From positions 434,001-498,000 of the forward strand of contig NZ_JAAVUW010000001.1 in the NCBI RefSeq assembly GCF_018449605.1: a stretch of DNA of 64,000 nt, written 5' to 3'. The position numbers and the translations under genes were made by a program. The DNA comes from Luteibacter sp. dw_328. Lineage in GTDB: Bacteria > Pseudomonadota > Gammaproteobacteria > Xanthomonadales > Rhodanobacteraceae. The notes below the pieces were generated by a model, which searched no databases, was not told the origin of the DNA, and saw nothing but the letters and a program-made list of their open reading frames with translations. Shown here piece by piece: positions 1-64,000 of the stretch. Positions within the stretch are counted from its first letter, which is position 1, and each line of letters begins with the position of its first letter.

Positions 1-1
1 G

Positions 2-727
2 AAGGGTGGCGTGTTCGAGTTTGGTCGCCCGAACAAAGTCGTCGACGACTACACGGAAAAAGGCACCTACCAGTCCATCGAGGACAGCCTGAAGCGCATG
101 AACGTGGGTCATATCGATTTTGTCTGGGTGCACGACATCGCGCAGGACTTCTACGGCGACGAGTGGCTGGGCAAGTTCGAGATCGCACGCACCGGCGCGT
201 TCCGCGCGCTGGATCGCATGCGCGACGAAGGCGTCATCAAGGGCTGGGGACTGGGCGTGAACAAGACCGAGCCGGTGGAGCTCCTGCTGGATCTGGCCAA
301 CGCACGACCGGATGCCACGCTGCTCGCCGGGCGCTACACATTGCTCGATCACGCCCACGCGCTCCAGCGCCTGATGCCAGCGGCTGCCGCAAAGGGCGTC
401 GACATCGTCGTCGGCGGCCCGTACAGCTCGGGCATCCTGGCCGGTGGCGCCCACTTTGAATACCAGGCGGCGTCGCCGGAAATCATCGCTCGCGTCGAAA
501 AGATCAAGGCGCTGGCAGCCCGTCACGACGTTCCGGTGAAGGCGGCGGCGGTGCAGTTCGTGCTGGCCCATCCTGCGGTAGCGGCGGTGATTCCCGGTGC
601 CAGCAAACCATCGCGCATTGCCGAAGACCACGCCGCGCTCAAGGCCGTCATCCCCGGCGACTTCTGGCGCGAGATGCGCCAGCAAGGCCTGGTGTCGCCG
701 GAAGCGCCGTTGCCCGGCGACGCCTGA
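2..727 (+). CDS. aldo/keto reductase, C-terminal part (5' end outside window)
   Basis: The reading frame is open from the first bases, so the gene begins upstream and only about 241 C-terminal residues are seen. They match the second half of the TIM barrel of aldo/keto reductases of the D-threo-aldose 1-dehydrogenase type: the strand with WVHDI, the WGLGVN segment, and the terminal NADP-binding stretch PGASKPSRIAED. The catalytic Asp/Tyr/Lys region lies outside the window. Such enzymes reduce aldehydes or oxidise sugars with NAD(P)H in the cytoplasm. An Old Yellow Enzyme gene follows after 70 bp on the same strand and may be co-transcribed. The exact substrate cannot be told. Confidence 0.85.
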   Translation, partial: KGGVFEFGRPNKVVDDYTEKGTYQSIEDSLKRMNVGHIDFVWVHDIAQDFYGDEWLGKFEIARTGAFRALDRMRDEGVIKGWGLGVNKTEPVELLLDLANARPDATLLAGRYTLLDHAHALQRLMPAAAAKGVDIVVGGPYSSGILAGGAHFEYQAASPEIIARVEKIKALAARHDVPVKAAAVQFVLAHPAVAAVIPGASKPSRIAEDHAALKAVIPGDFWREMRQQGLVSPEAPLPGDA

Positions 728-797
728 GCGCCCTTTTTTTCAAGCAACCGATACCCCAACACGGGTATCAAGTATCTGGTTTCCGAGGAGACACCCC

Positions 798-1961
798 ATG
801 GCGCAACCCGCGCTGTTCAAACCGATCCGTGTACGCAACCTCGACCTGACCAACCGGATCGTGATCGCGCCGATGTGCCAGTACTCGGCCGTGGACGGCC
901 AGATGAACGACTGGCACCTGATGCACCTGGGTCAGCTCGCCAACTCGGGTGCCGCCCTGGTGACGATCGAAGCCACGGCCGTGCTGCCCGAGGCGCGGAT
1001 CACCTGGGCCGACGTGGGCTTGTACGACGACGCGACGGAAGCCGCCATGCGGCGCACGCTGGAAGGCGTGCGCAAGTGGTCCAACGTGCCCATCGCGATC
1101 CAGCTCAACCACGCGGGGCGCAAAGCGTCGACTGACACACCCTGGGTCGGCGGCGCCCAGCTGGCGCCGGATGACGCCCATGGTTGGCAAACCGAGGCAC
1201 CGTCGGCCGTGGCCTTCCTCGACGACTATGTGCCGCCCACGGCGCTGGACCGTGATGGCCTGGCCCGTGTCCGCGACGCCTTCGCCGCCGCTGCGGTGCG
1301 GGCCGCGCGGCTGGATATCGATGTCGTCCAGTTGCACGGGGCGCATGGCTACCTGCTGCATCAGTTTCTCTCGCCGATCTCCAACCAGCGGACCGACGAA
1401 TACGGCGGGTCGCTGGAAAACCGCATGCGCTTCCCCCTCGAGGTATTCGACGCCGTCCGCGGGGCATTCCCCGCCGATCGTCCCGTCACGATGCGCGTGT
1501 CGGCGACGGATTGGGTCGAGGGCGGCTGGGACCTGGAGCAAACCCTCGTGTTCGCCCGTGCCCTCGAAGACCACGGCTGCGATGCCATCCATGTGTCGAC
1601 GGGCGGTCTCGATGCCGCGCAGAAGATCCCCGTGGGCCCCAGCTACCAGGTGCCCTTCGCCCGCGCGGTGAAGCAAGCGGTGAAGATGCCCGTCGTCGCC
1701 GTCGGCCTGATCACCGAAGCCGAGCAGGCAGAGGCCATCGTGGCCACAGGCGACGCGGACATGATCGCCCTGGCGCGCACGGTGCTGTTCGATCCACGCT
1801 GGCCCTGGCACGCGGCTGCCCAGTTGGGCGGGCAGATTCACCATCCGCCGAAGCAATACCTGCGGTCACAGCCGTCGCGTTTCCGGCATCTGTTCGCTGT
1901 GCCGGAACATATGGCCGCCGAGGCGGGCTGGACCGAAGACGGTGAAGGTCGTCTGCTTTAA
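798..1961 (+). CDS. NADH:flavin oxidoreductase, YqjM-type Old Yellow Enzyme
   Basis: A 387-residue FMN enzyme that reduces activated C=C bonds (enones, nitro compounds) with NAD(P)H. The ATG at 798 is chosen because a GAGGAG ribosome site precedes it by 7 bases; the frame is open further upstream but without a good start. Family signs: APMCQYS near the N-terminus, with Cys27 and Tyr29, the redox-tuning Cys and Tyr of the YqjM class; HAGRKAS; and the LHGAHGYL...FLSP...[10 protein letters not shown] block that binds FMN and substrate. It follows an aldo/keto reductase, a common pairing for detoxifying reactive carbonyls. It differs in class from the other OYE in this window (48748-49866). Confidence 0.93.
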
Positions 1962-2000
1962 CCCGCTTACGGACTGCTGCGACAAGATGCGCCAAGCGCG

Positions 2001-2024
2001 CCAGTGTACCGATCGGTACACTGG
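2001..2024. promoter_or_regulatory. perfect 24-bp palindrome, likely TetR-family operator
   Basis: Two 12-base arms, CCAGTGTACCGA and its exact reverse complement, meet with no spacer at 2012/2013. The core TGTACCGATCGGTACA has the look of a TetR/AcrR-family operator. It lies 29 bp before the start of the SnoaL-like gene and its TetR partner (2514-3086), so autoregulation of that two-gene operon is the simple reading. Confidence 0.75.
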
Positions 2025-2052
2025 CGACTCCTCAACGCTGGAGTGCCTCCCG

Positions 2053-2514
2053 ATGGCCGCGCCTGTCCCTCCGTTCAATCACGAATCCGCCGTGCAGAAG
2101 GTCCGTCTTGCCGAAGACGGCTGGAATAGTCGCGACCCTGCAAGGGTGGCCCTCGCTTACACCGTCGACAGCCAGTGGCGGAATCGCGCCGAGTTCGTCA
2201 CCGGCCGCGAGGCAGTCGTCGCCTTCCTTACGCGCAAGTGGCAGAAAGAGCAGGATTACCGGTTGATCAAGGAGCTGTGGGCCTTTACCGGCGATCGCAT
2301 CGCCGTGCGCTTCGCCTATGAATGGCACGACGACAGCGGTAACTGGTTCCGCTCCTACGGTAACGAGAACTGGGAGTTCGACGCCGCGGGCGAGATGCAC
2401 CATCGCTATGCATGCATCAACGATCTCCCCATCGCCGAGAGCGAGCGCAAGTTCCACTGGCCGCTGGGACGTCGCCCGGATGATCACCCGGGTCTTTCCG
2501 ACCTGGGACTCTGA
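2053..2514 (+). CDS. SnoaL-like / DUF1348 family protein
   Basis: A 153-residue cytoplasmic protein of the nuclear-transport-factor-2-like fold (DUF1348). Recognisable segments are the N-terminal [18 protein letters not shown], the WRNRAEF...GREAVVAFL motif and [23 protein letters not shown], all typical of this family, whose biochemical role is not established. The ATG at 2053 is preferred over the more upstream frame start because it leaves the palindrome at 2001-2024 outside the gene. Its stop codon overlaps the TetR start by one base (TGATG), so the two are translationally coupled. The gene is probably the regulator's target. Confidence 0.85.
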
Positions 2515-3086
2515 TGGCCCGCGTCGTCTTCGAACGAGCCGATGTCATACCCCTGGTCGCGGATGCCTTCCGCGAGCTGGGGTATGACGGCGCGAGCATG
2601 AGTCGGATCACGGAGCGCACCGGGCTGGGCAAAAGCAGCCTTTATCATTTCTTCCCCGGCGGCAAGGAGGAGATGGCGGCAGTCGTGCTGGCCGATGTAG
2701 ACGACTGGTTCGAGCGACATATCTTCGTGACCTTGCGTGAGGGTGAGCCGCATGGGGCCATCGCCGCCATGTGGCGTGAGGTGGACAGGTATTTCCAGTC
2801 CGGAGGCCGCGTATGCCTGGTCGGGGCGTTCGCCCTGGACCAGACCCGCGATCGCTTCGCGACGGCGATATCCGGCTACTTCGTACGCTGGATCGAGGCG
2901 TTGGCATCGGCCCTGGTTCGACTGGGCCGAAGTGCGGAGGAGGCGAGCGAGCAGGCGGAGGATATCGTTCTCGGCATTCAGGGTGCGCTGATGCTGTCGC
3001 GTGCGAAACGCGACCCCGCATCGTTTCGCGCCGCGTTGCATCGGATGGCGCGCCGCCTCGGAACACCGCATCATGCCGACCTGTGA
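2514..3086 (+). CDS. TetR family transcriptional regulator
   Basis: 190 residues with an N-terminal TetR helix-turn-helix (about residues 8-55: FRELGYDGASMSRITERTGL then GKSSLYHFFPGGKEEM), close in style to the LmrA/YxaF subgroup, followed by a helical ligand-binding domain with no recognisable specificity. It is translationally coupled to the preceding SnoaL-like gene. The perfect palindrome at 2001-2024 upstream of the pair is its probable operator, so it most likely represses its own operon until an unknown small molecule binds. Confidence 0.92.
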   Translation: MARVVFERADVIPLVADAFRELGYDGASMSRITERTGLGKSSLYHFFPGGKEEMAAVVLADVDDWFERHIFVTLREGEPHGAIAAMWREVDRYFQSGGRVCLVGAFALDQTRDRFATAISGYFVRWIEALASALVRLGRSAEEASEQAEDIVLGIQGALMLSRAKRDPASFRAALHRMARRLGTPHHADL

Positions 3087-3104
3087 CAAACCTGGGGTCG
3101 ATCG

Positions 3105-3656
3105 ATGAGCAAGGAAATCAAGCGCTGCACGTGGGCCGGTAGTGATCCGCTTTACACCGACTACCACGACAAGGAATGGGGCGTGCCCTTGCACGACTCG
3201 CGCATGTTGTGGGAACAGTTGATGCTGGAAGGCTTCCAGGCGGGCCTGGCGTGGATCACCGTGCTGCGCAAGCGCGAAACCTTCCGCAAGGCGTTCAAGG
3301 GGTTCGACCCGGCGAAGGTGGCGCGTTTTACCGAGAAAGACATCCTGCGCCTTCTGGAGGATCCGGGCATCATCCGTTCGCGTGCAAAGATCGAAGCGAC
3401 CATCAACGGTGCGCGCGTCTACGAAGAGATGAAGGCGCGCGGCGAGACCTTCGATGCCTATTGCTGGTCGTTTACCGAGGGCAAGGTATTGCGCGGCGAC
3501 GGACGCACGGTGCATGCACAGACGCCGTTGTCGGTGACGATCTCGAAGGACCTCAAGAAGCGCGGCTTCAAGTTCGTCGGTCCGACCATCACCTACGCCT
3601 GGATGCAGGCGGTCGGTATCGTCGACGACCACGCGCTCGGTTGTTTCCGGCGGTGA
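3105..3656 (+). CDS. tag: DNA-3-methyladenine glycosylase I
   Basis: 183 residues, normal length for Tag, which removes 3-methyladenine from alkylated DNA. The zinc ligands of the family are present: Cys8, His21, and His176 with Cys180 in the C-terminal HALGC motif. The start of the family (KRCTWAGSDPLYTDYHDKEWG) and the EGFQAGLAWITVL helix are plain. The ATG lies 18 bp after the TetR stop. The last 24 codons of this gene are matched by a decayed copy at 6904-6975, on the far side of the TonB receptor gene. Confidence 0.96.
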   Translation: MSKEIKRCTWAGSDPLYTDYHDKEWGVPLHDSRMLWEQLMLEGFQAGLAWITVLRKRETFRKAFKGFDPAKVARFTEKDILRLLEDPGIIRSRAKIEATINGARVYEEMKARGETFDAYCWSFTEGKVLRGDGRTVHAQTPLSVTISKDLKKRGFKFVGPTITYAWMQAVGIVDDHALGCFRR

Positions 3657-3680
3657 GTCGGTAAGGCAGGCGTTTTCACG

Positions 3681-3720
3681 GAAAAAGAAGTGACGCGCGG
3701 GTTGCCCCACGCGCCACTTC
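3681..3720 (-). terminator. rho-independent terminator of the TonB receptor gene
   Basis: Two 14-base arms (3687-3700 and 3707-3720) pair fully on the minus strand, counting two G-U wobbles; on the plus strand the same positions are A-C mismatches, so the hairpin serves minus-strand RNA. It is followed on that strand by a run of U residues (complement of GAAAAA at 3681-3686). It lies 29 bp beyond the receptor stop codon. Confidence 0.8.
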
Positions 3721-3748
3721 CTGAGACTTCAGACTTCGAACAGCCTGA

Positions 3749-6538
3749 TTACAGCTTGACCTTCACACCCAGGTTGAAGAACCGGCCGATAGCGCCGTCC
3801 TGGGCATACGTCGGGTTGTAGTTGACGCCGGCATAGTTGGCCACGTCCAGCGGCGCCTTTCGGTCGAACGCGTTCATGACCGAAGCGGTTACGGCGATCT
3901 TCGGTGTGAACTGGTAGCTGCTGGTGAGGTTGAATTCGGTGAACGAACCGACCGTGCAGCTGGAATAGCCATCGGGGATGCAGTCACTGCCATACACGTC
4001 CGGCGCCGTGTTCTTCATGCCACTGGTGTGATAGAAGGTCCCGGTGAGGGTGAGGTTGTTCCAGATCATGGTGTTCGACCACGACTCACGATATCGCGGC
4101 GTACCGGCGCCTGAAGACAGGTTGTAAGGACCGTGCGTGCCCGCGAACGATTCCACCGTGCCATCGGGCAGCGTCAGCCTCCAGGAAAAGATATCCGTAC
4201 CGCTGAAGTCGGAGATGTACTGGATACCGTTACCGAAGGTGAAATGCGCCTGCAGGTCGACATCCAGGCCATCGGTCTTCAGGGAGTTGGCATTGATGTA
4301 GCTTCCGATCACTTCGATCGGACGTGCCAGGGCGTTGGGATTGAGCGGATCGGGCTTATCGGCGATCACCTGCGTGCCCGCGGGCAAGGCCTGCCCCGCA
4401 TAGTACGCATCCAGAATCGAGCTCGGATCGGTCGATGTAATCACATCGGTTTTCTTGATGTGATAGTAGTCGAACGACGCATTCAGCCATGAGGTCGGCT
4501 GCAAGACGACGCCCAACGTATAGCTCTTCGCCCGCTCCGGCTTGATGGCCTTGTTGGCGTCGGTGAACTGGGCCAGCTGGTACGCCTGCACGTAGCCGTT
4601 GTTGCCATGTTCCGCAGCGAAGGATGCCGGCGGGTTGTACGTGACGAAACCTTCGTTGGAGCTCGAACCGTTCTCGGAGAAGCTCGGCGCACGCACACCC
4701 TTGGAGAACGTGCCGCGCACCGCCAGCCAGTCGAGCGGCTTCCACTTCAGACCCAGCTTGGGCGCGAACTCGGTGCCGATATCCGAATAATGATCGACGC
4801 GGCCGGACAAGTCCGCCTCCAGCGATTCGAGCAAGGGCGCGTCGAACTCGAGGTACGCGCCTTCGACATCGCGGCTACCCTTGGTCTGCGCATTGCCCAG
4901 GCCCTGGAACTCGTTACCCGGATTCAGTGAGGGATCGTTCTGTGCTTCGTGGCGCAGTTGGATACCCGCTGCCACACCCAGCGCGCCACCGGGCAAGTCG
5001 AACAAGCTGCGATTGGCGGCGAGGTCGACGGCATCAAGGTCCGAGGTCGAGGTCTTGTTGTAGCCCGGCGCCAGGGAGTTACGTACCGCCGAACTGTTCG
5101 ACGCCGGATTGAGGAAATTGTAACTGCCGGTGTTGATCGCGTTGATCAGGCCGGCGTACTGCAGGTAACCGTACAGCTGGGTATCCAGGCTGGTGTGGTT
5201 GAGGACGAGTGCCGCGTCGTAGTTCCATTCGCCCCATGTGCCTGCGACATCGCCAACAATGCGAAGGTTGTGATTATCGTAGGTGCCACCGCGGGGGATA
5301 TCGCCGAACGCGTAGTTGAGCAGCGCCGCCTGGCCACTCGACGCGAACGGATTGTTCGGGTTGAGGCTGCCATTGCTCAGATACACCGGCAAGGCAATAT
5401 TGTTGGTGTTGTTTGGCGTCGAACTCTGGATCTGGGCCGGGGCGGCGACCGCATCCGTTTTCGTCTCCATGTAGCTGAGCGACACGTACGCTTTGGTGGT
5501 GTCGTTGATCTTCACGGTGAAGCGGCCATAGACGCCGCCTTCCTTCGTCTTGGCCTGGATCTGGGTGTACTGCGCCGTCGTGTTCTGCTGGCAGTAGGTA
5601 CCCGACTTATCGGTGGTAAGGGTGCCTTTGGCGCCGCAGCCACCCGTCAGCAGGCTGGCGGTGGCACCGTCGTTCGGAATACCCGTCGTGACGTCGCCTG
5701 GCGTACCCAGCGTGCCGGGCGTCACCGAACCGTAGATCGAACCTGAGCCGTTGGCCGGCTGACCCGCCTGGAGATTGGCGCCGCCGATGCGACTCAGGTC
5801 CTCGGTGTTGTAAGGAAAACTGCGGTCACCCGCCTGGATCGCGTTGTCCTCTTCAAACTGCGCGCTGAAGTAAGCGTTGTAACCGTCCTTGTTCAGATCG
5901 CCGCCGCCAGCAAGGAAGGTACCCTTGCGCGTAAAGCCACCACCGTGGGCAGAGTTGCCGACGTCAGCCGACGCTTCCACACCCTGGTAGCCAGGTTTGA
6001 GGATCACGTTGACCACACCGGCGATGGCATCGGCGCCGTACAGCGAGGAGGCGCCGTCCTTCAGCACTTCAATGCGGTCGACCGCGGCCAGCGGGATCGT
6101 ATTCAGATCGACGAAGGAGCGCTCGCCATCGTCGGCGACGGCATAGTTGGCGGCACGATGGCCGTCGATCAGTACCAGGGTGGAGTTCACCGTCAGGCCA
6201 CGCAGGGCCACACCCGACGAGCCTGCGGCAAAGCCGTTGGTGAAGGCGTTCGGAATGGAACCACTGTTGTCGGCGGAGATAGAACGCACCACGTCGGAAA
6301 TGGTGGTGTAGCCGCTGCGGGCGATGTCCTTGGCCGAGATCGTGGTCACCGGCGAAGCGGTTTCCGTATCGATACGCGGAATGGCCGAGCCGGTCACCGT
6401 AATGGTCTGCAGGGTGCTGGGGTTGGTGCTGGTGTCCTGCGGGGCCGCATCAGTGCTGGCGGCCTGTGCCCACGCGGTACTTGCGACCGGAGTGAGAAGG
6501 AGCGTGGCCAAGGCGCACGCGAGCTTGTTACGTTTCAT
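3749..6538 (-). CDS. TonB-dependent outer membrane receptor
   Basis: 929 residues from the ATG at 6538; that start gives a clean Sec signal peptide (KRNK, then a hydrophobic run, ending in AWAQA near residue 26). After it come a TonB-box-like segment QTITVTG (about 44-50), the plug domain (about 60-175, with VALRGL, STLVLIDGHR, RIEVLKDGASSLYG) and a long beta-barrel ending in FNLGVKVKL. These proteins import scarce substrates through the outer membrane with TonB-ExbBD energy. The substrate is not evident; the upstream cupin-like gene on the same strand suggests the carbohydrate- or peptide-uptake receptors common in Xanthomonadales. A terminator follows. A 440-bp leader separates it from the cupin gene. 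Confidence 0.93.
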   Translation of the reverse strand: MKRNKLACALATLLLTPVASTAWAQAASTDAAPQDTSTNPSTLQTITVTGSAIPRIDTETASPVTTISAKDIARSGYTTISDVVRSISADNSGSIPNAFTNGFAAGSSGVALRGLTVNSTLVLIDGHRAANYAVADDGERSFVDLNTIPLAAVDRIEVLKDGASSLYGADAIAGVVNVILKPGYQGVEASADVGNSAHGGGFTRKGTFLAGGGDLNKDGYNAYFSAQFEEDNAIQAGDRSFPYNTEDLSRIGGANLQAGQPANGSGSIYGSVTPGTLGTPGDVTTGIPNDGATASLLTGGCGAKGTLTTDKSGTYCQQNTTAQYTQIQAKTKEGGVYGRFTVKINDTTKAYVSLSYMETKTDAVAAPAQIQSSTPNNTNNIALPVYLSNGSLNPNNPFASSGQAALLNYAFGDIPRGGTYDNHNLRIVGDVAGTWGEWNYDAALVLNHTSLDTQLYGYLQYAGLINAINTGSYNFLNPASNSSAVRNSLAPGYNKTSTSDLDAVDLAANRSLFDLPGGALGVAAGIQLRHEAQNDPSLNPGNEFQGLGNAQTKGSRDVEGAYLEFDAPLLESLEADLSGRVDHYSDIGTEFAPKLGLKWKPLDWLAVRGTFSKGVRAPSFSENGSSSNEGFVTYNPPASFAAEHGNNGYVQAYQLAQFTDANKAIKPERAKSYTLGVVLQPTSWLNASFDYYHIKKTDVITSTDPSSILDAYYAGQALPAGTQVIADKPDPLNPNALARPIEVIGSYINANSLKTDGLDVDLQAHFTFGNGIQYISDFSGTDIFSWRLTLPDGTVESFAGTHGPYNLSSGAGTPRYRESWSNTMIWNNLTLTGTFYHTSGMKNTAPDVYGSDCIPDGYSSCTVGSFTEFNLTSSYQFTPKIAVTASVMNAFDRKAPLDVANYAGVNYNPTYAQDGAIGRFFNLGVKVKL

Positions 6539-6900
6539 GATCACGACCCTTATGCTTATTTCAGGCAATGCGAGCTCGCCCCGACACGGTGGTCAGGTGG
6601 CTGAAGGCATTGGTAATAACGAGGTCGTTAGTAGGGGAAGGCCTCGTCTGAGATCGAGTCTTTCATCATCACCAGGCGTATACAAGCAATTAACACGCGC
6701 GCTAAGACTTGCGGCTGAGTGCTCGTTTTTATGCAGATCGCAGGGGTGTGCGAATGAGCGGATGGCGAATCAGCAGCCTTATCCGTGCGTTACCGATGCG
6801 TCTCGTAATATGTAATTTTTCCGCCGCCTCGAAATCCCACGTTGGTTTCGTTTTCATTTCGGCTAAATGAATGGTTGGCAACGGGGCGTTGAACTGAGAC
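6539..6900. promoter_or_regulatory. AT-richer intergenic leader of the TonB receptor
   Basis: This stretch has no convincing gene. It is visibly richer in A/T than its surroundings (for example 6800-6870 has runs of T and ATGTAATTTTT), as expected for the promoter region of the minus-strand receptor. I could not pick one promoter with confidence. No repeat or hairpin stands out. Confidence 0.4.
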
Positions 6901-6903
6901 ACG

Positions 6904-6975
6904 AATGTCACCTGCGCGTAAATGCAGGAAGTGGACATCGTCGATGACCACGCGCTCGGTCAATTCAGGCGGTGA
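6904..6975 (+). pseudogene. decayed 3' fragment of a tag gene
   Basis: Twenty-four codons line up without a gap with the last 24 codons of tag (3585-3656): 55 of 72 bases match by my count, including the IVDDHALG block and the terminal FRR-stop. The Trp codon just before the Met is TAA here, and the zinc-ligand Cys of HALGC is Gln, so this piece cannot encode a working enzyme. Similarity continues a few bases past the stop (GTAAG). The cupin-like gene ends head-on into it at 6977. It looks like a leftover from insertion or recombination at the tag 3' end. Confidence 0.8.
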
Positions 6976-6976
6976 C

Positions 6977-7933
6977 TCAGTAAGAGCCGGGCGGGGCCTT
7001 CTCGCCGAGCCAGCCTTCCTCGGGGCGCTTGTGCGCTTTCAGTCCCTGCCAGAAGGTCAGCGCGCGCAGCGTCCATTGCCGGCTGATCGCCAGGGCAAGT
7101 CCCAGCGGCACTTTCAGGGCATCGCGTAGAGGCGACACACCCGGATACGTCGGCGTGACGCGCAGGTATTTCCTGCATACGCGGTTGAACTGATGCACAC
7201 GGGCGAGATGCACCGTGTGCTTCGTATAGAAGGTGACACCGATGGAGACGGACACGCCGTCGCCCGGTGTCGCCCAGTCCGTGGTGGTTCGGGTCATGTG
7301 GGGGGAGGTGGTCGGGAAGTACACGCCGTCGCCGGGCCCGCTATCGAACTCATGGCTCGATGCGAGCGAGGAATCCTTGAGCTTCACATCGCGCAGCGTG
7401 TGGCTCACGATGAAGTCTTCGACGTGGGCGGCGGTAACGGCATCGCGGTCGGTTGGCTCCCAGACGCTAAGCACCTTCCTGCCATGCAACTGGAGCCAGA
7501 AATTGTTCTCGCGATCGATGTGGAAGGGCGTGACCGACGGCGGCGCGGAGATAAAGATGAATCCGGTGACGTTGAAAATGCCCGGCTGCTCGCGCTCGAT
7601 CGTTGCCCGTACGCCGTCGATGATGGCTTCGAGCAGCGCGCGGTATCGCGGTATCGCCTCCACGTTATAGAGCGCAATCCACGAGCCGGTCTCTTCGATT
7701 CGCTCGAAGACGTCGTCGATATCGCGTCCGTCCGGATGCCGTGCGTCGTGGCGGAACGCCGAGGCCTGGGTCATGCCGGGCTTGACGAACCGGCACTTCT
7801 CCAGCGGCATGAGTTCCTTCGCCAGCCGTGCGAGCGCCGGTAACTGGAACAGGGGATGTTTATCGAAATCGTGGCGCAGCCGGTTGATCCGGTGCGTCGA
7901 GAATCCCTGTGGGTCGAGAGGCTGTACGCCCAT
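6977..7933 (-). CDS. cupin-like (JmjC/Cupin_8) domain protein
   Basis: 318 residues from the ATG at 7933, which has a GGGAG ribosome site upstream; an in-frame start at 7975 exists but lacks one. The double-stranded beta-helix carries a metal-binding HxD (His138-Ile-Asp140 in TPFHID), the NNFWLQLHGRKVLSVWEP segment and a distal His212 in SPHMT, as in Fe(II)/2-oxoglutarate-type cupin_8 proteins. Genes of this kind are often found beside TonB receptors in Xanthomonadales and Caulobacterales; their reaction is mostly unknown. The TonB receptor lies downstream on the same strand after a 440-bp gap that holds the tag fragment. Confidence 0.85.
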   Translation of the reverse strand: MGVQPLDPQGFSTHRINRLRHDFDKHPLFQLPALARLAKELMPLEKCRFVKPGMTQASAFRHDARHPDGRDIDDVFERIEETGSWIALYNVEAIPRYRALLEAIIDGVRATIEREQPGIFNVTGFIFISAPPSVTPFHIDRENNFWLQLHGRKVLSVWEPTDRDAVTAAHVEDFIVSHTLRDVKLKDSSLASSHEFDSGPGDGVYFPTTSPHMTRTTTDWATPGDGVSVSIGVTFYTKHTVHLARVHQFNRVCRKYLRVTPTYPGVSPLRDALKVPLGLALAISRQWTLRALTFWQGLKAHKRPEEGWLGEKAPPGSY

Positions 7934-8080
7934 GTTGATCGCTCCCCTGATGGCCAGAGCCGCCCTGCCAGGCATAGGAGAAGCGTCGTACTAACTTGCG
8001 GGCTTCGCTATCGGGCGCACGGTCTAACCGCAAGGTATTGCGTAAATCTACGGAGTGATCTGCCTCCGGCACGAAAACGG

Positions 8081-8102
8081 AAAGGGGCCCGAAGGCCCCT
8101 TT
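8081..8102 (-). terminator. rho-independent terminator with UUCG loop
   Basis: Nine-base perfect arms (AAAGGGGCC and GGCCCCTTT) enclose a tetraloop that reads TTCG on the minus strand, a very stable loop, and the minus-strand continuation is rich in T. It sits 20 bp past the end of the AhpD-like gene and stops its transcript before the cupin gene. Confidence 0.8.
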
Positions 8103-8121
8103 GTTCATGTCCGAATAGGTG

Positions 8122-8589
8122 TCACGCCGCCCTGGCAAGCCTCGAAGCCGTCACCGGCTTATTACGAAAGGCCACCCCCATCCGGTTGAAGGCGCTCATC
8201 AGCGCAATCGCGGTGGAGAGATCGGCGAGCTCTTTTTCGCCGAACTCAGCGGCGGCGGCAGCGTAGTCGGCATCCGGCACGCCGGTGTCGGCGACCAGGG
8301 CAACCGACTCCGCCCAGGCCAGCGCGGCCTGTTCGCGCGTGCTGAAGACATCGCCTGATTCACGCCAGGCGGCGGTCAGGATCAGCTTCTCGAAGGGGAC
8401 GCCATGCTTGTGCATGTCTTGCGAGTGCATGTCGATGCAGTAGGCACAGCCGTTGATCTGCGAGACACGAAGGAAAACGAGGTCGACGAGGTTCTTGTCC
8501 AGGCCGCTCTGCGAGAGGTAGCCGTAGACGGCGACAAAGCCCTTCATGGCGTCGGGAGCGATCTTCATGTAGTCGATGCGGTTGCTCAT
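8122..8589 (-). CDS. AhpD-like alkylhydroperoxidase / carboxymuconolactone decarboxylase family protein
   Basis: 155 residues starting at the ATG at 8589, with GGAG upstream; the longer frame reaching 8874 runs into the divergent regulator and is not used. The AhpD core motif is complete: NGCAYC with Cys48 and Cys51, and His55 just after. Such small proteins act as peroxidase or thiol-disulphide relay factors in the cytoplasm. The gene is divergent from a MocR-type regulator (8684-10105), which is its likely controller, and ends at a strong terminator. Confidence 0.9.
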   Translation of the reverse strand: MSNRIDYMKIAPDAMKGFVAVYGYLSQSGLDKNLVDLVFLRVSQINGCAYCIDMHSQDMHKHGVPFEKLILTAAWRESGDVFSTREQAALAWAESVALVADTGVPDADYAAAAAEFGEKELADLSTAIALMSAFNRMGVAFRNKPVTASRLARAA

Positions 8590-8683
8590 GGTGCGTACTC
8601 CGGCAGAGGAAATGGATGGTCGGTATGGGTATAGCTTGCGATCGGAACGGGCCATCCGAAAGAGCCAAGAATGTTCTTCTTCG

Positions 8684-10105
8684 ATGTACCATCCGGCGAT
8701 GGACGGTTCCTTCGGCATTTCCCTCGACCGCGCAGGACGGCTCTCGCTGTCCGAGCAGATCGCGGACGGTATCCGCGCGGCCATCCGCGAGGGGCGGCTG
8801 GCGCCCGGCGCGCGGTTGCCTTCGTGGAACGACCTCGCCATCCAGCTCGGCGTGGCCCGGGGCACCGTGCGCACGGCCTACGAACGGCTGGCCGATGGCC
8901 AGTTCATCGTTGCAGCGGGCGCTGCTGGAACGCGTGTCGCGCGGCGTCCGCCCGCCATGCGGCCGGAGCCGGAGGCTCCCCGGCCCCGTCGGGCTTTCGG
9001 CGCCTTCGCGTCCGGCCCGACGTTGCCGGCGCCGTTTCAGGTGGGGGTGCCCGCGGCGGATCTTTTCCCGGCGGCGTTGTGGTCGCGCATGCTCGCCCAG
9101 GCGGCGCGCGATGCCGCGATGATGCCGGCTGGCTATCCCGATCCACGTGGCGAGCCGAAGCTGCGTGCGGAGATAGCGGGTTACCTCGCGGTGGCGCGTG
9201 GCTTCGCCTGTCAGCCTTCCCAGGTGTTCGTCACCAACGGTTACGCGGGCGCCCTGAGCATCACCCTGCGCGCGCTCAAGCTGCACGGTGCGCACGCGTG
9301 GGTCGAAGATCCCGGCTACCCCTTCGCACGGACAGCCCTCGCCTGGGCCGGACTCACCTGCGTGCCGGTGCCTGTGGACGGCGAGGGCCTGGACGTGGCC
9401 GCTGGCATGGCACGCGCCCCGGATGCGCGCGTGGCCCTGGTCACGCCAGGTCAGCAGGCCCCGCTGGGCGTGACGCTTTCCCTGGATCGACGGCATGCCC
9501 TGCTGGACTGGGCCCACGCGGGCGACCGCTGGATTGTCGAGGACGACTACCTCGGCGAGCTCCAACTGGCCCGGCGTGCGGCACCCGCACTGGCATCGAT
9601 GGACGCCAGGCGGGTCGTCCATATCGGCACCTTCAGCAAAACGATGTCGCCCGCGCTACGGGTGGGCTATCTGGTCGTGCCGCTCGATCTGGTCGGTCAG
9701 GTGACCGAGGTGGTGGGCACGCTGGATCCCGCGCCGCCCCCTTCCGTCCAGCTGGCGCTGGAGGCGTACATGCGCGACGGCCATTACCTGCGTCACCTGC
9801 GCCGTATGAAGCGTGCCTATGCCGAGCGGCGGGATGCCCTGGTGACGGCGTTGAACGGGTTGGGGATCGATCATGAGTCCGCTGGCCTCGCGATCCACAT
9901 CCGCTTGCCCGAGGGCATGGACGATGTCAGCGTGGCCCGCGACGCACTGGCCGAATACCTTTCACCGATTCCGGTGTCCCCCTGGTACGCGGGTGGGGTT
10001 GAGTCGCGAAGCGGATTGCTTCTGGGTGTCACCAATGTGCCGCCCGAACACGCGGCAGCGTTCGCCGAGCGTCTCTGGCGGATCGTGCAACGCCAGGGCG
10101 CGTGA
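8684..10105 (+). CDS. MocR/PdxR-type regulator (GntR HTH plus aminotransferase domain)
   Basis: 473 residues from the ATG at 8684 (8699 is an alternative). Residues 15-85 are a GntR winged helix-turn-helix (SLSEQIADGIRAAI...GARLPSWNDLAIQLGVARGTVR); residues 115-470 are a fold-type I aminotransferase-like domain with the PLP lysine Lys319 in TFSKTMSP and the VEDDY motif. MocR proteins usually bind PLP-linked effectors and control a neighbouring divergent gene. Here that gene encodes the AhpD-like peroxidase, 94 bp away. The effector is not predictable. Confidence 0.92.
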   Translation: MYHPAMDGSFGISLDRAGRLSLSEQIADGIRAAIREGRLAPGARLPSWNDLAIQLGVARGTVRTAYERLADGQFIVAAGAAGTRVARRPPAMRPEPEAPRPRRAFGAFASGPTLPAPFQVGVPAADLFPAALWSRMLAQAARDAAMMPAGYPDPRGEPKLRAEIAGYLAVARGFACQPSQVFVTNGYAGALSITLRALKLHGAHAWVEDPGYPFARTALAWAGLTCVPVPVDGEGLDVAAGMARAPDARVALVTPGQQAPLGVTLSLDRRHALLDWAHAGDRWIVEDDYLGELQLARRAAPALASMDARRVVHIGTFSKTMSPALRVGYLVVPLDLVGQVTEVVGTLDPAPPPSVQLALEAYMRDGHYLRHLRRMKRAYAERRDALVTALNGLGIDHESAGLAIHIRLPEGMDDVSVARDALAEYLSPIPVSPWYAGGVESRSGLLLGVTNVPPEHAAAFAERLWRIVQRQGA

Positions 10106-10110
10106 GATAA

Positions 10111-11456
<1,346 letters not shown>

Positions 11457-11466
11457 GGCCGTGAAA

Positions 11467-12375
11467 CTATAGCCGATCGCTGTCGCGGTGTTCGCGTAGC
11501 AGGTCCAGGATGGCCGCGGCGTCATCGCCGAAGTCACGGACCGAACGGTCGATCGCTTCGTGGCGGCCGTTGGCGAGATCACGCTCCAACAGCAACCCGA
11601 CCTGCGCCAGGCCGCTGGCTTCGGCCATACCGAGCACGCCCGCCACGCGATGTAGCCAGGCCTGGAGATGGTCGCTGCCAGCCTTCGCCAGCAGGCCGTC
11701 GAGATCGGCGAGGTCGCGGCTAAGCGCATGGTCCAGCGATGCGATCACTTCGGCCAGTGCCGCCTGGCCTCCGAGGGTGCACCTGAGCGCCTCGATGTCG
11801 ACGTGCGGCACGCGTCGTGGCATCGAAAAGGTCATTTCGACGATGACGCGCGTACCGAAGTCGGCGCCCGACTCGATCTGGAGCCGACCGCCAAGGTGCG
11901 CGAGGGTGGCGGCGGGTATGAGGAATTTCGGATCGCTGGCCGTCGTGGCTTCGCCATCATCGGCGACGGTGAGATGCACCGTCTGGCTGGTCCGCGTCTC
12001 GCCCACGAGGTCGACCTGCAGGGCGGCGTAGCCACCTGCGGCGACATCGATCGCACGCTCCAGCAGGTAACCGACGACGCCTCCCAGTTCATCCATCGCA
12101 CCCGTCAGATCGGGCGCCACGGCAGGGTCCACGTCCAGTTCCAGTGTCGTTTGGCGGGCGCGGGCCAGGGGGGCATAGCGACGACCGAGGTGGGCGAGTA
12201 GCGCGGGCAGGTCATCGATCGCGCGGTGCCGACGGAATCGGGAAACAAGGCGTCCGAGTCGTCGCGAGAGGCACGCGAACGCGTGTCGCGAGCTTGGCGT
12301 ACGCGGGTGCGATGTGCTCAACTTCGCGCCCCGTAGGTGGCGCCCCGGAAACGCTTGCCACGGTAGGGACCGCAC
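11467..12375 (-). CDS. soluble RcsD-like protein: degenerate HATPase plus HPt domain
   Basis: Up to 302 residues; the true start is uncertain because the ATG at 12375 leaves only 18 bp to the divergent gene. Residues about 75-185 look like a histidine-kinase ATPase domain, but the N-box Asn is lost (LLERAI) and the DxGxG box reads DDGEAT, so ATP use is doubtful. There is no dimerisation/phosphoacceptor domain. Residues about 205-295 form an HPt domain with phosphoacceptor His242 in LHRVAG. This dead-ATPase/HPt order recalls RcsD, and the divergent gene encodes an RcsB-like regulator. No membrane segment is present, unlike RcsD. Confidence 0.7.
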   Translation of the reverse strand: MRSLPWQAFPGRHLRGAKLSTSHPRTPSSRHAFACLSRRLGRLVSRFRRHRAIDDLPALLAHLGRRYAPLARARQTTLELDVDPAVAPDLTGAMDELGGVVGYLLERAIDVAAGGYAALQVDLVGETRTSQTVHLTVADDGEATTASDPKFLIPAATLAHLGGRLQIESGADFGTRVIVEMTFSMPRRVPHVDIEALRCTLGGQAALAEVIASLDHALSRDLADLDGLLAKAGSDHLQAWLHRVAGVLGMAEASGLAQVGLLLERDLANGRHEAIDRSVRDFGDDAAAILDLLREHRDSDRL

Positions 12376-12393
12376 ATCGGGAAAGGATCACTC

Positions 12394-13032
12394 ATGGTGT
12401 ACCGCGTTATCCTGGCCGACGATCACCCCGTCGTGCTTAAAGGCCTCAGCCTGGCGTTGGCAAAAGACGGTCTCGCGACCATTGTCGGCGAAGCGCAATC
12501 GCCCGACGAACTGCTCGCGCTGCTTGGTGAAGTGGCTTGCGATGCACTGATCACCGACTTCAGCATGCCCGCGCCGGGTCGCGACGGCCTGGCGCTGCTC
12601 GCCGACGTGCGCGCGCGCTTTCCCGAGATGCCGGTGATGGTCATCACGACGCTTGCCAACCCGGCTCTTTACCGCGAAATCCTTGCGACGGGTGTCCGCG
12701 GCTTGATCGGCAAATCCGGCGATGCACGGGAAATTCCGGAGGCGCTGGTGGAGATCGTGTCGAACCATGTCTACCTCGGATCATCGGTACGGGCGTTACT
12801 CGGTGCACCGCCGGGCACGCCGATGGGAAAGTCGGGAACCCTGGCAGACCTGTCACCACGAGAGTTGACCATCCTTCGCCTGTTCGCCGGCGGCAACAGC
12901 GTGACGGACATCGCCCGGGAAACCGGGCGGGGCCTGTCGACCATCAGCCAGCAGAAGACCAATGCGATGCGCAAGCTCGGACTCGAGACGGACGCGGAGA
13001 TCTTCGAGTACATCGATCGGTTGCGACTCTAA
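12394..13032 (+). CDS. RcsB-like NarL/FixJ-family response regulator
   Basis: 212 residues: a receiver domain (1-120) with acidic pair Asp9/Asp10, phosphoacceptor Asp55 in LITDFSMP and Lys107, then a LuxR-type helix-turn-helix (about 148-200). The recognition region TISQQKTNAMRKLGL is close to the corresponding part of RcsB, as are DDHPVVLKG and ITDFSMP. It is divergent from the HPt-domain gene, which is its likely phosphodonor. A hybrid sensor kinase to feed the HPt is not adjacent; the soluble hybrid kinase at 45540 is one candidate in the window. Targets are unknown. Confidence 0.88.
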   Translation: MVYRVILADDHPVVLKGLSLALAKDGLATIVGEAQSPDELLALLGEVACDALITDFSMPAPGRDGLALLADVRARFPEMPVMVITTLANPALYREILATGVRGLIGKSGDAREIPEALVEIVSNHVYLGSSVRALLGAPPGTPMGKSGTLADLSPRELTILRLFAGGNSVTDIARETGRGLSTISQQKTNAMRKLGLETDAEIFEYIDRLRL

Positions 13033-13105
13033 GACGCCTGGGCGAGGGACCGCCGTGACGATAGCGGCAGGACAACGCCCGGACCATGGAAGAATTCTGA
13101 AAACG

Positions 13106-13137
13106 TTGACAACCCATCACATGACGCGGCCTACAAT
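13106..13137 (+). promoter_or_regulatory. possible sigma-70 promoter of pgm
   Basis: TTGACA at 13106-13111 and TACAAT at 13132-13137 are near-consensus -35 and -10 boxes, but the 20-base spacer is longer than usual. They lie 47 bp before the pgm start. Confidence 0.45.
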
Positions 13138-13183
13138 GTCGGGTCGAGGTGCCGCGTGGGCACCGTCCAAGGAGATAGCATCG

Positions 13184-14824
13184 GTGAGCGCCAAGATCAG
13201 TCCGTTCGCGGGCAAGCCCGCAACAGAAGTTCCGTCGGTCGACATCGCTGCGCTCCTTGCCGCCTACCACGATCTGCGGCCGGACCCTTCGGTCCCCGAG
13301 CAGCGCGTGGTGTTCGGAACGTCCGGTCACCGAGGTTCCTCCTTCGATCGCTCGTTCAACGAGTGGCACGTCTGGGCCGTGGTGCAGGCTATCTGCGAGT
13401 ACCGGGCGCAGGCGGGTATCGACGGTCCTCTCTTCGTCGGCATCGACACCCACGCGCTGTCCGGGCCCGCCTACGAGAGCACCCTCGAGGTGCTTGCCGC
13501 GAACGGCGTCCAGGCGCTTGTGTCGACGGCCGGCGAGTTCACGCCGACGCCTGCCGTGTCGCATGCCATTCTTGCGTTCAATCATGGGCGCGACCGCGGC
13601 AAGGCCGATGGCATCGTGATCACGCCGTCACATAACCCGCCCGAAAGCGGCGGCATCAAATACAACCCTCCCCATGGCGGTCCCGCGGACACCGATGCCA
13701 CCTCATGGATCGCTGCGCGTGCGAACGTGCTGATCGAGGGCGATATTCGCGACGTGAAGCGCTTTACGTTCGCACAGGCGCGGCAGGCCGCCACGACGCG
13801 CGAGTACGATTTCCGCGAGCGCTACGTAGAAGACCTGGGCGACGTGCTCGACCTCGAGGTGATCCGCGGCAGCGGCGTTCGCATGGGGGTGGATCCACTC
13901 GGCGGCGCCGGTGTGCACTACTGGGGGATGATCGGCGAGCGCTACGGGCTGGATCTCACGGTCGTCAGTGACGTGGTCGACCCCACGTTCTCCTTCATGT
14001 CGCTGGACTGGGACGGACGCGTTCGCATGGATCCGTCGTCGTCGTACGCCATGCAGCGCCTCATCGGGCTCAAGGACAAGTTCGACGTCGCCTTCGCCTG
14101 TGACACCGACCACGACCGCCACGGTGTCGTCGCACCCAGCGCAGGGCTCATGCAGGCGAACAGCTACCTCGCCACGGCGGCGTGGTACCTGTTCCAGAAC
14201 CGTCCGGGCTGGCGCGATGACGCCGCCGTGGGCAAGACCGCCGTGAGTACGGGGCTGCTCGATCGTATCGCGAAGCATCTGCGCCGGCCGTTGCTCGAGG
14301 TGCCCGTGGGCTTCAAGTATTTCGTTTCAGGCCTCTACGACGGCAGCCTGGGCTTCGGCTGCGAAGAAAGCGCGGGTGCCTCGTTCCTGACTCGAAACGC
14401 GGCGGCCTGGTCGACCGACAAGGACGGCATCGCCGCGGCACTGTTGGCGGGTGAAATGACGGCGAAGCTGGGGCGCGATCCCGGCCTGATATACCGCCAG
14501 ATCACCGACACGCTGGGCGATCCCGCCAACGCGCGTATCGATGCGCCCGCCACCCATGCCCAGAAGAGCCGCCTGTCCAAGTTGGCCCCCGAGCAGGTCA
14601 CCTCGAAGACGCTGGCCGGCGACCCCATCGTCGCGATCGTGAACCAGGCCAACGGGCAGGCGATCGGCGGCATCAAGGTCATGTCGGATCAGGCCTGGTT
14701 TGCGGCCCGGCCGTCAGGAACCGAGGACATCTACAAGGTCTACGGCGAGAGCTTCCGTGGCAAGGAACATCTGGCCAAGGTGCTTGAAGAGGCCCAGGCG
14801 ATGGTCGACGGCGCGCTCGGCTAG
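13184..14824 (+). CDS. pgm: phosphoglucomutase (alpha-D-glucose phosphate-specific)
   Basis: 546 residues from a GTG at 13184 preceded by AAGGAG; this length equals E. coli Pgm, whereas the frame is open a further 74 codons upstream into the previous gene. It interconverts glucose-1-phosphate and glucose-6-phosphate. Seen: the catalytic phosphoserine Ser149 in ITPSHNPP, the metal loop DTDHDRHG, the sugar-binding CEESAGASF segment and the C-terminal phosphate-binding [11 protein letters not shown] promoter is likely just upstream. With zwf 4 kb away it supplies glucose-6-phosphate for the pentose phosphate route and G1P for envelope sugars. Confidence 0.97.
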
Positions 14825-14865
14825 GTGCTTTCGGCCTAAAGAAACGCGAAGTCGCGCCGAAATGG

Positions 14866-16806
14866 GTGTTCCACATCCCCGATCCGGCCGCCTTCGTGAA
14901 TCTTTTTCGTTCCACCCAGACAAGGTATACCGCCTTCGTCCTGGCGTATTTTCTTGCGCTCGTCGTCCTGACCTTCGTTGTGATCCGGCTGTACGTGACG
15001 CCCGACCTTCGTCGCAGCGAGGCCGAACTGGTCGGTCGCAATGTGGACGAGATTGGTCTTGCCATCACCAACAAGCTGCACCAGGTCGAGGCGCAGCAGC
15101 GCAGCATCACGCAGAGCGTGGCGCTGATGGACAGCGCCTCGATCGACCGGTTGCAGCCTGGCCTTGTCGACCAGTACGGCGACCAGGACGTATTTGGCGG
15201 CGGTATCTGGCCGTTGCCGTTCAAGCGCGAGGCCACGAAGGAGCGTGACAGCACGTTCTTCGCGCGCGATGCCGCCACCGGCAAGCTTGTCGTCAACACC
15301 CACTGGAACCAGCCCGATGCCCTGAAGTACTGGGAGCAGAGCTGGTACAAGAACGGCCTGACCGCGCCGCGCGGACATTGCCTCTGGGCGGACGCCTATA
15401 AGGACGCCGCCAGTGCGCAGCCGCGCACGAATTGCGCCATGGCCATCTACCAGGGCGACGAGATCTTCGGCGTCTCCACGGTGGATGTCACGTTGGGCTT
15501 CTTCAATCGTCTCGTCGCCGACATGGAAGGCAAGGTGCATGGCCAGATCCTGATCGTCGAGCCGAACGGTACGATCGTCAGTAACACCACCTATATCAAG
15601 GACGAGATCGTCCTGAAAAAGCTGGCCGACCTCGCGGCGACGTCGCCGATGATCGCGCAGGTCAAGGACGCCATGCCCGAGCTGGGCAAGGCAAAGCAGG
15701 TCGAGCGCGACTACGTGGACGGCGAATCGCAGACGCTGTTCCTGCGACCGATCGTGGGGACACCATGGGTGCTTGCGACGAGCCTGCCCACGCGCCTGCT
15801 CACACAGGACAGCAGCCGGATCATGACCAAGCTGGCCGAAGTGCAGCTACCGCTCGCCCTTCTGCTGCTGGCGGCGCTCATCTTCGGTATTCGCCTGCTG
15901 ATGAAACAGCTGGACACGTTGAAGGACAACATCGAAGAGCTCAATTCGGGCGAAGCCGACCTCGCACGTCGCCTGCCTGCGGGCAGCGGTAGCGAGTACA
16001 ACGCCGTGGTCGACAGCTTCAACCGTTTCATTGCCCGCCTGCAGGACATGATGCGCCGCGTGCAATCGAGCTCGACGGCGATCTCGTCGGCGGCCACCCA
16101 GATCGCCAGCGGCAACATGGATCTCTCGCAGCGCACCGAGGAGCAGGCCAGCTCGCTGGAAGAAACCGCGGCCTCGATGGAAGAGCTCACCGCTACGGTG
16201 CGACAGAACGCCGAGAACGCCAAGCAGGCCAATACACTGGCGCGCGCCGCCGCCGCCGCGGCGCATCGTGGCAGCGATGTCGTCGCCCAGGTGGTCACGA
16301 CGATGGGCGCGATCAGCGACTCGTCGGCGAAGATCGCCGATATCGTCAGCGTCATCGATGGCATCGCCTTCCAGACCAACCTGCTCGCACTGAACGCGGC
16401 GGTGGAAGCGGCACGCGCTGGCGAGCAGGGGCGTGGTTTTGCGGTGGTCGCCGGTGAAGTGCGCAGCCTCGCGCAGAGTTCGGCATCGGCAGCGCGTGAC
16501 ATCAAGGCGCTGATTGCCGGGTCGGCGGACGACGTGTCACTTGGCGCCGAGCTGGTCAAGCGCACCGGTGCGAGCATGAGTGAGCTCACGGGCAACGTCA
16601 CCCGTGTTGCCGCCTTCATGGAAGAGATCATGGCTGCCAGCCAGGAGCAGAGCCAGGGCATCGATGAGGTCAGCCGCACGGTGACCCAGCTGGACGACAT
16701 GACGCAGCAGAACGCGGCCCTTGTTGAAGAAGCTGCCGCGGCAGCCAAGGCGATGGAAGAACAGACGCATAGGCTGGAAGAGGTAGTCGGCGGTTTCCGG
16801 CTCTAA
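14866..16806 (+). CDS. methyl-accepting chemotaxis protein with periplasmic dCache-type sensor
   Basis: 646 residues from a GTG at 14866 (no clear ribosome site). Order: TM1 (22-44), a large periplasmic domain of the Cache type (about 50-315, with GGIWPLPF and [16 protein letters not shown]), TM2 (about 328-346), HAMP, then the cytoplasmic coiled-coil signalling domain whose hairpin tip has the invariant [20 protein letters not shown]. Methylation-helix sequences such as [21 protein letters not shown] are present. No C-terminal CheR-binding pentapeptide is seen. No che genes lie nearby; the ligand is unknown, although such domains often bind small organic acids or amino acids. Confidence 0.94.
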
Positions 16807-16858
16807 AGTGCTGGGTGCGGCTGGTAGTATCGCAGCCGTCCCCAACAGGTTTCCGTCG

Positions 16859-17425
16859 ATGTCCGCCAACACTACGGCGCCGATCCGCGTACTCGTCGGT
16901 TCGCGCAACCCCGTCAAGATCGGCGCTGTGCGCAATGCACTGGCGCCGCTGTTTCCCGGCAGGCTATTGGAATGCGAGGGTATGCACGCACCGTCCGGCG
17001 TGCCCGACCAGCCGATGACCGCCGCAGAGACTCGCCAAGGTGCGGTCAACCGGATGAACTTCTGCCGGCAACACGGAGACGCGGATTTCTACGTCGCCCT
17101 TGAGGGCGGCGTGGATGTGACCGAGGATGGCCCCGGCACGTTCGGCTATGTCGCGATAGCCAGCCTTGGCTATGTGTCGGTCGGCTGTAGCGCATGGTTG
17201 CCGCTGCCACCGGCCGTGTATGAAGCCTTGCTCGACGGCGAAGAACTCGGCCATGTCATGGACCGGTTGTTCGGCACGGTCAACATCAAGCAGCAGGGCG
17301 GGGCGATCGGCCTGGTCACCAACGGGCATGCGACGCGCGAAGGCGCGTACACGCAGGCCTTGGTGCTGGCGATGGCTCCGTTTCTGCACCCGGAGCTTTA
17401 TGGGCTGGGGGATTCGGCGGATTGA
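16859..17425 (+). CDS. yjjX: inosine/xanthosine triphosphatase, YjjX family
   Basis: 188 residues from the ATG at 16859, where family homology begins (VLVGSRNPVKIGAVRNAL). YjjX hydrolyses non-canonical ITP and XTP so they are not built into nucleic acids. Conserved pieces are SGVPDQPMTAAETRQGAVNR, the acidic FYVALEGGVD and the C-terminal IGLVTNGHATREGAYTQAL. It starts 52 bp after the chemoreceptor gene and may share its transcript. A palindromic repeat cluster follows. Confidence 0.92.
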   Translation: MSANTTAPIRVLVGSRNPVKIGAVRNALAPLFPGRLLECEGMHAPSGVPDQPMTAAETRQGAVNRMNFCRQHGDADFYVALEGGVDVTEDGPGTFGYVAIASLGYVSVGCSAWLPLPPAVYEALLDGEELGHVMDRLFGTVNIKQQGGAIGLVTNGHATREGAYTQALVLAMAPFLHPELYGLGDSAD

Positions 17426-17450
17426 GGTGGGTTGAGGTGGATTGAGGCGA
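17420..17450. repeat. 10-bp imperfect tandem repeat, three copies
   Basis: Three consecutive units of the form (A/G)TTGAGG(T/C)(G)(G/A) occupy 17421-17450, beginning inside the last codons of yjjX and running to the palindromic element. It looks like replication slippage. Confidence 0.6.
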
Positions 17451-17572
17451 AGAGCTTCGCCGATGAATCGGCTCCTACCGGGCAGGCACGGCCCAAGCAG
17501 GGCACGGCCCAGGCGGGGCGCAACCCAAGCGGGGAACGACACCCCGCTCGGTAGGTGCCGATTTATCGGCGA
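17446..17572. repeat. paired palindromic intergenic repeat (REP/BIME-like), copy A
   Basis: Two inverted copies of a 22-base unit: TCGCCGATGAATCGGCTCCTAC-type at 17457-17478 and its complement-like GTAGGTGCCGATTTATCGGCGA-type at 17551-17572. The first arm is preceded by a hairpin GGCGAA/TTCGCC (17446-17461). Between the arms lie two imperfect repeats of GGCACGGCCCAAGC. The same unit recurs at 28603, 59107 and, as variants, 39307 and 60011. Lying between yjjX and a convergent SDR gene, it probably also ends transcription. Confidence 0.8.
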
Positions 17573-17584
17573 TGCTTTTGACGC

Positions 17585-18331
17585 TTAGCGCATGCCACCC
17601 GACGCGACGATCAGCTCGCCGGTCAGCCAGCCTGCGTCGTCCGAGGCAAGGAAGGTGACGATCGGCGCGATGTCGCCTACCTGGCCAATGCGGCCGAGCG
17701 GGGTCTGGCCGGCGGCCCAGGCCTCGAAGTCCGAACCGATGAAGCCGGCCGTCTCGGTGCCTTCGGTCTGCACCATGCCCGGGTTGACCGAGTTCACACG
17801 GATGCCGCGCGGACCCAGTTCGCGGGAAAGCACGCCGGTGATAGCGTCGACGGCGCCCTTGGTACCCGTGTAGACGGCGCTCTCGGCGGGCGTGATGCGA
17901 GTCACGGCCGAACCGATGTTGATGATGCTGCCGCCCTTGCCGAGGTGCTTCGAAGCAGCCTGGCTGACCTGGATCACGCCGAGCACGTTGACGTTGAAGG
18001 TGCGGTGGAACAGTTCTTCGGTCGTCGTGTCGATCGAGGCGAACTCGTAGACGCCCGAGTTGTTCACAAGGATGTCCAGACGGCCAAAGTGTTCGATGGC
18101 GGCATTGACGATGCCCTCGGCATCTTTCTGCTTGGACACGTCGCCACCGACGGCGATGGCCTTGCCACCCGCGGCCTGGATCTCGGCGACGACCTTGTCG
18201 GCACCGGCCTTGCTCGAGGCGTAGTTGACGACGACGGCGGCGCCCTCGGCAGCCAGCGACTTGGCAATGGCGGCGCCGATGCCCTTGGAAGCGCCCGTGA
18301 CGACCGCGACTTTCTCTTTCAGCTTGCTCAT
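17585..18331 (-). CDS. short-chain dehydrogenase/reductase (glucose/3-oxoacyl reductase-like)
   Basis: 248 residues, classical SDR. Seen: the cofactor motif TGASKGIG (12-19), NNSG, and a catalytic Ser with Tyr-x-x-x-Lys (YTGTK), so the active site is complete. The residues after the second strand (NYASSKAG) favour NADP(H). It resembles the broad 3-oxoacyl-ACP reductase / glucose 1-dehydrogenase group; the substrate cannot be named. It is divergent from zwf with 220 bp between starts and convergent to yjjX across repeat copy A. Confidence 0.9.
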   Translation of the reverse strand: MSKLKEKVAVVTGASKGIGAAIAKSLAAEGAAVVVNYASSKAGADKVVAEIQAAGGKAIAVGGDVSKQKDAEGIVNAAIEHFGRLDILVNNSGVYEFASIDTTTEELFHRTFNVNVLGVIQVSQAASKHLGKGGSIINIGSAVTRITPAESAVYTGTKGAVDAITGVLSRELGPRGIRVNSVNPGMVQTEGTETAGFIGSDFEAWAAGQTPLGRIGQVGDIAPIVTFLASDDAGWLTGELIVASGGMR

Positions 18332-18551
18332 GGTTCGGTGTTCCCTGGTGGTTGGATGAAATAGCTCCAGCCATGCATGGGGACGCTATGTCACCACCTG
18401 TCATACGTGGCCGGTCATAACACTTATGCCGCCCACGCAAGATTCATTTAGATCGAGGCACTTGAAAGGGCGCTGCGGCACCGCATCATTCATCCGTCCC
18501 GTGACGGCGAGTGCGCCGCCCCATCTCCAGCCTCCCCGGAAATCTTTCGCC

Positions 18552-20039
18552 ATGACCGCTTCAACCCAGCTCGAACCCGTCGCTTCCTTCGATTACGTGA
18601 TCTTCGGCGCCACCGGCGATCTCACCATGCGCAAGCTGCTGCCCGCGCTGTACCGCCGTTTCGCCGAAGGCCAGATCACCGCGGACTCGCGTATCGTCGG
18701 CACGGCGCGTTCGCCGCTGGATGACGAGACCTACCGTGAGCGCGCCCGCAAAGCGTTGAGTGAACATGTCCGCGCCGACGAGTTGATCGACGCGACGGTA
18801 AACCGGTTCCTCCGCCTGGTTCACTATGTAAGCCTCAATGGCGCGGAATCGACCGGTAACTGGGACGGCCTGAAGAGCCTTCTCGAGTCCAACGCCAGCG
18901 CCGATCGCGTCCGCGTGTTTTACCTGGCGACCGCGCCGGATCTCTACGGCGACATCGCCCGCAATGTCTCCGAGAAAGGCCTGCGCAGTGAGACCTCGCG
19001 CATCGTGCTGGAGAAGCCGATCGGCACCGACCTGGACACCGCGCGCAAGGTCAACGAGAACGTCGGCCGCTACTTCCCGGAAAACAGCATCTTCCGCATC
19101 GATCATTACCTGGGCAAGGAAGCGGTGCAGAACATCATCGCGCTCCGCTTCGCCAACCCGATGCTCGAGCGCATGTGGGACCGCGAGTCGATCGACTACG
19201 TGCAGATCACCGCCGCGGAGACCGTGGGCCTCGAGGGTCGCGGCGGCTACTACGACGGCTCTGGCGCCCTGCGCGACATGATCCAGAACCACCTGCTGCA
19301 GGTGCTGACCGTGGTGGCCATGGAGCGCCCGGGCTCGCTCGATGCCGACGCCCTGCGCGACGAGAAGGTGCGCGTGTTGAAGTCGCTCAAGCCGCTCGAT
19401 CGCAACAACCTGCGCGCCAATGTCGCTCGTGGCCAGTACGTGCAGGGCACGGCCGGCGGCAAGTCGGTGCCCGCATATCGTGAGGAACTGCCGGGCGAGA
19501 CCGAGAGCAACACGGAAACCTTCGTTGCGCTCAAGGCGGAGATCGATAACGAGCGTTGGCAGGGCGTGCCGTTCTATCTGCGCTCGGGCAAGCGCATGCC
19601 GGAGAAGGTAACCGAGGTGGTGGTGCAGTTCCGCGCCGGTGAGCCCGGTCTGTTCGGTGAGGCGCGTCCGGGCAGCCGCCTGGTCATCCGGGTGCAGCCG
19701 AACGAGAGCGTCACCCTGCCGCTGTTCGTCAAGCACCCGGGCAACAGCTTCGGCCTGGACGAAGTCGATGCGCTATCGAAGCTCGGTCAGCCGGAACGGA
19801 TTCGTTACCGCGACTCGTATGAGGGCCTGATGCTCGATGCGGTCAAGGGTAGCCCGGCGTTGTTCGTGCGCAAGGACGAGACCGAAGCCGCCTGGCAGTG
19901 GGTCACGCCGATCCTCGAGGGTTGGAGCCAGGATACGAAGGGTCCGGACAGCTATGAGGCGGGCACGTGGGGTCCGGAGTCGGCGCGTGCGCTTTTGCAG
20001 CAGGCGGGGCATGTGTGGGTTGAGGATATCGCTGCCTGA
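18552..20039 (+). CDS. zwf: glucose-6-phosphate 1-dehydrogenase
   Basis: 495 residues from the ATG at 18552; the open frame 42 codons upstream has no family resemblance. It makes 6-phosphogluconolactone and NADPH, the entry to the pentose phosphate and Entner-Doudoroff routes. Seen: the nucleotide-binding FGATGDLTMRK (18-28), the active-site RIDHYLGKE (about 184-192), EKPIGTDL, and the C-terminal YEGLMLDA. No pgl, edd or eda follows; the next gene is a convergent MocR regulator. Its NADPH would feed the many reductases in this window. Confidence 0.97.
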   Translation: MTASTQLEPVASFDYVIFGATGDLTMRKLLPALYRRFAEGQITADSRIVGTARSPLDDETYRERARKALSEHVRADELIDATVNRFLRLVHYVSLNGAESTGNWDGLKSLLESNASADRVRVFYLATAPDLYGDIARNVSEKGLRSETSRIVLEKPIGTDLDTARKVNENVGRYFPENSIFRIDHYLGKEAVQNIIALRFANPMLERMWDRESIDYVQITAAETVGLEGRGGYYDGSGALRDMIQNHLLQVLTVVAMERPGSLDADALRDEKVRVLKSLKPLDRNNLRANVARGQYVQGTAGGKSVPAYREELPGETESNTETFVALKAEIDNERWQGVPFYLRSGKRMPEKVTEVVVQFRAGEPGLFGEARPGSRLVIRVQPNESVTLPLFVKHPGNSFGLDEVDALSKLGQPERIRYRDSYEGLMLDAVKGSPALFVRKDETEAAWQWVTPILEGWSQDTKGPDSYEAGTWGPESARALLQQAGHVWVEDIAA

Positions 20040-20056
20040 CGGGTTCATGTAATCGG

Positions 20057-21463
20057 CTAAATAACGACCGAATCAGCGCCCTCATCACCGCTCTCCATCA
20101 ACTGCATCAGCCGATCGAGCCCTTGCTTCAGACGCACGCGATCTTTCACGCCGCCCAGCGAAATGCGGATCGCCTGCTCCTGCGGGGCACCCGACGAGAA
20201 CGCATCCGACGGTGTGACAGCGAGGCCTTCCAGGCGCGCTGTCATCGTCAGCGCACGTGCCGTCCACCGTCCCGGCAGTGGTAGCCAAAGATGAATGCCT
20301 TCGGCGGCGGGGGCTTCCGCACCGGTGAGCAGGTTCGCCGGGCGGAGTATCCGCGCCGCCATGGACTGCCGCTCGCCTGCTTCGGCACGCACGCCATCGA
20401 GCAAGGTCGCAGCCGTGCCGTCGTGAATCCATTGGGTCGCCAGTGACGTCATGACCGGCGTCGACATCAGGGTTACCGCGCGCAGGCTACCCAGGAACGC
20501 CGAGCGCGACGAGGCATCCGGCGTCACGACGTAAGCGGTGCGCAGGCCGGGCGTCAACGCTTTCGACAGGGTGGCGATGTAACAGGTCCGCTCCGGCGCG
20601 AGGCGTGCGATCGGTGGCGGCGCCGCCCGGCACAAAGGCCAATAGGGGTCATCTTCGATGATGCGCAGGTCGCGCTTTCGCGCTACCGCGACGAGCTGTT
20701 CGCGGCGTGTCGCAGGCATGCTCGTCGCCGTCGGATTGCGCAGGGTAGGGTTGAGATAGATGACGCGTGCCTTATGCGCGAGGGTCGCCTCGTCAAGGGC
20801 ATCGGGAAGCATGCCCTCGGCGTCGCTTTCCACGGCAACGAGTCGTCGGCCCAGATGCGCGGCGGCGCTGATCATGCCCGGGTACAACACCGGTTCGGTC
20901 AGTACGGTGTCGCCAGCATCGCTCAGGGCCAGAAGCAGCCCCGCAAGGGCCGCCTGTGCGCCGGGGCAGGTCACGACGCGCGCGTTCTCCAGCCGTCCCA
21001 GCATCGGGGCGAGCCACGCGACGCCGGCGGCGCGATCGACATCACTGCCGCCGCCTGGGTGGTAGCTCATCAACAGGTGCGAATCGGTATGGGTCAGTAC
21101 CTGGTCCACGCCGCGCTTGAGCAAGGCCGTGAGGTCCACGCCCCGGGGCGGGGGCGGGATATTCATGCCAAGGTCCACGACCTGGGCGGTATCGAACCGT
21201 GGCGCGGAGACGAAGGTTCCCATGGCGCCGTTGGCGTGCAGCAATTTGCGTTGGCGGGCTTCCGCGTACGCCCGGGTCACCGTGGTCAGGTCCATGCCGA
21301 GTGCCGTCGCCAGCTGGCGTTGGGGCGGAAGGCGATCCCCCGGCCGCAGCCGTCCGTCGGTGATGGCCCTTTCCATGAAGCGAACCACCTGCAGGTAGCG
21401 CGGGCCCTCTTCGTCGAGCGCCGCCGCCCAGTCGAGCCCTTGTATGGAGGTTGTCCGCGTCAC
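20057..21463 (-). CDS. MocR-family regulator (GntR HTH plus aminotransferase domain)
   Basis: 468 residues from a GTG at 21463; the longer frame to 21526 would overlap the divergent cyo start. An N-terminal GntR helix-turn-helix (about 20-85: YLQVVRFMERAI...LPPQRQLATALGMDLTTVTRAY) is joined to an aminotransferase-like domain with IIEDDPYW and the PLP-lysine motif ATLSKALTPG. It is divergent from the cyoABCD operon, and a strong inverted repeat sits between them (21505-21526). It may therefore control the oxidase as well as itself, which would be unusual for a MocR protein. Confidence 0.88.
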   Translation of the reverse strand: MTRTTSIQGLDWAAALDEEGPRYLQVVRFMERAITDGRLRPGDRLPPQRQLATALGMDLTTVTRAYAEARQRKLLHANGAMGTFVSAPRFDTAQVVDLGMNIPPPPRGVDLTALLKRGVDQVLTHTDSHLLMSYHPGGGSDVDRAAGVAWLAPMLGRLENARVVTCPGAQAALAGLLLALSDAGDTVLTEPVLYPGMISAAAHLGRRLVAVESDAEGMLPDALDEATLAHKARVIYLNPTLRNPTATSMPATRREQLVAVARKRDLRIIEDDPYWPLCRAAPPPIARLAPERTCYIATLSKALTPGLRTAYVVTPDASSRSAFLGSLRAVTLMSTPVMTSLATQWIHDGTAATLLDGVRAEAGERQSMAARILRPANLLTGAEAPAAEGIHLWLPLPGRWTARALTMTARLEGLAVTPSDAFSSGAPQEQAIRISLGGVKDRVRLKQGLDRLMQLMESGDEGADSVVI

Positions 21464-21504
21464 AATGCCACCGATGTATGGATATTGTAGACGCATAGTA
21501 TGCG

Positions 21505-21526
21505 ATGCATCCCTATATGGATGCAT
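21505..21526. promoter_or_regulatory. inverted repeat between MocR gene and cyoA
   Basis: Perfect 8-base arms ATGCATCC and GGATGCAT flank a 6-base CTATAT spacer. The surrounding 21470-21530 is AT-rich and repeats GTATGGATA/ATATGGATG elements. It ends 2 bp before the preferred cyoA start. It is a likely operator for the MocR regulator, possibly acting on both divergent promoters. Confidence 0.6.
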
Positions 21527-21528
21527 AC

Positions 21529-22494
21529 ATGTTTGCGTCGCTGCTCCACCGAATCCACCGGCCCGCGCTGCGCCTTGCCGCCGTAGGCAGCGCGCTGCTC
21601 CTTCAGGGCTGCCGTCTCGCCCTGTTCGATCCCAAAGGCGACATCGGCAACCAGGAACGTCACCTCATCCTGCTTTCGACGGGCCTGATGTTGCTCGTGG
21701 TGATTCCGGTGATCGCGCTGACCCTGTACTTCTTCTGGCGATACCGCGCGACGAACACCGAGGCTACCTATGCGCCTGAGTGGTCGCACTCCACGACGAT
21801 CGAGGTGGTCGTGTGGACCATTCCGTGCGTGATCGTCGCCGTGCTCGCCGTGCTGATCTGGCGGAGCACGCACGCCCTCGATCCGTACAAAGCGCTCGCT
21901 TCGGACCGCCCGCCCGTGAAGGTCGAGGTGGTCGCGCTCAACTGGAAGTGGCTTTTCATCTATCCCGACTACGGCATTGCGACGGTGAACGAACTGGTCA
22001 TCCCGGCGCACACGCCGATCGAGTTCCACCTGACCGCCGACTCGTTGATGAACTCGTTTTTCATTCCACGCCTCGGTAGCCAGGTCTACGCGATGGCCGG
22101 CATGGAAACGCGGCTTCACCTGATCGCTGATGAGGTGGGTACGTATGCGGGCCGGTCGTCAGCGTATAGCGGTGCCGGCTTCTCGGGCATGCGCTTCGAC
22201 ACGATCGCCGTGAACGATGCGGACTTCGCGGACTGGATCAAGCGCACGCGTACGTCGTCGCCAGCGCTGACTGCCGATGGCTACCACGCACTCACCGCAC
22301 CCAGCGAGCATGAGCCAGCGCGGAAGTTCGGCAAGGTCGAACCCGGCTTGTTCGAACACGTGGTCGACCAATACATGCCGAAGGCCGCCGGTGGCGAAAT
22401 CTGCGGCCCGTCTGACACCGTGGCCCGCATTCCCTCCGTACTCGATCCGCAGCATGCGGAAACGCTTCCCTTAACGTCGCCGGCGAAGGACTGA
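21529..22494 (+). CDS. cyoA: cytochrome o ubiquinol oxidase subunit II
   Basis: 321 residues. I prefer the ATG at 21529 because it gives a proper lipoprotein signal peptide with lipobox LLQGC (lipid-modified Cys28); an ATG at 21505 lies in the operator repeat. After the signal come two membrane helices (about 45-66 and 88-108) and a periplasmic cupredoxin domain without the Cys pair of a CuA centre ([16 protein letters not shown]), which marks a quinol rather than a cytochrome c oxidase. First gene of cyoABCD; cyoB follows after 5 bp. Confidence 0.95.
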
Positions 22495-22499
22495 ACACC

Positions 22500-24509
22500 A
22501 TGTTCGGCAAACTCGATCTATCCGCCATCCCGTTCCACGAGCCCATCATCATGGGTACCCTGGTTATCGTGATGCTCGGTGGCGCGGCCCTGCTCGCCGC
22601 CGTGACTTACTATCGCAAGTGGACCTATCTCTGGCGCGAGTGGCTGACGTCGGTCGACCACAAGCGCATCGGGGTGATGTACATCATCCTGGCGCTGGTC
22701 ATGCTTCTTCGCGGCTTCGCCGACGCGCTGATGATGCGCGCACAGCAAGCGATCGCTGCCAACGGCTCCGCAGGCTATTTGCCACCTCACCATTACGACC
22801 AGATCTTCACTGCCCACGGCGTGATCATGATCTTCTTCGTCGCCACGCCGCTCATCCTCGGTCTGATGAACGTGGTGGTGCCGCTGCAGATCGGCGCGCG
22901 CGATGTCGCGTTTCCGTTCGTCAACTCGCTTAGCTTCTGGCTGTCCGCGGTGGGCGCCGTGCTGGTGATGATGTCCATGTTCGTGGGCGATTTCGCCGCG
23001 ACGGGCTGGGTGGCGTATCCGCCCCTGTCGGAACTCGGTTACAGCCCTACGGTGGGTGTGGATTACTACATATGGTCGCTGCAGGTTTCAGGGCTCGGCA
23101 CCCTGCTGACCGGCATCAACCTGGTCGTGACCATCCTGCGCATGCGCGCACCGGGCATGACCTTGATGCGCATGCCGGTATTCACGTGGACGGCGTTGAT
23201 CACCAATATCCTCATCATTGGTGTGTTTCCCGTGTTGACCGCCACGCTCGCGCTGCTCAGCGCCGACCGCTACCTGGACATGCACTTCTTCACCAACGAG
23301 CTTGGTGGGAACGCGATGATGTACATCAACCTGATCTGGGTGTGGGGTCATCCCGAGGTCTATATCCTCATCCTGCCTTGCTTCGGTGCCTTCTCCGAAA
23401 TCATCTCGACGTTTTCCGGCAAGCCGTTGTTCGGCTATAAATCGATGGTATACGCCACCTCGTCCATCGGCGTGCTGTCGTTCTTCGTCTGGCTGCACCA
23501 CTTCTTCACCATGGGTTCGGGAGCGAACGTCAACGCCTTCTTCGGCATCATGACGTCGATCATCTCCATACCCACGGGCGTGAAGCTGTTCAACTGGTTG
23601 TTCACCATGTTCCGCGGACGCATCCGTTACCACTCCTCGGTCTGGTGGACGATCGGCTTCATGGTCACGTTCGCCATCGGTGGCATGACGGGTGTGCTCC
23701 TGGCCGTGCCCGGCGCGGACTTCGTACTGCACAACAGCCTGTTCCTCGTGGCGCATTTCCATAACGTGATCATCGGTGGCGTGCTGTTCGGCTGCCTGGC
23801 CGCGATCGGCTTCTGGTTCCCCAAAGTGTTCGGGTTCACGCTGAACGAGCTCTGGGGCAAGGTGTCGTTCTGGTGCTGGCTGGTCGGTTTCTATCTCGCC
23901 TTCATGCCGCTTTACGTGCTTGGCCTGGATGGCATGACGCGGCGCATGAACCACTATGACGATCCCACCTGGCAGCCATGGCTGGTCGTCGCGCTCATCG
24001 GCGCACTGGTGATTGCCTGTGGCATCGCCGCGCTCGGCATCCAGCTGGTCGTCAGCATCCGCAACCGGAACGCCAACCTCGACATGACGGGCGACCCCTG
24101 GGACGGCCGTAGCCTGGAATGGTCCACCGCCTCGCCGGCGCCGTTCTACAACTTCGCCCACGTACCGGTGATCACCTCGCTGGAACCGCACTGGGATGCG
24201 AAGAAGGCGGGTACCGCGTACGTCGAGCCGGCGGCGTACGAAGACATCCACATGCCGCGGAACACGGGTGCGGGCTTCATCATCGCCGCCATCTCGCTCG
24301 CGTTGTGCTTCGCACTGGTCTGGCACATCTGGCCGCTGGCGATCGCTTCGCTGCTCGGCATGATCGCTGCCTTCATCGTGCGGACCTACGACCGCGACGT
24401 GGATTACTACGTGCCTGCCGCCGAGGTCGCTGCGATCGAACGGGCACGCTATGCGCGTCTGCCGAAGACCCATCCTACCGCCGCCACACGCTACGACGAG
24501 GCCGCCTGA
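22500..24509 (+). CDS. cyoB: cytochrome o ubiquinol oxidase subunit I
   Basis: 669 residues, many membrane helices; the catalytic proton-pumping subunit that reduces O2 with electrons from ubiquinol. Key residues sit at the same numbers as in E. coli CyoB: the quinol-site residues Arg71, Asp75, His98 and Gln101, and haem b ligand His106. The haem-copper centre is complete: WVWGHPEVY (His and cross-linked Tyr), WLHHFFT (two Cu ligands) and AHFHNV (haem ligands). The gene is tightly spaced with cyoA and cyoC. Confidence 0.97.
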
Positions 24510-24511
24510 GC

Positions 24512-25117
24512 ATGAGCACTACCCTTGCCACGGCCGGACATGGCCACGCGGAGCACGACGACGGGTCGATGACCACGGTCGGCTTCTGGATCTACCTGAT
24601 GAGCGACTGCCTGATCTTCGCGACGCTGTTCGCGACGTTCGGCGTCCTGGCCGGCGCCACGGCAGGCGGACCGGGGGGCAGGGAGCTTTTCAGCCTGCCG
24701 TTCGTGCTGACGGAAACGATGTTGCTGTTGTTGAGCAGCTTCACCTTCGGCGCCGGCATGCTCGGTGCGGCGGCGGGACGCCGTCGCGTGTTGCTCGGCT
24801 GGCTAGCCGTGACCTTCCTGCTCGGTCTCGGCTTCATCGTCATGGAAGTGCATGAGTTCGTCGAGCTGATCCACGACGGCGCAGGTCCGTCGCGCAGCGC
24901 CTTCCTGTCCGCGTATTTCGGACTGGTCGGCACCCATGGCCTGCACGTGCTGTCGGGGCTGATCTGGCTGGGCGTGATGATGCATCAGGTGCTGCGCTTC
25001 GGCCTGGACGGCATCGTCCGTCGGCGACTGGCCTGCCTCAGCCTGTTCTGGCACTTCCTTGACCTGATCTGGATCTGCGTCTTCACTTTCGTCTATCTGC
25101 GCGAGTTCACTCCATGA
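24512..25117 (+). CDS. cyoC: cytochrome o ubiquinol oxidase subunit III
   Basis: 201 residues with five membrane helices, from the ATG at 24512, 2 bp after the cyoB stop. The frame is open far upstream inside cyoB but has no start with family homology. Typical segments are TVGFWIYLMSDCLIFATLFATF, the VMEVHEF helix with its conserved Glu, and GTHGLHVLSGLIW. It stabilises the oxidase core. It overlaps cyoD by an ATGA. Confidence 0.95.
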   Translation: MSTTLATAGHGHAEHDDGSMTTVGFWIYLMSDCLIFATLFATFGVLAGATAGGPGGRELFSLPFVLTETMLLLLSSFTFGAGMLGAAAGRRRVLLGWLAVTFLLGLGFIVMEVHEFVELIHDGAGPSRSAFLSAYFGLVGTHGLHVLSGLIWLGVMMHQVLRFGLDGIVRRRLACLSLFWHFLDLIWICVFTFVYLREFTP

Positions 25118-25464
25118 GTCACGATACCCAGGCCCACGGCAGCATGCGGAGCTATCTGTCCGGTTTTATTCTTTCCGTCGCCCTGACCCTGGCCTCGTTC
25201 GGCGCGGTCATGTCGAACGTGGTTCCAGCCAGCGCGCGCCTCGCGCTCATCGTCACGCTGTGCGTGGCGCAGTTGTTCGTCCAGCTGGTGTACTTCCTGC
25301 ACCTCGGCTCGGCGCGAAGCCAGCGCGCGAACACGGCGATCTTTGCCTGCACGACCTTCCTGATCGCCGTGGTGGTGGCTGGCTCGCTCTGGGTGATGCA
25401 CAACGCCAACGTCAACATGATGCCGATGCCCATGTCGGTGCATCAGGCAATGATGCACGAGTAG
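25114..25464 (+). CDS. cyoD: cytochrome o ubiquinol oxidase subunit IV
   Basis: 116 residues, three membrane helices (about 14-36, 43-66, 78-98) and the LTLASFGAV and VQLVYFLHL signatures of CyoD; the His-, Met-rich tail (NMMPMPMSVHQAMMHE) is a little longer than in E. coli. It needs the overlapping cyoC for translation start coupling. No cyoE (haem O synthase) follows; the next genes are on the other strand, so haem O must come from a gene elsewhere. Confidence 0.93.
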   Translation: MSHDTQAHGSMRSYLSGFILSVALTLASFGAVMSNVVPASARLALIVTLCVAQLFVQLVYFLHLGSARSQRANTAIFACTTFLIAVVVAGSLWVMHNANVNMMPMPMSVHQAMMHE

Positions 25465-25472
25465 CCGTCGGA

Positions 25473-25673
25473 CTAGAGGTTGCGTTCGCCGGCCGCCACG
25501 GCCTCGAGCAGCGAAACCACGTGCTCGCCTTCGCCGGCGAGCGCCACTTCCACGGCGGTGCGATCGCCCAGTTCCTTGATGGGCGTCAGCAGCAGCCAAT
25601 CCCACACGGCCTGGCGATCGGGCTCGATGCCGTAGGCCAGGTCCGCTATCCGTCGCATGATCCGGTTGCCCAT
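25473..25673 (-). CDS. small protein resembling the C-terminal part of Xre/MbcA/ParS antitoxins
   Basis: 66 residues starting 3 bp after the stop of the MipA-like gene, so it is very likely translated from the same message. The segment WDWLLLTPIKELGDRTAVEVALAGEG-like, with helix, Gly-Asp-Arg-Thr turn and acidic Gly-Glu-Gly, resembles the toxin-binding domain (DUF2384) of MbcA/ParS/Xre antitoxins. The DNA-binding half is missing and no RES toxin gene lies beside it. It could be a domain remnant, a free-standing relative, or an unrelated small protein. Function unknown. Confidence 0.5.
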   Translation of the reverse strand: MGNRIMRRIADLAYGIEPDRQAVWDWLLLTPIKELGDRTAVEVALAGEGEHVVSLLEAVAAGERNL

Positions 25674-25676
25674 CGC

Positions 25677-26453
25677 TCAGAACACGTGGCTGAGTGAGAC
25701 GAAGAAACTACGGGTATGGTCGGCATTGACCATGGGGCTGTCTTTCACGGCATCCGGGAGAAGGGTGTAGCGCATGCCGACCGACGTGACCCAGGAAGGC
25801 GACAGCCGGTAATTCGCCATGAGGTTCACGTACGGCGCGGTGCCGCCGTCGGCGTGGTACGCAGGAAGGCCGCTGCGCAGCGCCTCGCGGCCGCTGACGC
25901 CGTAGTAGTAGTCGTTGAGCGCGCCGTTGCTTCGCGTGACACCCACGGTCGGGATGAACGTGACAGCGCCTTTCTTCAGCGGGTAGCTGTAGCCGGCGTC
26001 GAGCAGGGTGCCGCCGCCGTGGCCGGTGAATTCCTTCTGCGCGCTGGCGGACACGACGCCCCATTCCGCTTTGTGCCGCCACGCCACGCCTGCCATACCG
26101 GAGATGTCACGGTTGGACAGCTGTTTCAGCTGCGCGTTGTTGGTGTCCTGATGGCGGAAACGGTTGGCGAATGGCGAGACGATGAGGGAAATTTCGTCGC
26201 TGGGCGTCGAAAGCAGCTTGTAGCCTGCGGAGACGCCGCGGAAGTAAAACGACTTACCCTCGTAGTTCACCAGGGGCAGGGGCAACGCCTTGTTGTCGTA
26301 GCTGCGATACGGGCTGGGGGCCCAGGCGGCTCCGATACCGAGGCTCCAGCCGGGCGCGCGGTCGTCTGCGGATTGCGCCGACACGGCGCCAGAAAGGGCG
26401 ATGCCGGCGATCAGGGCGAGAAGGGACGCGGCGCGCGAACGGGGTACTGACAT
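25677..26453 (-). CDS. MipA/OmpV family outer membrane protein
   Basis: 258 residues with a Sec signal peptide (cleavage near SAQSA, residue 27) and a beta-barrel typical of the MipA/OmpV family: WSLGIGAAWAPSPYRSYD near the start, alternating aromatic strands, and C-terminal FFVSLSHVF ending in Phe. Members are scaffolds or porins in the outer membrane and are often stress-regulated. It is divergent from an OmpR-type response regulator and sensor kinase, with 11-bp direct repeats between them, so that system is its probable controller. Confidence 0.9.
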   Translation of the reverse strand: MSVPRSRAASLLALIAGIALSGAVSAQSADDRAPGWSLGIGAAWAPSPYRSYDNKALPLPLVNYEGKSFYFRGVSAGYKLLSTPSDEISLIVSPFANRFRHQDTNNAQLKQLSNRDISGMAGVAWRHKAEWGVVSASAQKEFTGHGGGTLLDAGYSYPLKKGAVTFIPTVGVTRSNGALNDYYYGVSGREALRSGLPAYHADGGTAPYVNLMANYRLSPSWVTSVGMRYTLLPDAVKDSPMVNADHTRSFFVSLSHVF

Positions 26454-26498
26454 GCGGGAGAACTCTTAGGGGACGACAGGTTGTAAATGCTGGGGAGC

Positions 26499-26520
26499 GG
26501 ACATTGCCCCAACATTGCGT
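26499..26520. promoter_or_regulatory. 11-bp-spaced direct repeats, likely response-regulator boxes
   Basis: ACATTGC occurs at 26501-26507 and again at 26512-26518, one DNA turn apart, in the 121 bp between the divergent MipA-like gene and the response regulator. Tandem half-sites 10-11 bp apart are how OmpR-family regulators bind. A TGGGG/CCCCA dyad overlaps the first copy. Confidence 0.5.
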
Positions 26521-26574
26521 GGCCTGATAGGCGTTTAGCTCGTGTTAGGATCGCGCCCCTTCGGGAGGTTCTGC

Positions 26575-27264
26575 ATGCGCATACTGCTGGTGGAAGACGA
26601 GCCGGAGATGGCCGCTGTGCTCCAGGCTGGCCTGCATCGGCACGGCATGCTCGTGGACATCGCCCCGGATATCGCGCATGCGACCGAGGCCTTGCAGTGC
26701 AAGGTTCACGATCTGCTCCTGCTCGACAGGCAGCTCCCCGACGGCGACGGCGCGACCCTGCTGGCCACGGCACGGGCGACGCACGCCGATCTTCCGGTGA
26801 TCATGCTGACTGCCCGCGGTTCACTCACCGACCGCATCGAGGGCCTGGATCTGGGCGCGGATGACTACCTGGTCAAACCGTTCGCGATCGAAGAATTGCT
26901 TGCACGCATCCGCGCCATCTCCCGGCGTCCCGCGCAGATCTCCCTGCCGGTGGCCATGCTTGGCAACCTCTGCTTCGATTTCACCGCCCGCGAGGCCGTG
27001 GTCGATGGACACCCCTTGCGTCTGCAGCGTCGCCAGCTCCTGTTGCTCGAAGCACTGGCCTACCGGCATGGACGCACGGTGCAGCGCGAGGTACTGCAGG
27101 AGGCGGTCTACGGTTTCGACGACGCGATCCAGTCGAACGCACTGGATGCCCACGTGTCGAAGTTGCGGCGGGCGCTCGTGGAGGCGAACGCGAGCGTCGA
27201 GATCCACGTGATCCGCGGGATTGGCTACCTGCTGCGGGGGGTTCGCGATGAGCAGGCGGGCTAA
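26575..27264 (+). CDS. OmpR-family response regulator
   Basis: 229 residues from the ATG at 26575 with GGGAGG upstream. Receiver domain 1-118 with Glu8/Asp9, phosphoacceptor Asp51 (LLLDRQLP) and the KPF lysine, then a winged-helix DNA-binding domain (about 130-225, ending in VIRGIGYLLRG). It overlaps the sensor kinase gene by 17 bases. The divergent MipA/OmpV gene and the direct repeats in the spacer suggest what it regulates. It is of the QseB/PmrA-like type; the signal is unknown. Confidence 0.94.
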   Translation: MRILLVEDEPEMAAVLQAGLHRHGMLVDIAPDIAHATEALQCKVHDLLLLDRQLPDGDGATLLATARATHADLPVIMLTARGSLTDRIEGLDLGADDYLVKPFAIEELLARIRAISRRPAQISLPVAMLGNLCFDFTAREAVVDGHPLRLQRRQLLLLEALAYRHGRTVQREVLQEAVYGFDDAIQSNALDAHVSKLRRALVEANASVEIHVIRGIGYLLRGVRDEQAG

Positions 27265-28606
27265 ATCGCTCACGGTCCTGCTGGGTGTCCGGCTCAGCGT
27301 GCTGCAGATCGTGATCCTGGTCGCGACCATCGCCGCGCTGACCTGGAGCTTCCTCAACACGCGGGCGGCCTATATCGACGAAGACATGGCGCGTGACATT
27401 GCACGCGCGGTCACCGTCGACGATGGCGCGATGCACCTGCACACCGGTGGCGACATGCGCGCCGTCCTCGATAGCGAACCGCGCATCTGGTTCGCGGTCG
27501 AGGACGAGCAAGGGCATCGGCTCAGCCATGGGAATGTGCCGCAGGCGTATCGCTCGCTGGTGGGTTCGCTGTCTACGTTGGAAGCCTCCGAAGTCCACAC
27601 GACGAGCGCACCCTATGAACTGGCCATGCGAGTCGTCGTGGAAAACACGCCGCACGGACGGATCCACGTCATCGTGGGTGGCGCCCCGGTCCTCGGCATC
27701 GCGCTCATTTTCTTCAAGATTTCCGTTTATCTCGGCACGCGTATCGGCTTGCCACTGGTGTTGGTGACGCTCGTCGCCGTGCCATGGCTCATCCATCGGT
27801 CGATGGCCGGCGTCGGCAAGGTGGCCGACCAGGCCCAGCGCATCAATATCGACGAGCGTGGCGCCCAACTGGAGGACGGCGCGGTACCGCGGGAACTGCA
27901 GCCGCTGGTGCGTGCGTTCAACCTGGCACTGGAGCGGTTGGGCGAAGGCTATGACGCGCGCGACCGCTTCCTGGTGGACGCCGCGCACGAACTGCGTGCA
28001 CCCATCGCCATTCTCGAGGCCCGCCTCGACACCTTGCCGCACGGTGAGGCGCGAACGCGCCTGCTGACCGACCTGGCGCGTCTGGCCAATATCGCCGAGC
28101 AGTTGCTCGACCTCCAGCGGCTGGGCAAGCAGGTGACGGCGTTCGAGCCGCTGGACCTGGTCACCCTCGTGCGCGAAGTGAGTGCCGACGTGGCGCCGTT
28201 GGTGCTCGATGCGGGCTACGAGCTGGCCATGGACGCGCCCGATCATGCCGTCGTGATCATGGGCGACCGCCTCTCGTTGTCCCGGGCGGTGACCAACCTG
28301 ATCCAGAACGCCATCGCTCATGCGGGAGGCAGGGGGCTGATCCACGTGGCCGTGATGGAAGGGGGCGTGTTCGAGATCAGCGACGAGGGGCCGGGCATTC
28401 CGGAGGGAGAGCGGGCGAAGGTTTTTACGCCGTTTTATCGGTTGCGACCGAGCAGTGTGGGGACCGGCCTGGGGTTGCACCTCGTCCAGGAGATCGTTGC
28501 CCGGCATGGGGGCGATATCCGGCTGACGGAGGCACCAGGGGGTGGGGCCAGGTTCTCCGTAAGGCTGCCAACATCCCTGCCGGTTCGGCTGCCTAGCTCT
28601 TTGTAG
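27248..28606 (+). CDS. OmpR-type sensor histidine kinase
   Basis: 452 residues from the ATG at 27248 inside the regulator's end. TM1 (about 12-33), a periplasmic sensor of about 110 residues, TM2 (about 148-182), linker/HAMP-like segment, HisKA with phospho-His247 in DAAHELRAPIAIL, and a HATPase with N-box NLIQNAIAHA and G-boxes DEGPGI and GTGLGL. The phosphoacceptor motif has Ala where HELRTP is usual. Its TAG stop codon is supplied by the first bases of a palindromic repeat (28603), so the C-terminus was probably reset by the repeat. Confidence 0.93.
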   Translation: MSRRAKSLTVLLGVRLSVLQIVILVATIAALTWSFLNTRAAYIDEDMARDIARAVTVDDGAMHLHTGGDMRAVLDSEPRIWFAVEDEQGHRLSHGNVPQAYRSLVGSLSTLEASEVHTTSAPYELAMRVVVENTPHGRIHVIVGGAPVLGIALIFFKISVYLGTRIGLPLVLVTLVAVPWLIHRSMAGVGKVADQAQRINIDERGAQLEDGAVPRELQPLVRAFNLALERLGEGYDARDRFLVDAAHELRAPIAILEARLDTLPHGEARTRLLTDLARLANIAEQLLDLQRLGKQVTAFEPLDLVTLVREVSADVAPLVLDAGYELAMDAPDHAVVIMGDRLSLSRAVTNLIQNAIAHAGGRGLIHVAVMEGGVFEISDEGPGIPEGERAKVFTPFYRLRPSSVGTGLGLHLVQEIVARHGGDIRLTEAPGGGARFSVRLPTSLPVRLPSSL

Positions 28607-28688
28607 GAGCCGATTTATCGGCGATTCCTGCGGAGCGAGGCCTATGACGATGTCGCGATCTGGTTTTCGCCGATGAATCGGCTCCTAC
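28603..28688. repeat. paired palindromic intergenic repeat, copy B
   Basis: The unit GTAGGAGCCGATTTATCGGC(GA) at 28603-28624 faces its inverted partner at 28667-28688, with 42 bp between. The two units are near-perfect complements, so the pair can fold into one long hairpin. The TAG in the first unit is the stop codon of the kinase gene. Confidence 0.85.
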
Positions 28689-28824
28689 AGGGGCAGGGCG
28701 TTGGGCCGCCGGCGGCAAGTCCTTACTATTGTTTCTATCGCGTTCGACCGCATTATTGGACAAGCGGTGGAGCGGGCCCGCAACTGGCCTGCAGCCCCCG
28801 ATCTTCATCCCTCTGGAGGTCCCT

Positions 28825-29286
28825 ATGTCCGACTATCGCAAGACCCCCGAAGCCCTCGCCAAGCTGACCCCCGAACAGTTCCGGGTGACTCAGCAGAGCG
28901 GCACCGAGCGGCCGTTCCACAATGAATTCAACGACAACAAGGAGCCCGGTATCTACGTCGATATCGTCTCGGGCGAACCCCTGTTCTCGTCCTTCGACAA
29001 GTTCGATAGCGGTTGCGGCTGGCCCAGTTTCACGCGCCCGCTCGAGGCGGATTATGTCGAAGAGAAGCGCGACATCACCCACGGCATGATTCGCACCGAG
29101 GTGCGTTCGGCCAATGGCGACAGCCACCTGGGCCACGTCTTCCCGGATGGCCCGCGTGACCAGGGTGGCCTGCGCTACTGCATCAACTCGGCCTCGCTGC
29201 GTTTCATTCCCGTCGCCGATCTCGAAAAGGAAGGCTACGGCAAGTACATCCACATGTTCGACAGTGAAACCGGAGGTGTCCTGTGA
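28825..29286 (+). CDS. msrB: peptide-methionine (R)-S-oxide reductase
   Basis: 153 residues from the ATG at 28825, preceded by TGGAGG. It repairs the R-epimer of oxidised methionine. The catalytic Cys119 is in [11 protein letters not shown] and a likely resolving Cys64 in SGCGWPSF; the two CxxC zinc motifs found in many MsrB proteins are absent, so this is a zinc-free type. The stop overlaps the GTG start of msrA (GTGA), giving a coupled msrB-msrA unit. The frame reaching 28729 lacks homology. Confidence 0.95.
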
Positions 29287-29783
29287 CTTCGCGCGCCATT
29301 CTCGCCGGCGGTTGCTTTTGGGGCATGCAGGACCTGATTCGCCGCCAGCCCGGCGTCATCGCCACGCGCGTGGGCTATTCGGGCGGTGATGTGCCGAACG
29401 CGACCTACCGTAACCACGGCAGTCATGCCGAGGCGATCGAGATCGAGTTTGATCCGGCCAAAGTGAGCTACCGCAAGATTCTCGAGTTTTTCTTCCAGAT
29501 CCACGATCCGACTACGCTGAATCGGCAAGGGAACGATCGGGGTGAGAGCTATCGTTCGGCCATCTTCTACCTCGATGACGAGCAGAAGGCCGTCGCCGAA
29601 GACACCATCGCGGACGTCAATGCGTCAGGCCTGTGGCCGGGCAAGGCGGTGACCGAACTGTCGCCCGCGGGCCCGTTCTGGGAGGCCGAACCCGAGCACC
29701 AGGACTACCTGGAGAAGTATCCGAACGGTTACACGTGTCATTTCATCCGTCCGGATTGGGTGCTGCCCAGGCGCGCTGCCTGA
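29283..29783 (+). CDS. msrA: peptide-methionine (S)-S-oxide reductase
   Basis: 166 residues from a GTG overlapping the msrB stop. The catalytic Cys11 lies in the invariant [29 protein letters not shown] and [16 protein letters not shown] follow as expected. It reduces the S-epimer of methionine sulfoxide, so with MsrB both epimers are repaired in the cytoplasm. The N-terminus is short, without an export signal. Confidence 0.96.
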
Positions 29784-29792
29784 TCCCTCCTG

Positions 29793-29824
29793 GCGTGCCG
29801 GCTCTGGTATAAGGGCCGGCACGC
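29793..29824. other. hairpin between msrA and the LytS-like gene
   Basis: Perfect 10-base arms GCGTGCCGGC and GCCGGCACGC surround a 12-base loop. No T-run follows, so it is not a standard terminator; it may weaken read-through or protect the msrBA transcript end. Confidence 0.5.
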
Positions 29825-29847
29825 AAGACTGGGGTGGGGGCCTCGAC

Positions 29848-30915
29848 ATGAAGACAGGGAAGAAAGGCTACGCCGTGATCCTATGGGTCGCGTTGCTGGT
29901 GGCCATCGGTTTGCTCAGGGCGTCGAACCGGTATCTCATCGATATCGCCAACCACGCGCCCTCGCTGTTTACACCCAAGCTGATCGACGAACTCACCGGT
30001 TCGTTGAGCTTCGGTGCGTTCCTGCCCGTGCTGTTCGTCGTGTTGCGCCGTATTACGCGCATACCGTCGGTGCCGGCGCGTCTTCTCGGGCACCTGGGAC
30101 TGTTCCTGGCGCTGTCCGTGGCGCAAACGAGCCTGATGCTGGGCCTGCGGCTGCTCGTCTTTCCGCTGGCCGGCTACGCGCGCTTTGCGGCGATGCCTAC
30201 GGGCTGGCGTTACCTCATGGAAATGCCGACGCAGCTGTTCTTTTACGCGGTCATCGCACTGGGCCTGTGGCTGTTCGATCGCTACCGCGAAGGACAGGCA
30301 AAGGAGCTGCGTGCGGCGCAACTGGAATCGGCGTTGTCTGACGCGCGCCTTGATGCCTTGCGACTGCAGTTGAATCCCCACTTCCTGTTCAACACGCTCA
30401 ACGCCGTCTCCGAGCTCATGTACGAGCGGCCGAAGGTGGCCGATGAAATGCTTTCCCGCATCGGCGAACTGTTGCGTGCGACGTTGTCGGCGACCGCCCA
30501 GGAGCACCGGCTTGCCGACGAGTGGCAGTTGCTTTCCCTGTACCTCGATATCCAGCGAGCGCGCTTCGGTAGCGGTCTCGACGCGCATGTGGAAGGCGAT
30601 GCCACCCTCGACGACCTGCATGTGCCGTTCCTGATCCTGCAACCGCTGGTCGAGAATGCCATCGAGCATGGCGGCAGCGGCGACGGCAGGCGCGTCTCCG
30701 TCGACGCACGGCGGGAGGCGGGCAGGCTGACCTTGCGCGTCCGCGATTTCGGCGGCGGTGCAGGGCGCCCCGGCCACGGCATCGGCTTCGCCAACGTCGA
30801 CGCGCGCTTGCGTCACCTCTATGGCGAGGACGCCGGTGTGAGCCGCGACGCGGCCGTGGGCGGCGGCTCGGTCGTGACCGTGTGGTTGCCCGCGCGACGT
30901 TGGGCGGCGGCATGA
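29848..30915 (+). CDS. LytS/AlgZ-type sensor histidine kinase
   Basis: 355 residues. Four membrane helices fill the first 150 residues, followed by a His_kinase domain with the typical LRLQLNPHFLFNTLNAVSEL (phospho-His near residue 178) and a HATPase with LVENAIEHG and GIGFANVDARL. There is no separate sensor domain, so the signal is probably sensed in the membrane. Its TGA overlaps the ATG of a LytTR response regulator; the two form a LytS/LytR- or AlgZ/AlgR-like pair. Confidence 0.93.
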   Translation: MKTGKKGYAVILWVALLVAIGLLRASNRYLIDIANHAPSLFTPKLIDELTGSLSFGAFLPVLFVVLRRITRIPSVPARLLGHLGLFLALSVAQTSLMLGLRLLVFPLAGYARFAAMPTGWRYLMEMPTQLFFYAVIALGLWLFDRYREGQAKELRAAQLESALSDARLDALRLQLNPHFLFNTLNAVSELMYERPKVADEMLSRIGELLRATLSATAQEHRLADEWQLLSLYLDIQRARFGSGLDAHVEGDATLDDLHVPFLILQPLVENAIEHGGSGDGRRVSVDARREAGRLTLRVRDFGGGAGRPGHGIGFANVDARLRHLYGEDAGVSRDAAVGGGSVVTVWLPARRWAAA

Positions 30916-31673
30916 GCCTGCGCGCTGTCGTCGTCGATGACGAAGCGCCCGCGCGCGCCAAACTGCGCCGTTATCTCGCGACTGCCGACGGTCTGGAGTG
31001 GGTCGGTGAGGCCGGAAATGGCATCGATGCGATCAGCCTTATCCAGCGACTCCGGCCGGACGTGATCTTCCTCGATATCAGCATGCCGGGCATGGACGGT
31101 TTCGGTGTGTTGCAGGCACTGGGCGAGCCTTTGCCGGCGGAGATCATTTTCGTCACCGCGCACGACACGCACGCGGTGCGGGCATTCGAAGTGCACGCCT
31201 TCGACTACCTGCTCAAGCCCGTAGGACCGCAACGCTTCGATCGCCTCGCCGCGCGACTGCGTCGATTGATCGTTCCATCCGCCGACCTCGCCGTGCGGAT
31301 GGACGGATTGCTCGATGCCTTCCCGCCACCAGCGCATTATCTGGAGCGTCTGCTTCTTCCGACCGGTGACCGCGCGGAACTGGTGCATGTCGACCGCATC
31401 GATCGCATCGAGTCGGACCGCAATTACATCGATGTCTACGTGGAAGGCACGCCGCGCCGCTTACGCGGCACGCTCGACGCGATGCAGGCTCGGCTGTCGC
31501 CCGGACACTTCGTCCGCATCAATCGCTCCACCGTGGTCAGGCTCGATGCGATCCGGGAACTGACGCCCTGGCCGGAGGGTGAGCAGCGCCTGCTGCTGCG
31601 CGACGGCGCCCGGGTGACCTGGACCCGTCGCTACCTCGACCAGCTGCCGCCAGGACTGGCGCTCCAGCTCTAG
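30912..31673 (+). CDS. LytTR-family response regulator
   Basis: 253 residues from the ATG at 30912 (ATGA overlap with the kinase). Receiver domain with Asp9-Asp10-Glu11, phosphoacceptor Asp55 in FLDISMPGMDG and the KPV lysine; then a LytTR DNA-binding domain (about 150-250: VDRIDRIESDRNYIDVY, FVRINRSTVV, LLLRDGARVTWTRRY). LytTR proteins control envelope or virulence factors. The gene following on the same strand, a serine hydrolase, begins 116 bp later. Confidence 0.94.
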   Translation: MSLRAVVVDDEAPARAKLRRYLATADGLEWVGEAGNGIDAISLIQRLRPDVIFLDISMPGMDGFGVLQALGEPLPAEIIFVTAHDTHAVRAFEVHAFDYLLKPVGPQRFDRLAARLRRLIVPSADLAVRMDGLLDAFPPPAHYLERLLLPTGDRAELVHVDRIDRIESDRNYIDVYVEGTPRRLRGTLDAMQARLSPGHFVRINRSTVVRLDAIRELTPWPEGEQRLLLRDGARVTWTRRYLDQLPPGLALQL

Positions 31674-31789
31674 GCGCCCGTGTTCGCGCCATGGCGGCCC
31701 TGGTCCCTGGAACAGGGGCGTTCGTCCCAGCGCGCGGGCCTGTCGTCCCTGGCGGCGCGCAGACTGCGCAAAACCTCGAAGAGACGACC

Positions 31790-33169
31790 ATGAGAAACAA
31801 AGCACTGATCGCCGTCGGCGTCGTGGCGGTGGCTGCGGCCTCCGCCTGGGCGGTGTTCCGGCCGGACCAGGCGTTGCGTGTCGCTGCGGGTGTGGCCGCG
31901 CACCACGTCTGCTCGATGGTCTTCGTCGGTGGCCAGGACCCGCAACGCACTTACGATGAGCTGGTCGTGCCGATGATCGGGGATGTGGCGGGGCGCCTGC
32001 TCAGCGTGCACGTGTCGCCGGAGACCCAGAGCGTGGCCGTGTCGAGTCCGCTGCGCTCGCTGGCTAGCGCCAGCTATGTTCGCGGCTACGGTTGCCGTCT
32101 GGATCTGCCGGGCAACATTCCGTTGGTGGCGGATGCGCCAGTCGCGACGCCCCCATCGCGTGATGGGAGCGATTTCGCGCCAGCACAGGCGGTCGTTACC
32201 GACAGGCCCGCCGTCACGGAGGCGCTGGAGCGTGTTTTCAGCGACCGCCCCGGCGAGCCGGCGAAGCAGGTCAAGGCCGTTGTCGTGGTCAAAGGCGGCC
32301 ATGTCGTCGCCGAGCGCTACGCCGATGGTTTCGGCGTGGGCAGCCCGCTGATCAGCTTCTCCGTCGCGAAGTCATTCACCAACGCGCTGGTCGGCTTGCT
32401 CGTCGTCGACGGCAAGTTGCACGTGGATCAGGCGCTGGATGCCGCCGAATGGCGCCGGTCGGGCGACGCGCGTGGGGCGATCACCGTGGAAGACCTGATG
32501 CGCATGCGTAGCGGCCTCGCCGCAGAGGAGGCGGAGTCGGCCTTCAGTCCGGTGGCGCAGATGGAGTTCCTGCACGGCGACATGGCCGGTTTTGCCGCCG
32601 CCCAGCCGGCGAAGGAAGCGCCGGGCAAGACTTTCGAATACACCTCGGCCGACACGCTGCTGCTCGACAGGATGATCGGCGAACGGGTCGGCGGTGGCCC
32701 GGACGGGGTGCGGGAGTACGCAAGAAACCGCCTGTTCAGTCACCTTGGCATGCATGACATCACCATGGAATTCGACGGTAAGGGAACCTTCGTCGGGTCC
32801 ACGTATGTCTATGCCAGTGCCCGTGACTACGCGAAGTTCGGCTTGCTCTACCTCAACGACGGCGTTGCGCCGGATGGCGAGCGCCTGCTGCCCCGTGGAT
32901 GGGTGGCGTGGTCGCGCACATCCACCCTGGGGGCGCCCTATGGCGCCGGCTTCTGGACCAACGACGGCCCGAGCGAGCCGGCGACATGGCGCGTCGAAGG
33001 AGGGTTCCCAAAGGACGGCTTCTACGCCAGCGGCACGATGGGCCAGCGCATCTACATCGTGCCATCGGCGCACCTGGTAATCACGCGCTTCGGTTATTCA
33101 GCGCCGCCCGACTATGGCATCAAGGACGATATCGCACTGATCAAGGCAGTTATCGAGGCTTATCGATAG
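31790..33169 (+). CDS. exported or membrane-anchored serine hydrolase, beta-lactamase (class C) family
   Basis: 459 residues from the ATG at 31790; an N-terminal hydrophobic helix (5-22) serves as signal or anchor. The beta-lactamase/6-aminohexanoate-dimer-hydrolase core has the SxxK motif SVAK (Ser191, Lys194) and a Tyr-Thr-Ser motif in FEYTSAD, followed by GGFPKDGFYASGTMGQ. Substrate unknown: esters, amides or peptidoglycan pieces are all possible. The last 20 bp overlap the end of the convergent gph gene. Confidence 0.87.
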   Translation: MRNKALIAVGVVAVAAASAWAVFRPDQALRVAAGVAAHHVCSMVFVGGQDPQRTYDELVVPMIGDVAGRLLSVHVSPETQSVAVSSPLRSLASASYVRGYGCRLDLPGNIPLVADAPVATPPSRDGSDFAPAQAVVTDRPAVTEALERVFSDRPGEPAKQVKAVVVVKGGHVVAERYADGFGVGSPLISFSVAKSFTNALVGLLVVDGKLHVDQALDAAEWRRSGDARGAITVEDLMRMRSGLAAEEAESAFSPVAQMEFLHGDMAGFAAAQPAKEAPGKTFEYTSADTLLLDRMIGERVGGGPDGVREYARNRLFSHLGMHDITMEFDGKGTFVGSTYVYASARDYAKFGLLYLNDGVAPDGERLLPRGWVAWSRTSTLGAPYGAGFWTNDGPSEPATWRVEGGFPKDGFYASGTMGQRIYIVPSAHLVITRFGYSAPPDYGIKDDIALIKAVIEAYR

Positions 33170-33827
33170 CGAGCAGATCGGGCATCCGGTCGATCACCGC
33201 GAGCGCACCGATCGCATGCAGGTCGAGCGACTTGCGATAGCCGTAGCTGACCATGACAAATGCCAGGCCTGCATCGCGCGCGGCAAGCACGTCGCTCTCG
33301 GAATCGCCGACCATCAGCGTCTCACCCGGGGCGACGCCTGCTTCCCTGGCAAGATGCAGCAGCGGTACGCCGCTGGGCTTGCGCTCCGGCAGGGTGTTGC
33401 CGCCGACGATGCCGTCGATGTACGGCAGCATGCCGCGTATCTCGAGCAAGGGGCGCACGAACTCTTCGTTCTTGTTCGTGCACACGGCGAGCTTCACGCC
33501 CTGTGCGTGCAGGGCAGCCAGCGTGTCGACCACGCCGTCGTAGGCGATGCCGTCCAGCGCCGTCTCGGCATAGTGTTCGAGGAAGCCTGGCATGACCTCG
33601 TCGATGTCCGCGTCACTGCCCGCATGGCGAAACGCGTAGGTGATGAGCTTGCGCGAGCCTTCGCCGATCCACTCGGTGATCTGCGCGACGTCGTAGGTGG
33701 GCAACTTCCAGTCATGGAGCGTGCGGTTGACCGATTCAGCGATATCGGCCGCGCTATCGACCAGCGTGCCGTCGAGGTCGAAGATGACCAGGGAAAAAGG
33801 GAAGGTCAAAGCGGTTGCTCCACGCAT
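33150..33827 (-). CDS. gph: HAD-family phosphoglycolate phosphatase
   Basis: 225 residues. HAD motif I FDLDGTLVDS with nucleophile Asp17 and Asp19; motif II in AVCTNK; motif III/IV in ERKPSG...MVGDSESDVLAARDAG. This pattern and the helical cap with EWIGEGSRKLI fit Gph, which clears 2-phosphoglycolate made in DNA repair or metabolism; a related HAD specificity cannot be excluded. The gene overlaps the serine hydrolase end tail-to-tail, and a TetR gene lies just upstream on the same strand (12 bp away). Confidence 0.88.
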   Translation of the reverse strand: MRGATALTFPFSLVIFDLDGTLVDSAADIAESVNRTLHDWKLPTYDVAQITEWIGEGSRKLITYAFRHAGSDADIDEVMPGFLEHYAETALDGIAYDGVVDTLAALHAQGVKLAVCTNKNEEFVRPLLEIRGMLPYIDGIVGGNTLPERKPSGVPLLHLAREAGVAPGETLMVGDSESDVLAARDAGLAFVMVSYGYRKSLDLHAIGALAVIDRMPDLLAIDKPR

Positions 33828-33839
33828 AAACCCGACATT

Positions 33840-34502
33840 CTACGCCTTGGCCGGACCGACGCCGTGGCGGAGCAGGGCGAGCGCGTGGCGCGTGATCTGT
33901 TCCGGGCCGATGTGGTTGCGCATGGGGTCGTCACGCCATTTGCGCGAGGCCGTCATCGGCAGCACTGTCAGGCTCAGTATCGAACCGATGATCAGTGCGG
34001 GATCCAGGTCTTCACCGAGCAGGCCCTCGGCCTGCCAGCGGCGCATGGTATCGAGCACCGTCGCCTGGCGGCTCTCGTTGAAACGCTTGTGGATGTGCTG
34101 TTTGAAGAGGTCGTCTTCGCGGAGCATTTCGCCGAAGAAGACGGGGCCGATCCAGGGACTTTCCGCGGCGAGTTCCACAAAGCGCTGGGCCAGTGTGGTG
34201 AAGGCGGCGACCGGGTCGTTCGCGTTGTCGAGGAAGATGCCTTCGATATGCCTGCGCATCGGCGCGATGCGCTCGTCGAACAGCACGTCGAACAACTCGT
34301 CGCGGGTCTTGAAGTAGTAGTGCACGGCAGCAGGCGTCATGCCCGCGGCGCGCGCGATGGCGGCCAGGGTGGTCTCGGCGTACCCCTGGCGCGCAAACAG
34401 TTCCAGCGCGATACCGATCAGGCGCTGGCGTTGATCGGGGCTGTCGGCCTGGGCGGGCGGGCGGCCGGGGCGGCGGCCGCGGAGGGCGGTTGGATCGACC
34501 AC
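33840..34502 (-). CDS. TetR/AcrR family regulator
   Basis: 220 residues from a GTG at 34502. After a Pro/Arg-rich leader, residues 25-72 are a TetR helix-turn-helix (ELFARQGYAETTLAAIARAAGMTPAAVHYYF). The rest is a helical effector domain. It is divergent from the 14-helix MFS exporter gene, separated by 117 bp with an AT-rich imperfect dyad, so it most likely represses the exporter until a drug-like ligand binds. Confidence 0.92.
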   Translation of the reverse strand: MVDPTALRGRRPGRPPAQADSPDQRQRLIGIALELFARQGYAETTLAAIARAAGMTPAAVHYYFKTRDELFDVLFDERIAPMRRHIEGIFLDNANDPVAAFTTLAQRFVELAAESPWIGPVFFGEMLREDDLFKQHIHKRFNESRQATVLDTMRRWQAEGLLGEDLDPALIIGSILSLTVLPMTASRKWRDDPMRNHIGPEQITRHALALLRHGVGPAKA

Positions 34503-34578
34503 GTTTATCTACCTTCGTCGCTAACGAGCATGGATACCACGGTGACGGATGGATTGACGCCGGTCCAGTCCCGGACAT

Positions 34579-36185
<1,607 letters not shown>

Positions 36186-36195
36186 CTAGCGCTGC

Positions 36196-37080
36196 TCAGG
36201 CCTGTTGCAGCAACCTGGCATCGCGCCTTGGCGGAAGGCCGAACATTCGCGAATACTCACGACTGAACTGCGACGCGCTTTCATAGCCGACAGCGAACGC
36301 CGCGGTCTCGGCACTGGCGGCTTCGCCGACCATCAGTCGACGCGCTTCGAGTAGGCGCATCTGTTTCTGGTACTGCAGGGGCGTCATCGACGTAAGCCGG
36401 CGGAACTGCCGATGAAAGGCCGATGCGCTCATCTTCGCGCCGGCTGCCAGATCGTCGATGCGCATCGGCTCGGCGAAACGGTCGCGTAAGCGGTGGATAG
36501 CGGCGATGACGCGATGCGCATGCGTGTTGGCAAGGACCATGCGGGCGACTTCCGCATGGTGCGGGCCGCTAAGCAGCCAATAGGCAATCTCGCGCATGAT
36601 CGCCGGATACAACAACGGAATGGCCTGCGGCGTATCCAGCAAGCGCACCAGGCGCAACGTACAGTCGGCAAGCGGGCCGTCGAAATCGGTGACGAAGACG
36701 CCGGAACCAGGACCCTCGCCGCCGGGTGCCGGCGTGTCCAGCGCATCGGCGACCTCACGCATGATGGCGAGATCGAACTCGATGATGATGCCGAGGAACG
36801 GTTCCGTGGGACTGGCTTCCGCCACCCGCCCGAGCGCCGGCGTCTCTACGCTTACGATAAGCGCCTGGCCCGCGCGGTAGTCCATGTGGCGATCACCGAA
36901 AACCGCCCACTTCGCACCCTGCACGACGATGCACAGGGCCGGCTTGAAGATCAGGTGAGCCGGCGGCCTTTCATGATCCGAGCGCAGCAGCACCATGCCA
37001 GGCACGTCGGTCAGGTACGGGCCGTATACATCCTGGCGATCGGTATGGCGGAGCAACGCCTGGGTCAGTTCGGGTGTCAT
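36196..37080 (-). CDS. AraC family transcriptional regulator
   Basis: 294 residues. An N-terminal cupin-like AraC_N domain (about 20-185; HLIFKPALCIVVQGAKWAVFGD is characteristic) precedes two helix-turn-helix units (about 190-290: IDDLAAGAKMSASAFHRQFRRLTSMTPLQYQKQMRL...AAFAVGYESASQFSREYSRMFG). It is divergent from an SDR gene with 115 bp between, which is its likely target together with the MFS gene beyond. Confidence 0.93.
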   Translation of the reverse strand: MTPELTQALLRHTDRQDVYGPYLTDVPGMVLLRSDHERPPAHLIFKPALCIVVQGAKWAVFGDRHMDYRAGQALIVSVETPALGRVAEASPTEPFLGIIIEFDLAIMREVADALDTPAPGGEGPGSGVFVTDFDGPLADCTLRLVRLLDTPQAIPLLYPAIMREIAYWLLSGPHHAEVARMVLANTHAHRVIAAIHRLRDRFAEPMRIDDLAAGAKMSASAFHRQFRRLTSMTPLQYQKQMRLLEARRLMVGEAASAETAAFAVGYESASQFSREYSRMFGLPPRRDARLLQQA

Positions 37081-37195
37081 GGCGCCATCCTATGCCGGCG
37101 AGCAGGATCAGGCAAGAATGGGCCGGGTTCGCGCATTCAGTCCGGAGCCCCGCCGGCCTATCGTTTGTCCAGGCCCACCCTCCGAAGGACAGCTC

Positions 37196-37975
37196 GTGAC
37201 CAACGAAAACTCAACGAATAACATGGCGAAGATCGCCATCATTACCGGCGGCAGCCGTGGCATCGGCCGCAGCACCGTGGTCCACCTGGCGGCGCGCGGC
37301 GTCGATAGCATCTTCACCTACCGCGAGAATCAGGCAGAAGCGGCGAAGGTTGTTGCGGCGGTGGAAGCGCAGGGAAGGCGAGCTATCGCGCTTCAGCTGG
37401 ATACCGGTGTCGCGGCATCGTTCGCCGACTTCGTCGAACGCGCGAAGGCTGCGCTCGCTGAACTCGGGGCGCATCGCTTCGACTACCTGGTCAACAACGC
37501 GGGCCAGTCCCTGCACAAAGCCTTCGACCAGACGACGGAAGAGGAACTGGACGCCATTTACAACGTCCACTTCAAGGGCGTGTACCTGCTGACCCAGAAG
37601 CTGCTGCCGCTCATCGCGGACGGCGGGCGCATCATCAACATCTCGTCCGGCCTTGCGCGTGTGTCGATGCCTGGCAGCTCGGCGTATGGTGCGATGAAGG
37701 GCGCCGTCGAAGTGCTGACACGCTATATGGCCGCAGAGCTCGGCCCCCGTGGCATCGCCGTGAACACGGTGGCGCCGGGTGCCGTGGCCACCGACTTCAG
37801 CGGTGGCATGGTGCGTGACACCCCCGAGCTGGCCAAGCGCATTTCCGACATGACCGCCCTGGGTCGCGTGGGATTGCCGGACGACCTCGGCGCGATGATC
37901 TCTTCGCTGCTGTCGGACGATAACCGCTGGATCAGCGGTCAGCGCATCGAGGTATCCGGCGGCATGCTGGTTTAA
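37196..37975 (+). CDS. short-chain dehydrogenase/reductase
   Basis: 259 residues from a GTG at 37196, selected for the GAAGGAC ribosome site 6 bases before it; the ATG at 37223 is the alternative. TGGSRGIG cofactor motif, NNAG, Ser in NISSGLA and YGAMK (Tyr-x-x-x-Lys) are all present, so it should be active with NADP(H). It belongs to the 3-oxoacyl reductase-like group; substrate unknown. Its stop overlaps that of the convergent MFS gene in a shared TTAA. Confidence 0.9.
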   Translation: MTNENSTNNMAKIAIITGGSRGIGRSTVVHLAARGVDSIFTYRENQAEAAKVVAAVEAQGRRAIALQLDTGVAASFADFVERAKAALAELGAHRFDYLVNNAGQSLHKAFDQTTEEELDAIYNVHFKGVYLLTQKLLPLIADGGRIINISSGLARVSMPGSSAYGAMKGAVEVLTRYMAAELGPRGIAVNTVAPGAVATDFSGGMVRDTPELAKRISDMTALGRVGLPDDLGAMISSLLSDDNRWISGQRIEVSGGMLV

Positions 37976-39198
37976 TGCACTGACGCTTCGGCGGGCGCAG
38001 CGAACGCCGGCTTGCGTCCGCCGAAGGTGAAGAGCAACACCAGTGCGATGACGACCGCGACGCCACCGACCACCAGTGCCGGCACCACGCCAGCGCTGTC
38101 CACCACGCGACCGCCAAGGAACGAACCGGCCGCAATCGCGAGCTGGTAGGTCATGACGAACAGTGCGGAGCTCGCTTCCGCGTGGTCGCCGGCATAACGT
38201 GAGACCCACACGCTGAGCGCCACCGGGAGTGCGCCATAGGCCATGCCCCAGAGCAGGATGTCGGCGCTCGCGCCGAGGTGCGATGCACCCAGCAACGGCA
38301 AGGCGAAGATGGTGGCGCCGAGCAGAACCATCGTGCCGGCCAACGACCAGCGCAGGTCCTTCGCGATCGCCTTCGGGGCGAGGAAATTGCCGATGAAGCC
38401 GACCACGCCGAAGCCAAGCAGCACCGCGGTCATGCCGTGCTCGTCGAAGCCGGCGCGCTCGATCAGGAAGGGGGCGATGTAGGTGTACGCGGTGAAGTGC
38501 GCGGCGATGACAACGGCCATCATGATGAGGCTCAGGCGCGAGGTGGAGCGGCGCAGGAGGCTGCTGAAATCGGCCGTCTTCACCACGGTATCCGAGGGCA
38601 GGCGCGGCAGCAGGAAGAACTGCGCGATAAGGGCGACGAAGACCAGCGCACCCGTGGCGAGGAAAGCGTAGCGCCAGGACGCGACGCTGCCGATCAGGGT
38701 GCCCAGCGGCACGCCAATGATCGTGGCGAAGGTGATGCCGGCGAACATGGTGGCCGTCGCCAGCGCCGCCTGCTCGGGCTTCACCAGTCGACCCGCCGCC
38801 GCCAATGCGACGGCCCAGAACCCGCCCAGGGCGATGCCGAGCAAGGCGCGTGCGACCAACATGGTGGCGAATCCCGTGGCCGAGGCGGCCACGACGTTGG
38901 CGGCCATCAGCAGCACCGACAACAGGAGCAGTACGTTGCGGCGGTCGACGCGACCGGCGAGCACCGTGGTCAACGGCGCCGCAACCGCCGCGACCAGGCC
39001 GGTCGTGGTCACCATCAGGCCGCCGATACCGGTTTTGAGGTGCAGTTCGCCGGTGATCTGTGGAAGCAGTCCGATCGGCAGGAACTCGGTAGTGACGAAA
39101 GCAAAGGCCGCCAGCGTCACGGCAGCCACGGCCAGCCAGCCGCCTTTGGCCGGAGCAGGGGCATTCGGTAGGGGTTGAGTACTCATGGTTTTTGCCAT
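37972..39198 (-). CDS. MFS transporter, DHA1 (AraJ/NepI/SotB-like)
   Basis: 408 residues, 12 membrane helices. FVTTEFLPIGLLPQITGEL in helix 1, AGRVDRRNVLL after helix 2 and RALLGIALGGFWAVA in helix 4 place it with arabinose-efflux/purine-ribonucleoside exporters. Start at 39198 is uncertain; a second ATG is at 39186 and neither has a strong ribosome site. It lies end-to-end with the SDR gene. Substrate unknown. Confidence 0.9.
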   Translation of the reverse strand: MAKTMSTQPLPNAPAPAKGGWLAVAAVTLAAFAFVTTEFLPIGLLPQITGELHLKTGIGGLMVTTTGLVAAVAAPLTTVLAGRVDRRNVLLLLSVLLMAANVVAASATGFATMLVARALLGIALGGFWAVALAAAGRLVKPEQAALATATMFAGITFATIIGVPLGTLIGSVASWRYAFLATGALVFVALIAQFFLLPRLPSDTVVKTADFSSLLRRSTSRLSLIMMAVVIAAHFTAYTYIAPFLIERAGFDEHGMTAVLLGFGVVGFIGNFLAPKAIAKDLRWSLAGTMVLLGATIFALPLLGASHLGASADILLWGMAYGALPVALSVWVSRYAGDHAEASSALFVMTYQLAIAAGSFLGGRVVDSAGVVPALVVGGVAVVIALVLLFTFGGRKPAFAAPAEASVH

Positions 39199-39306
39199 CG
39201 CGGGAAGGGGATGGCACCTATATGCCGCCGGGGTTTTGCGGACAGTAGGCCTGCTAATGTCCGCTCACTTCGTCCTTATCGGACGGAGTCTTCCCGCTGC
39301 GCGGGA

Positions 39307-39328
39307 TCGCCGCTGAAACGGCTCCTAC
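39307..39328. repeat. single unit of the palindromic intergenic repeat, variant copy D
   Basis: TCGCCGCTGAAACGGCTCCTAC-like unit, the same ends as copies A-C with a changed core (GCTGAAACGGC). Only one unit is present here, next to small hairpins CGTCC/GGACG (39271-39285) and CCCGC/GCGGG. The 208-bp spacer between the divergent MFS and kinase genes holds nothing else I can identify. Confidence 0.6.
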
Positions 39329-39406
39329 CGGGTTTGCGGCAAGAATTTCATTCGTTCATAACATGACGACCGTTAGCTTTCATGGCAGGTATCCGCTGGT
39401 GAGAGC

Positions 39407-40051
39407 ATGATCGACAACAAGGTTCGCGAGCGCGTGGACGCGCTCATGGCACGCGGAGGACGCCGGATTCTCGGTATCGCCGGTGCACCCGGAGCAGGGA
39501 AGTCCACCCTGGCAGCGCAACTGGCTGCCCACTTGGGCAAGGCCGCCGTCATCGTTCCGATGGACGGCTTCCACCTTGCCAACGCCGAGCTCAAGCGACT
39601 GGATCGCGCCGAGCGCAAAGGCGCCCACGACACGTTCGACGCCTTTGGCTATGTCGCCTTGCTGCGACGTCTTCGAAGTCCGGTCCCCGGTGAAACCGTC
39701 TATGCCCCCGCCTTCCATCGTGAGATCGAGGAGGCCGTGGCCGGCGAGATTCCCGTCGCCGCCGATGTGCCGCTGGTGATTACGGAGGGCAATTACCTCC
39801 TGCTCGACGAGGGCCCATGGTCCGGCATTCATGGCCTGCTGGACGAGGCCTGGTACGTCGATGTCGACGGCCAGCAGCGCAAGGCCCAGTTACTGGCGCG
39901 CCACATGCGCTACGGGCGAAGTCGGGACGACGCGCTGGACTGGATCGAAAACACCGACGAGCCGAATGCTCGCCTCATTGCCGCGACCGCCGGTCGCGCT
40001 GACTTCCGGGCTCGCGTCGAGCTGGAGATGAACCATGCGCACAGTGAGTGA
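39407..40051 (+). CDS. P-loop nucleoside/sugar kinase family protein (uridine-kinase-like fold)
   Basis: 214 residues. Walker A GAPGAGKST (26-34), a substrate loop IVPMDGFHLAN, and VITEGNYLLLDEGPW place it in the uridine kinase/pantothenate kinase/phosphoribulokinase-like group (FrcK- or YggC-like). The last 17 bases overlap a sugar-porter gene, so translation is coupled; the kinase may phosphorylate what the porter brings in. The exact substrate (fructose, a nucleoside or another sugar) cannot be told from sequence. Confidence 0.85.
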   Translation: MIDNKVRERVDALMARGGRRILGIAGAPGAGKSTLAAQLAAHLGKAAVIVPMDGFHLANAELKRLDRAERKGAHDTFDAFGYVALLRRLRSPVPGETVYAPAFHREIEEAVAGEIPVAADVPLVITEGNYLLLDEGPWSGIHGLLDEAWYVDVDGQQRKAQLLARHMRYGRSRDDALDWIENTDEPNARLIAATAGRADFRARVELEMNHAHSE

Positions 40052-41459
40052 CACGATGGATGCCCCTGCGACAGCCACGCCACATCTGGGGTTGGTCGTA
40101 GGTATCGCGGTGGTTGCCGCCCTCGGCGGACTGTTGTTTGGCTACGACACCGGCATCATCGGCGTCGCGCTACTCGGCCTTGGCCGGCAATTCGCGCTGG
40201 ACGACACGGCCAAGCAGCTGGTGACCGGTGCCATCATCTTCGGCGCGCTGTTCGGCTGCCTTGGCACGGGCCCGCTGTCCGATCGCTTCGGCCGGAAGCG
40301 CATGGTGGTCTTCGTCGGCGTGCTGTTCGCGCTCGGCTCGATCGCATCGGCGATGTCGCCGAACGTTGAGCTGCTGATCGCCTCGCGTTTTCTGCTCGGT
40401 CTTTCCGCAGGCAGTTCCACGCAGATCATTCCGGTGTACATCGCCGAGGTGGCGCCCCCACAGCATCGCGGCAAGATGGTGGTGCTCTTCCAGTTCATGG
40501 TGGTGTTCGGCATCACCATCGCGTACTTCACCGGCTTTGTACTCGGCGAGCATTGGCGCTGGATGTTCGGCCTCGGCGTCGTGCCGGCCATCGTGCTGTT
40601 GCTGGGTATGCTGGTGTTGCCGGAGAGCCCGCGCTGGCTGGTGGTGAAGGAACGTCAGCGCGAAGCGATCAAGGTCCTCGAGCGCGTACGTGGCAACCAC
40701 GCCGCCGCGGAGTCCGAGGTGGCCGAGATCCAGACCGTGACCCAGAACCAGGAGGTCGGTACCTGGAAGGATCTGTTCAAGCCGTGGATCCGTCCCGCAG
40801 TCATCGTCGGCGCGAGCATCTCCATGTTCTCGCAGATCACGGGCAACAACGCGCTGATCTATTACGCACCGACCATCCTTACCAAGGCGGGTTTCTCGGA
40901 CAAGGCGGCCGTACTGGCCACCGGCGGCAGTACCATTCTCGTTGTCATCATGACCGTGGTCGGCAGCTTCCTCGTCGATCGTATCGGCCGGCGCAACTAC
41001 CTTCTGTGGATGATTCCCGGCTCCATCGTCGCGCTGGCCCTGATGGGATTCCTGTTCCAGGGCGCAGGTCCGACGACGGACTTCAGCCGCTGGGCGGTGG
41101 TCGCCTGCCTCGCTGCCTACCTCATGCTCAATTGTGGTGGCTTCGGCGTGTGCATCTGGCTGATCAATTCCGAGGTCTATCCGCTGTTTGTGCGAGGGAA
41201 GGGCGCGAGCCTGGGTGCCTTCAGCCATTGGTTCTTCGACCTCATCGTCACGCTGACCACGCTGTCGCTGGTGACCTGGCTTGGCGCCGCACATACGTTC
41301 TGGCTCTACGCGGTAATCTCGCTGTTCGCCCTGGTGTTCATCTACTACCTCGTGCCCGAGACGAATGGCAAGAGCCTGGAACGCATCGAGCACGAGTTGC
41401 GGGAGAACCGGTTCTATCCGTACCAGCAACGCCGGGCGGAAGCCGGTGGCGCGAAGTAG
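40035..41459 (+). CDS. MFS sugar:proton symporter (sugar porter family)
   Basis: 474 residues, 12 membrane helices. Sugar-porter signatures are all there: GYDTGIIGVAL in helix 1, DRFGRK, PESPRWL after helix 6, the QITGNNALIYYAP motif in helix 7, DRIGRR and the closing PETNGKSLE. It resembles the XylE/GalP/IolT symporters. An in-frame ATG further in (40056) is a possible start. The overlap with the upstream kinase gene suggests a two-gene uptake-and-phosphorylation unit. Confidence 0.93.
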   Translation: MRTVSDTMDAPATATPHLGLVVGIAVVAALGGLLFGYDTGIIGVALLGLGRQFALDDTAKQLVTGAIIFGALFGCLGTGPLSDRFGRKRMVVFVGVLFALGSIASAMSPNVELLIASRFLLGLSAGSSTQIIPVYIAEVAPPQHRGKMVVLFQFMVVFGITIAYFTGFVLGEHWRWMFGLGVVPAIVLLLGMLVLPESPRWLVVKERQREAIKVLERVRGNHAAAESEVAEIQTVTQNQEVGTWKDLFKPWIRPAVIVGASISMFSQITGNNALIYYAPTILTKAGFSDKAAVLATGGSTILVVIMTVVGSFLVDRIGRRNYLLWMIPGSIVALALMGFLFQGAGPTTDFSRWAVVACLAAYLMLNCGGFGVCIWLINSEVYPLFVRGKGASLGAFSHWFFDLIVTLTTLSLVTWLGAAHTFWLYAVISLFALVFIYYLVPETNGKSLERIEHELRENRFYPYQQRRAEAGGAK

Positions 41460-41487
41460 AAGGTCGATGCCCCCTGATGCCGGGCGC

Positions 41488-41516
41488 TATGTCCCTCGAT
41501 GGTCGAGAGGGACATA
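41488..41516. promoter_or_regulatory. 10-bp inverted repeat over a likely -10 box
   Basis: Perfect arms TATGTCCCTC (41488-41497) and GAGGGACATA (41507-41516) with a 9-base spacer, ending 8 bp before the HTH-regulator start. The second arm runs into CATAAT, a fair -10 box, though this is very close to the start codon. Likely an autoregulatory operator. Confidence 0.6.
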
Positions 41517-41524
41517 ATCCCGGC

Positions 41525-42367
41525 ATGAGCATTCCGGCAGACAATCCGCTCGGCAGTTACCTGAAGGATCGCCGCGCCAAGCTCGATCCCGCTGCCTTCG
41601 GCATGCCGACCACGCGCAGGCGCACGCCGGGCCTTCGACGCGAGGAAGTCGCACTGCGCGCCAACGTCAGTGCCACCTGGTACACGTGGCTGGAGCAGGG
41701 GCGCGGCGGCGCGCCTTCCACCGACGTATTGAATCGCCTCGCCGCTGCCCTGGCCCTGACGGCCGTGGAGCGCGAACACCTGTTCCTCCTGGCACAGAAC
41801 CGGCCGCCCGAGGTCATCTACCAGCCCTCCGAAACGATCTCCCCGCAGTTGCAGCGTGTGCTCGATTCGCTGGAGACGAGCCCGGCGATCGTCAAGACCC
41901 CGCAGTGGGACATCATCGGCTGGAACGCCGCGGCGGCGGCCGTGCTCACCGAGTACGGTTCGCTGCGGCCCGACCAGCGCAACGTGCTGAAATTGTTATT
42001 CGCAAGCGATCGCGTGCGTAACAAGACTCGCCACTGGGAAGATCATGCACGCTTCGCTGTGGCGGCGTTTCGCGCCGACATCGCCCGCCTCGGCGCGACG
42101 GATCGCGTCAGGGGCTTCGTGGATGAGCTGATTGCGTTGAGCCCCGAGTTCGAAGCGATCTGGAACGATTACGACCTGCAGAGCTACGGCGAAGGGACGA
42201 AGCAGTTCGCCCATCCGCGCGTCGGCGAAGTCACGCTGGAATATTCCGCCTTTGCGGTCGACGGTCGGCCCGAGCTTGGCCTGATTATCTATACGCCGGC
42301 CACGGCCCTCGACAGGGAGCGCGTGGCGACGCTCGTCGAGGCCAGGCACGCCGCCCGATCCGCCTGA
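41525..42367 (+). CDS. helix-turn-helix regulator with MmyB-like ligand domain
   Basis: 280 residues from the ATG at 41525; a much longer frame runs upstream through the porter gene but is not coding. Residues 8-80 are an Xre-type helix-turn-helix (LGSYLKDRRAKL...RRTPGLRREEVALRANVSATWYTWLEQGR), residues 110-275 an MmyB-like PAS-fold domain (DIIGWNAAAAAVL...) thought to bind a fatty-acid-like ligand. It has its own inverted repeat upstream. The target may be itself or a neighbouring oxidoreductase; none is adjacent on its side. Confidence 0.92.
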   Translation: MSIPADNPLGSYLKDRRAKLDPAAFGMPTTRRRTPGLRREEVALRANVSATWYTWLEQGRGGAPSTDVLNRLAAALALTAVEREHLFLLAQNRPPEVIYQPSETISPQLQRVLDSLETSPAIVKTPQWDIIGWNAAAAAVLTEYGSLRPDQRNVLKLLFASDRVRNKTRHWEDHARFAVAAFRADIARLGATDRVRGFVDELIALSPEFEAIWNDYDLQSYGEGTKQFAHPRVGEVTLEYSAFAVDGRPELGLIIYTPATALDRERVATLVEARHAARSA

Positions 42368-42378
42368 CACCGCCTGTT

Positions 42379-43236
42379 TCAGCGGCGGATGGCGAGCACC
42401 CCGTCCAACGCAAGCGCCGCCTTGAATCCGGCTTTCTCCAGGCGCTTTTCCACCTCACGGGGTACGTCGCGACCGCTGGTGAGCTTGTTCGGGCTACCCG
42501 TGTAGTGAAACAGGCGACCGCCTCGGCGGAGGACGCGTGCCAGTTCGTTGTAGAAAACCTGCGAGTACAGCTCGCCGGCAATACCGAAGCGCGGTGGGTC
42601 GTGCAGCAAGGCGTCCACCGACGCATCCGGGATCTGCGTGATCGCCTGTGACACATCACCATGGGTGAGTTGCAGGCGCCCTTCGCTGGATGCGGCATCG
42701 GGATCCGGTGACCAGGGATTCAGCGTACGCAACCAGAGCACATCCTCGTTTTTTTCGAACGAAAGAATGCGTGCCACACCGCTTTCCAGGCAGCACGCCG
42801 CAAAGTAGCCCAGGCCCCCACAGGTATCGAGCACCGCCTTGCCGCGTGGTTCGACGAGCGCGACCTTGCGACGTGCGTCCTCGATGGGGGATTCCTTCGA
42901 GGTAGGCAGCATCTTGATGCCATCGATCTCGAACGTTGGTGCGCCCCATGACGTCGGCACCAGCTTGATCAACGAACCCGAGAAGCGCGACACCGGCGAG
43001 AACTCATCGCCATCCCAGAAGTAGATCGTGCGGTCCTTGAGCTTGCCCGGATAAGGGTAAACGTGGCCCTGCCTTTCCCAGGCGTCCGCCCGAAGGCCGA
43101 CGCGTTCTTCGCTGCGCCCCAGATCCATCGATCCCGTCCAGTCGAGCGCCCCCGCACCGCGCGCGTCCCATAGCGCCTGGGCTAGCGGGAGCGTCAGCAG
43201 CGGGCCGGAATAATGGGACAAGAGAACTCCTGACAC
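42379..43236 (-). CDS. class I SAM-dependent methyltransferase
   Basis: 285 residues. SAM-binding motif I is VLDTCGGLGYFAA (about 135-147), an acidic FEKN follows, and a DPPR motif (LLHDPPRFG) sits at the catalytic strand, like that of N-methyltransferases acting on nucleobases or polyamine-type enzymes; GGRLFHYTGSP follows. The N-terminal 110 residues are a separate domain with no clear family. Substrate unknown. It is convergent with the HTH regulator (11 bp between stops) and divergent from the secreted unknown. Confidence 0.78.
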   Translation of the reverse strand: MSGVLLSHYSGPLLTLPLAQALWDARGAGALDWTGSMDLGRSEERVGLRADAWERQGHVYPYPGKLKDRTIYFWDGDEFSPVSRFSGSLIKLVPTSWGAPTFEIDGIKMLPTSKESPIEDARRKVALVEPRGKAVLDTCGGLGYFAACCLESGVARILSFEKNEDVLWLRTLNPWSPDPDAASSEGRLQLTHGDVSQAITQIPDASVDALLHDPPRFGIAGELYSQVFYNELARVLRRGGRLFHYTGSPNKLTSGRDVPREVEKRLEKAGFKAALALDGVLAIRR

Positions 43237-43373
43237 CGCGGCAGGCGGCGAAAAAAACGGGGGTGGGGGTCGCCATTCTAAGGTTCTGGCCGGCTATGCG
43301 TACAAGTACGGATGGAACGGGGTCCGCACACGGTGCCTAATGGATGTCGACGTTGACGCAAGGATGACCGGGC

Positions 43374-43922
43374 ATGCGCGCCGCAATGCTCATCTTGGTG
43401 GCTGTTTCCCTGCCGGTGGCGGCATCCGCTGCCGCGCCACCTGGCGCTGCACATGCCGTTGCTTCCGTGCATGCCAGCGCGCCAGCCACCTTGACCCTGG
43501 GTATTCCGGCGCCCACCCGTGGCGTCGCGCCGGTCGCCGCCGAACTCATTCCACCGATTCCGTACACCGCGCAAACCGTGGCCTTCGTAAAGACCTTCGT
43601 CGTCACGGCAACGTACGACGATAAACCGTACCGCGTCATGGTTGTCGTGGTTGACTCGCAAGGCCTCGTCTATTCGACCTCGCAACAGGGCAGTCGGGCC
43701 GTAGAAGACGCCGAGAGCCGCGACGAACTAAAGGTCAGGGTGACGAGCCTCTCGCCTGTCGTGTTCGACGTGGCCGTTCGCAAGGCGGACGCCAACGTCA
43801 CCGCCACGCGTGACCGCGTCGCGGTGGGCGATCTGGAGCAGGGCCACTCCGCATTCGCACTTCGCGATAACAAGCTGGCTGTGTCCGTGGAGAGGCTCGA
43901 GGACGAAGTCGACCTGCGTTAG
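43374..43922 (+). CDS. secreted protein of unknown function
   Basis: 182 residues, not recognised. It has a Sec signal peptide (MRAAMLILVAVSLPVAASAAA, cleavage near residue 20), an Ala/Pro-rich linker of 40 residues, and a folded part (about 65-180) rich in beta-forming Val/Thr, with KTFVVTATYDDKPYRVMVVV and a mixed acidic end. No Cys is present. Its stop overlaps that of the convergent hydrolase gene (a shared TTAG). Probably periplasmic. Confidence 0.65.
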   Translation: MRAAMLILVAVSLPVAASAAAPPGAAHAVASVHASAPATLTLGIPAPTRGVAPVAAELIPPIPYTAQTVAFVKTFVVTATYDDKPYRVMVVVVDSQGLVYSTSQQGSRAVEDAESRDELKVRVTSLSPVVFDVAVRKADANVTATRDRVAVGDLEQGHSAFALRDNKLAVSVERLEDEVDLR

Positions 43923-44971
43923 ACCTTGTCGACGTCGATGATCGCTTTGGCGAACGCCTGCGGTGCCTCTTGCGGCAGGTTGTGCCCGATGCCGCCGGTG
44001 ATCAGTCGGTGCTCGTATTTGCCGGTGAACTTCTTCGCATAATTGGCGGGATCCGGATGCGGTGCACCATTGGCGTCGCCTTCCATCGTGATCGTCGGTA
44101 TGCCGATGGACGGGAACGTGGCGAGCTTCGCTTCCAGCGCGTCGAACTGCGGCTCACCCTCCGCAAGGCCAAGGCGCCAGCGATAGTTGTGGATCGATAC
44201 CGCAACATGGTCGGGGTTGGTGAAGGCAGGTGCCGAGCGTTCGAATGTCGCGTCGTCGAAGTGCCACTGAGGTGACGCCTGTTCCCAGATCAGGCGGACG
44301 AAATCCCGCGTGTGCTGGGCATAGCCGTCGCGCCCCCGCTCGGTGGCGAAATAGAACTGATACCACCACTGCAGTTCCGCTTTCGGCGGCAGCGGCTTCT
44401 TGTTCGCCTCCTGGCTGCCGATGAGGTAGCCGCTCACGGAGACCATCGCCTTGCAGCGCTCGGGCCAGAGCGCGGCCATGATATTGACCGTGCGGGCGCC
44501 CCAGTCGAAGCCGCCGAGGGTGGCTTTCTTGATCTTGAGGGCATCCATCAAGGCAAGGATGTCGGCGGCGATCGCAGCCTGCTGGCCGTTGCGCGGGGTA
44601 TCTGCCGAAAGGAACGTCGTGCTGCCATAACCACGGAGGAAGGGAACGATCACCCGGTATCCCGCTGCCGCGAGGATCGGGGCGACATCCACGAAGCTAT
44701 AGATGTCGTAGGGCCAGCCATGGACGAGAATGACCACCGGCCCCCTGGCCGGGCCGTCTTCGGCGTAACCGATATCGAGGACGCCGGCCTTGACCTGCTT
44801 GAGGCTGTGGAACGATGTCGCTCCGGCGAGGGGTGTCGTTCCGGTGGCCGGCGCTGGAACCGTGCCGGGTTTCGAGCTGGCAATAGCGTTCATCCCGAAC
44901 GGGGCGAACGCCATGCCCAGGGCCGTGGCACCGACAAAATGCCGCCGTTTCCGATCGAGTTCATCCGACAT
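43919..44971 (-). CDS. alpha/beta hydrolase, epoxide hydrolase-like, Tat-exported
   Basis: 350 residues from the ATG at 44971 with AGGAGG upstream. The N-terminus DRKRRHFVGATALGMAF is a twin-arginine signal, so the enzyme is probably exported folded. Core motifs: HGWP oxyanion turn (84-87), a nucleophile elbow GFDWGAR with Asp156 (Asp rather than Ser, as in epoxide hydrolases and haloalkane dehalogenases), and the base His in GIGHNLPQE. Substrate unknown. The open frame reaching 45490 crosses the divergent RraB gene and is not coding. Confidence 0.87.
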   Translation of the reverse strand: MSDELDRKRRHFVGATALGMAFAPFGMNAIASSKPGTVPAPATGTTPLAGATSFHSLKQVKAGVLDIGYAEDGPARGPVVILVHGWPYDIYSFVDVAPILAAAGYRVIVPFLRGYGSTTFLSADTPRNGQQAAIAADILALMDALKIKKATLGGFDWGARTVNIMAALWPERCKAMVSVSGYLIGSQEANKKPLPPKAELQWWYQFYFATERGRDGYAQHTRDFVRLIWEQASPQWHFDDATFERSAPAFTNPDHVAVSIHNYRWRLGLAEGEPQFDALEAKLATFPSIGIPTITMEGDANGAPHPDPANYAKKFTGKYEHRLITGGIGHNLPQEAPQAFAKAIIDVDKV

Positions 44972-45115
44972 CGCTGGCCCTCCTGAAAACACTGGAAAAC
45001 CCACGATAACGTCGCCACGCACCGGGTGATTGCATGCAACACTTCGACAGGTACAGCCGGATACAAAAAGTCGTCTTCGCAGTATCCTGCGTCGCTTCTT
45101 ACAGGAAATGCCGCC

Positions 45116-45472
45116 GTGATCGAGAAAAAACAGCTTGAGTTGATGTTCGAACAGATCGCCGACAACACCGACTGGGACCTGTCCGCACCGCTGATCTGGG
45201 GTTTCTTCTTCACCGACGCCTCGGCTGAAAAACTTCGTGCCGTCGTGCCCGCCCTCGAACAGGACGGCTACCGCTTCGTCGACGTCTTCCTGGCCGACAA
45301 GGACGAGCCAGCCGTCGCGGACCTGTGGATGCTCCACGTCGAGAAAATCGAAGTGCATACGCCGGACAGTCTCGACCAGCGCAACGACGCCTTGTACCGG
45401 TTTGCCGCCGAACACGAACTGGGTGCGTACGACGGTATGGATGTCGCTCCGGTCGATGCCGAGGAAGACTGA
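45116..45472 (+). CDS. ribonuclease E inhibitor RraB family protein
   Basis: 118 residues from a GTG at 45116 with AGGAAA 9 bases before it. It shows the RraB/DUF1260 pattern: WDLSAPLIWGFFFTDASAEKL, GYRFVDVF, LWMLHVEKIEVHTPDSLDQRNDALYRFA and an acidic C-terminus (GMDVAPVDAEED). RraB binds RNase E and alters its activity; other members of the fold are uncharacterised. It is divergent from the epoxide-hydrolase gene. Confidence 0.82.
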   Translation: MIEKKQLELMFEQIADNTDWDLSAPLIWGFFFTDASAEKLRAVVPALEQDGYRFVDVFLADKDEPAVADLWMLHVEKIEVHTPDSLDQRNDALYRFAAEHELGAYDGMDVAPVDAEED

Positions 45473-45490
45473 CCGGCGATCACCCATCAT

Positions 45491-45506
45491 GTGAAGGCGC
45501 CTTCAC
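45491..45506. promoter_or_regulatory. perfect 16-bp palindrome upstream of the PAS hybrid kinase
   Basis: GTGAAGGCGCCTTCAC is perfectly self-complementary. It lies 18 bp after the RraB-like stop and 33 bp before the kinase start. Candidate operator; no T-run, so not a terminator. Confidence 0.5.
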
Positions 45507-45539
45507 GGGGCGCCAGACGAGAGGCAGTACCTTCGCACC

Positions 45540-47480
45540 ATGCATACCCCCACCTCTTCCGTGACCATGGACGATTCCGCTTACCGTCGTCTGGTCGAAG
45601 GCATCTCTGACTACGCGATCTTCTGGCTTCAGCCGGGGGGCACCGTGGCCACGTGGAATGCCGGCGCCTTCCATGCGACCGGATATACCGCCGATGACAT
45701 GGTCGGCGCACCGTTCTCCTTGCTCTTCTCTGGCGACGACAGCGCGGCGGGAGTGGCCGACACCTTGCTGAAGGTGGCACTAAGCGAAGGACGTAGCGAA
45801 CTCGACGGTTGGCTGGTTCGCAAGGACGGCTCGCGGTTCTGGGCGCAGATCCTGGTTGACCCGGTGCGCGATGACGACCGGCCGCTCGGCTTCGGCGTGG
45901 TGATGCGCGACCGCACGGAACGCAAGCGCGTCGAGGAAGAACTGCGGAGGAGCCAGGAGCAGTTTCGTGTGCTGGTTCAGGGCGTGGCCGACTACGCCAT
46001 CTACATGCTGGATCCGGGCGGACACGTGACGAGCTGGAATTCCGGTGCCGAGCGCATCAAGGGATACACGCCCGACGAGGTCATAGGACGTCACTATTCG
46101 GCCTTCTTCACCCGCGAAGATGTTGCCCGCGGTGAACCGATGACGAACCTGGCCGCCGTGGTACGCGAGGGGCGCATCGAAACCGAGGGCTGGCGACAGC
46201 GCAAGGACGGCAGCCGCTTCTGGGCGCACGTGGTCATCGACCGTATTACGGACGACGCCGGCGAGCTGATCGGATTTGCGAAGGTCACGCGCGACGTTAC
46301 CGAACGGCGTGCGGCTGCCCTTGCACTGGAAGAAGCCCGTGAAGCGTTGTTCCAGTCGCAGAAGCTCGAGGCAGTCGGCCAGCTCACGGGGGGTGTCGCG
46401 CACGACTTCAACAACCTGCTGATGGCGGTGCAGGGCAATCTGGAATTGATGCGTGACCACGCCGAACTGCCCGAGCGGCTCAATCGCCTCGTGGGCAACG
46501 CATTGACCGGTGTGCGGCGTGGCGTGACCCTGACGCAGCGCATGCTCGCCTTTGCGCGCCGGCAGCAGCTGCACGTCGAACCGGTCAACGTGGTCACGCT
46601 GATATCGGGCATGTCGGATCTCCTTCGAACCTCGCTGGGTCCGTCGATCGCGATCGAAGTCCGCTTTCCGCTGTCACTGCCCGAGGTGATGGGTGACATC
46701 AACCAGCTGGAGCTCTGCGTCCTCAACCTCTGCGTCAACGCGCGTGACGCGATGGCCGAGGGTGGCGTGATCACCATTCGTGCCGTGACTGACGAGGTTA
46801 TCCACTCGCAGACCCTTGCTATTCCGTCCGGCAGGTATGTGAAGCTCTCGATCGCCGACACCGGCAGCGGCATGGATGCCGCGACGCTTGCGCGGGCGAC
46901 GGAGCCTTTTTTTACGACCAAGGGCGTTGGCAAAGGCACCGGCCTGGGCCTGTCCATGGTTCACGGGATCGCCCAGCAATTGGGTGGTGCGTTGCAACTG
47001 GAGAGCGGCGAGAGCACCGGCACGACCGTCACGATCTATCTCCCGGTCGCGCCGTCGGTGCCTGGCGCTCTCCAGGAAGTCGCCCCTGTCGTTCCCCAGC
47101 GCGCGATCCGGCACATTGCGGAAGAACAGGGGCCGTTGCCTGTGATTCTGGTCGTCGACGACGACCCGCTCGTGTTGTCCACGGCCGTCGAGATGCTCAA
47201 CTACGCGGGATACGATGCGCGTGGAGCTTCCTCGGGCCATGAAGCACTTCGACGGCTGGAAACGCTCGACGAACTCGTTGCCGTGGTGACGGATCACGCG
47301 ATGCCCGGCATGACCGGATCCGAATTGGCTGCCGAGCTTGCTAACCGCCGCCCGGGCCTGCGCGTGGTGCTGGCGAGCGGTTATGCCGAGCTGCCGGCGG
47401 TTTCCACCGGCATCGCCGTGCAGCTGCAGAAGCCGTTTGGTCGCGACGCCTTGCTGGCCGCCATTCGCGGCACGGGGTGA
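45540..47480 (+). CDS. soluble hybrid histidine kinase, PAS-PAS-HisKA-HATPase-REC
   Basis: 646 residues with no membrane segment. Two PAS domains (about 12-128 and 140-255; both have DYAI, a W-N motif and WxxRKDGSRFWA), HisKA with phospho-His288 in GGVAHDFNNLL, HATPase with NLCVNARDAM, DTGSGM and GTGLGLSMV, and a C-terminal receiver with DDDPLVL and a phosphoacceptor Asp near residue 584 (TDHAMPG). The twin PAS pattern resembles blue-light or redox-sensing kinases, but the LOV Cys motif is not seen. With a terminal receiver it needs an HPt partner; the HPt protein at 11467-12375 is a possible one. Confidence 0.92.
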   Translation: MHTPTSSVTMDDSAYRRLVEGISDYAIFWLQPGGTVATWNAGAFHATGYTADDMVGAPFSLLFSGDDSAAGVADTLLKVALSEGRSELDGWLVRKDGSRFWAQILVDPVRDDDRPLGFGVVMRDRTERKRVEEELRRSQEQFRVLVQGVADYAIYMLDPGGHVTSWNSGAERIKGYTPDEVIGRHYSAFFTREDVARGEPMTNLAAVVREGRIETEGWRQRKDGSRFWAHVVIDRITDDAGELIGFAKVTRDVTERRAAALALEEAREALFQSQKLEAVGQLTGGVAHDFNNLLMAVQGNLELMRDHAELPERLNRLVGNALTGVRRGVTLTQRMLAFARRQQLHVEPVNVVTLISGMSDLLRTSLGPSIAIEVRFPLSLPEVMGDINQLELCVLNLCVNARDAMAEGGVITIRAVTDEVIHSQTLAIPSGRYVKLSIADTGSGMDAATLARATEPFFTTKGVGKGTGLGLSMVHGIAQQLGGALQLESGESTGTTVTIYLPVAPSVPGALQEVAPVVPQRAIRHIAEEQGPLPVILVVDDDPLVLSTAVEMLNYAGYDARGASSGHEALRRLETLDELVAVVTDHAMPGMTGSELAAELANRRPGLRVVLASGYAELPAVSTGIAVQLQKPFGRDALLAAIRGTG

Positions 47481-47484
47481 CGCC

Positions 47485-48117
47485 TCAGGGCTGATCCTGG
47501 GGCACCACGATCGCGGGCGCCTTCTTCATGCGTGCCAATAGCATGACGAAGAACGGCGTCACCATGAGCGGCAGATTACTCAAGCCGGGCCACCAGATGG
47601 CGATGACGATCGCCAGGGCCGCCATGCACGGCATGCCCAGGCTGCGGCGGATCGCGACAGCGACATCGTCCGTGGTGACATCGTCGTACAGATACGGCGG
47701 CCGGAGCGTGCGTTTGACCAAGCGGTACTGGCACAGGCCCGCTACCAGCAGGGTGAAGGCGTAGAACATCTGGGGCACGCGGTCGGTGAAGTGGGTGCTC
47801 ATCAACGCCGTCGGGAACGGGATGAAGGCAACCAGCATGAGCAAGGTCAGGTTTGGCCAGACGATGGCCGGATCGTAGTGGCGGAGTCGGCCGAAGGTGC
47901 GGTGATGCGCCGCCCAGAGGGCCCCGACGACGTAGAAGGTCAGGACGAAGCCGACAAAGTGGGGAATGAGGTTGGCCAGTGCCTGCACCCAGGCCTCGTC
48001 CGTGCTCACGGCCGGCTCCGGCACCTTGATGTCGATGACCAGCAAGGTCATGGCGATGGCGAAAACGGCGTCCGAGAAGAACGTGAGCCGTTCGACCTGT
48101 TGATCCTGATGCGACAT
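47485..48117 (-). CDS. TMEM175/DUF1211 family potassium channel-like membrane protein
   Basis: 210 residues from the ATG at 48117; the longer frame to 48213 has no family match. The first helix carries the RLTFFSDAVFAIAMTLL motif, the RxxxFSD signature of the TMEM175 family, which forms K+-selective channels with six helices per subunit; six hydrophobic helices are visible here. It is convergent with the hybrid kinase (4 bp apart) and divergent from yaeQ. Confidence 0.9.
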   Translation of the reverse strand: MSHQDQQVERLTFFSDAVFAIAMTLLVIDIKVPEPAVSTDEAWVQALANLIPHFVGFVLTFYVVGALWAAHHRTFGRLRHYDPAIVWPNLTLLMLVAFIPFPTALMSTHFTDRVPQMFYAFTLLVAGLCQYRLVKRTLRPPYLYDDVTTDDVAVAIRRSLGMPCMAALAIVIAIWWPGLSNLPLMVTPFFVMLLARMKKAPAIVVPQDQP

Positions 48118-48206
48118 GCGACCCACCCCCCCTTTGGAACCCCTGGCCCGATCATCCCGCGGGCCGTGGCCAAGGGGAAGGGGACGGAGTCCTGTAGAAT
48201 CGCCCC

Positions 48207-48743
48207 ATGGCACTCAAATCCACGGTCTTCAAGGCCGATCTGCAGGTCAGCGACATGGACCGGCACTATTACCAGGCGCACCCCCTCACCATCGCCCAGC
48301 ACCCGTCGGAAACCGACGAGCGGATGATGGTCCGGGTGCTGGCATTCGCCCTGAACGCGGATGACTCACTGGCCTTCGGCAAGGGCATCAGCTCCGAGGA
48401 CGAGCCGGATCTGTGGCGCAAGGAACTCACTGGCGAGGTGGACCTGTGGATCGAGGTCGGCCAGCCCGATGAACAGCGCATCCGCCGTGCAGCGGGCCGC
48501 GCCAACCGCGTCATCGTCTACACGTATAGCGGACGCAGCGCCGAAGTCTGGTGGAAGAAGACCGCGGCCGCCGTGGCTCGCACGAAGAACGTTTCGGTGA
48601 TCGACATCGCGCCGGCCACGGTCGAAGCGCTCGCTGCCCTCACGCAGCGAACGATGCAGATCCAGTTCATGGTCCAGGACGGCCAGGCCCAGATCATCAG
48701 CGGCGACACGGTACTGCCCGTCGAGCTGACGACGCTGGCCTGA
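48207..48743 (+). CDS. yaeQ: YaeQ family protein
   Basis: 178 residues, standard YaeQ length. Recognisable from ALKSTVFKADLQVSDMDRHYY, ERMMVRVLAFAL, and IEVGQPDEQRIRRAAGRANRVIVYTY, which make a nuclease-like (PD-(D/E)XK) fold. The cellular role is unsettled; in E. coli it was linked to suppression of rfaH loss. It ends 4 bp from the convergent OYE gene. Confidence 0.93.
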   Translation: MALKSTVFKADLQVSDMDRHYYQAHPLTIAQHPSETDERMMVRVLAFALNADDSLAFGKGISSEDEPDLWRKELTGEVDLWIEVGQPDEQRIRRAAGRANRVIVYTYSGRSAEVWWKKTAAAVARTKNVSVIDIAPATVEALAALTQRTMQIQFMVQDGQAQIISGDTVLPVELTTLA

Positions 48744-48747
48744 CGCG

Positions 48748-49866
48748 TCAGAGCAGCTCGGACATCGCGGCCGGGCTGAAGGGTTTCATGCCGGCCGCGT
48801 CGCCGGTACGAACCTTCGATACCCAGTCCGGATCGTTGAGCAGCGCACGACCGACAGCGACCAGATCGAATTCGTTGCGCTCCAGGCGCGCCATCAGCTG
48901 GTCGAGCCCGACCGGTGACGAGCTCTCGCCGGCGAATGCCTTGAGGAAGTCGCCGGAGAGGCCAACGGATCCCACCGCGATCGTCGCGGCGCCGGTCAGC
49001 TTCTTTGCCCAACCCGCGAAGTTGAGACCCTCGGGGCCATCGACGTCGGCAAACTCGGGCTCCCAGAACCGCCGCTGCGAGCAATGGAGCACGTCCACGC
49101 CAGCGGCGACCAGCGGCGAAAGCCAGGCCTGCATTTCGGCAGGCGTGTGTGCCAGCCGCGCGTGATAGTCCTGCTGCTTCCACTGGCTGACTCGCAGTAG
49201 CAACGGCATGTCCGGGCCGATCGCGGCGCGAACCGCTGCCACGACCTCGCTGGCAAAACGTGAACGCTCGGCGAGCGTGGCGCCGCCGTACCGGTCGGTG
49301 CGCGCATTCGAACCACTCCAGAAGAATTGGTCGATGAGGTAACCGTGGGCGCCGTGCAGCTCGACCACGTCGAAGCCAAGCGCTTTCGCATGCGCAGCGG
49401 CGTTGGCAAACGCCGTGACCGTGTCGGCGATATCTTCGTCGGTCATGGCCTTGCCGTTCGCATCGCCGGGACCGTTCAGGCCGGAGGGACTTTCCGTTGG
49501 CGAACCAGGCGCCCAGCCATACCTGCCACGCGTGGCGCCGGTATGCCAGATCTGCGGGCCCATCTTCCCACCGGCCGCATGGACCCCGTCGATGACGCTA
49601 CGCCAGCCATCGAGCGCTGCATCCCCGTAGAACGAAGGGATGTTCTGTTCATTACGTGAAGCAGGGCGATCGACGACCGTACCCTCGGAAATGATCAGGC
49701 CCACGTCGGCTTCCGCGCGTCGGCGGTAGTAGGCCGCGTTGGCTTCGCCGGGCACGCCCTTCGCTGTAAAGAGCCGGGTCATGGGGGCCATCACGATACG
49801 GTTCTTGAGTTGGACGCCCTTGATGGTGAACGGCTGGAACAGCGGATCGACGGAAGCTTCGGACAT
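48748..49866 (-). CDS. NADH:flavin oxidoreductase, Old Yellow Enzyme family
   Basis: 372 residues. FMN-barrel motifs: NRIVMAPMTRLFTAKG, ISEGTVVDRPASRN, the catalytic region [27 protein letters not shown] and the phosphate-binding VGRALLNDPDW. The N-terminal APMTR (Thr in place of the Cys of YqjM-type enzymes) separates it from the OYE at 798-1961. It may act on enones or nitro compounds, but substrate cannot be fixed. The gene stands alone. Confidence 0.92.
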   Translation of the reverse strand: MSEASVDPLFQPFTIKGVQLKNRIVMAPMTRLFTAKGVPGEANAAYYRRRAEADVGLIISEGTVVDRPASRNEQNIPSFYGDAALDGWRSVIDGVHAAGGKMGPQIWHTGATRGRYGWAPGSPTESPSGLNGPGDANGKAMTDEDIADTVTAFANAAAHAKALGFDVVELHGAHGYLIDQFFWSGSNARTDRYGGATLAERSRFASEVVAAVRAAIGPDMPLLLRVSQWKQQDYHARLAHTPAEMQAWLSPLVAAGVDVLHCSQRRFWEPEFADVDGPEGLNFAGWAKKLTGAATIAVGSVGLSGDFLKAFAGESSSPVGLDQLMARLERNEFDLVAVGRALLNDPDWVSKVRTGDAAGMKPFSPAAMSELL

Positions 49867-50055
49867 GCTGGCTCACAGGGAGAGGCGATGAGGACAGCGT
49901 ACTCGGGCGTATGGTGAATTTGAAGCCAATGCCCGTCGCTTGGACGCTCCGACGGAATGCTTACGAGTTTGTCATCCGGGGGCCAGTCTTCGGTAACCCC
50001 CGCGGGCGCAGCATGATTCCACGGTCGAATCGCACCGCATTCCGAGAGCACGACG
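49867..50055. other. 189-bp divergent intergenic region
   Basis: Must hold the promoters of the minus-strand OYE gene and of the exported hydrolase/mdc transcript. I see no strong dyad or repeat in it. Confidence 0.35.
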
Positions 50056-50829
50056 ATGATGAACAAGACGACGAAGGGTTTTCTTCTCTCTGCCGGCCTT
50101 CTGCTGGGCGCCGCGATCATGAGCGACCCCGCGGCCGCCGCCACGCCGGTGAAGAACATCGTGCTGGTCCATGGCGCGTGGGTAAACGGCAGTGGTTGGA
50201 AGCCCGTCTACGAGATCCTCGCCAAAGACGGTTACCACGTCTCCATCGCCGAGCACCCCCTTACCTCGTTCAACGACGACGTGACCGCCGTAAAGCGCAT
50301 CGTCGACATGCAGGAAGGCCCGACCATCCTCGTCGGCCATAGCTACGGTGGCGCGATCGTGACCGACGTCGGCAACGATCCCAAGGTCGTTGGGCTGGTT
50401 TACATCGCTGCGCACGCGCTGGACCAGGGCGAGACCGAAGTCGCCAACGGCAAGCTTTACCCGAACAAGACCAAGGCGGTGAAGAAGACGGCCGACGGGT
50501 TCACCTATCTCGATCCGGCGTTCTATCCCGCCGACTTCGCCGCCGACCTGCCCAAGCCCCAGGCGGAATTCGAGGCCCAGGCGCAGGAGCTCACGGCGGC
50601 CGAAGTGTTCACGGTGCCCGCCGGCCAGCCGGCCTGGAAGACCAAGCCCACCTGGTATGCGGTGGCCACGGCCGATCGCATCATCAATCCGGACCTGGAG
50701 CGGATGTACGCCAAGCGCGCACACGCCCACACTATCGAGGTCCAGGGTGCGAGCCACTCCGTGTACGAATCGCACCCCAAGGAAGTCGCCGCGTTGATCG
50801 AGGACGCAGCACGTAACGCCATTCCGTAA
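50056..50829 (+). CDS. exported alpha/beta hydrolase (methylesterase-like)
   Basis: 257 residues with a Sec signal peptide (cleavage near AAAA, residue 29). The fold is that of small plant-type esterases: NIVLVHGAWVNGSGWKPV, nucleophile Ser96 in GHSYGG, and a C-terminal His in GASHSVYESHP. It probably acts on esters in the periplasm. It ends 26 bp before mdcA on the same strand, so it may be the first gene of the malonate operon; an esterase releasing malonate from its esters would fit, but that is inference. Confidence 0.88.
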   Translation: MMNKTTKGFLLSAGLLLGAAIMSDPAAAATPVKNIVLVHGAWVNGSGWKPVYEILAKDGYHVSIAEHPLTSFNDDVTAVKRIVDMQEGPTILVGHSYGGAIVTDVGNDPKVVGLVYIAAHALDQGETEVANGKLYPNKTKAVKKTADGFTYLDPAFYPADFAADLPKPQAEFEAQAQELTAAEVFTVPAGQPAWKTKPTWYAVATADRIINPDLERMYAKRAHAHTIEVQGASHSVYESHPKEVAALIEDAARNAIP

Positions 50830-50855
50830 GCGATCGAACGTCTCCGGAGAGAACC

Positions 50856-52502
50856 ATGACGGTCTGGGATAGCGGAAGAATCGCACGAGCATCGAGACTG
50901 CAGGCCGGTGCCAGATATGCCAAGGGCAAGCACGTTGCAAGGAAGGACGCGACAGCTCTGCTGGAAGCAGTCATCCAGCCGGGTGACCGCGTGTGCATCG
51001 AAGGCGACAACCAGAAGCAGGCCGATATGCTGGCGGCGGCACTTGCCGCCGCGGACAGCGGCAAGCTGCACGACCTGCATATGGTCCAGTCAGGTGTCGT
51101 GCTGCCGGAACACCTGGATATCTTCGAACGTGGGATTGCCAGGCGGCTGGACTACGCGTTCTCGGGTCCACAGTCGCAGCGCATCGCCAGGCTGCTGTTC
51201 GGCGGCAAGATCGAGCTGGGCGCGGTGCATACCTACCTCGAGCTGTTCGCCCGCTACTTCATCGACCTGACACCGCAGGTGGCGTTGATCGCTGCGGTGA
51301 GCGCGGATCGCGAAGGCAACCTGTATACCGGGCCGAATACCGAAGATACGCCGGCCATTGTCGAGGCCACCGCGTTCAAGGACGGCATTGTCATCGCCCA
51401 GGTGAACGAGGTGGTCGATAAACTGCCTCGCATCGATATTCCCAGTGACTGGGTGAACTACGTCATCGAAAGCGACAAGCCGTTCTACGTCGAACCGCTC
51501 TTCACGCGGGATCCTGCCGCCATTACGGAGACGCAGATCCTTACCGCCATGCTGGCGATCAAGGGCATCTATGCGCCGTACGGCGTACAACGCCTGAATC
51601 ACGGCATCGGGTTCAACACGGCAGCCATCGAACTCTTGCTGCCGACCTATGGCGAGCGCCTTGGTCTCAAGGGAAAGGTGGCAAGCTATTGGGCGCTCAA
51701 TCCCCATCCCACGTTGATTCCTGCCATCGAATCGGGCTGGGTCAAGCAGATCCACAGCTTTGGCTCCGAAGTGGGCATGGACGATTACATTCGTGCCCGT
51801 TCGGACGTCTATTTCACGGGCCCCGATGGATCGCTGCGGTCCAATCGCGCGTTCTCACAGGTGGCCGGCCTGTATGCCTGCGACATGTTCATCGGCTCGA
51901 CCCTGCAGATCGACCTCCAGGGCAATTCGTCCACCGTGACGACCGACCGGGTGGCCGGCTTCGGCGGCGCCCCGAACATGGGCAGCGATGCCCGCGGACG
52001 TCGTCACCCGAGTGAGCCCTGGCTGCGCGCCGGCAAGGAAGCCGATCCGGATAGCCCGGCCCTGATGCGCCGCGGTCGCAAGCTGGTCGTGCAGATCGGC
52101 GAGACCTTCGGCGACAAGAACGTTCCCCTGTTCGTGGAGCATCTCGACGCCATCGAACTCGCCCGCAAGCTCGACCTGGATCTCGCGCCGGTGATGGTCT
52201 ACGGCGACGACGTGACCCACATCGTGACCGAGGAGGGCATCGCCAACCTGCTGCTCTGCCGCGACAACGACGAGCGCGAGCAAGCCATTCGTGGCGTCGC
52301 TGGGTACACGGCCATCGGTCGGGCCAGGGACGCGAAGATGGTGCAACGTCTACGCGAGCGCGGTGTCATTCGTCGCCCTGAAGACCTTGGCATCGATCCA
52401 CTGGATGCCGATCGCCGGATGCTGGCCGCCAGCTCCATCAAAGATCTCGTGCGCTGGTCCGGTGGCCTGTACGCGCCGCCGTCCCGGTTCAGAAACTGGT
52501 GA
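50856..52502 (+). CDS. mdcA: malonate decarboxylase subunit alpha (acetyl-S-ACP:malonate ACP transferase)
   Basis: 548 residues, near the family length. It transfers the acyl carrier of MdcC between acetyl and malonyl groups. Typical stretches: GDRVCIEGDNQKQAD, YTGPNTEDTPAIVEATAFKDG, INLNHGIGFNTAA-like RLNHGIGFNTAAIELLLPTYGERL, and GFGGAPNMGSDARGRRH near residue 370. A GGAGAG ribosome site precedes the ATG. First structural gene of mdcACDEGBH. Confidence 0.97.
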   Translation: MTVWDSGRIARASRLQAGARYAKGKHVARKDATALLEAVIQPGDRVCIEGDNQKQADMLAAALAAADSGKLHDLHMVQSGVVLPEHLDIFERGIARRLDYAFSGPQSQRIARLLFGGKIELGAVHTYLELFARYFIDLTPQVALIAAVSADREGNLYTGPNTEDTPAIVEATAFKDGIVIAQVNEVVDKLPRIDIPSDWVNYVIESDKPFYVEPLFTRDPAAITETQILTAMLAIKGIYAPYGVQRLNHGIGFNTAAIELLLPTYGERLGLKGKVASYWALNPHPTLIPAIESGWVKQIHSFGSEVGMDDYIRARSDVYFTGPDGSLRSNRAFSQVAGLYACDMFIGSTLQIDLQGNSSTVTTDRVAGFGGAPNMGSDARGRRHPSEPWLRAGKEADPDSPALMRRGRKLVVQIGETFGDKNVPLFVEHLDAIELARKLDLDLAPVMVYGDDVTHIVTEEGIANLLLCRDNDEREQAIRGVAGYTAIGRARDAKMVQRLRERGVIRRPEDLGIDPLDADRRMLAASSIKDLVRWSGGLYAPPSRFRNW

Positions 52503-52512
52503 GGAGAGAATC

Positions 52513-52830
52513 ATGGAAAAACTTACGTATCGACACGTCGCCGCGCTTCGTGCAAAAGGCACGCGTGACCAGGCAATCGTTGGCGTCGTCGCGTCCGGGA
52601 ACCTCGAAGTCCTGGTCGAGCGCGGCCTCCCCGATGGCGAATGCGAGGTAGAGATTCGCACTCCCGTCGAGGGCTTCGGCGATGTCTGGAGCGCCGTGGT
52701 CGTGGATTTCGTCGGCCGCAGTTCGCCGGGTGGCCTGAAGCTCTCGATCAACGATGGCGGCGCACGTCCCGACATGGTTGCCTTGCGCCTCGCCCAGGCC
52801 GTGCGTGCCATCGAGGGAGAGCGCTCATGA
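52513..52830 (+). CDS. mdcC: malonate decarboxylase acyl carrier protein (subunit delta)
   Basis: 105 residues from the ATG at 52513 with GAGGAGAG before it. It carries the 2'-(5''-phosphoribosyl)-3'-dephospho-CoA group; the attachment Ser is most likely Ser28 in VVASGNLEVL. It starts 10 bp after mdcA and overlaps mdcD by an ATGA. The prosthetic group is made and attached by MdcB and MdcG downstream. Confidence 0.95.
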   Translation: MEKLTYRHVAALRAKGTRDQAIVGVVASGNLEVLVERGLPDGECEVEIRTPVEGFGDVWSAVVVDFVGRSSPGGLKLSINDGGARPDMVALRLAQAVRAIEGERS

Positions 52831-53726
52831 GCAGCCCAAGCTGGTTCGAGGCGAGTGCCCGCCAGCGCGTCAAGGAGATGCTCGACCAGGACAGCTTCGT
52901 CGAATTCATCGGCCCGGAGCAGCGCGAGACGAGTCCGCACCTGTCGCTGTTCGACCTGCCCGAACAGTTCGACGACGGCATGATCGTCGGGCGCGGTTTG
53001 CTCGATGGGAAGCCGGTGTTTATCGCCGCGCAGGAAGGTCGCTTCATGGGGGGCGCGTTCGGTGAGGTACATGGTGCCAAGTTGACAGGGCTGCTTCGCG
53101 CGGCTCGCGACGTCGGTTCCATCCCTGTCGTGATCCTGTTCGATACCGGCGGAGTGCGACTCCAGGAAGCCAATGCCGGTGAGCTGGCTATCGCCGAGAT
53201 CATGCGCGCCGTGGTGGAAGCGCGTCTTGCCGGCGTGCCGGTGGTCGGCCTGGTCGGTGGGCGTGCTGGCTGCTACGGCGGCGGTGGTCTCACCGCGGGC
53301 AGCTGCTCCGCGCTCGCCGTCTCCGAGCAGGGGCGTATCAGCGTGTCGGGACCCGAGGTCATCGAGACCAACCGTGGCGTCGAGGAATTCGACTCGAAGG
53401 ACCGCGCGCTGGTCTGGCGCACCATGGGTGGTAAGCAGCGTTACCTGATCGGTGGCGCCGACGTCTTCGCCGACGACACCGTGGCCAGCTTTCGCGACGC
53501 GGCACGCTATGTCATCGAACATGCCGCTGCGCTGGACCTGGACACACTCCAGGCCGAGCAAGTGCGTCTCGAGCAGCGCATCGAGCGCTTCGGCGCCTGT
53601 GCGGATGCGATCGACATCTGGCGGTCCATGGGCGCAGCGGATCCGCAATCCCTTCCGGGAATGGCTTTCGAAGACTTTGTGGCCCTTGCCGACGGGCTGA
53701 AGGAGACACGTCATGTTGCTCGCTGA
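52827..53726 (+). CDS. mdcD: malonyl-S-ACP decarboxylase subunit beta
   Basis: 299 residues from the ATG at 52827. Carboxyltransferase-like crotonase fold; with MdcE it decarboxylates malonyl-MdcC to acetyl-MdcC and CO2. Recognisable pieces are ASARQRVKEMLD, GRFMGGAFGEVHGAK, LFDTGGVRLQEANAGE and GRAGCYGGGGLTAG, the last forming an oxyanion hole. It overlaps mdcE by 14 bases. Confidence 0.96.
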   Translation: MSSPSWFEASARQRVKEMLDQDSFVEFIGPEQRETSPHLSLFDLPEQFDDGMIVGRGLLDGKPVFIAAQEGRFMGGAFGEVHGAKLTGLLRAARDVGSIPVVILFDTGGVRLQEANAGELAIAEIMRAVVEARLAGVPVVGLVGGRAGCYGGGGLTAGSCSALAVSEQGRISVSGPEVIETNRGVEEFDSKDRALVWRTMGGKQRYLIGGADVFADDTVASFRDAARYVIEHAAALDLDTLQAEQVRLEQRIERFGACADAIDIWRSMGAADPQSLPGMAFEDFVALADGLKETRHVAR

Positions 53727-54447
53727 CATCCTCGCCTCGCTGTTTCCCGGCGGGCATGAGGTGATTGTCCAGGGCGGTCTTGCCTCCGGCCGGGGGACGC
53801 TACCCTCGGGTAGCCAACTGGCCGTGATCGGCGTGGACGGGCGCTTGCCGGTCGGCATCGACGAAGCGGCACGACTCGCGCGTCACGTGCTGGACGTGAC
53901 CACGAGCGGGAGCAACGATCCGATCCTGGTTCTCGTCGACAGCGACAGCCAGCGCATGAGCAAGCGCGACGAGATGCTCGGCCTCAGCGAGTACCTGGCG
54001 CACCTGGCGAAGTGTCTCATCCACGCGGATGCACACGGCCATCCGACGATCGGTTTGCTCTACGGTCACACCGCGGCGGGCGCCTTCATCGCAACAGCCC
54101 TGGCAACGCGCGTGCTGCTGGCGCTGCCCGGTGCCGAACCGGCCGTCATGGACCTGCCTTCGATGTCGCGCGTGACCAAGCTGCCGATCGAGGTCCTGCA
54201 GGAGAAGGCGAAATCGACGCCGGTCTTCGCACCGGGGCTGGATAACCTCGCGCAGACCGGCGGCGTGGCAGCGGTGCTGGATCCGACGCGCTCGTTGGCC
54301 GACCAACTCGAGGCGGTACTGACCACAGTCGCGGGCACCGGCCTACAGGCGGACACCCGTGACCAGCTCGGTAAGCAGCGGCAAGGACGTCCCAAGGCGG
54401 CCGATATTGCGGAGCGCGTTCGTGAACTCGCCCTCGCATCCGTTTGA
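53713..54447 (+). CDS. mdcE: malonyl-S-ACP decarboxylase subunit gamma
   Basis: 244 residues. Partner of MdcD in the decarboxylase. Conserved parts: LLADILASLFPGGHEV, LVLVDSDSQRMSKRDEMLGL, IGLLYGHTAAGAFIATALA and the C-terminal RPKAADIAERVREL. Translation is coupled with mdcD on one side and mdcG on the other (26-base overlap). Confidence 0.95.
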   Translation: MLLADILASLFPGGHEVIVQGGLASGRGTLPSGSQLAVIGVDGRLPVGIDEAARLARHVLDVTTSGSNDPILVLVDSDSQRMSKRDEMLGLSEYLAHLAKCLIHADAHGHPTIGLLYGHTAAGAFIATALATRVLLALPGAEPAVMDLPSMSRVTKLPIEVLQEKAKSTPVFAPGLDNLAQTGGVAAVLDPTRSLADQLEAVLTTVAGTGLQADTRDQLGKQRQGRPKAADIAERVRELALASV

Positions 54448-55093
54448 TACGCCGCTGAGGCGGCATCAACTCGTCACGGTCGTTCCCGCTGCCTGGGACC
54501 GCCTGTTGAGCGTGCGGGCCGATCTCGCCGACGAGCCCCTGCTGCGGGAATGGGCTCGGAACGCTTGGCCACTCGTCGTGCGGCGGCCGCTTCCGGGAGA
54601 AGGCGAAGGGATCCCCTTGGGATTGCCCTTGCCCCCGTGGGCGGGCAAGCGCCGTATCGCGCTGCAAATCAACGTCGACGACATCGCGGCGCTCATGCCG
54701 TTGCCCGCCTTGCCCGATGTGCTCGGCACGGCGCCGGACGCCTGGAAGCCCTGTCTGCGCGAACTGATCGCGCTTGCCCTTCGGTACGACGTGGACGCCC
54801 GCGTGTTCGGCAGCCTCGCATGGCAATGGCTGACCGGCTTGAACTACGTTGCGCCGGGGTCCGACGTGGACCTCACATGGACGGTGCCTCGCCGCCATCG
54901 CATCGGCGGTTTCCTTGACGAACTCGCCGCGCTCGATGCGCGCGCTCCCGTGCGCATCGACGGCGAAGTACTGCGCGCGGATGGCGCGGGTGCCAATTGG
55001 CGAGAGCTACATGCCGGTGGCGAGATCGCCTTGAAGACAGCGAACGACGTCGTGCTTGTCACGCAACATGCTTTCCTCTTAGCCTTCGCATGA
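54422..55093 (+). CDS. mdcG: malonate decarboxylase holo-ACP synthase (phosphoribosyl-dephospho-CoA transferase)
   Basis: 223 residues from a GTG at 54422 within the mdcE end. It loads the prosthetic group onto MdcC. It has the nucleotidyltransferase signature VFGSLAWQWLTG with Gly130-Ser131 and the two active-site aspartates in SDVDL (Asp148, Asp150). Its stop overlaps the ATG of mdcB. Confidence 0.93.
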   Translation: MNSPSHPFDTPLRRHQLVTVVPAAWDRLLSVRADLADEPLLREWARNAWPLVVRRPLPGEGEGIPLGLPLPPWAGKRRIALQINVDDIAALMPLPALPDVLGTAPDAWKPCLRELIALALRYDVDARVFGSLAWQWLTGLNYVAPGSDVDLTWTVPRRHRIGGFLDELAALDARAPVRIDGEVLRADGAGANWRELHAGGEIALKTANDVVLVTQHAFLLAFA

Positions 55094-55974
55094 GCACCCA
55101 GCCCAATCTGTCCATGGTTCCTGCGACGACAAGCCTCCCCGCCGCCTCATTAGCCACGCGGGTCGCCGAGCAAGCCCGACGAGCGCTTTGTCAGGAGGTT
55201 CACACCTGGCCCAAGCCCGGGCTCGTCAGTCACGTGGACACGGGCAGTCATTCGGACATGGACGCCGCGACGTTCAATCGCAGCGCAGCGGCGATCGCAC
55301 CCTTCCTTGCCGAACTCGTCGAAGCGGGTATCCGGAACGAAGATATGCCGGCGCTGCGGAAGATCGGCCTCCGTGCGGAAGTGGCGATGCTTTGTGCCAC
55401 CGGCGGCGTCAACACGCACCGCGGCGCCATCTTCGGCATGGGCTTGCTGTGTGCGGCCGCGGGACTGCGTGCGGCCGGCCATGTGGCGGCTGGGCTATCG
55501 CTGGGTGACAGCGTTGTGTTGCGTTGGGGTCACGACATCCTGGGCGGTCCGCGCCTGTCGTCCAGCCACGGCGAAGTGGTCGGGCGCCGCTATGGGGCCG
55601 GCGGCGCAAGGCGGGAAGCGGCGATGGGCTTTCCGACCGTCTACGATATCGCCATGCCCGCATGGGTCGCGGCAAGCATCCTGGCGCAGGGCGACGACGA
55701 GGCTGCGAGGGTGCAGGTCTGTTTCGTCCTGATTGCCGCGCTCGAAGATACGAACCTGCTGCATCGCGGTGGCAGCGAAGGGCTGCGGTTCGCCCGTGAG
55801 CAAGCGGCATCCTTTCTCGATCGGGGCGGGATTGGCCAGGACGACTGGCGTGCCCGTGCCGAGGAGATTCATCACGCTTTCGTCGACCGGAACCTCAGCC
55901 CCGGCGGTGCCGCGGACCTGCTCGCGATGACCCTCTTCGCGGCGGACCTCGACGGGGCAGGGCTATGCGACTAA
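55090..55974 (+). CDS. mdcB: triphosphoribosyl-dephospho-CoA synthase
   Basis: 294 residues from the ATG at 55090. It makes the prosthetic-group precursor from ATP and dephospho-CoA (CitG family). Conserved: WPKPGLVSHVDTGSHSDMD, GGVNTHRGAIFGMGLL, and EDTNLLHRGG. Its position after mdcG, rather than after mdcA, matches the ACDEGBH order known from Acinetobacter. Confidence 0.95.
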   Translation: MSTQPNLSMVPATTSLPAASLATRVAEQARRALCQEVHTWPKPGLVSHVDTGSHSDMDAATFNRSAAAIAPFLAELVEAGIRNEDMPALRKIGLRAEVAMLCATGGVNTHRGAIFGMGLLCAAAGLRAAGHVAAGLSLGDSVVLRWGHDILGGPRLSSSHGEVVGRRYGAGGARREAAMGFPTVYDIAMPAWVAASILAQGDDEAARVQVCFVLIAALEDTNLLHRGGSEGLRFAREQAASFLDRGGIGQDDWRARAEEIHHAFVDRNLSPGGAADLLAMTLFAADLDGAGLCD

Positions 55975-55984
55975 GAGAGCTTCT

Positions 55985-56917
55985 ATGCGTATAGCCCTAC
56001 TTTGCTCGGGACAGGGCGGTCAGCATGCCGGGATGTTCGAGCTGACGAAAGACGCAGCCGAAGCGTTGGATATCTTCGCGATGGGCGCGACCTTGTTTGG
56101 AGAAGACCCTCGTCGCTGGGTGAAGACGGCCAGCGAGGAAGCCTTTCGCGAGAACCGTCACGCGCAGCGGCTATGCGCGATCCAGACGTTGACGGTCGCG
56201 GCAGCGTTAGCGCGTGACCTTCCTCCGGAACGTTGCATCGCCGGTTACAGCGTTGGCGAAGTGGCGGCGTGGGGTGTAGCTGGCCTGTTGACGTCCAACG
56301 AAGTCCTCGAGCTCATCGGCGCCCGCGCCGACGCCATGGACCGGGCGCGTGAGGGCGAGCAGGGCATGCTGTTCGTGCGCGGGCTCGACCGGTCCGTCGT
56401 GGACGCCCTGGTTGACCAACGCGAGGCTGCCCTTGCCATCGTCAATCCGGGTGACGCCTATGTGCTGGCGGGCCTTGCGTCGGCGCTCGACGCTATCGCG
56501 GCAGACGCGCGGCAGAAGGGCGCGTCGCGCGTGGTGCCGGTGAGGGTTGGCATCGCCTCCCATACCCGCTTCATGACGGAAGCCAGCGCAAGCTTTCGGC
56601 AGCGACTGGCCAGCGTCGCCGTGGGCCGCACGGTGTCCTACGGCACGCGCCTGTTCAGCGGCATCGACGGGGCACCGGTGCTCGAGGTCTCGCAAGGGCT
56701 GGACAAGCTGGCACGGCAAATCTCGCAGCCGGTGCAATGGAAGGCTTGCCTGGATGCATGCGTCGAAGCGGGCGCCGACGTGTTCCTGGAACTCGGTCCG
56801 GGCAGGGCACTCGCCGACATGGTCTCCGCCACGTACCCCGGTGTTGCCGCGCGCAGTGTCGACGAATTCAGGTCGCTCGATGGCGTGCGTGCATGGCTGG
56901 CTAGTCGGGGATCGTGA
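55985..56917 (+). CDS. mdcH: malonyl-CoA:ACP transacylase of malonate decarboxylase
   Basis: 310 residues. Charges MdcC with malonyl from malonyl-CoA to start the cycle. FabD-like: LLCSGQGGQ near the N-terminus, nucleophile Ser89 in GYSVGE, the catalytic His in GIASHTRFM, and the closing ELGPGRALADM. Last mdc gene; its final 17 bp overlap the end of the convergent sensor kinase. No mdcL/M or mdcF transporter and no mdcR regulator adjoin it. Confidence 0.94.
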   Translation: MRIALLCSGQGGQHAGMFELTKDAAEALDIFAMGATLFGEDPRRWVKTASEEAFRENRHAQRLCAIQTLTVAAALARDLPPERCIAGYSVGEVAAWGVAGLLTSNEVLELIGARADAMDRAREGEQGMLFVRGLDRSVVDALVDQREAALAIVNPGDAYVLAGLASALDAIAADARQKGASRVVPVRVGIASHTRFMTEASASFRQRLASVAVGRTVSYGTRLFSGIDGAPVLEVSQGLDKLARQISQPVQWKACLDACVEAGADVFLELGPGRALADMVSATYPGVAARSVDEFRSLDGVRAWLASRGS

Positions 56918-58301
56918 CCCGGGGAAAGCGCAGCGTGAACCGGGTGAGGCCTTCGAGTTCACTCGTTGCCAGCACATCGCCGCCATGCAGATCCATGATG
57001 CTCTTGACGATCGACAGCCCCAGGCCGGTAGACATGTTGGAGTCGGTGCGCGACCGATCCACGCGGTAGAAGCGGTCGAAAACCTTTTCGAGATGATCGG
57101 GCGCGATGCCCGGCCCCGGATTCTCCACCGATACGCTCACGCCGGTCTCGGTCGTCGTCGCGATCAGCGAAAGTGTCGCACCGGACGGCGTGTAACGAAG
57201 GGCGTTCGATAGCAGGTTGCTCACAGCGCGACGGAAGAGGTCACGGTCGGCGTAGACGGTGGCGTGCGCATCGATCCGAACCACGACGCCGGCGTCCGAG
57301 GCGATGCCTTCGTAATAGTCGGCAAGCAGATGCAGTTCTTCGTTGGTGTCGATAACGAGACGCTGCAAGGCGAACTGGGGATTCTCGGCACGTGCGATGA
57401 ATAGCATGCTCTCGATGCGCTGGCTTACCCGGTCGCACTCCTCGATATTCGAACCGAGAAGCGATTGATACTCGGCCACGCTGCGCGGACGGCTCAGCGC
57501 GACTTCGTTGCTGCCACGGAGGATGGCGACCGGTGTGCGCAGGTCATGCGCGAGGTCCACCGTGAACTGCCAGAGGCGGTCGAAGCCTTCCTCCAGGCGC
57601 GTGAGCATGTCATTGAGCGCGTGTGCCAGCGCATGTAGCTCCGCCGGGGTGTTCTCCGCGGAAAGCCGCGTACTCAGGCGGTGTGCGGTGACCGACGAGG
57701 CGCTCGCTGTCATGGCGCGTAGCGGACGCAGGGCGCGGTGGATCAGCAGGTAACTGAGTACGGTGGCTGCCAGTGTGCCCAGCAAGAGGGCTATCACGGT
57801 GTCCCACCGGTAACGCAGGAGCAGGACGGACCGGTCCGCCATGGAACGGGCCACCGTCACCGTAACCATGCTCCCGTCCTTCAGCGCCGCCAGGGTGGAT
57901 ACGCCACGAATTTCCCCGTCGCCGTCGTTCCAGGAGCGGATATCGGTCACTGTAAGGCGCTGGTCAGCCGGCGCGACAGCCTGTGCCTGCACCGTGAAGT
58001 GGGAGAGGTCGTGGTCGACGAGAACCTTACCGTCCTTGTCCGTGATGCGCAGTGCGTTCTCGGTATCGCCGAGCACGCTCCAGGTCAGCCGTGCCTGGTG
58101 CGCGACGAGATCGTCCGTCGAATCGAGTTCGCCGACGAACCGGCGCAGGTGCCGCGCGGACAGCACGAGGTTGATCTCATCCTGCTGGTAGATGCGCCGG
58201 TACACCGCGTTCATCAGCAGCACGCCCACCACGGTGAAGCAGACCACCGTGATGACCACGAAGGTGCCGGTGAGGCGGGCTTTCAGTGACAGGCGAAGCA
58301 T
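56901..58301 (-). CDS. heavy-metal-type sensor histidine kinase (CusS/IrlS-like)
   Basis: 466 residues. TM1 (about 11-32), periplasmic domain (about 33-166), TM2 (167-188), HAMP, HisKA with phospho-His252 in VDLAHDLRTPVAIL, HATPase with NLLSNALRYT, ENPGPGI and STGLGLSIV. The pattern is that of the CusS/IrlS group, but no copper or metal efflux genes lie nearby. It is downstream of and abuts its response regulator (the two share base 58301). Confidence 0.92.
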   Translation of the reverse strand: MLRLSLKARLTGTFVVITVVCFTVVGVLLMNAVYRRIYQQDEINLVLSARHLRRFVGELDSTDDLVAHQARLTWSVLGDTENALRITDKDGKVLVDHDLSHFTVQAQAVAPADQRLTVTDIRSWNDGDGEIRGVSTLAALKDGSMVTVTVARSMADRSVLLLRYRWDTVIALLLGTLAATVLSYLLIHRALRPLRAMTASASSVTAHRLSTRLSAENTPAELHALAHALNDMLTRLEEGFDRLWQFTVDLAHDLRTPVAILRGSNEVALSRPRSVAEYQSLLGSNIEECDRVSQRIESMLFIARAENPQFALQRLVIDTNEELHLLADYYEGIASDAGVVVRIDAHATVYADRDLFRRAVSNLLSNALRYTPSGATLSLIATTTETGVSVSVENPGPGIAPDHLEKVFDRFYRVDRSRTDSNMSTGLGLSIVKSIMDLHGGDVLATSELEGLTRFTLRFPRVTIPD

Positions 58302-58981
58302 CAGCCGTCCTCCGCTTCCACGTCGAGCACGTAACCCATGCCGCGAACCGTATGGATCAACTTCACGTCATGGCCGTCGTCGATCTTTGCGCGCAGCCGG
58401 CGAATGGCGACTTCGACGACATTGGTGTCACTGTCGAAATTCATGTCCCATACGTAGGACGCGATCTGCGTGCGACTGAGCACTTCGCCGCGGCGACGAC
58501 CCAGCAGCTGCAACAGCGAGAATTCTCGCGGGGTGAGATCGACGCGCTGCCCACCACGACGGACACGCCGACGCACGGCATCGATCTCCAGGTCACCGAT
58601 ATGCATGTGATCGATGTCGCGTGGTGGTCCGCGGCGGAGCAGGGTGCGTATGCGCGCCAACAGCTCGACAAACGCGAACGGCTTGACCAGGTAGTCGTCG
58701 CCGCCGAGTTCAAGGCCCTTTACCCGCTCCTCGATCTCGTCGATGGCCGTCAGGAACAGGACAGGGGTATCTTTCTTGACCCGAAGGTTCTTGAGGACCG
58801 CCCAACCGTCCATGCCCGGCAGCATCACGTCGAGCACGACCAGTGCATAGTCTTCCTCGAGGGCCAGGTGCAGACCGTCGACACCGTTGGACGCGATGTC
58901 CACGGTAAAGCCTGATTCTTCGAGGCCCTTCTTCAGGTACTCGCCGGCTTTCTTTTCATCTTCGATCACAAGCAGACGCAT
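58301..58981 (-). CDS. OmpR-family response regulator (CusR/IrlR-like)
   Basis: 226 residues. Receiver domain with Glu7/Asp8, phosphoacceptor Asp51 in [12 protein letters not shown] and the KPFAF lysine; winged helix (about 130-222, [44 protein letters not shown]), where the [11 protein letters not shown] region is typical of the CusR/CopR group. First gene of the two-component operon. Possible metal sensing is inference from family only. Confidence 0.93.
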
Positions 58982-59106
58982 GACGGTTCCCGCGTTGTAT
59001 GAGTCGAATCATACGGAGTGCGGCGGGGAACCGCGATTACAGTATCGTCAGCTTCGCGCAAGGCAGGGTCGGCCGACGATGGCCATGGATGTCTGATCCG
59101 TGTCCG

Positions 59107-59170
59107 GTAGGAGCCGATTTGTCGGCGATTTTGTCGGCGATCTGGGGTTCGCCGATGAATCGGCTCCTAC
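59107..59170. repeat. paired palindromic intergenic repeat, copy C
   Basis: GTAGGAGCCGATTTGTCGGC(GA) at 59107-59128 and its inverted partner at 59149-59170, separated by 20 bp. Same family as copies A and B. A short duplication of TTTGTCGGCGAT occurs at 59118-59141. It lies between the response regulator promoter and the 3' end of the dienelactone hydrolase gene. Confidence 0.85.
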
Positions 59171-59190
59171 AGGGAAGCGCGGGGGTTGCC

Positions 59191-59886
59191 TCAGGCGAGC
59201 TTTTCTTTCAGGAAGGCCCAGGTCCGATCGTTGGCCAGCTTGGCGGCGGCCGCGTCGTAGTGAGCGCCGCCATGGCGCGAGAACGCGTGGTTGCAGCCGG
59301 GGTAGCTGTAGATGGTGACGTTGGGTTTGCCGGCGAGTGCCTTCTTGATATCCGCCTGCGCGGTTTTCGAGATGTACTCGTCTTCCTCGGCGAGATGCAT
59401 GATGAAGGGCGCGGTGATCGAACCCGCCTCGTTGAGATAGCTTTCCGTGTCGCCGCCGTGAAAGGCGACAGCAGCGTCGACCTTGCTTCGTGCGGCGGTC
59501 AGGAAGGTCATCAGGCCGCCGAGGCAGTAACCCATCACGGCAACCTTGCCGGTCGCGCCCTTGAGTTTGCCGGCGGCCGCGATGGTGGCGATCACGTCGG
59601 CTACGCCTTCGTCGCGGTTGTAGGCCATGTACAGCGCCAGTCCGGCTTTCCAGTCAGCCTCGGACGTGACACTCAGATCGACGCCCGGCTGCTGACGCCA
59701 GAACAGGTCCGGTGCCACGGCAAGGAAGCCCTGGGCGGCGAGGGCGTCGCAGGTCTGGCGAACGTCCTCGTTGACGCCGAAGACTTCGTGAAGCACGACC
59801 ACCGACGGCGCCTTTTCTGCCTCGGGATAGGAAACGTACGCTCCGAAGTCGCCTGCGTCCGACGTGATCGTGATGTATTCGTGCAT
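59191..59886 (-). CDS. dienelactone hydrolase family protein
   Basis: 231 residues from the ATG at 59886 with AGAGGAA upstream; the frame reaching 60009 has no match. The Cys-His-Asp triad of dienelactone hydrolases is visible: Glu34 in LHEVFG, Cys121 in MGYCLGG, Asp in AEEDEYI and His in CNHAFSRHG. It hydrolyses lactones or related esters in the cytoplasm; no aromatic-degradation genes are close, so its substrate is open. Confidence 0.92.
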   Translation of the reverse strand: MHEYITITSDAGDFGAYVSYPEAEKAPSVVVLHEVFGVNEDVRQTCDALAAQGFLAVAPDLFWRQQPGVDLSVTSEADWKAGLALYMAYNRDEGVADVIATIAAAGKLKGATGKVAVMGYCLGGLMTFLTAARSKVDAAVAFHGGDTESYLNEAGSITAPFIMHLAEEDEYISKTAQADIKKALAGKPNVTIYSYPGCNHAFSRHGGAHYDAAAAKLANDRTWAFLKEKLA

Positions 59887-60010
59887 GCGGTTATTCCTCT
59901 GATGATTCGCCACGTACCATCCGTCGGGGTTGACAGGATGGCTTGTCGAAAGCGAGCAGCATTTGTTCCTGCCGACGGTGGAAAGGTTGCCAGGCGTCGA
60001 ACAGGCCATG

Positions 60011-60075
60011 TGGGAGCCGCTTCAGCGGCGATAGCCAGGTCGCCGTACCCCATCGCCGGCATAGCCGGCTCCCAC
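60011..60075. repeat. paired palindromic repeat, variant copy E
   Basis: TGGGAGCCGCTTCAGCGGCGA at 60011-60031 faces TCGCCGGCATAGCCGGCTCCCA at 60053-60074. Ends match the family (GGAGCC...GGCGA) but the cores differ, as in copy D. It lies directly beyond the katG terminator. Confidence 0.7.
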
Positions 60076-60110
60076 AAAAAAGCCCGCCCGGGTACGAGAC
60101 CGGGGCGGGC
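60076..60110 (-). terminator. rho-independent terminator of katG
   Basis: On the minus strand, GCCCGCCC (60103-60110) pairs with GGGCGGGC (60082-60089) across a 13-base loop and is followed by six T residues (60076-60081). It lies 20 bp past the katG stop. Confidence 0.9.
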
Positions 60111-60130
60111 GCTTCTAACTTACGGCGTCG

Positions 60131-62449
<2,319 letters not shown>

Positions 62450-62468
62450 CTATGAACGCATAGAGCCG

Positions 62469-62474
62469 ACTATA
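62469..62474 (-). promoter_or_regulatory. possible -10 box of katG
   Basis: TATAGT on the minus strand about 70 bp before the katG start; a clear -35 is not visible, which would suit an activator-dependent promoter. Three ATAG/CTAT tetranucleotides at 10-bp spacing overlap it (62450-62473). Confidence 0.35.
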
Positions 62475-62577
62475 CGGGCAGGCCAGAGATTGCAGAAATT
62501 GATTGAAGTTATCGTGACAAAAGGCTGAGCCTATGGAAACCCCGCTTAAGATGAGGATTTGCAAGGGAACGCGTGGA

Positions 62578-63351
62578 TCACGGTCGACCCGCCGTGACGC
62601 CACCATCGACGGGAAGTACGGTTCCGGTGATCCACGACGCGGCGTCGGACGCGAGGAAGAGCACGGCCTCGGCGACATCGCGTGGCTGTCCGTTACGGCC
62701 GAGTGGATGGAAAGCATTGAAGCCGGGCAGGGTCGCAGCGACTTCGTCGTCCGACATGAAGCTGTTGTAGACCGGCGTTTCCACGACGGCGGGCGCCACG
62801 GTATTGATGCGGATTTTTTCCGAGGCCAGTTCGATGGCGAGATTGCGGGTCAACGCATGCACCCCCGCATTCGCTGCCGAGTACGCGGCCGACGGCGTCG
62901 CGCCGATGGCCTGGATGGCCCAAAGCGAACCGATCTGCACGATGGCGCCACCCCCACGACGGATCATGGCCCGAGCGGCAGCCTGTGCCATGAAGAACTT
63001 GCCCTTCAGAATCGTATCCAGGAACCAGTCGTACTCGCCCGGTTCGACCTGCAGAAACGGTTTCGGGCGGAAGACACCGGCGTTGTTGACGAGGACGTCG
63101 ACGCCCCCGAAAGCGCGCGTCGCTTCATCCACGAGCGTCTGGGCCGTGAGGGGGTCGGCGATATCACCGGCAACCGTCCGGACCCTTACCCGGGAAGGGT
63201 CGATCGCTGCGGCAGCGGCCTCCAGTTTGGCCTCGTCCCGGCCACCGATCACAACGGATGCGCCAGCGGCGAAGAGCTGCTTCGCGACCTCTTTGCCGAT
63301 GCCGGAACTGCCGCCGGTGACGATGGCGACCTTGGAAGTGAAATCGTGCAT
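62578..63351 (-). CDS. short-chain dehydrogenase-like protein with altered active site
   Basis: 257 residues from the ATG at 63351 with AGGAGA upstream. SDR fold: TGGSSGIG (12-19), GGRDE after the second strand, NNAG (89-92), catalytic Ser142 and Tyr157. The expected Tyr-x-x-x-Lys reads YSAAN, with Asn161 in place of the catalytic Lys. It may have a changed activity or none. It is divergent from a LysR-type regulator (99 bp between starts) that probably controls it. Confidence 0.88.
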   Translation of the reverse strand: MHDFTSKVAIVTGGSSGIGKEVAKQLFAAGASVVIGGRDEAKLEAAAAAIDPSRVRVRTVAGDIADPLTAQTLVDEATRAFGGVDVLVNNAGVFRPKPFLQVEPGEYDWFLDTILKGKFFMAQAAARAMIRRGGGAIVQIGSLWAIQAIGATPSAAYSAANAGVHALTRNLAIELASEKIRINTVAPAVVETPVYNSFMSDDEVAATLPGFNAFHPLGRNGQPRDVAEAVLFLASDAASWITGTVLPVDGGVTAGRP

Positions 63352-63387
63352 GCCATTCTCCTGTAATGAGGGAGAATTCTGGGCGGA

Positions 63388-63403
63388 GTGGCGAGGTAGC
63401 CAC
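63388..63403. promoter_or_regulatory. short inverted repeat between SDR and LysR genes
   Basis: GTGGC and GCCAC with a 6-base spacer, midway in the 99-bp divergent promoter region; possible LysR-type binding half-sites, though short. Confidence 0.35.
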
Positions 63404-63450
63404 AAAGCATTTAATGTGTGCTGACGAGAAACCTTTTCTTTAGCGTACCC

Positions 63451-64000
63451 ATGGAATCGCTGGCCTACCTCAACGCGCTCAAGGCTTTCGAAGCCTCCGC
63501 ACGGCATCGGAGTTTCTCCGCGGCAGGCGTTGAGCTCAACGTCACGGCGGCCGCCGTGGGGCAGCAGGTGCGCACGCTGGAGGCCTGGCTCGGCGTTCCA
63601 CTATTTATCCGCGCGGCCACAGGCCCAGCGCGGTTGACGCCCACCGACGCCGCGATGCGCGCGCTCCCCGACATTCGCCTGGGATTCGACCATCTCATTA
63701 CAGGCATCGGGCGACTTCGCGAAGCGGCCCATGGCACGGTCCTCACCGTCACCGTGAGCCCTGCATTTGCCGCGAAATGGTTGCTGCCACGGATCGATCG
63801 GTTCCAGAGCCGCCATCCTGGTGTGGACCTTCGTCTGGATACGAGCCAGCACCCGATCGACTTCGTCGCCAACGGCATCGATGTGGGCGTCCGTTATGGC
63901 GAGGGGCATTGGCCAGGTCTGGTGGCGATCAAGCTGATGGACGAAGACATCTTTCCCGTGTGTTCGCCCGCCCTGCGCGACCGGGTGCCCGAACTGCGAG
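63451..64000 (+). CDS. LysR family transcriptional regulator (GcvA-like), 3' end outside window
   Basis: The ATG at 63451 opens a frame that runs off the window (183 codons seen). Residues 1-60 are a LysR helix-turn-helix (YLNALKAFEASARHRSFSAA, then ELNVTAAAVGQQVRTLEAWLGVPLF), followed by the start of the effector domain with LTVTVSPAFAAKWLLPRIDRF and IDFVANGIDVGVRYGEG, typical of GcvA-type regulators. It is divergent from the SDR gene with the altered active site. Confidence 0.92.
   Translation, partial: MESLAYLNALKAFEASARHRSFSAAGVELNVTAAAVGQQVRTLEAWLGVPLFIRAATGPARLTPTDAAMRALPDIRLGFDHLITGIGRLREAAHGTVLTVTVSPAFAAKWLLPRIDRFQSRHPGVDLRLDTSQHPIDFVANGIDVGVRYGEGHWPGLVAIKLMDEDIFPVCSPALRDRVPELR

What the first reader, a model, noticed from the sequence alone, without database searches (positions are those of the whole stretch)
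6904..6975. Decayed copy of the tag 3' end on the far side of the TonB receptor gene
Twenty-four codons at 6904-6975 align gap-free with the last 24 codons of tag (3585-3656), 55 of 72 bases matching, and a few bases past the stop agree too. The copy has an internal TAA at the Trp position and Gln for the zinc-ligand Cys. The receptor gene and its terminator and leader (about 3.2 kb) thus sit between two tag 3' ends. This suggests that the receptor entered by recombination or insertion at the tag 3' end, leaving the older end beside the cupin gene, or that a tag paralogue was largely deleted.
Basis: partly seen in the sequence, partly recalled or inferred. Interest (0 to 1): 0.7.

Follow-up and report, generated by a model that had tools for sequence, protein, structure and literature searches.

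The report
Insertion scar beside a repair gene
A short, decayed duplicate of the end of a DNA-repair gene most likely marks where an outer-membrane uptake-receptor gene was inserted in an ancestor of three Luteibacter species; it is a neat but ordinary trace of genome rearrangement.

Summary
Window 6904-6975 matches the last 24 codons of tag (3585-3656) at 55 of 72 bases. In its own 5.05-Mb genome tag is the only significant match (E 1.7e-12). Mismatches fall on all codon positions, so the copy is decayed.

The genus is Luteibacter. In 8 of 23 genomes the cupin-like gene lies beside tag; in 5 of those 8 no receptor lies between, and in 4 of the 5 the two gene ends adjoin. The receptor lies between them only in G000 (this genome), G014 and G010, one clade. 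This supports one ancestral insertion of a cassette of about 3.2 kb, flanked by a 77-bp direct repeat of the tag end.

The full vestige survives only in G000. G010 keeps a 9-base tip in the predicted register; G014 shows nothing significant. Which copy is older cannot be decided. Tag shows no well-supported sign of a foreign origin. Deletion of a tag paralogue is unsupported.

An ordinary insertion scar; low interest.

The parts
3105..3656 (+). tag, DNA-3-methyladenine glycosylase I, 183 aa, intact
   Evidence: Pfam PF03352 E 1.1e-74; NCBIfam TIGR00624 tag E 4.3e-67 but just under its cut-off, 225.3 against 232.5 bits
3589..3665 (+). left copy of the direct repeat: tag 3' end plus 9 bases past the stop
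   Evidence: blastn 79% over 77 bp against 6908-6984
3682..3722 (-). probable intrinsic terminator of the receptor gene: 17-pair hairpin then T-run; absent in G014 and G010
   Evidence: RNAfold -32.1 kcal/mol; the simple pattern scan did not list it; tag and receptor stops fused in G014 and nearly so in G010
3749..6538 (-). TonB-dependent outer-membrane receptor; start at the Met of MKRNKL is inferred (longest frame runs to 6568)
   Evidence: Pfam PF00593 E 2.7e-34 and PF07715 E 9.9e-23; orthologues 96% G014, 92% G010 at the same place, 86% in G004 and G015 at other places
6539..6895 (-). upstream region of the receptor gene, part of the inserted cassette
   Evidence: aligns with G014 and G010 up to GTTGAAC at 6888-6894; only its gene-proximal part, to about 6696, matches G004 and G015 by blastn
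6904..6975 (+). decayed copy of the last 24 codons of tag (significant match 6908-6984)
   Evidence: 55/72 identity; mismatches spread over codon positions 3/6/8
6977..7975 (-). cupin/JmjC-like protein gene, convergent with tag
   Evidence: Pfam JmjC_2 E 2.5e-5, above its cut-off, Cupin_8 below its cut-off; adjoins tag directly in G009, G003, G022 and G001

Best explanation
6908-6984 is the scar of an insertion. In the common ancestor of G000, G014 and G010, tag and the cupin-like gene ended tail to tail. A cassette of about 3.24 kb (terminator, TonB receptor gene, its upstream region) entered there, and the last 70-80 bp of tag, probably with the last few bases of the cupin gene, ended up on both sides of it. 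The copy joined to tag stayed under selection; the copy beside the cupin gene was free to decay. Shown: the repeat, the empty sites, the shared position of the receptor in one clade, the decay. Inferred: that all three share one event, and the mechanism, most likely single crossover of a molecule carrying a tag-end/receptor segment, or homology at one border with illegitimate joining at the other. Later G014 and G010, independently, lost most or all of the scar and the terminator.
For: Match far above chance. Eight of 23 Luteibacter genomes have the cupin gene beside tag; 5 of 8 lack a receptor between them, and in 4 of the 5 the aligned gene ends are 11-14 bp apart. Receptor at this place in 3 of 23, one clade, (G010,(G000,G014)), ultrafast bootstrap 100 and 97 in the rpoB tree. 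Tag trees hold the same three together, with no well-supported sign of a foreign tag. G010 has CGGCGCTGA, 9/9 with its own tag end, one base before the cupin stop, the register seen in G000; 0 of 69 cupin loci reach 8/9 there, best 7. In G010's 15-kb locus that 9-mer occurs 2 times in 29,984 positions, both strands. Unanchored, the G010 spacer resembles the G000 spacer at p 0.013. Vestige-tag distance 0.25-0.30 per site fits formation at or before the G000-G014 split (fourfold sites 0.45 for the pair). Nine of 17 mismatches fall outside third codon positions, against 0 of 5, 1 of 9 and 0 of 8 between functional tag ends.
Against: The full vestige is in 1 of 3 receptor-bearing genomes. G000 and G014 are sisters, so loss in G014 and in G010 must be two events, on both sides of the cassette. 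The G014 spacer does not resemble its own tag end (p 0.60), the G000 vestige (0.41) or the G000 spacer (0.44); the G010 spacer resembles its tag end only at p 0.034 and the G000 vestige at 0.117 when not anchored. G014 and G010 share a spacer block (18 of 21 bases, p 0.0005) not aligned in G000. A tag was found beside the receptor in none of 43 other receptor loci examined, with flanks of 1.5 kb. In the other 20 tag loci, including those with other genes at this spot, no hit to the tag end within 6 kb was better than E 0.007.
Confidence: 0.7

Rival explanations
1. The receptor entered first and cleanly; the tag-end copy beside the cupin gene is a later, G000-only ectopic duplication or conversion from tag 3.3 kb away.
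For: Full copy only in G000; G014 and G010 share a spacer block not aligned in G000. It needs no double loss in G014 and G010. Of five bases at which G000's tag end differs from both G014 and G010, the vestige shares two with G000, one with the others, two with neither (by eye).
Against: 9/9 tag tip in the expected register in G010; divergence of 0.25-0.30 is at least what one lineage since the G000-G014 split would give, though on only 69 sites.
Confidence: 0.2
2. The cassette is what is left of a larger element that integrated by a site-specific recombinase at the tag 3' end; the repeat is its decayed attachment-site pair.
For: Integration at a gene's 3' end with a direct repeat that restores the end is the usual mark of such elements (recalled).
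Against: The receptor gene fills nearly the whole insert (the other frames in it were not profile-searched). Flanks of the homologous receptors in G004 and G015 show no direct repeat better than E 0.018.
Confidence: 0.07
3. A second, complete tag paralogue stood beside the cupin gene and was deleted except for its last 24 codons.
For: Only that the vestige is a gene end in frame register.
Against: Receptor upstream sequence shared with G014 and G010 runs to 6894, about 13 bases before the vestige; no second tag in the 20 fetched tag loci of relatives; the tag protein matches only residues 161-183 there.
Confidence: 0.03

Closest known systems
Integration by homology at one end and illegitimate joining at the other, or by single crossover (PMC3240628, abstract read)
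   Same: Adds foreign DNA beside a homologous stretch; single crossover leaves that stretch on both sides (the latter recalled)
   Different: No donor molecule is known here; only the scar can be seen
Genomic islands integrated at gene 3' ends by tyrosine recombinases (recalled)
   Same: Direct repeat of the gene's 3' end at both borders, gene kept whole
   Different: No integrase seen, and a single receptor gene as the insert
Gene-end remnants left by recombination in bacterial genomes (recalled)
   Same: A short decayed gene end at a junction
   Different: Nothing that sets it apart; here the empty site is also documented

Membership tests
Insertion scar with target duplication | Direct repeat of the target on both sides of the insert | tested here: met
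   77 bp, 79% in G000
Insertion scar with target duplication | Relatives with an empty site carrying one copy | tested here: met
   G009, G003, G022, G001: tag and cupin 3' ends adjoin
Insertion scar with target duplication | Repeat present in all descendants of the insertion | tested here: inconclusive
   Full in G000, 9-base tip in G010, none significant in G014
Integrase-mediated genomic island | Integrase gene within the insert | tested here: not met
   The receptor gene fills nearly the whole insert; other frames there were not profile-searched
Import of a donor tag end with the receptor | Tag tree discordant with the species tree for G000, G014, G010 | tested here: not met
   No well-supported conflict; G008/G013 are the sister group in the rpoB tree (91) and lie near in the FastTree tag tree. 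The iqtree tag tree is weak at that depth
Deleted tag paralogue | Further tag codons upstream of 6904, or a relative with two tags here | tested here: not met

The most novel reading that the evidence does not exclude
The tag 3' end is a recurrent landing place for single genes in Luteibacter (receptor, cupin, methyltransferase, TPR protein), with the tag end re-made on insertion each time by one recombination route.
Probability: 0.07. Interest if true: 0.4.

Novelty: new member of a known kind. Interest (0 to 1): 0.22.

Why it matters
It places the entry of one outer-membrane receptor gene in a small Luteibacter clade and shows that a short decayed repeat can mark such an event. It says little beyond this locus.

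Tried and rejected
Chance similarity: rejected. Donor tag end imported with the receptor: looked for by comparing tag trees with trees of rpoB (partial, about 3.4 kb) and of rpoB+OYE+tadA+sir2. The first FastTree tree, of OYE, tadA and sir2 alone, had put G000, G014 and G010 beside the G009 group (support 0.86), which would have made tag discordant; the rpoB tree (91) and the combined tree (79) put them beside G008/G013, so I dropped that idea. One search was a wrong tree (minus-strand rpoB loci not turned) and is discarded. Placement of the vestige on two base trees: flat, all 39 positions within 2.6 log-likelihood units on one and 1.6 on the other. Receptor loci elsewhere as donors: 46 receptor loci examined with flanks of 1.5 kb, paralogues at 34-65% identity included; a tag lay in 3 of 46, the three known. 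Not every receptor match was fetched. Other inserts at the tag end: in 20 other tag loci no hit better than E 0.007 (19 bases, in G015 and in G019), leaving aside the 15 post-stop bases of the query, which match themselves; G012 had only 1.1 kb of downstream sequence; the 9-base tip of G010 is below what this scan can see. Window control: 75-base 3' ends of 244 open frames of 120 or more codons; 7 non-self rows at E <= 1e-4. Two are tag in two frames. The other five rows are four pairs: 45780/46162-46228 lies within a gene that by eye is a sensor kinase with repeated domains; 26821/58673 has 5 matches elsewhere in the genome at E <= 0.01 and by eye is coding DNA of a response-regulator kind (not profile-searched); 37229-37267/63295-63333 and 37592/45575-45602 were not followed. 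No Rfam family in 3500-7100. No tandem repeat at 44500-47500. Literature: five searches, listings only except one abstract: 'Luteibacter' with 'TonB-dependent receptor' 3 papers, homology-facilitated illegitimate recombination with insertion and natural transformation 34, 'methyladenine glycosylase' with 'insertion hotspot' 0, Luteibacter with comparative genomics and horizontal gene transfer 17, gene-end repeats of islands 3; none was seen to treat this locus, and only the listed rows were looked at.

Full report
What is there. Bases 6904-6975 match the last 24 codons of tag (3585-3656) at 55 of 72 positions. Blastn puts the borders at 3589-3665 and 6908-6984, 77 bp at 79%, E 3.5e-14 within the window. 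In the whole genome of 5,045,754 bases in 21 contigs the only significant match to this stretch besides itself is tag (E 1.7e-12; the next has E 0.44). The match goes on for 9 bases past the stop, 7 of 9; 4 of 11,991 positions nearby reach this, two of them being the site and its tag copy. So the repeat may include the last bases of the cupin gene, whose stop lies at 6977-6979.

It is decayed coding sequence. Against G000's tag, the 17 mismatches in 69 bases fall 3, 6 and 8 on codon positions 1, 2 and 3. Between functional tag ends they fall almost only on position 3: 0/0/5 (G014), 1/0/8 (G010), 0/0/8 (G008).

Relatives. Of 23 genomes held, 21 have tag in a block with tadA, sir2 and an old-yellow-enzyme gene; G011 and G017 have only a more distant tag. 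The cupin-like gene lies beside tag in 8 of 23. In four of these (G009, G003, G022, G001) the two gene ends adjoin; in G018 a 309-codon TPR-protein gene lies between. In G000, G014 and G010 the receptor gene lies between. Of 69 cupin loci from a genome scan, tag lay in the fetched flanks of 2, both Luteibacter (some loci are short). The receptor has orthologues at 86% identity in G004 and G015, away from tag and with different neighbours. Outside these five, the best match listed in 233 family genomes is 72%.

Phylogeny. The rpoB tree groups G000 with G014 (97) and both with G010 (100); G008/G013 come next (91). The tag trees also hold the three together and show no well-supported conflict. 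So tag looks vertically inherited, and the receptor is best read as one insertion in the ancestor of the three.

The scar in the sister species. The G014 spacer between receptor and cupin gene does not resemble its tag end (p 0.60), the G000 vestige (0.41) or the G000 spacer (0.44). For G010 the unanchored values are 0.034, 0.117 and 0.013. But its last nine bases, CGGCGCTGA, equal its own tag end and stand one base before the cupin stop, just as in G000. At that offset 0 of 69 cupin loci reach 8 of 9 matches, the best having 7 (the 69 include G014 and L. yeojuensis). In G010's 15-kb locus this 9-mer occurs twice in 29,984 positions. I take this as the tip of the same scar. Against that, G014 and G010 share a block of 21 bases (18 identical) that is not aligned in G000, although G000 and G014 are sisters; I can explain this only by loss in G000. 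On the other side G014 and G010 also lack the receptor's terminator: in G014 the tag stop is followed at once by the receptor stop, in G010 a 16-base tandem copy of the tag tip lies there. By the tree these losses in G014 and G010 must be independent, which is a cost to the reading.

Age. Fourfold sites differ at 605 of 1777 between G000 and G014 (corrected 0.454, about 0.23 per lineage). The vestige-tag distance is 0.25-0.30, of which the slow tag side explains little. That suits formation at or before that split, with a large error from only 69 sites.

Mechanism. A direct repeat of a gene's end on both sides of an insert is what single crossover of a molecule carrying that end would leave (recalled), or homology at one border with illegitimate joining at the other, which is described in the abstract of PMC3240628. 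The receptor gene fills nearly the whole insert and no integrase was seen. No donor was found. Which of the two ends came in and which was resident cannot be told: the vestige is closest to G000's own tag (52 of 69), then G014 (51), G010 and G008 (48), and likelihood placement is flat.

Verdict. Observation confirmed; insertion supported; direction and mechanism open; paralogue deletion unsupported. While checking this report I moved 0.02 from the best explanation to the late-copy rival, because the sister relation of G000 and G014 makes the losses two events. This is an ordinary insertion scar with a well-documented empty site.

Noticed in passing
G006 (L128), G016 (L129), G021 (L125), G018 (L116), just past tag: Other genes occupy the space past tag: a methyltransferase in G006 and G021 (Pfam; overlapping the tag end in both) and a like frame in G016 (by eye), a TPR protein in G018. 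No vestige of the tag end beyond them.
   Followed up: partly
L112 (G010), cupin gene at 4636-5632: In G010 the cupin-like gene matches in two overlapping pieces in different frames, so it looks frameshifted there.
   Followed up: no
L112 (G010), just past tag: A 16-base tandem copy of the tag tip separates tag from the receptor stop in G010.
   Followed up: partly
2514-3086: The TetR-type gene before tag gives no hit (E <= 1e-8) in 14 of 21 tag loci, G014 among them, where the DUF1348 gene directly precedes tag.
   Followed up: no
37229-37267 and 63295-63333; 37592 and 45575-45602: Short inverted matches between distant frame ends (82% over 39 bp; 93% over 28 bp).
   Followed up: no
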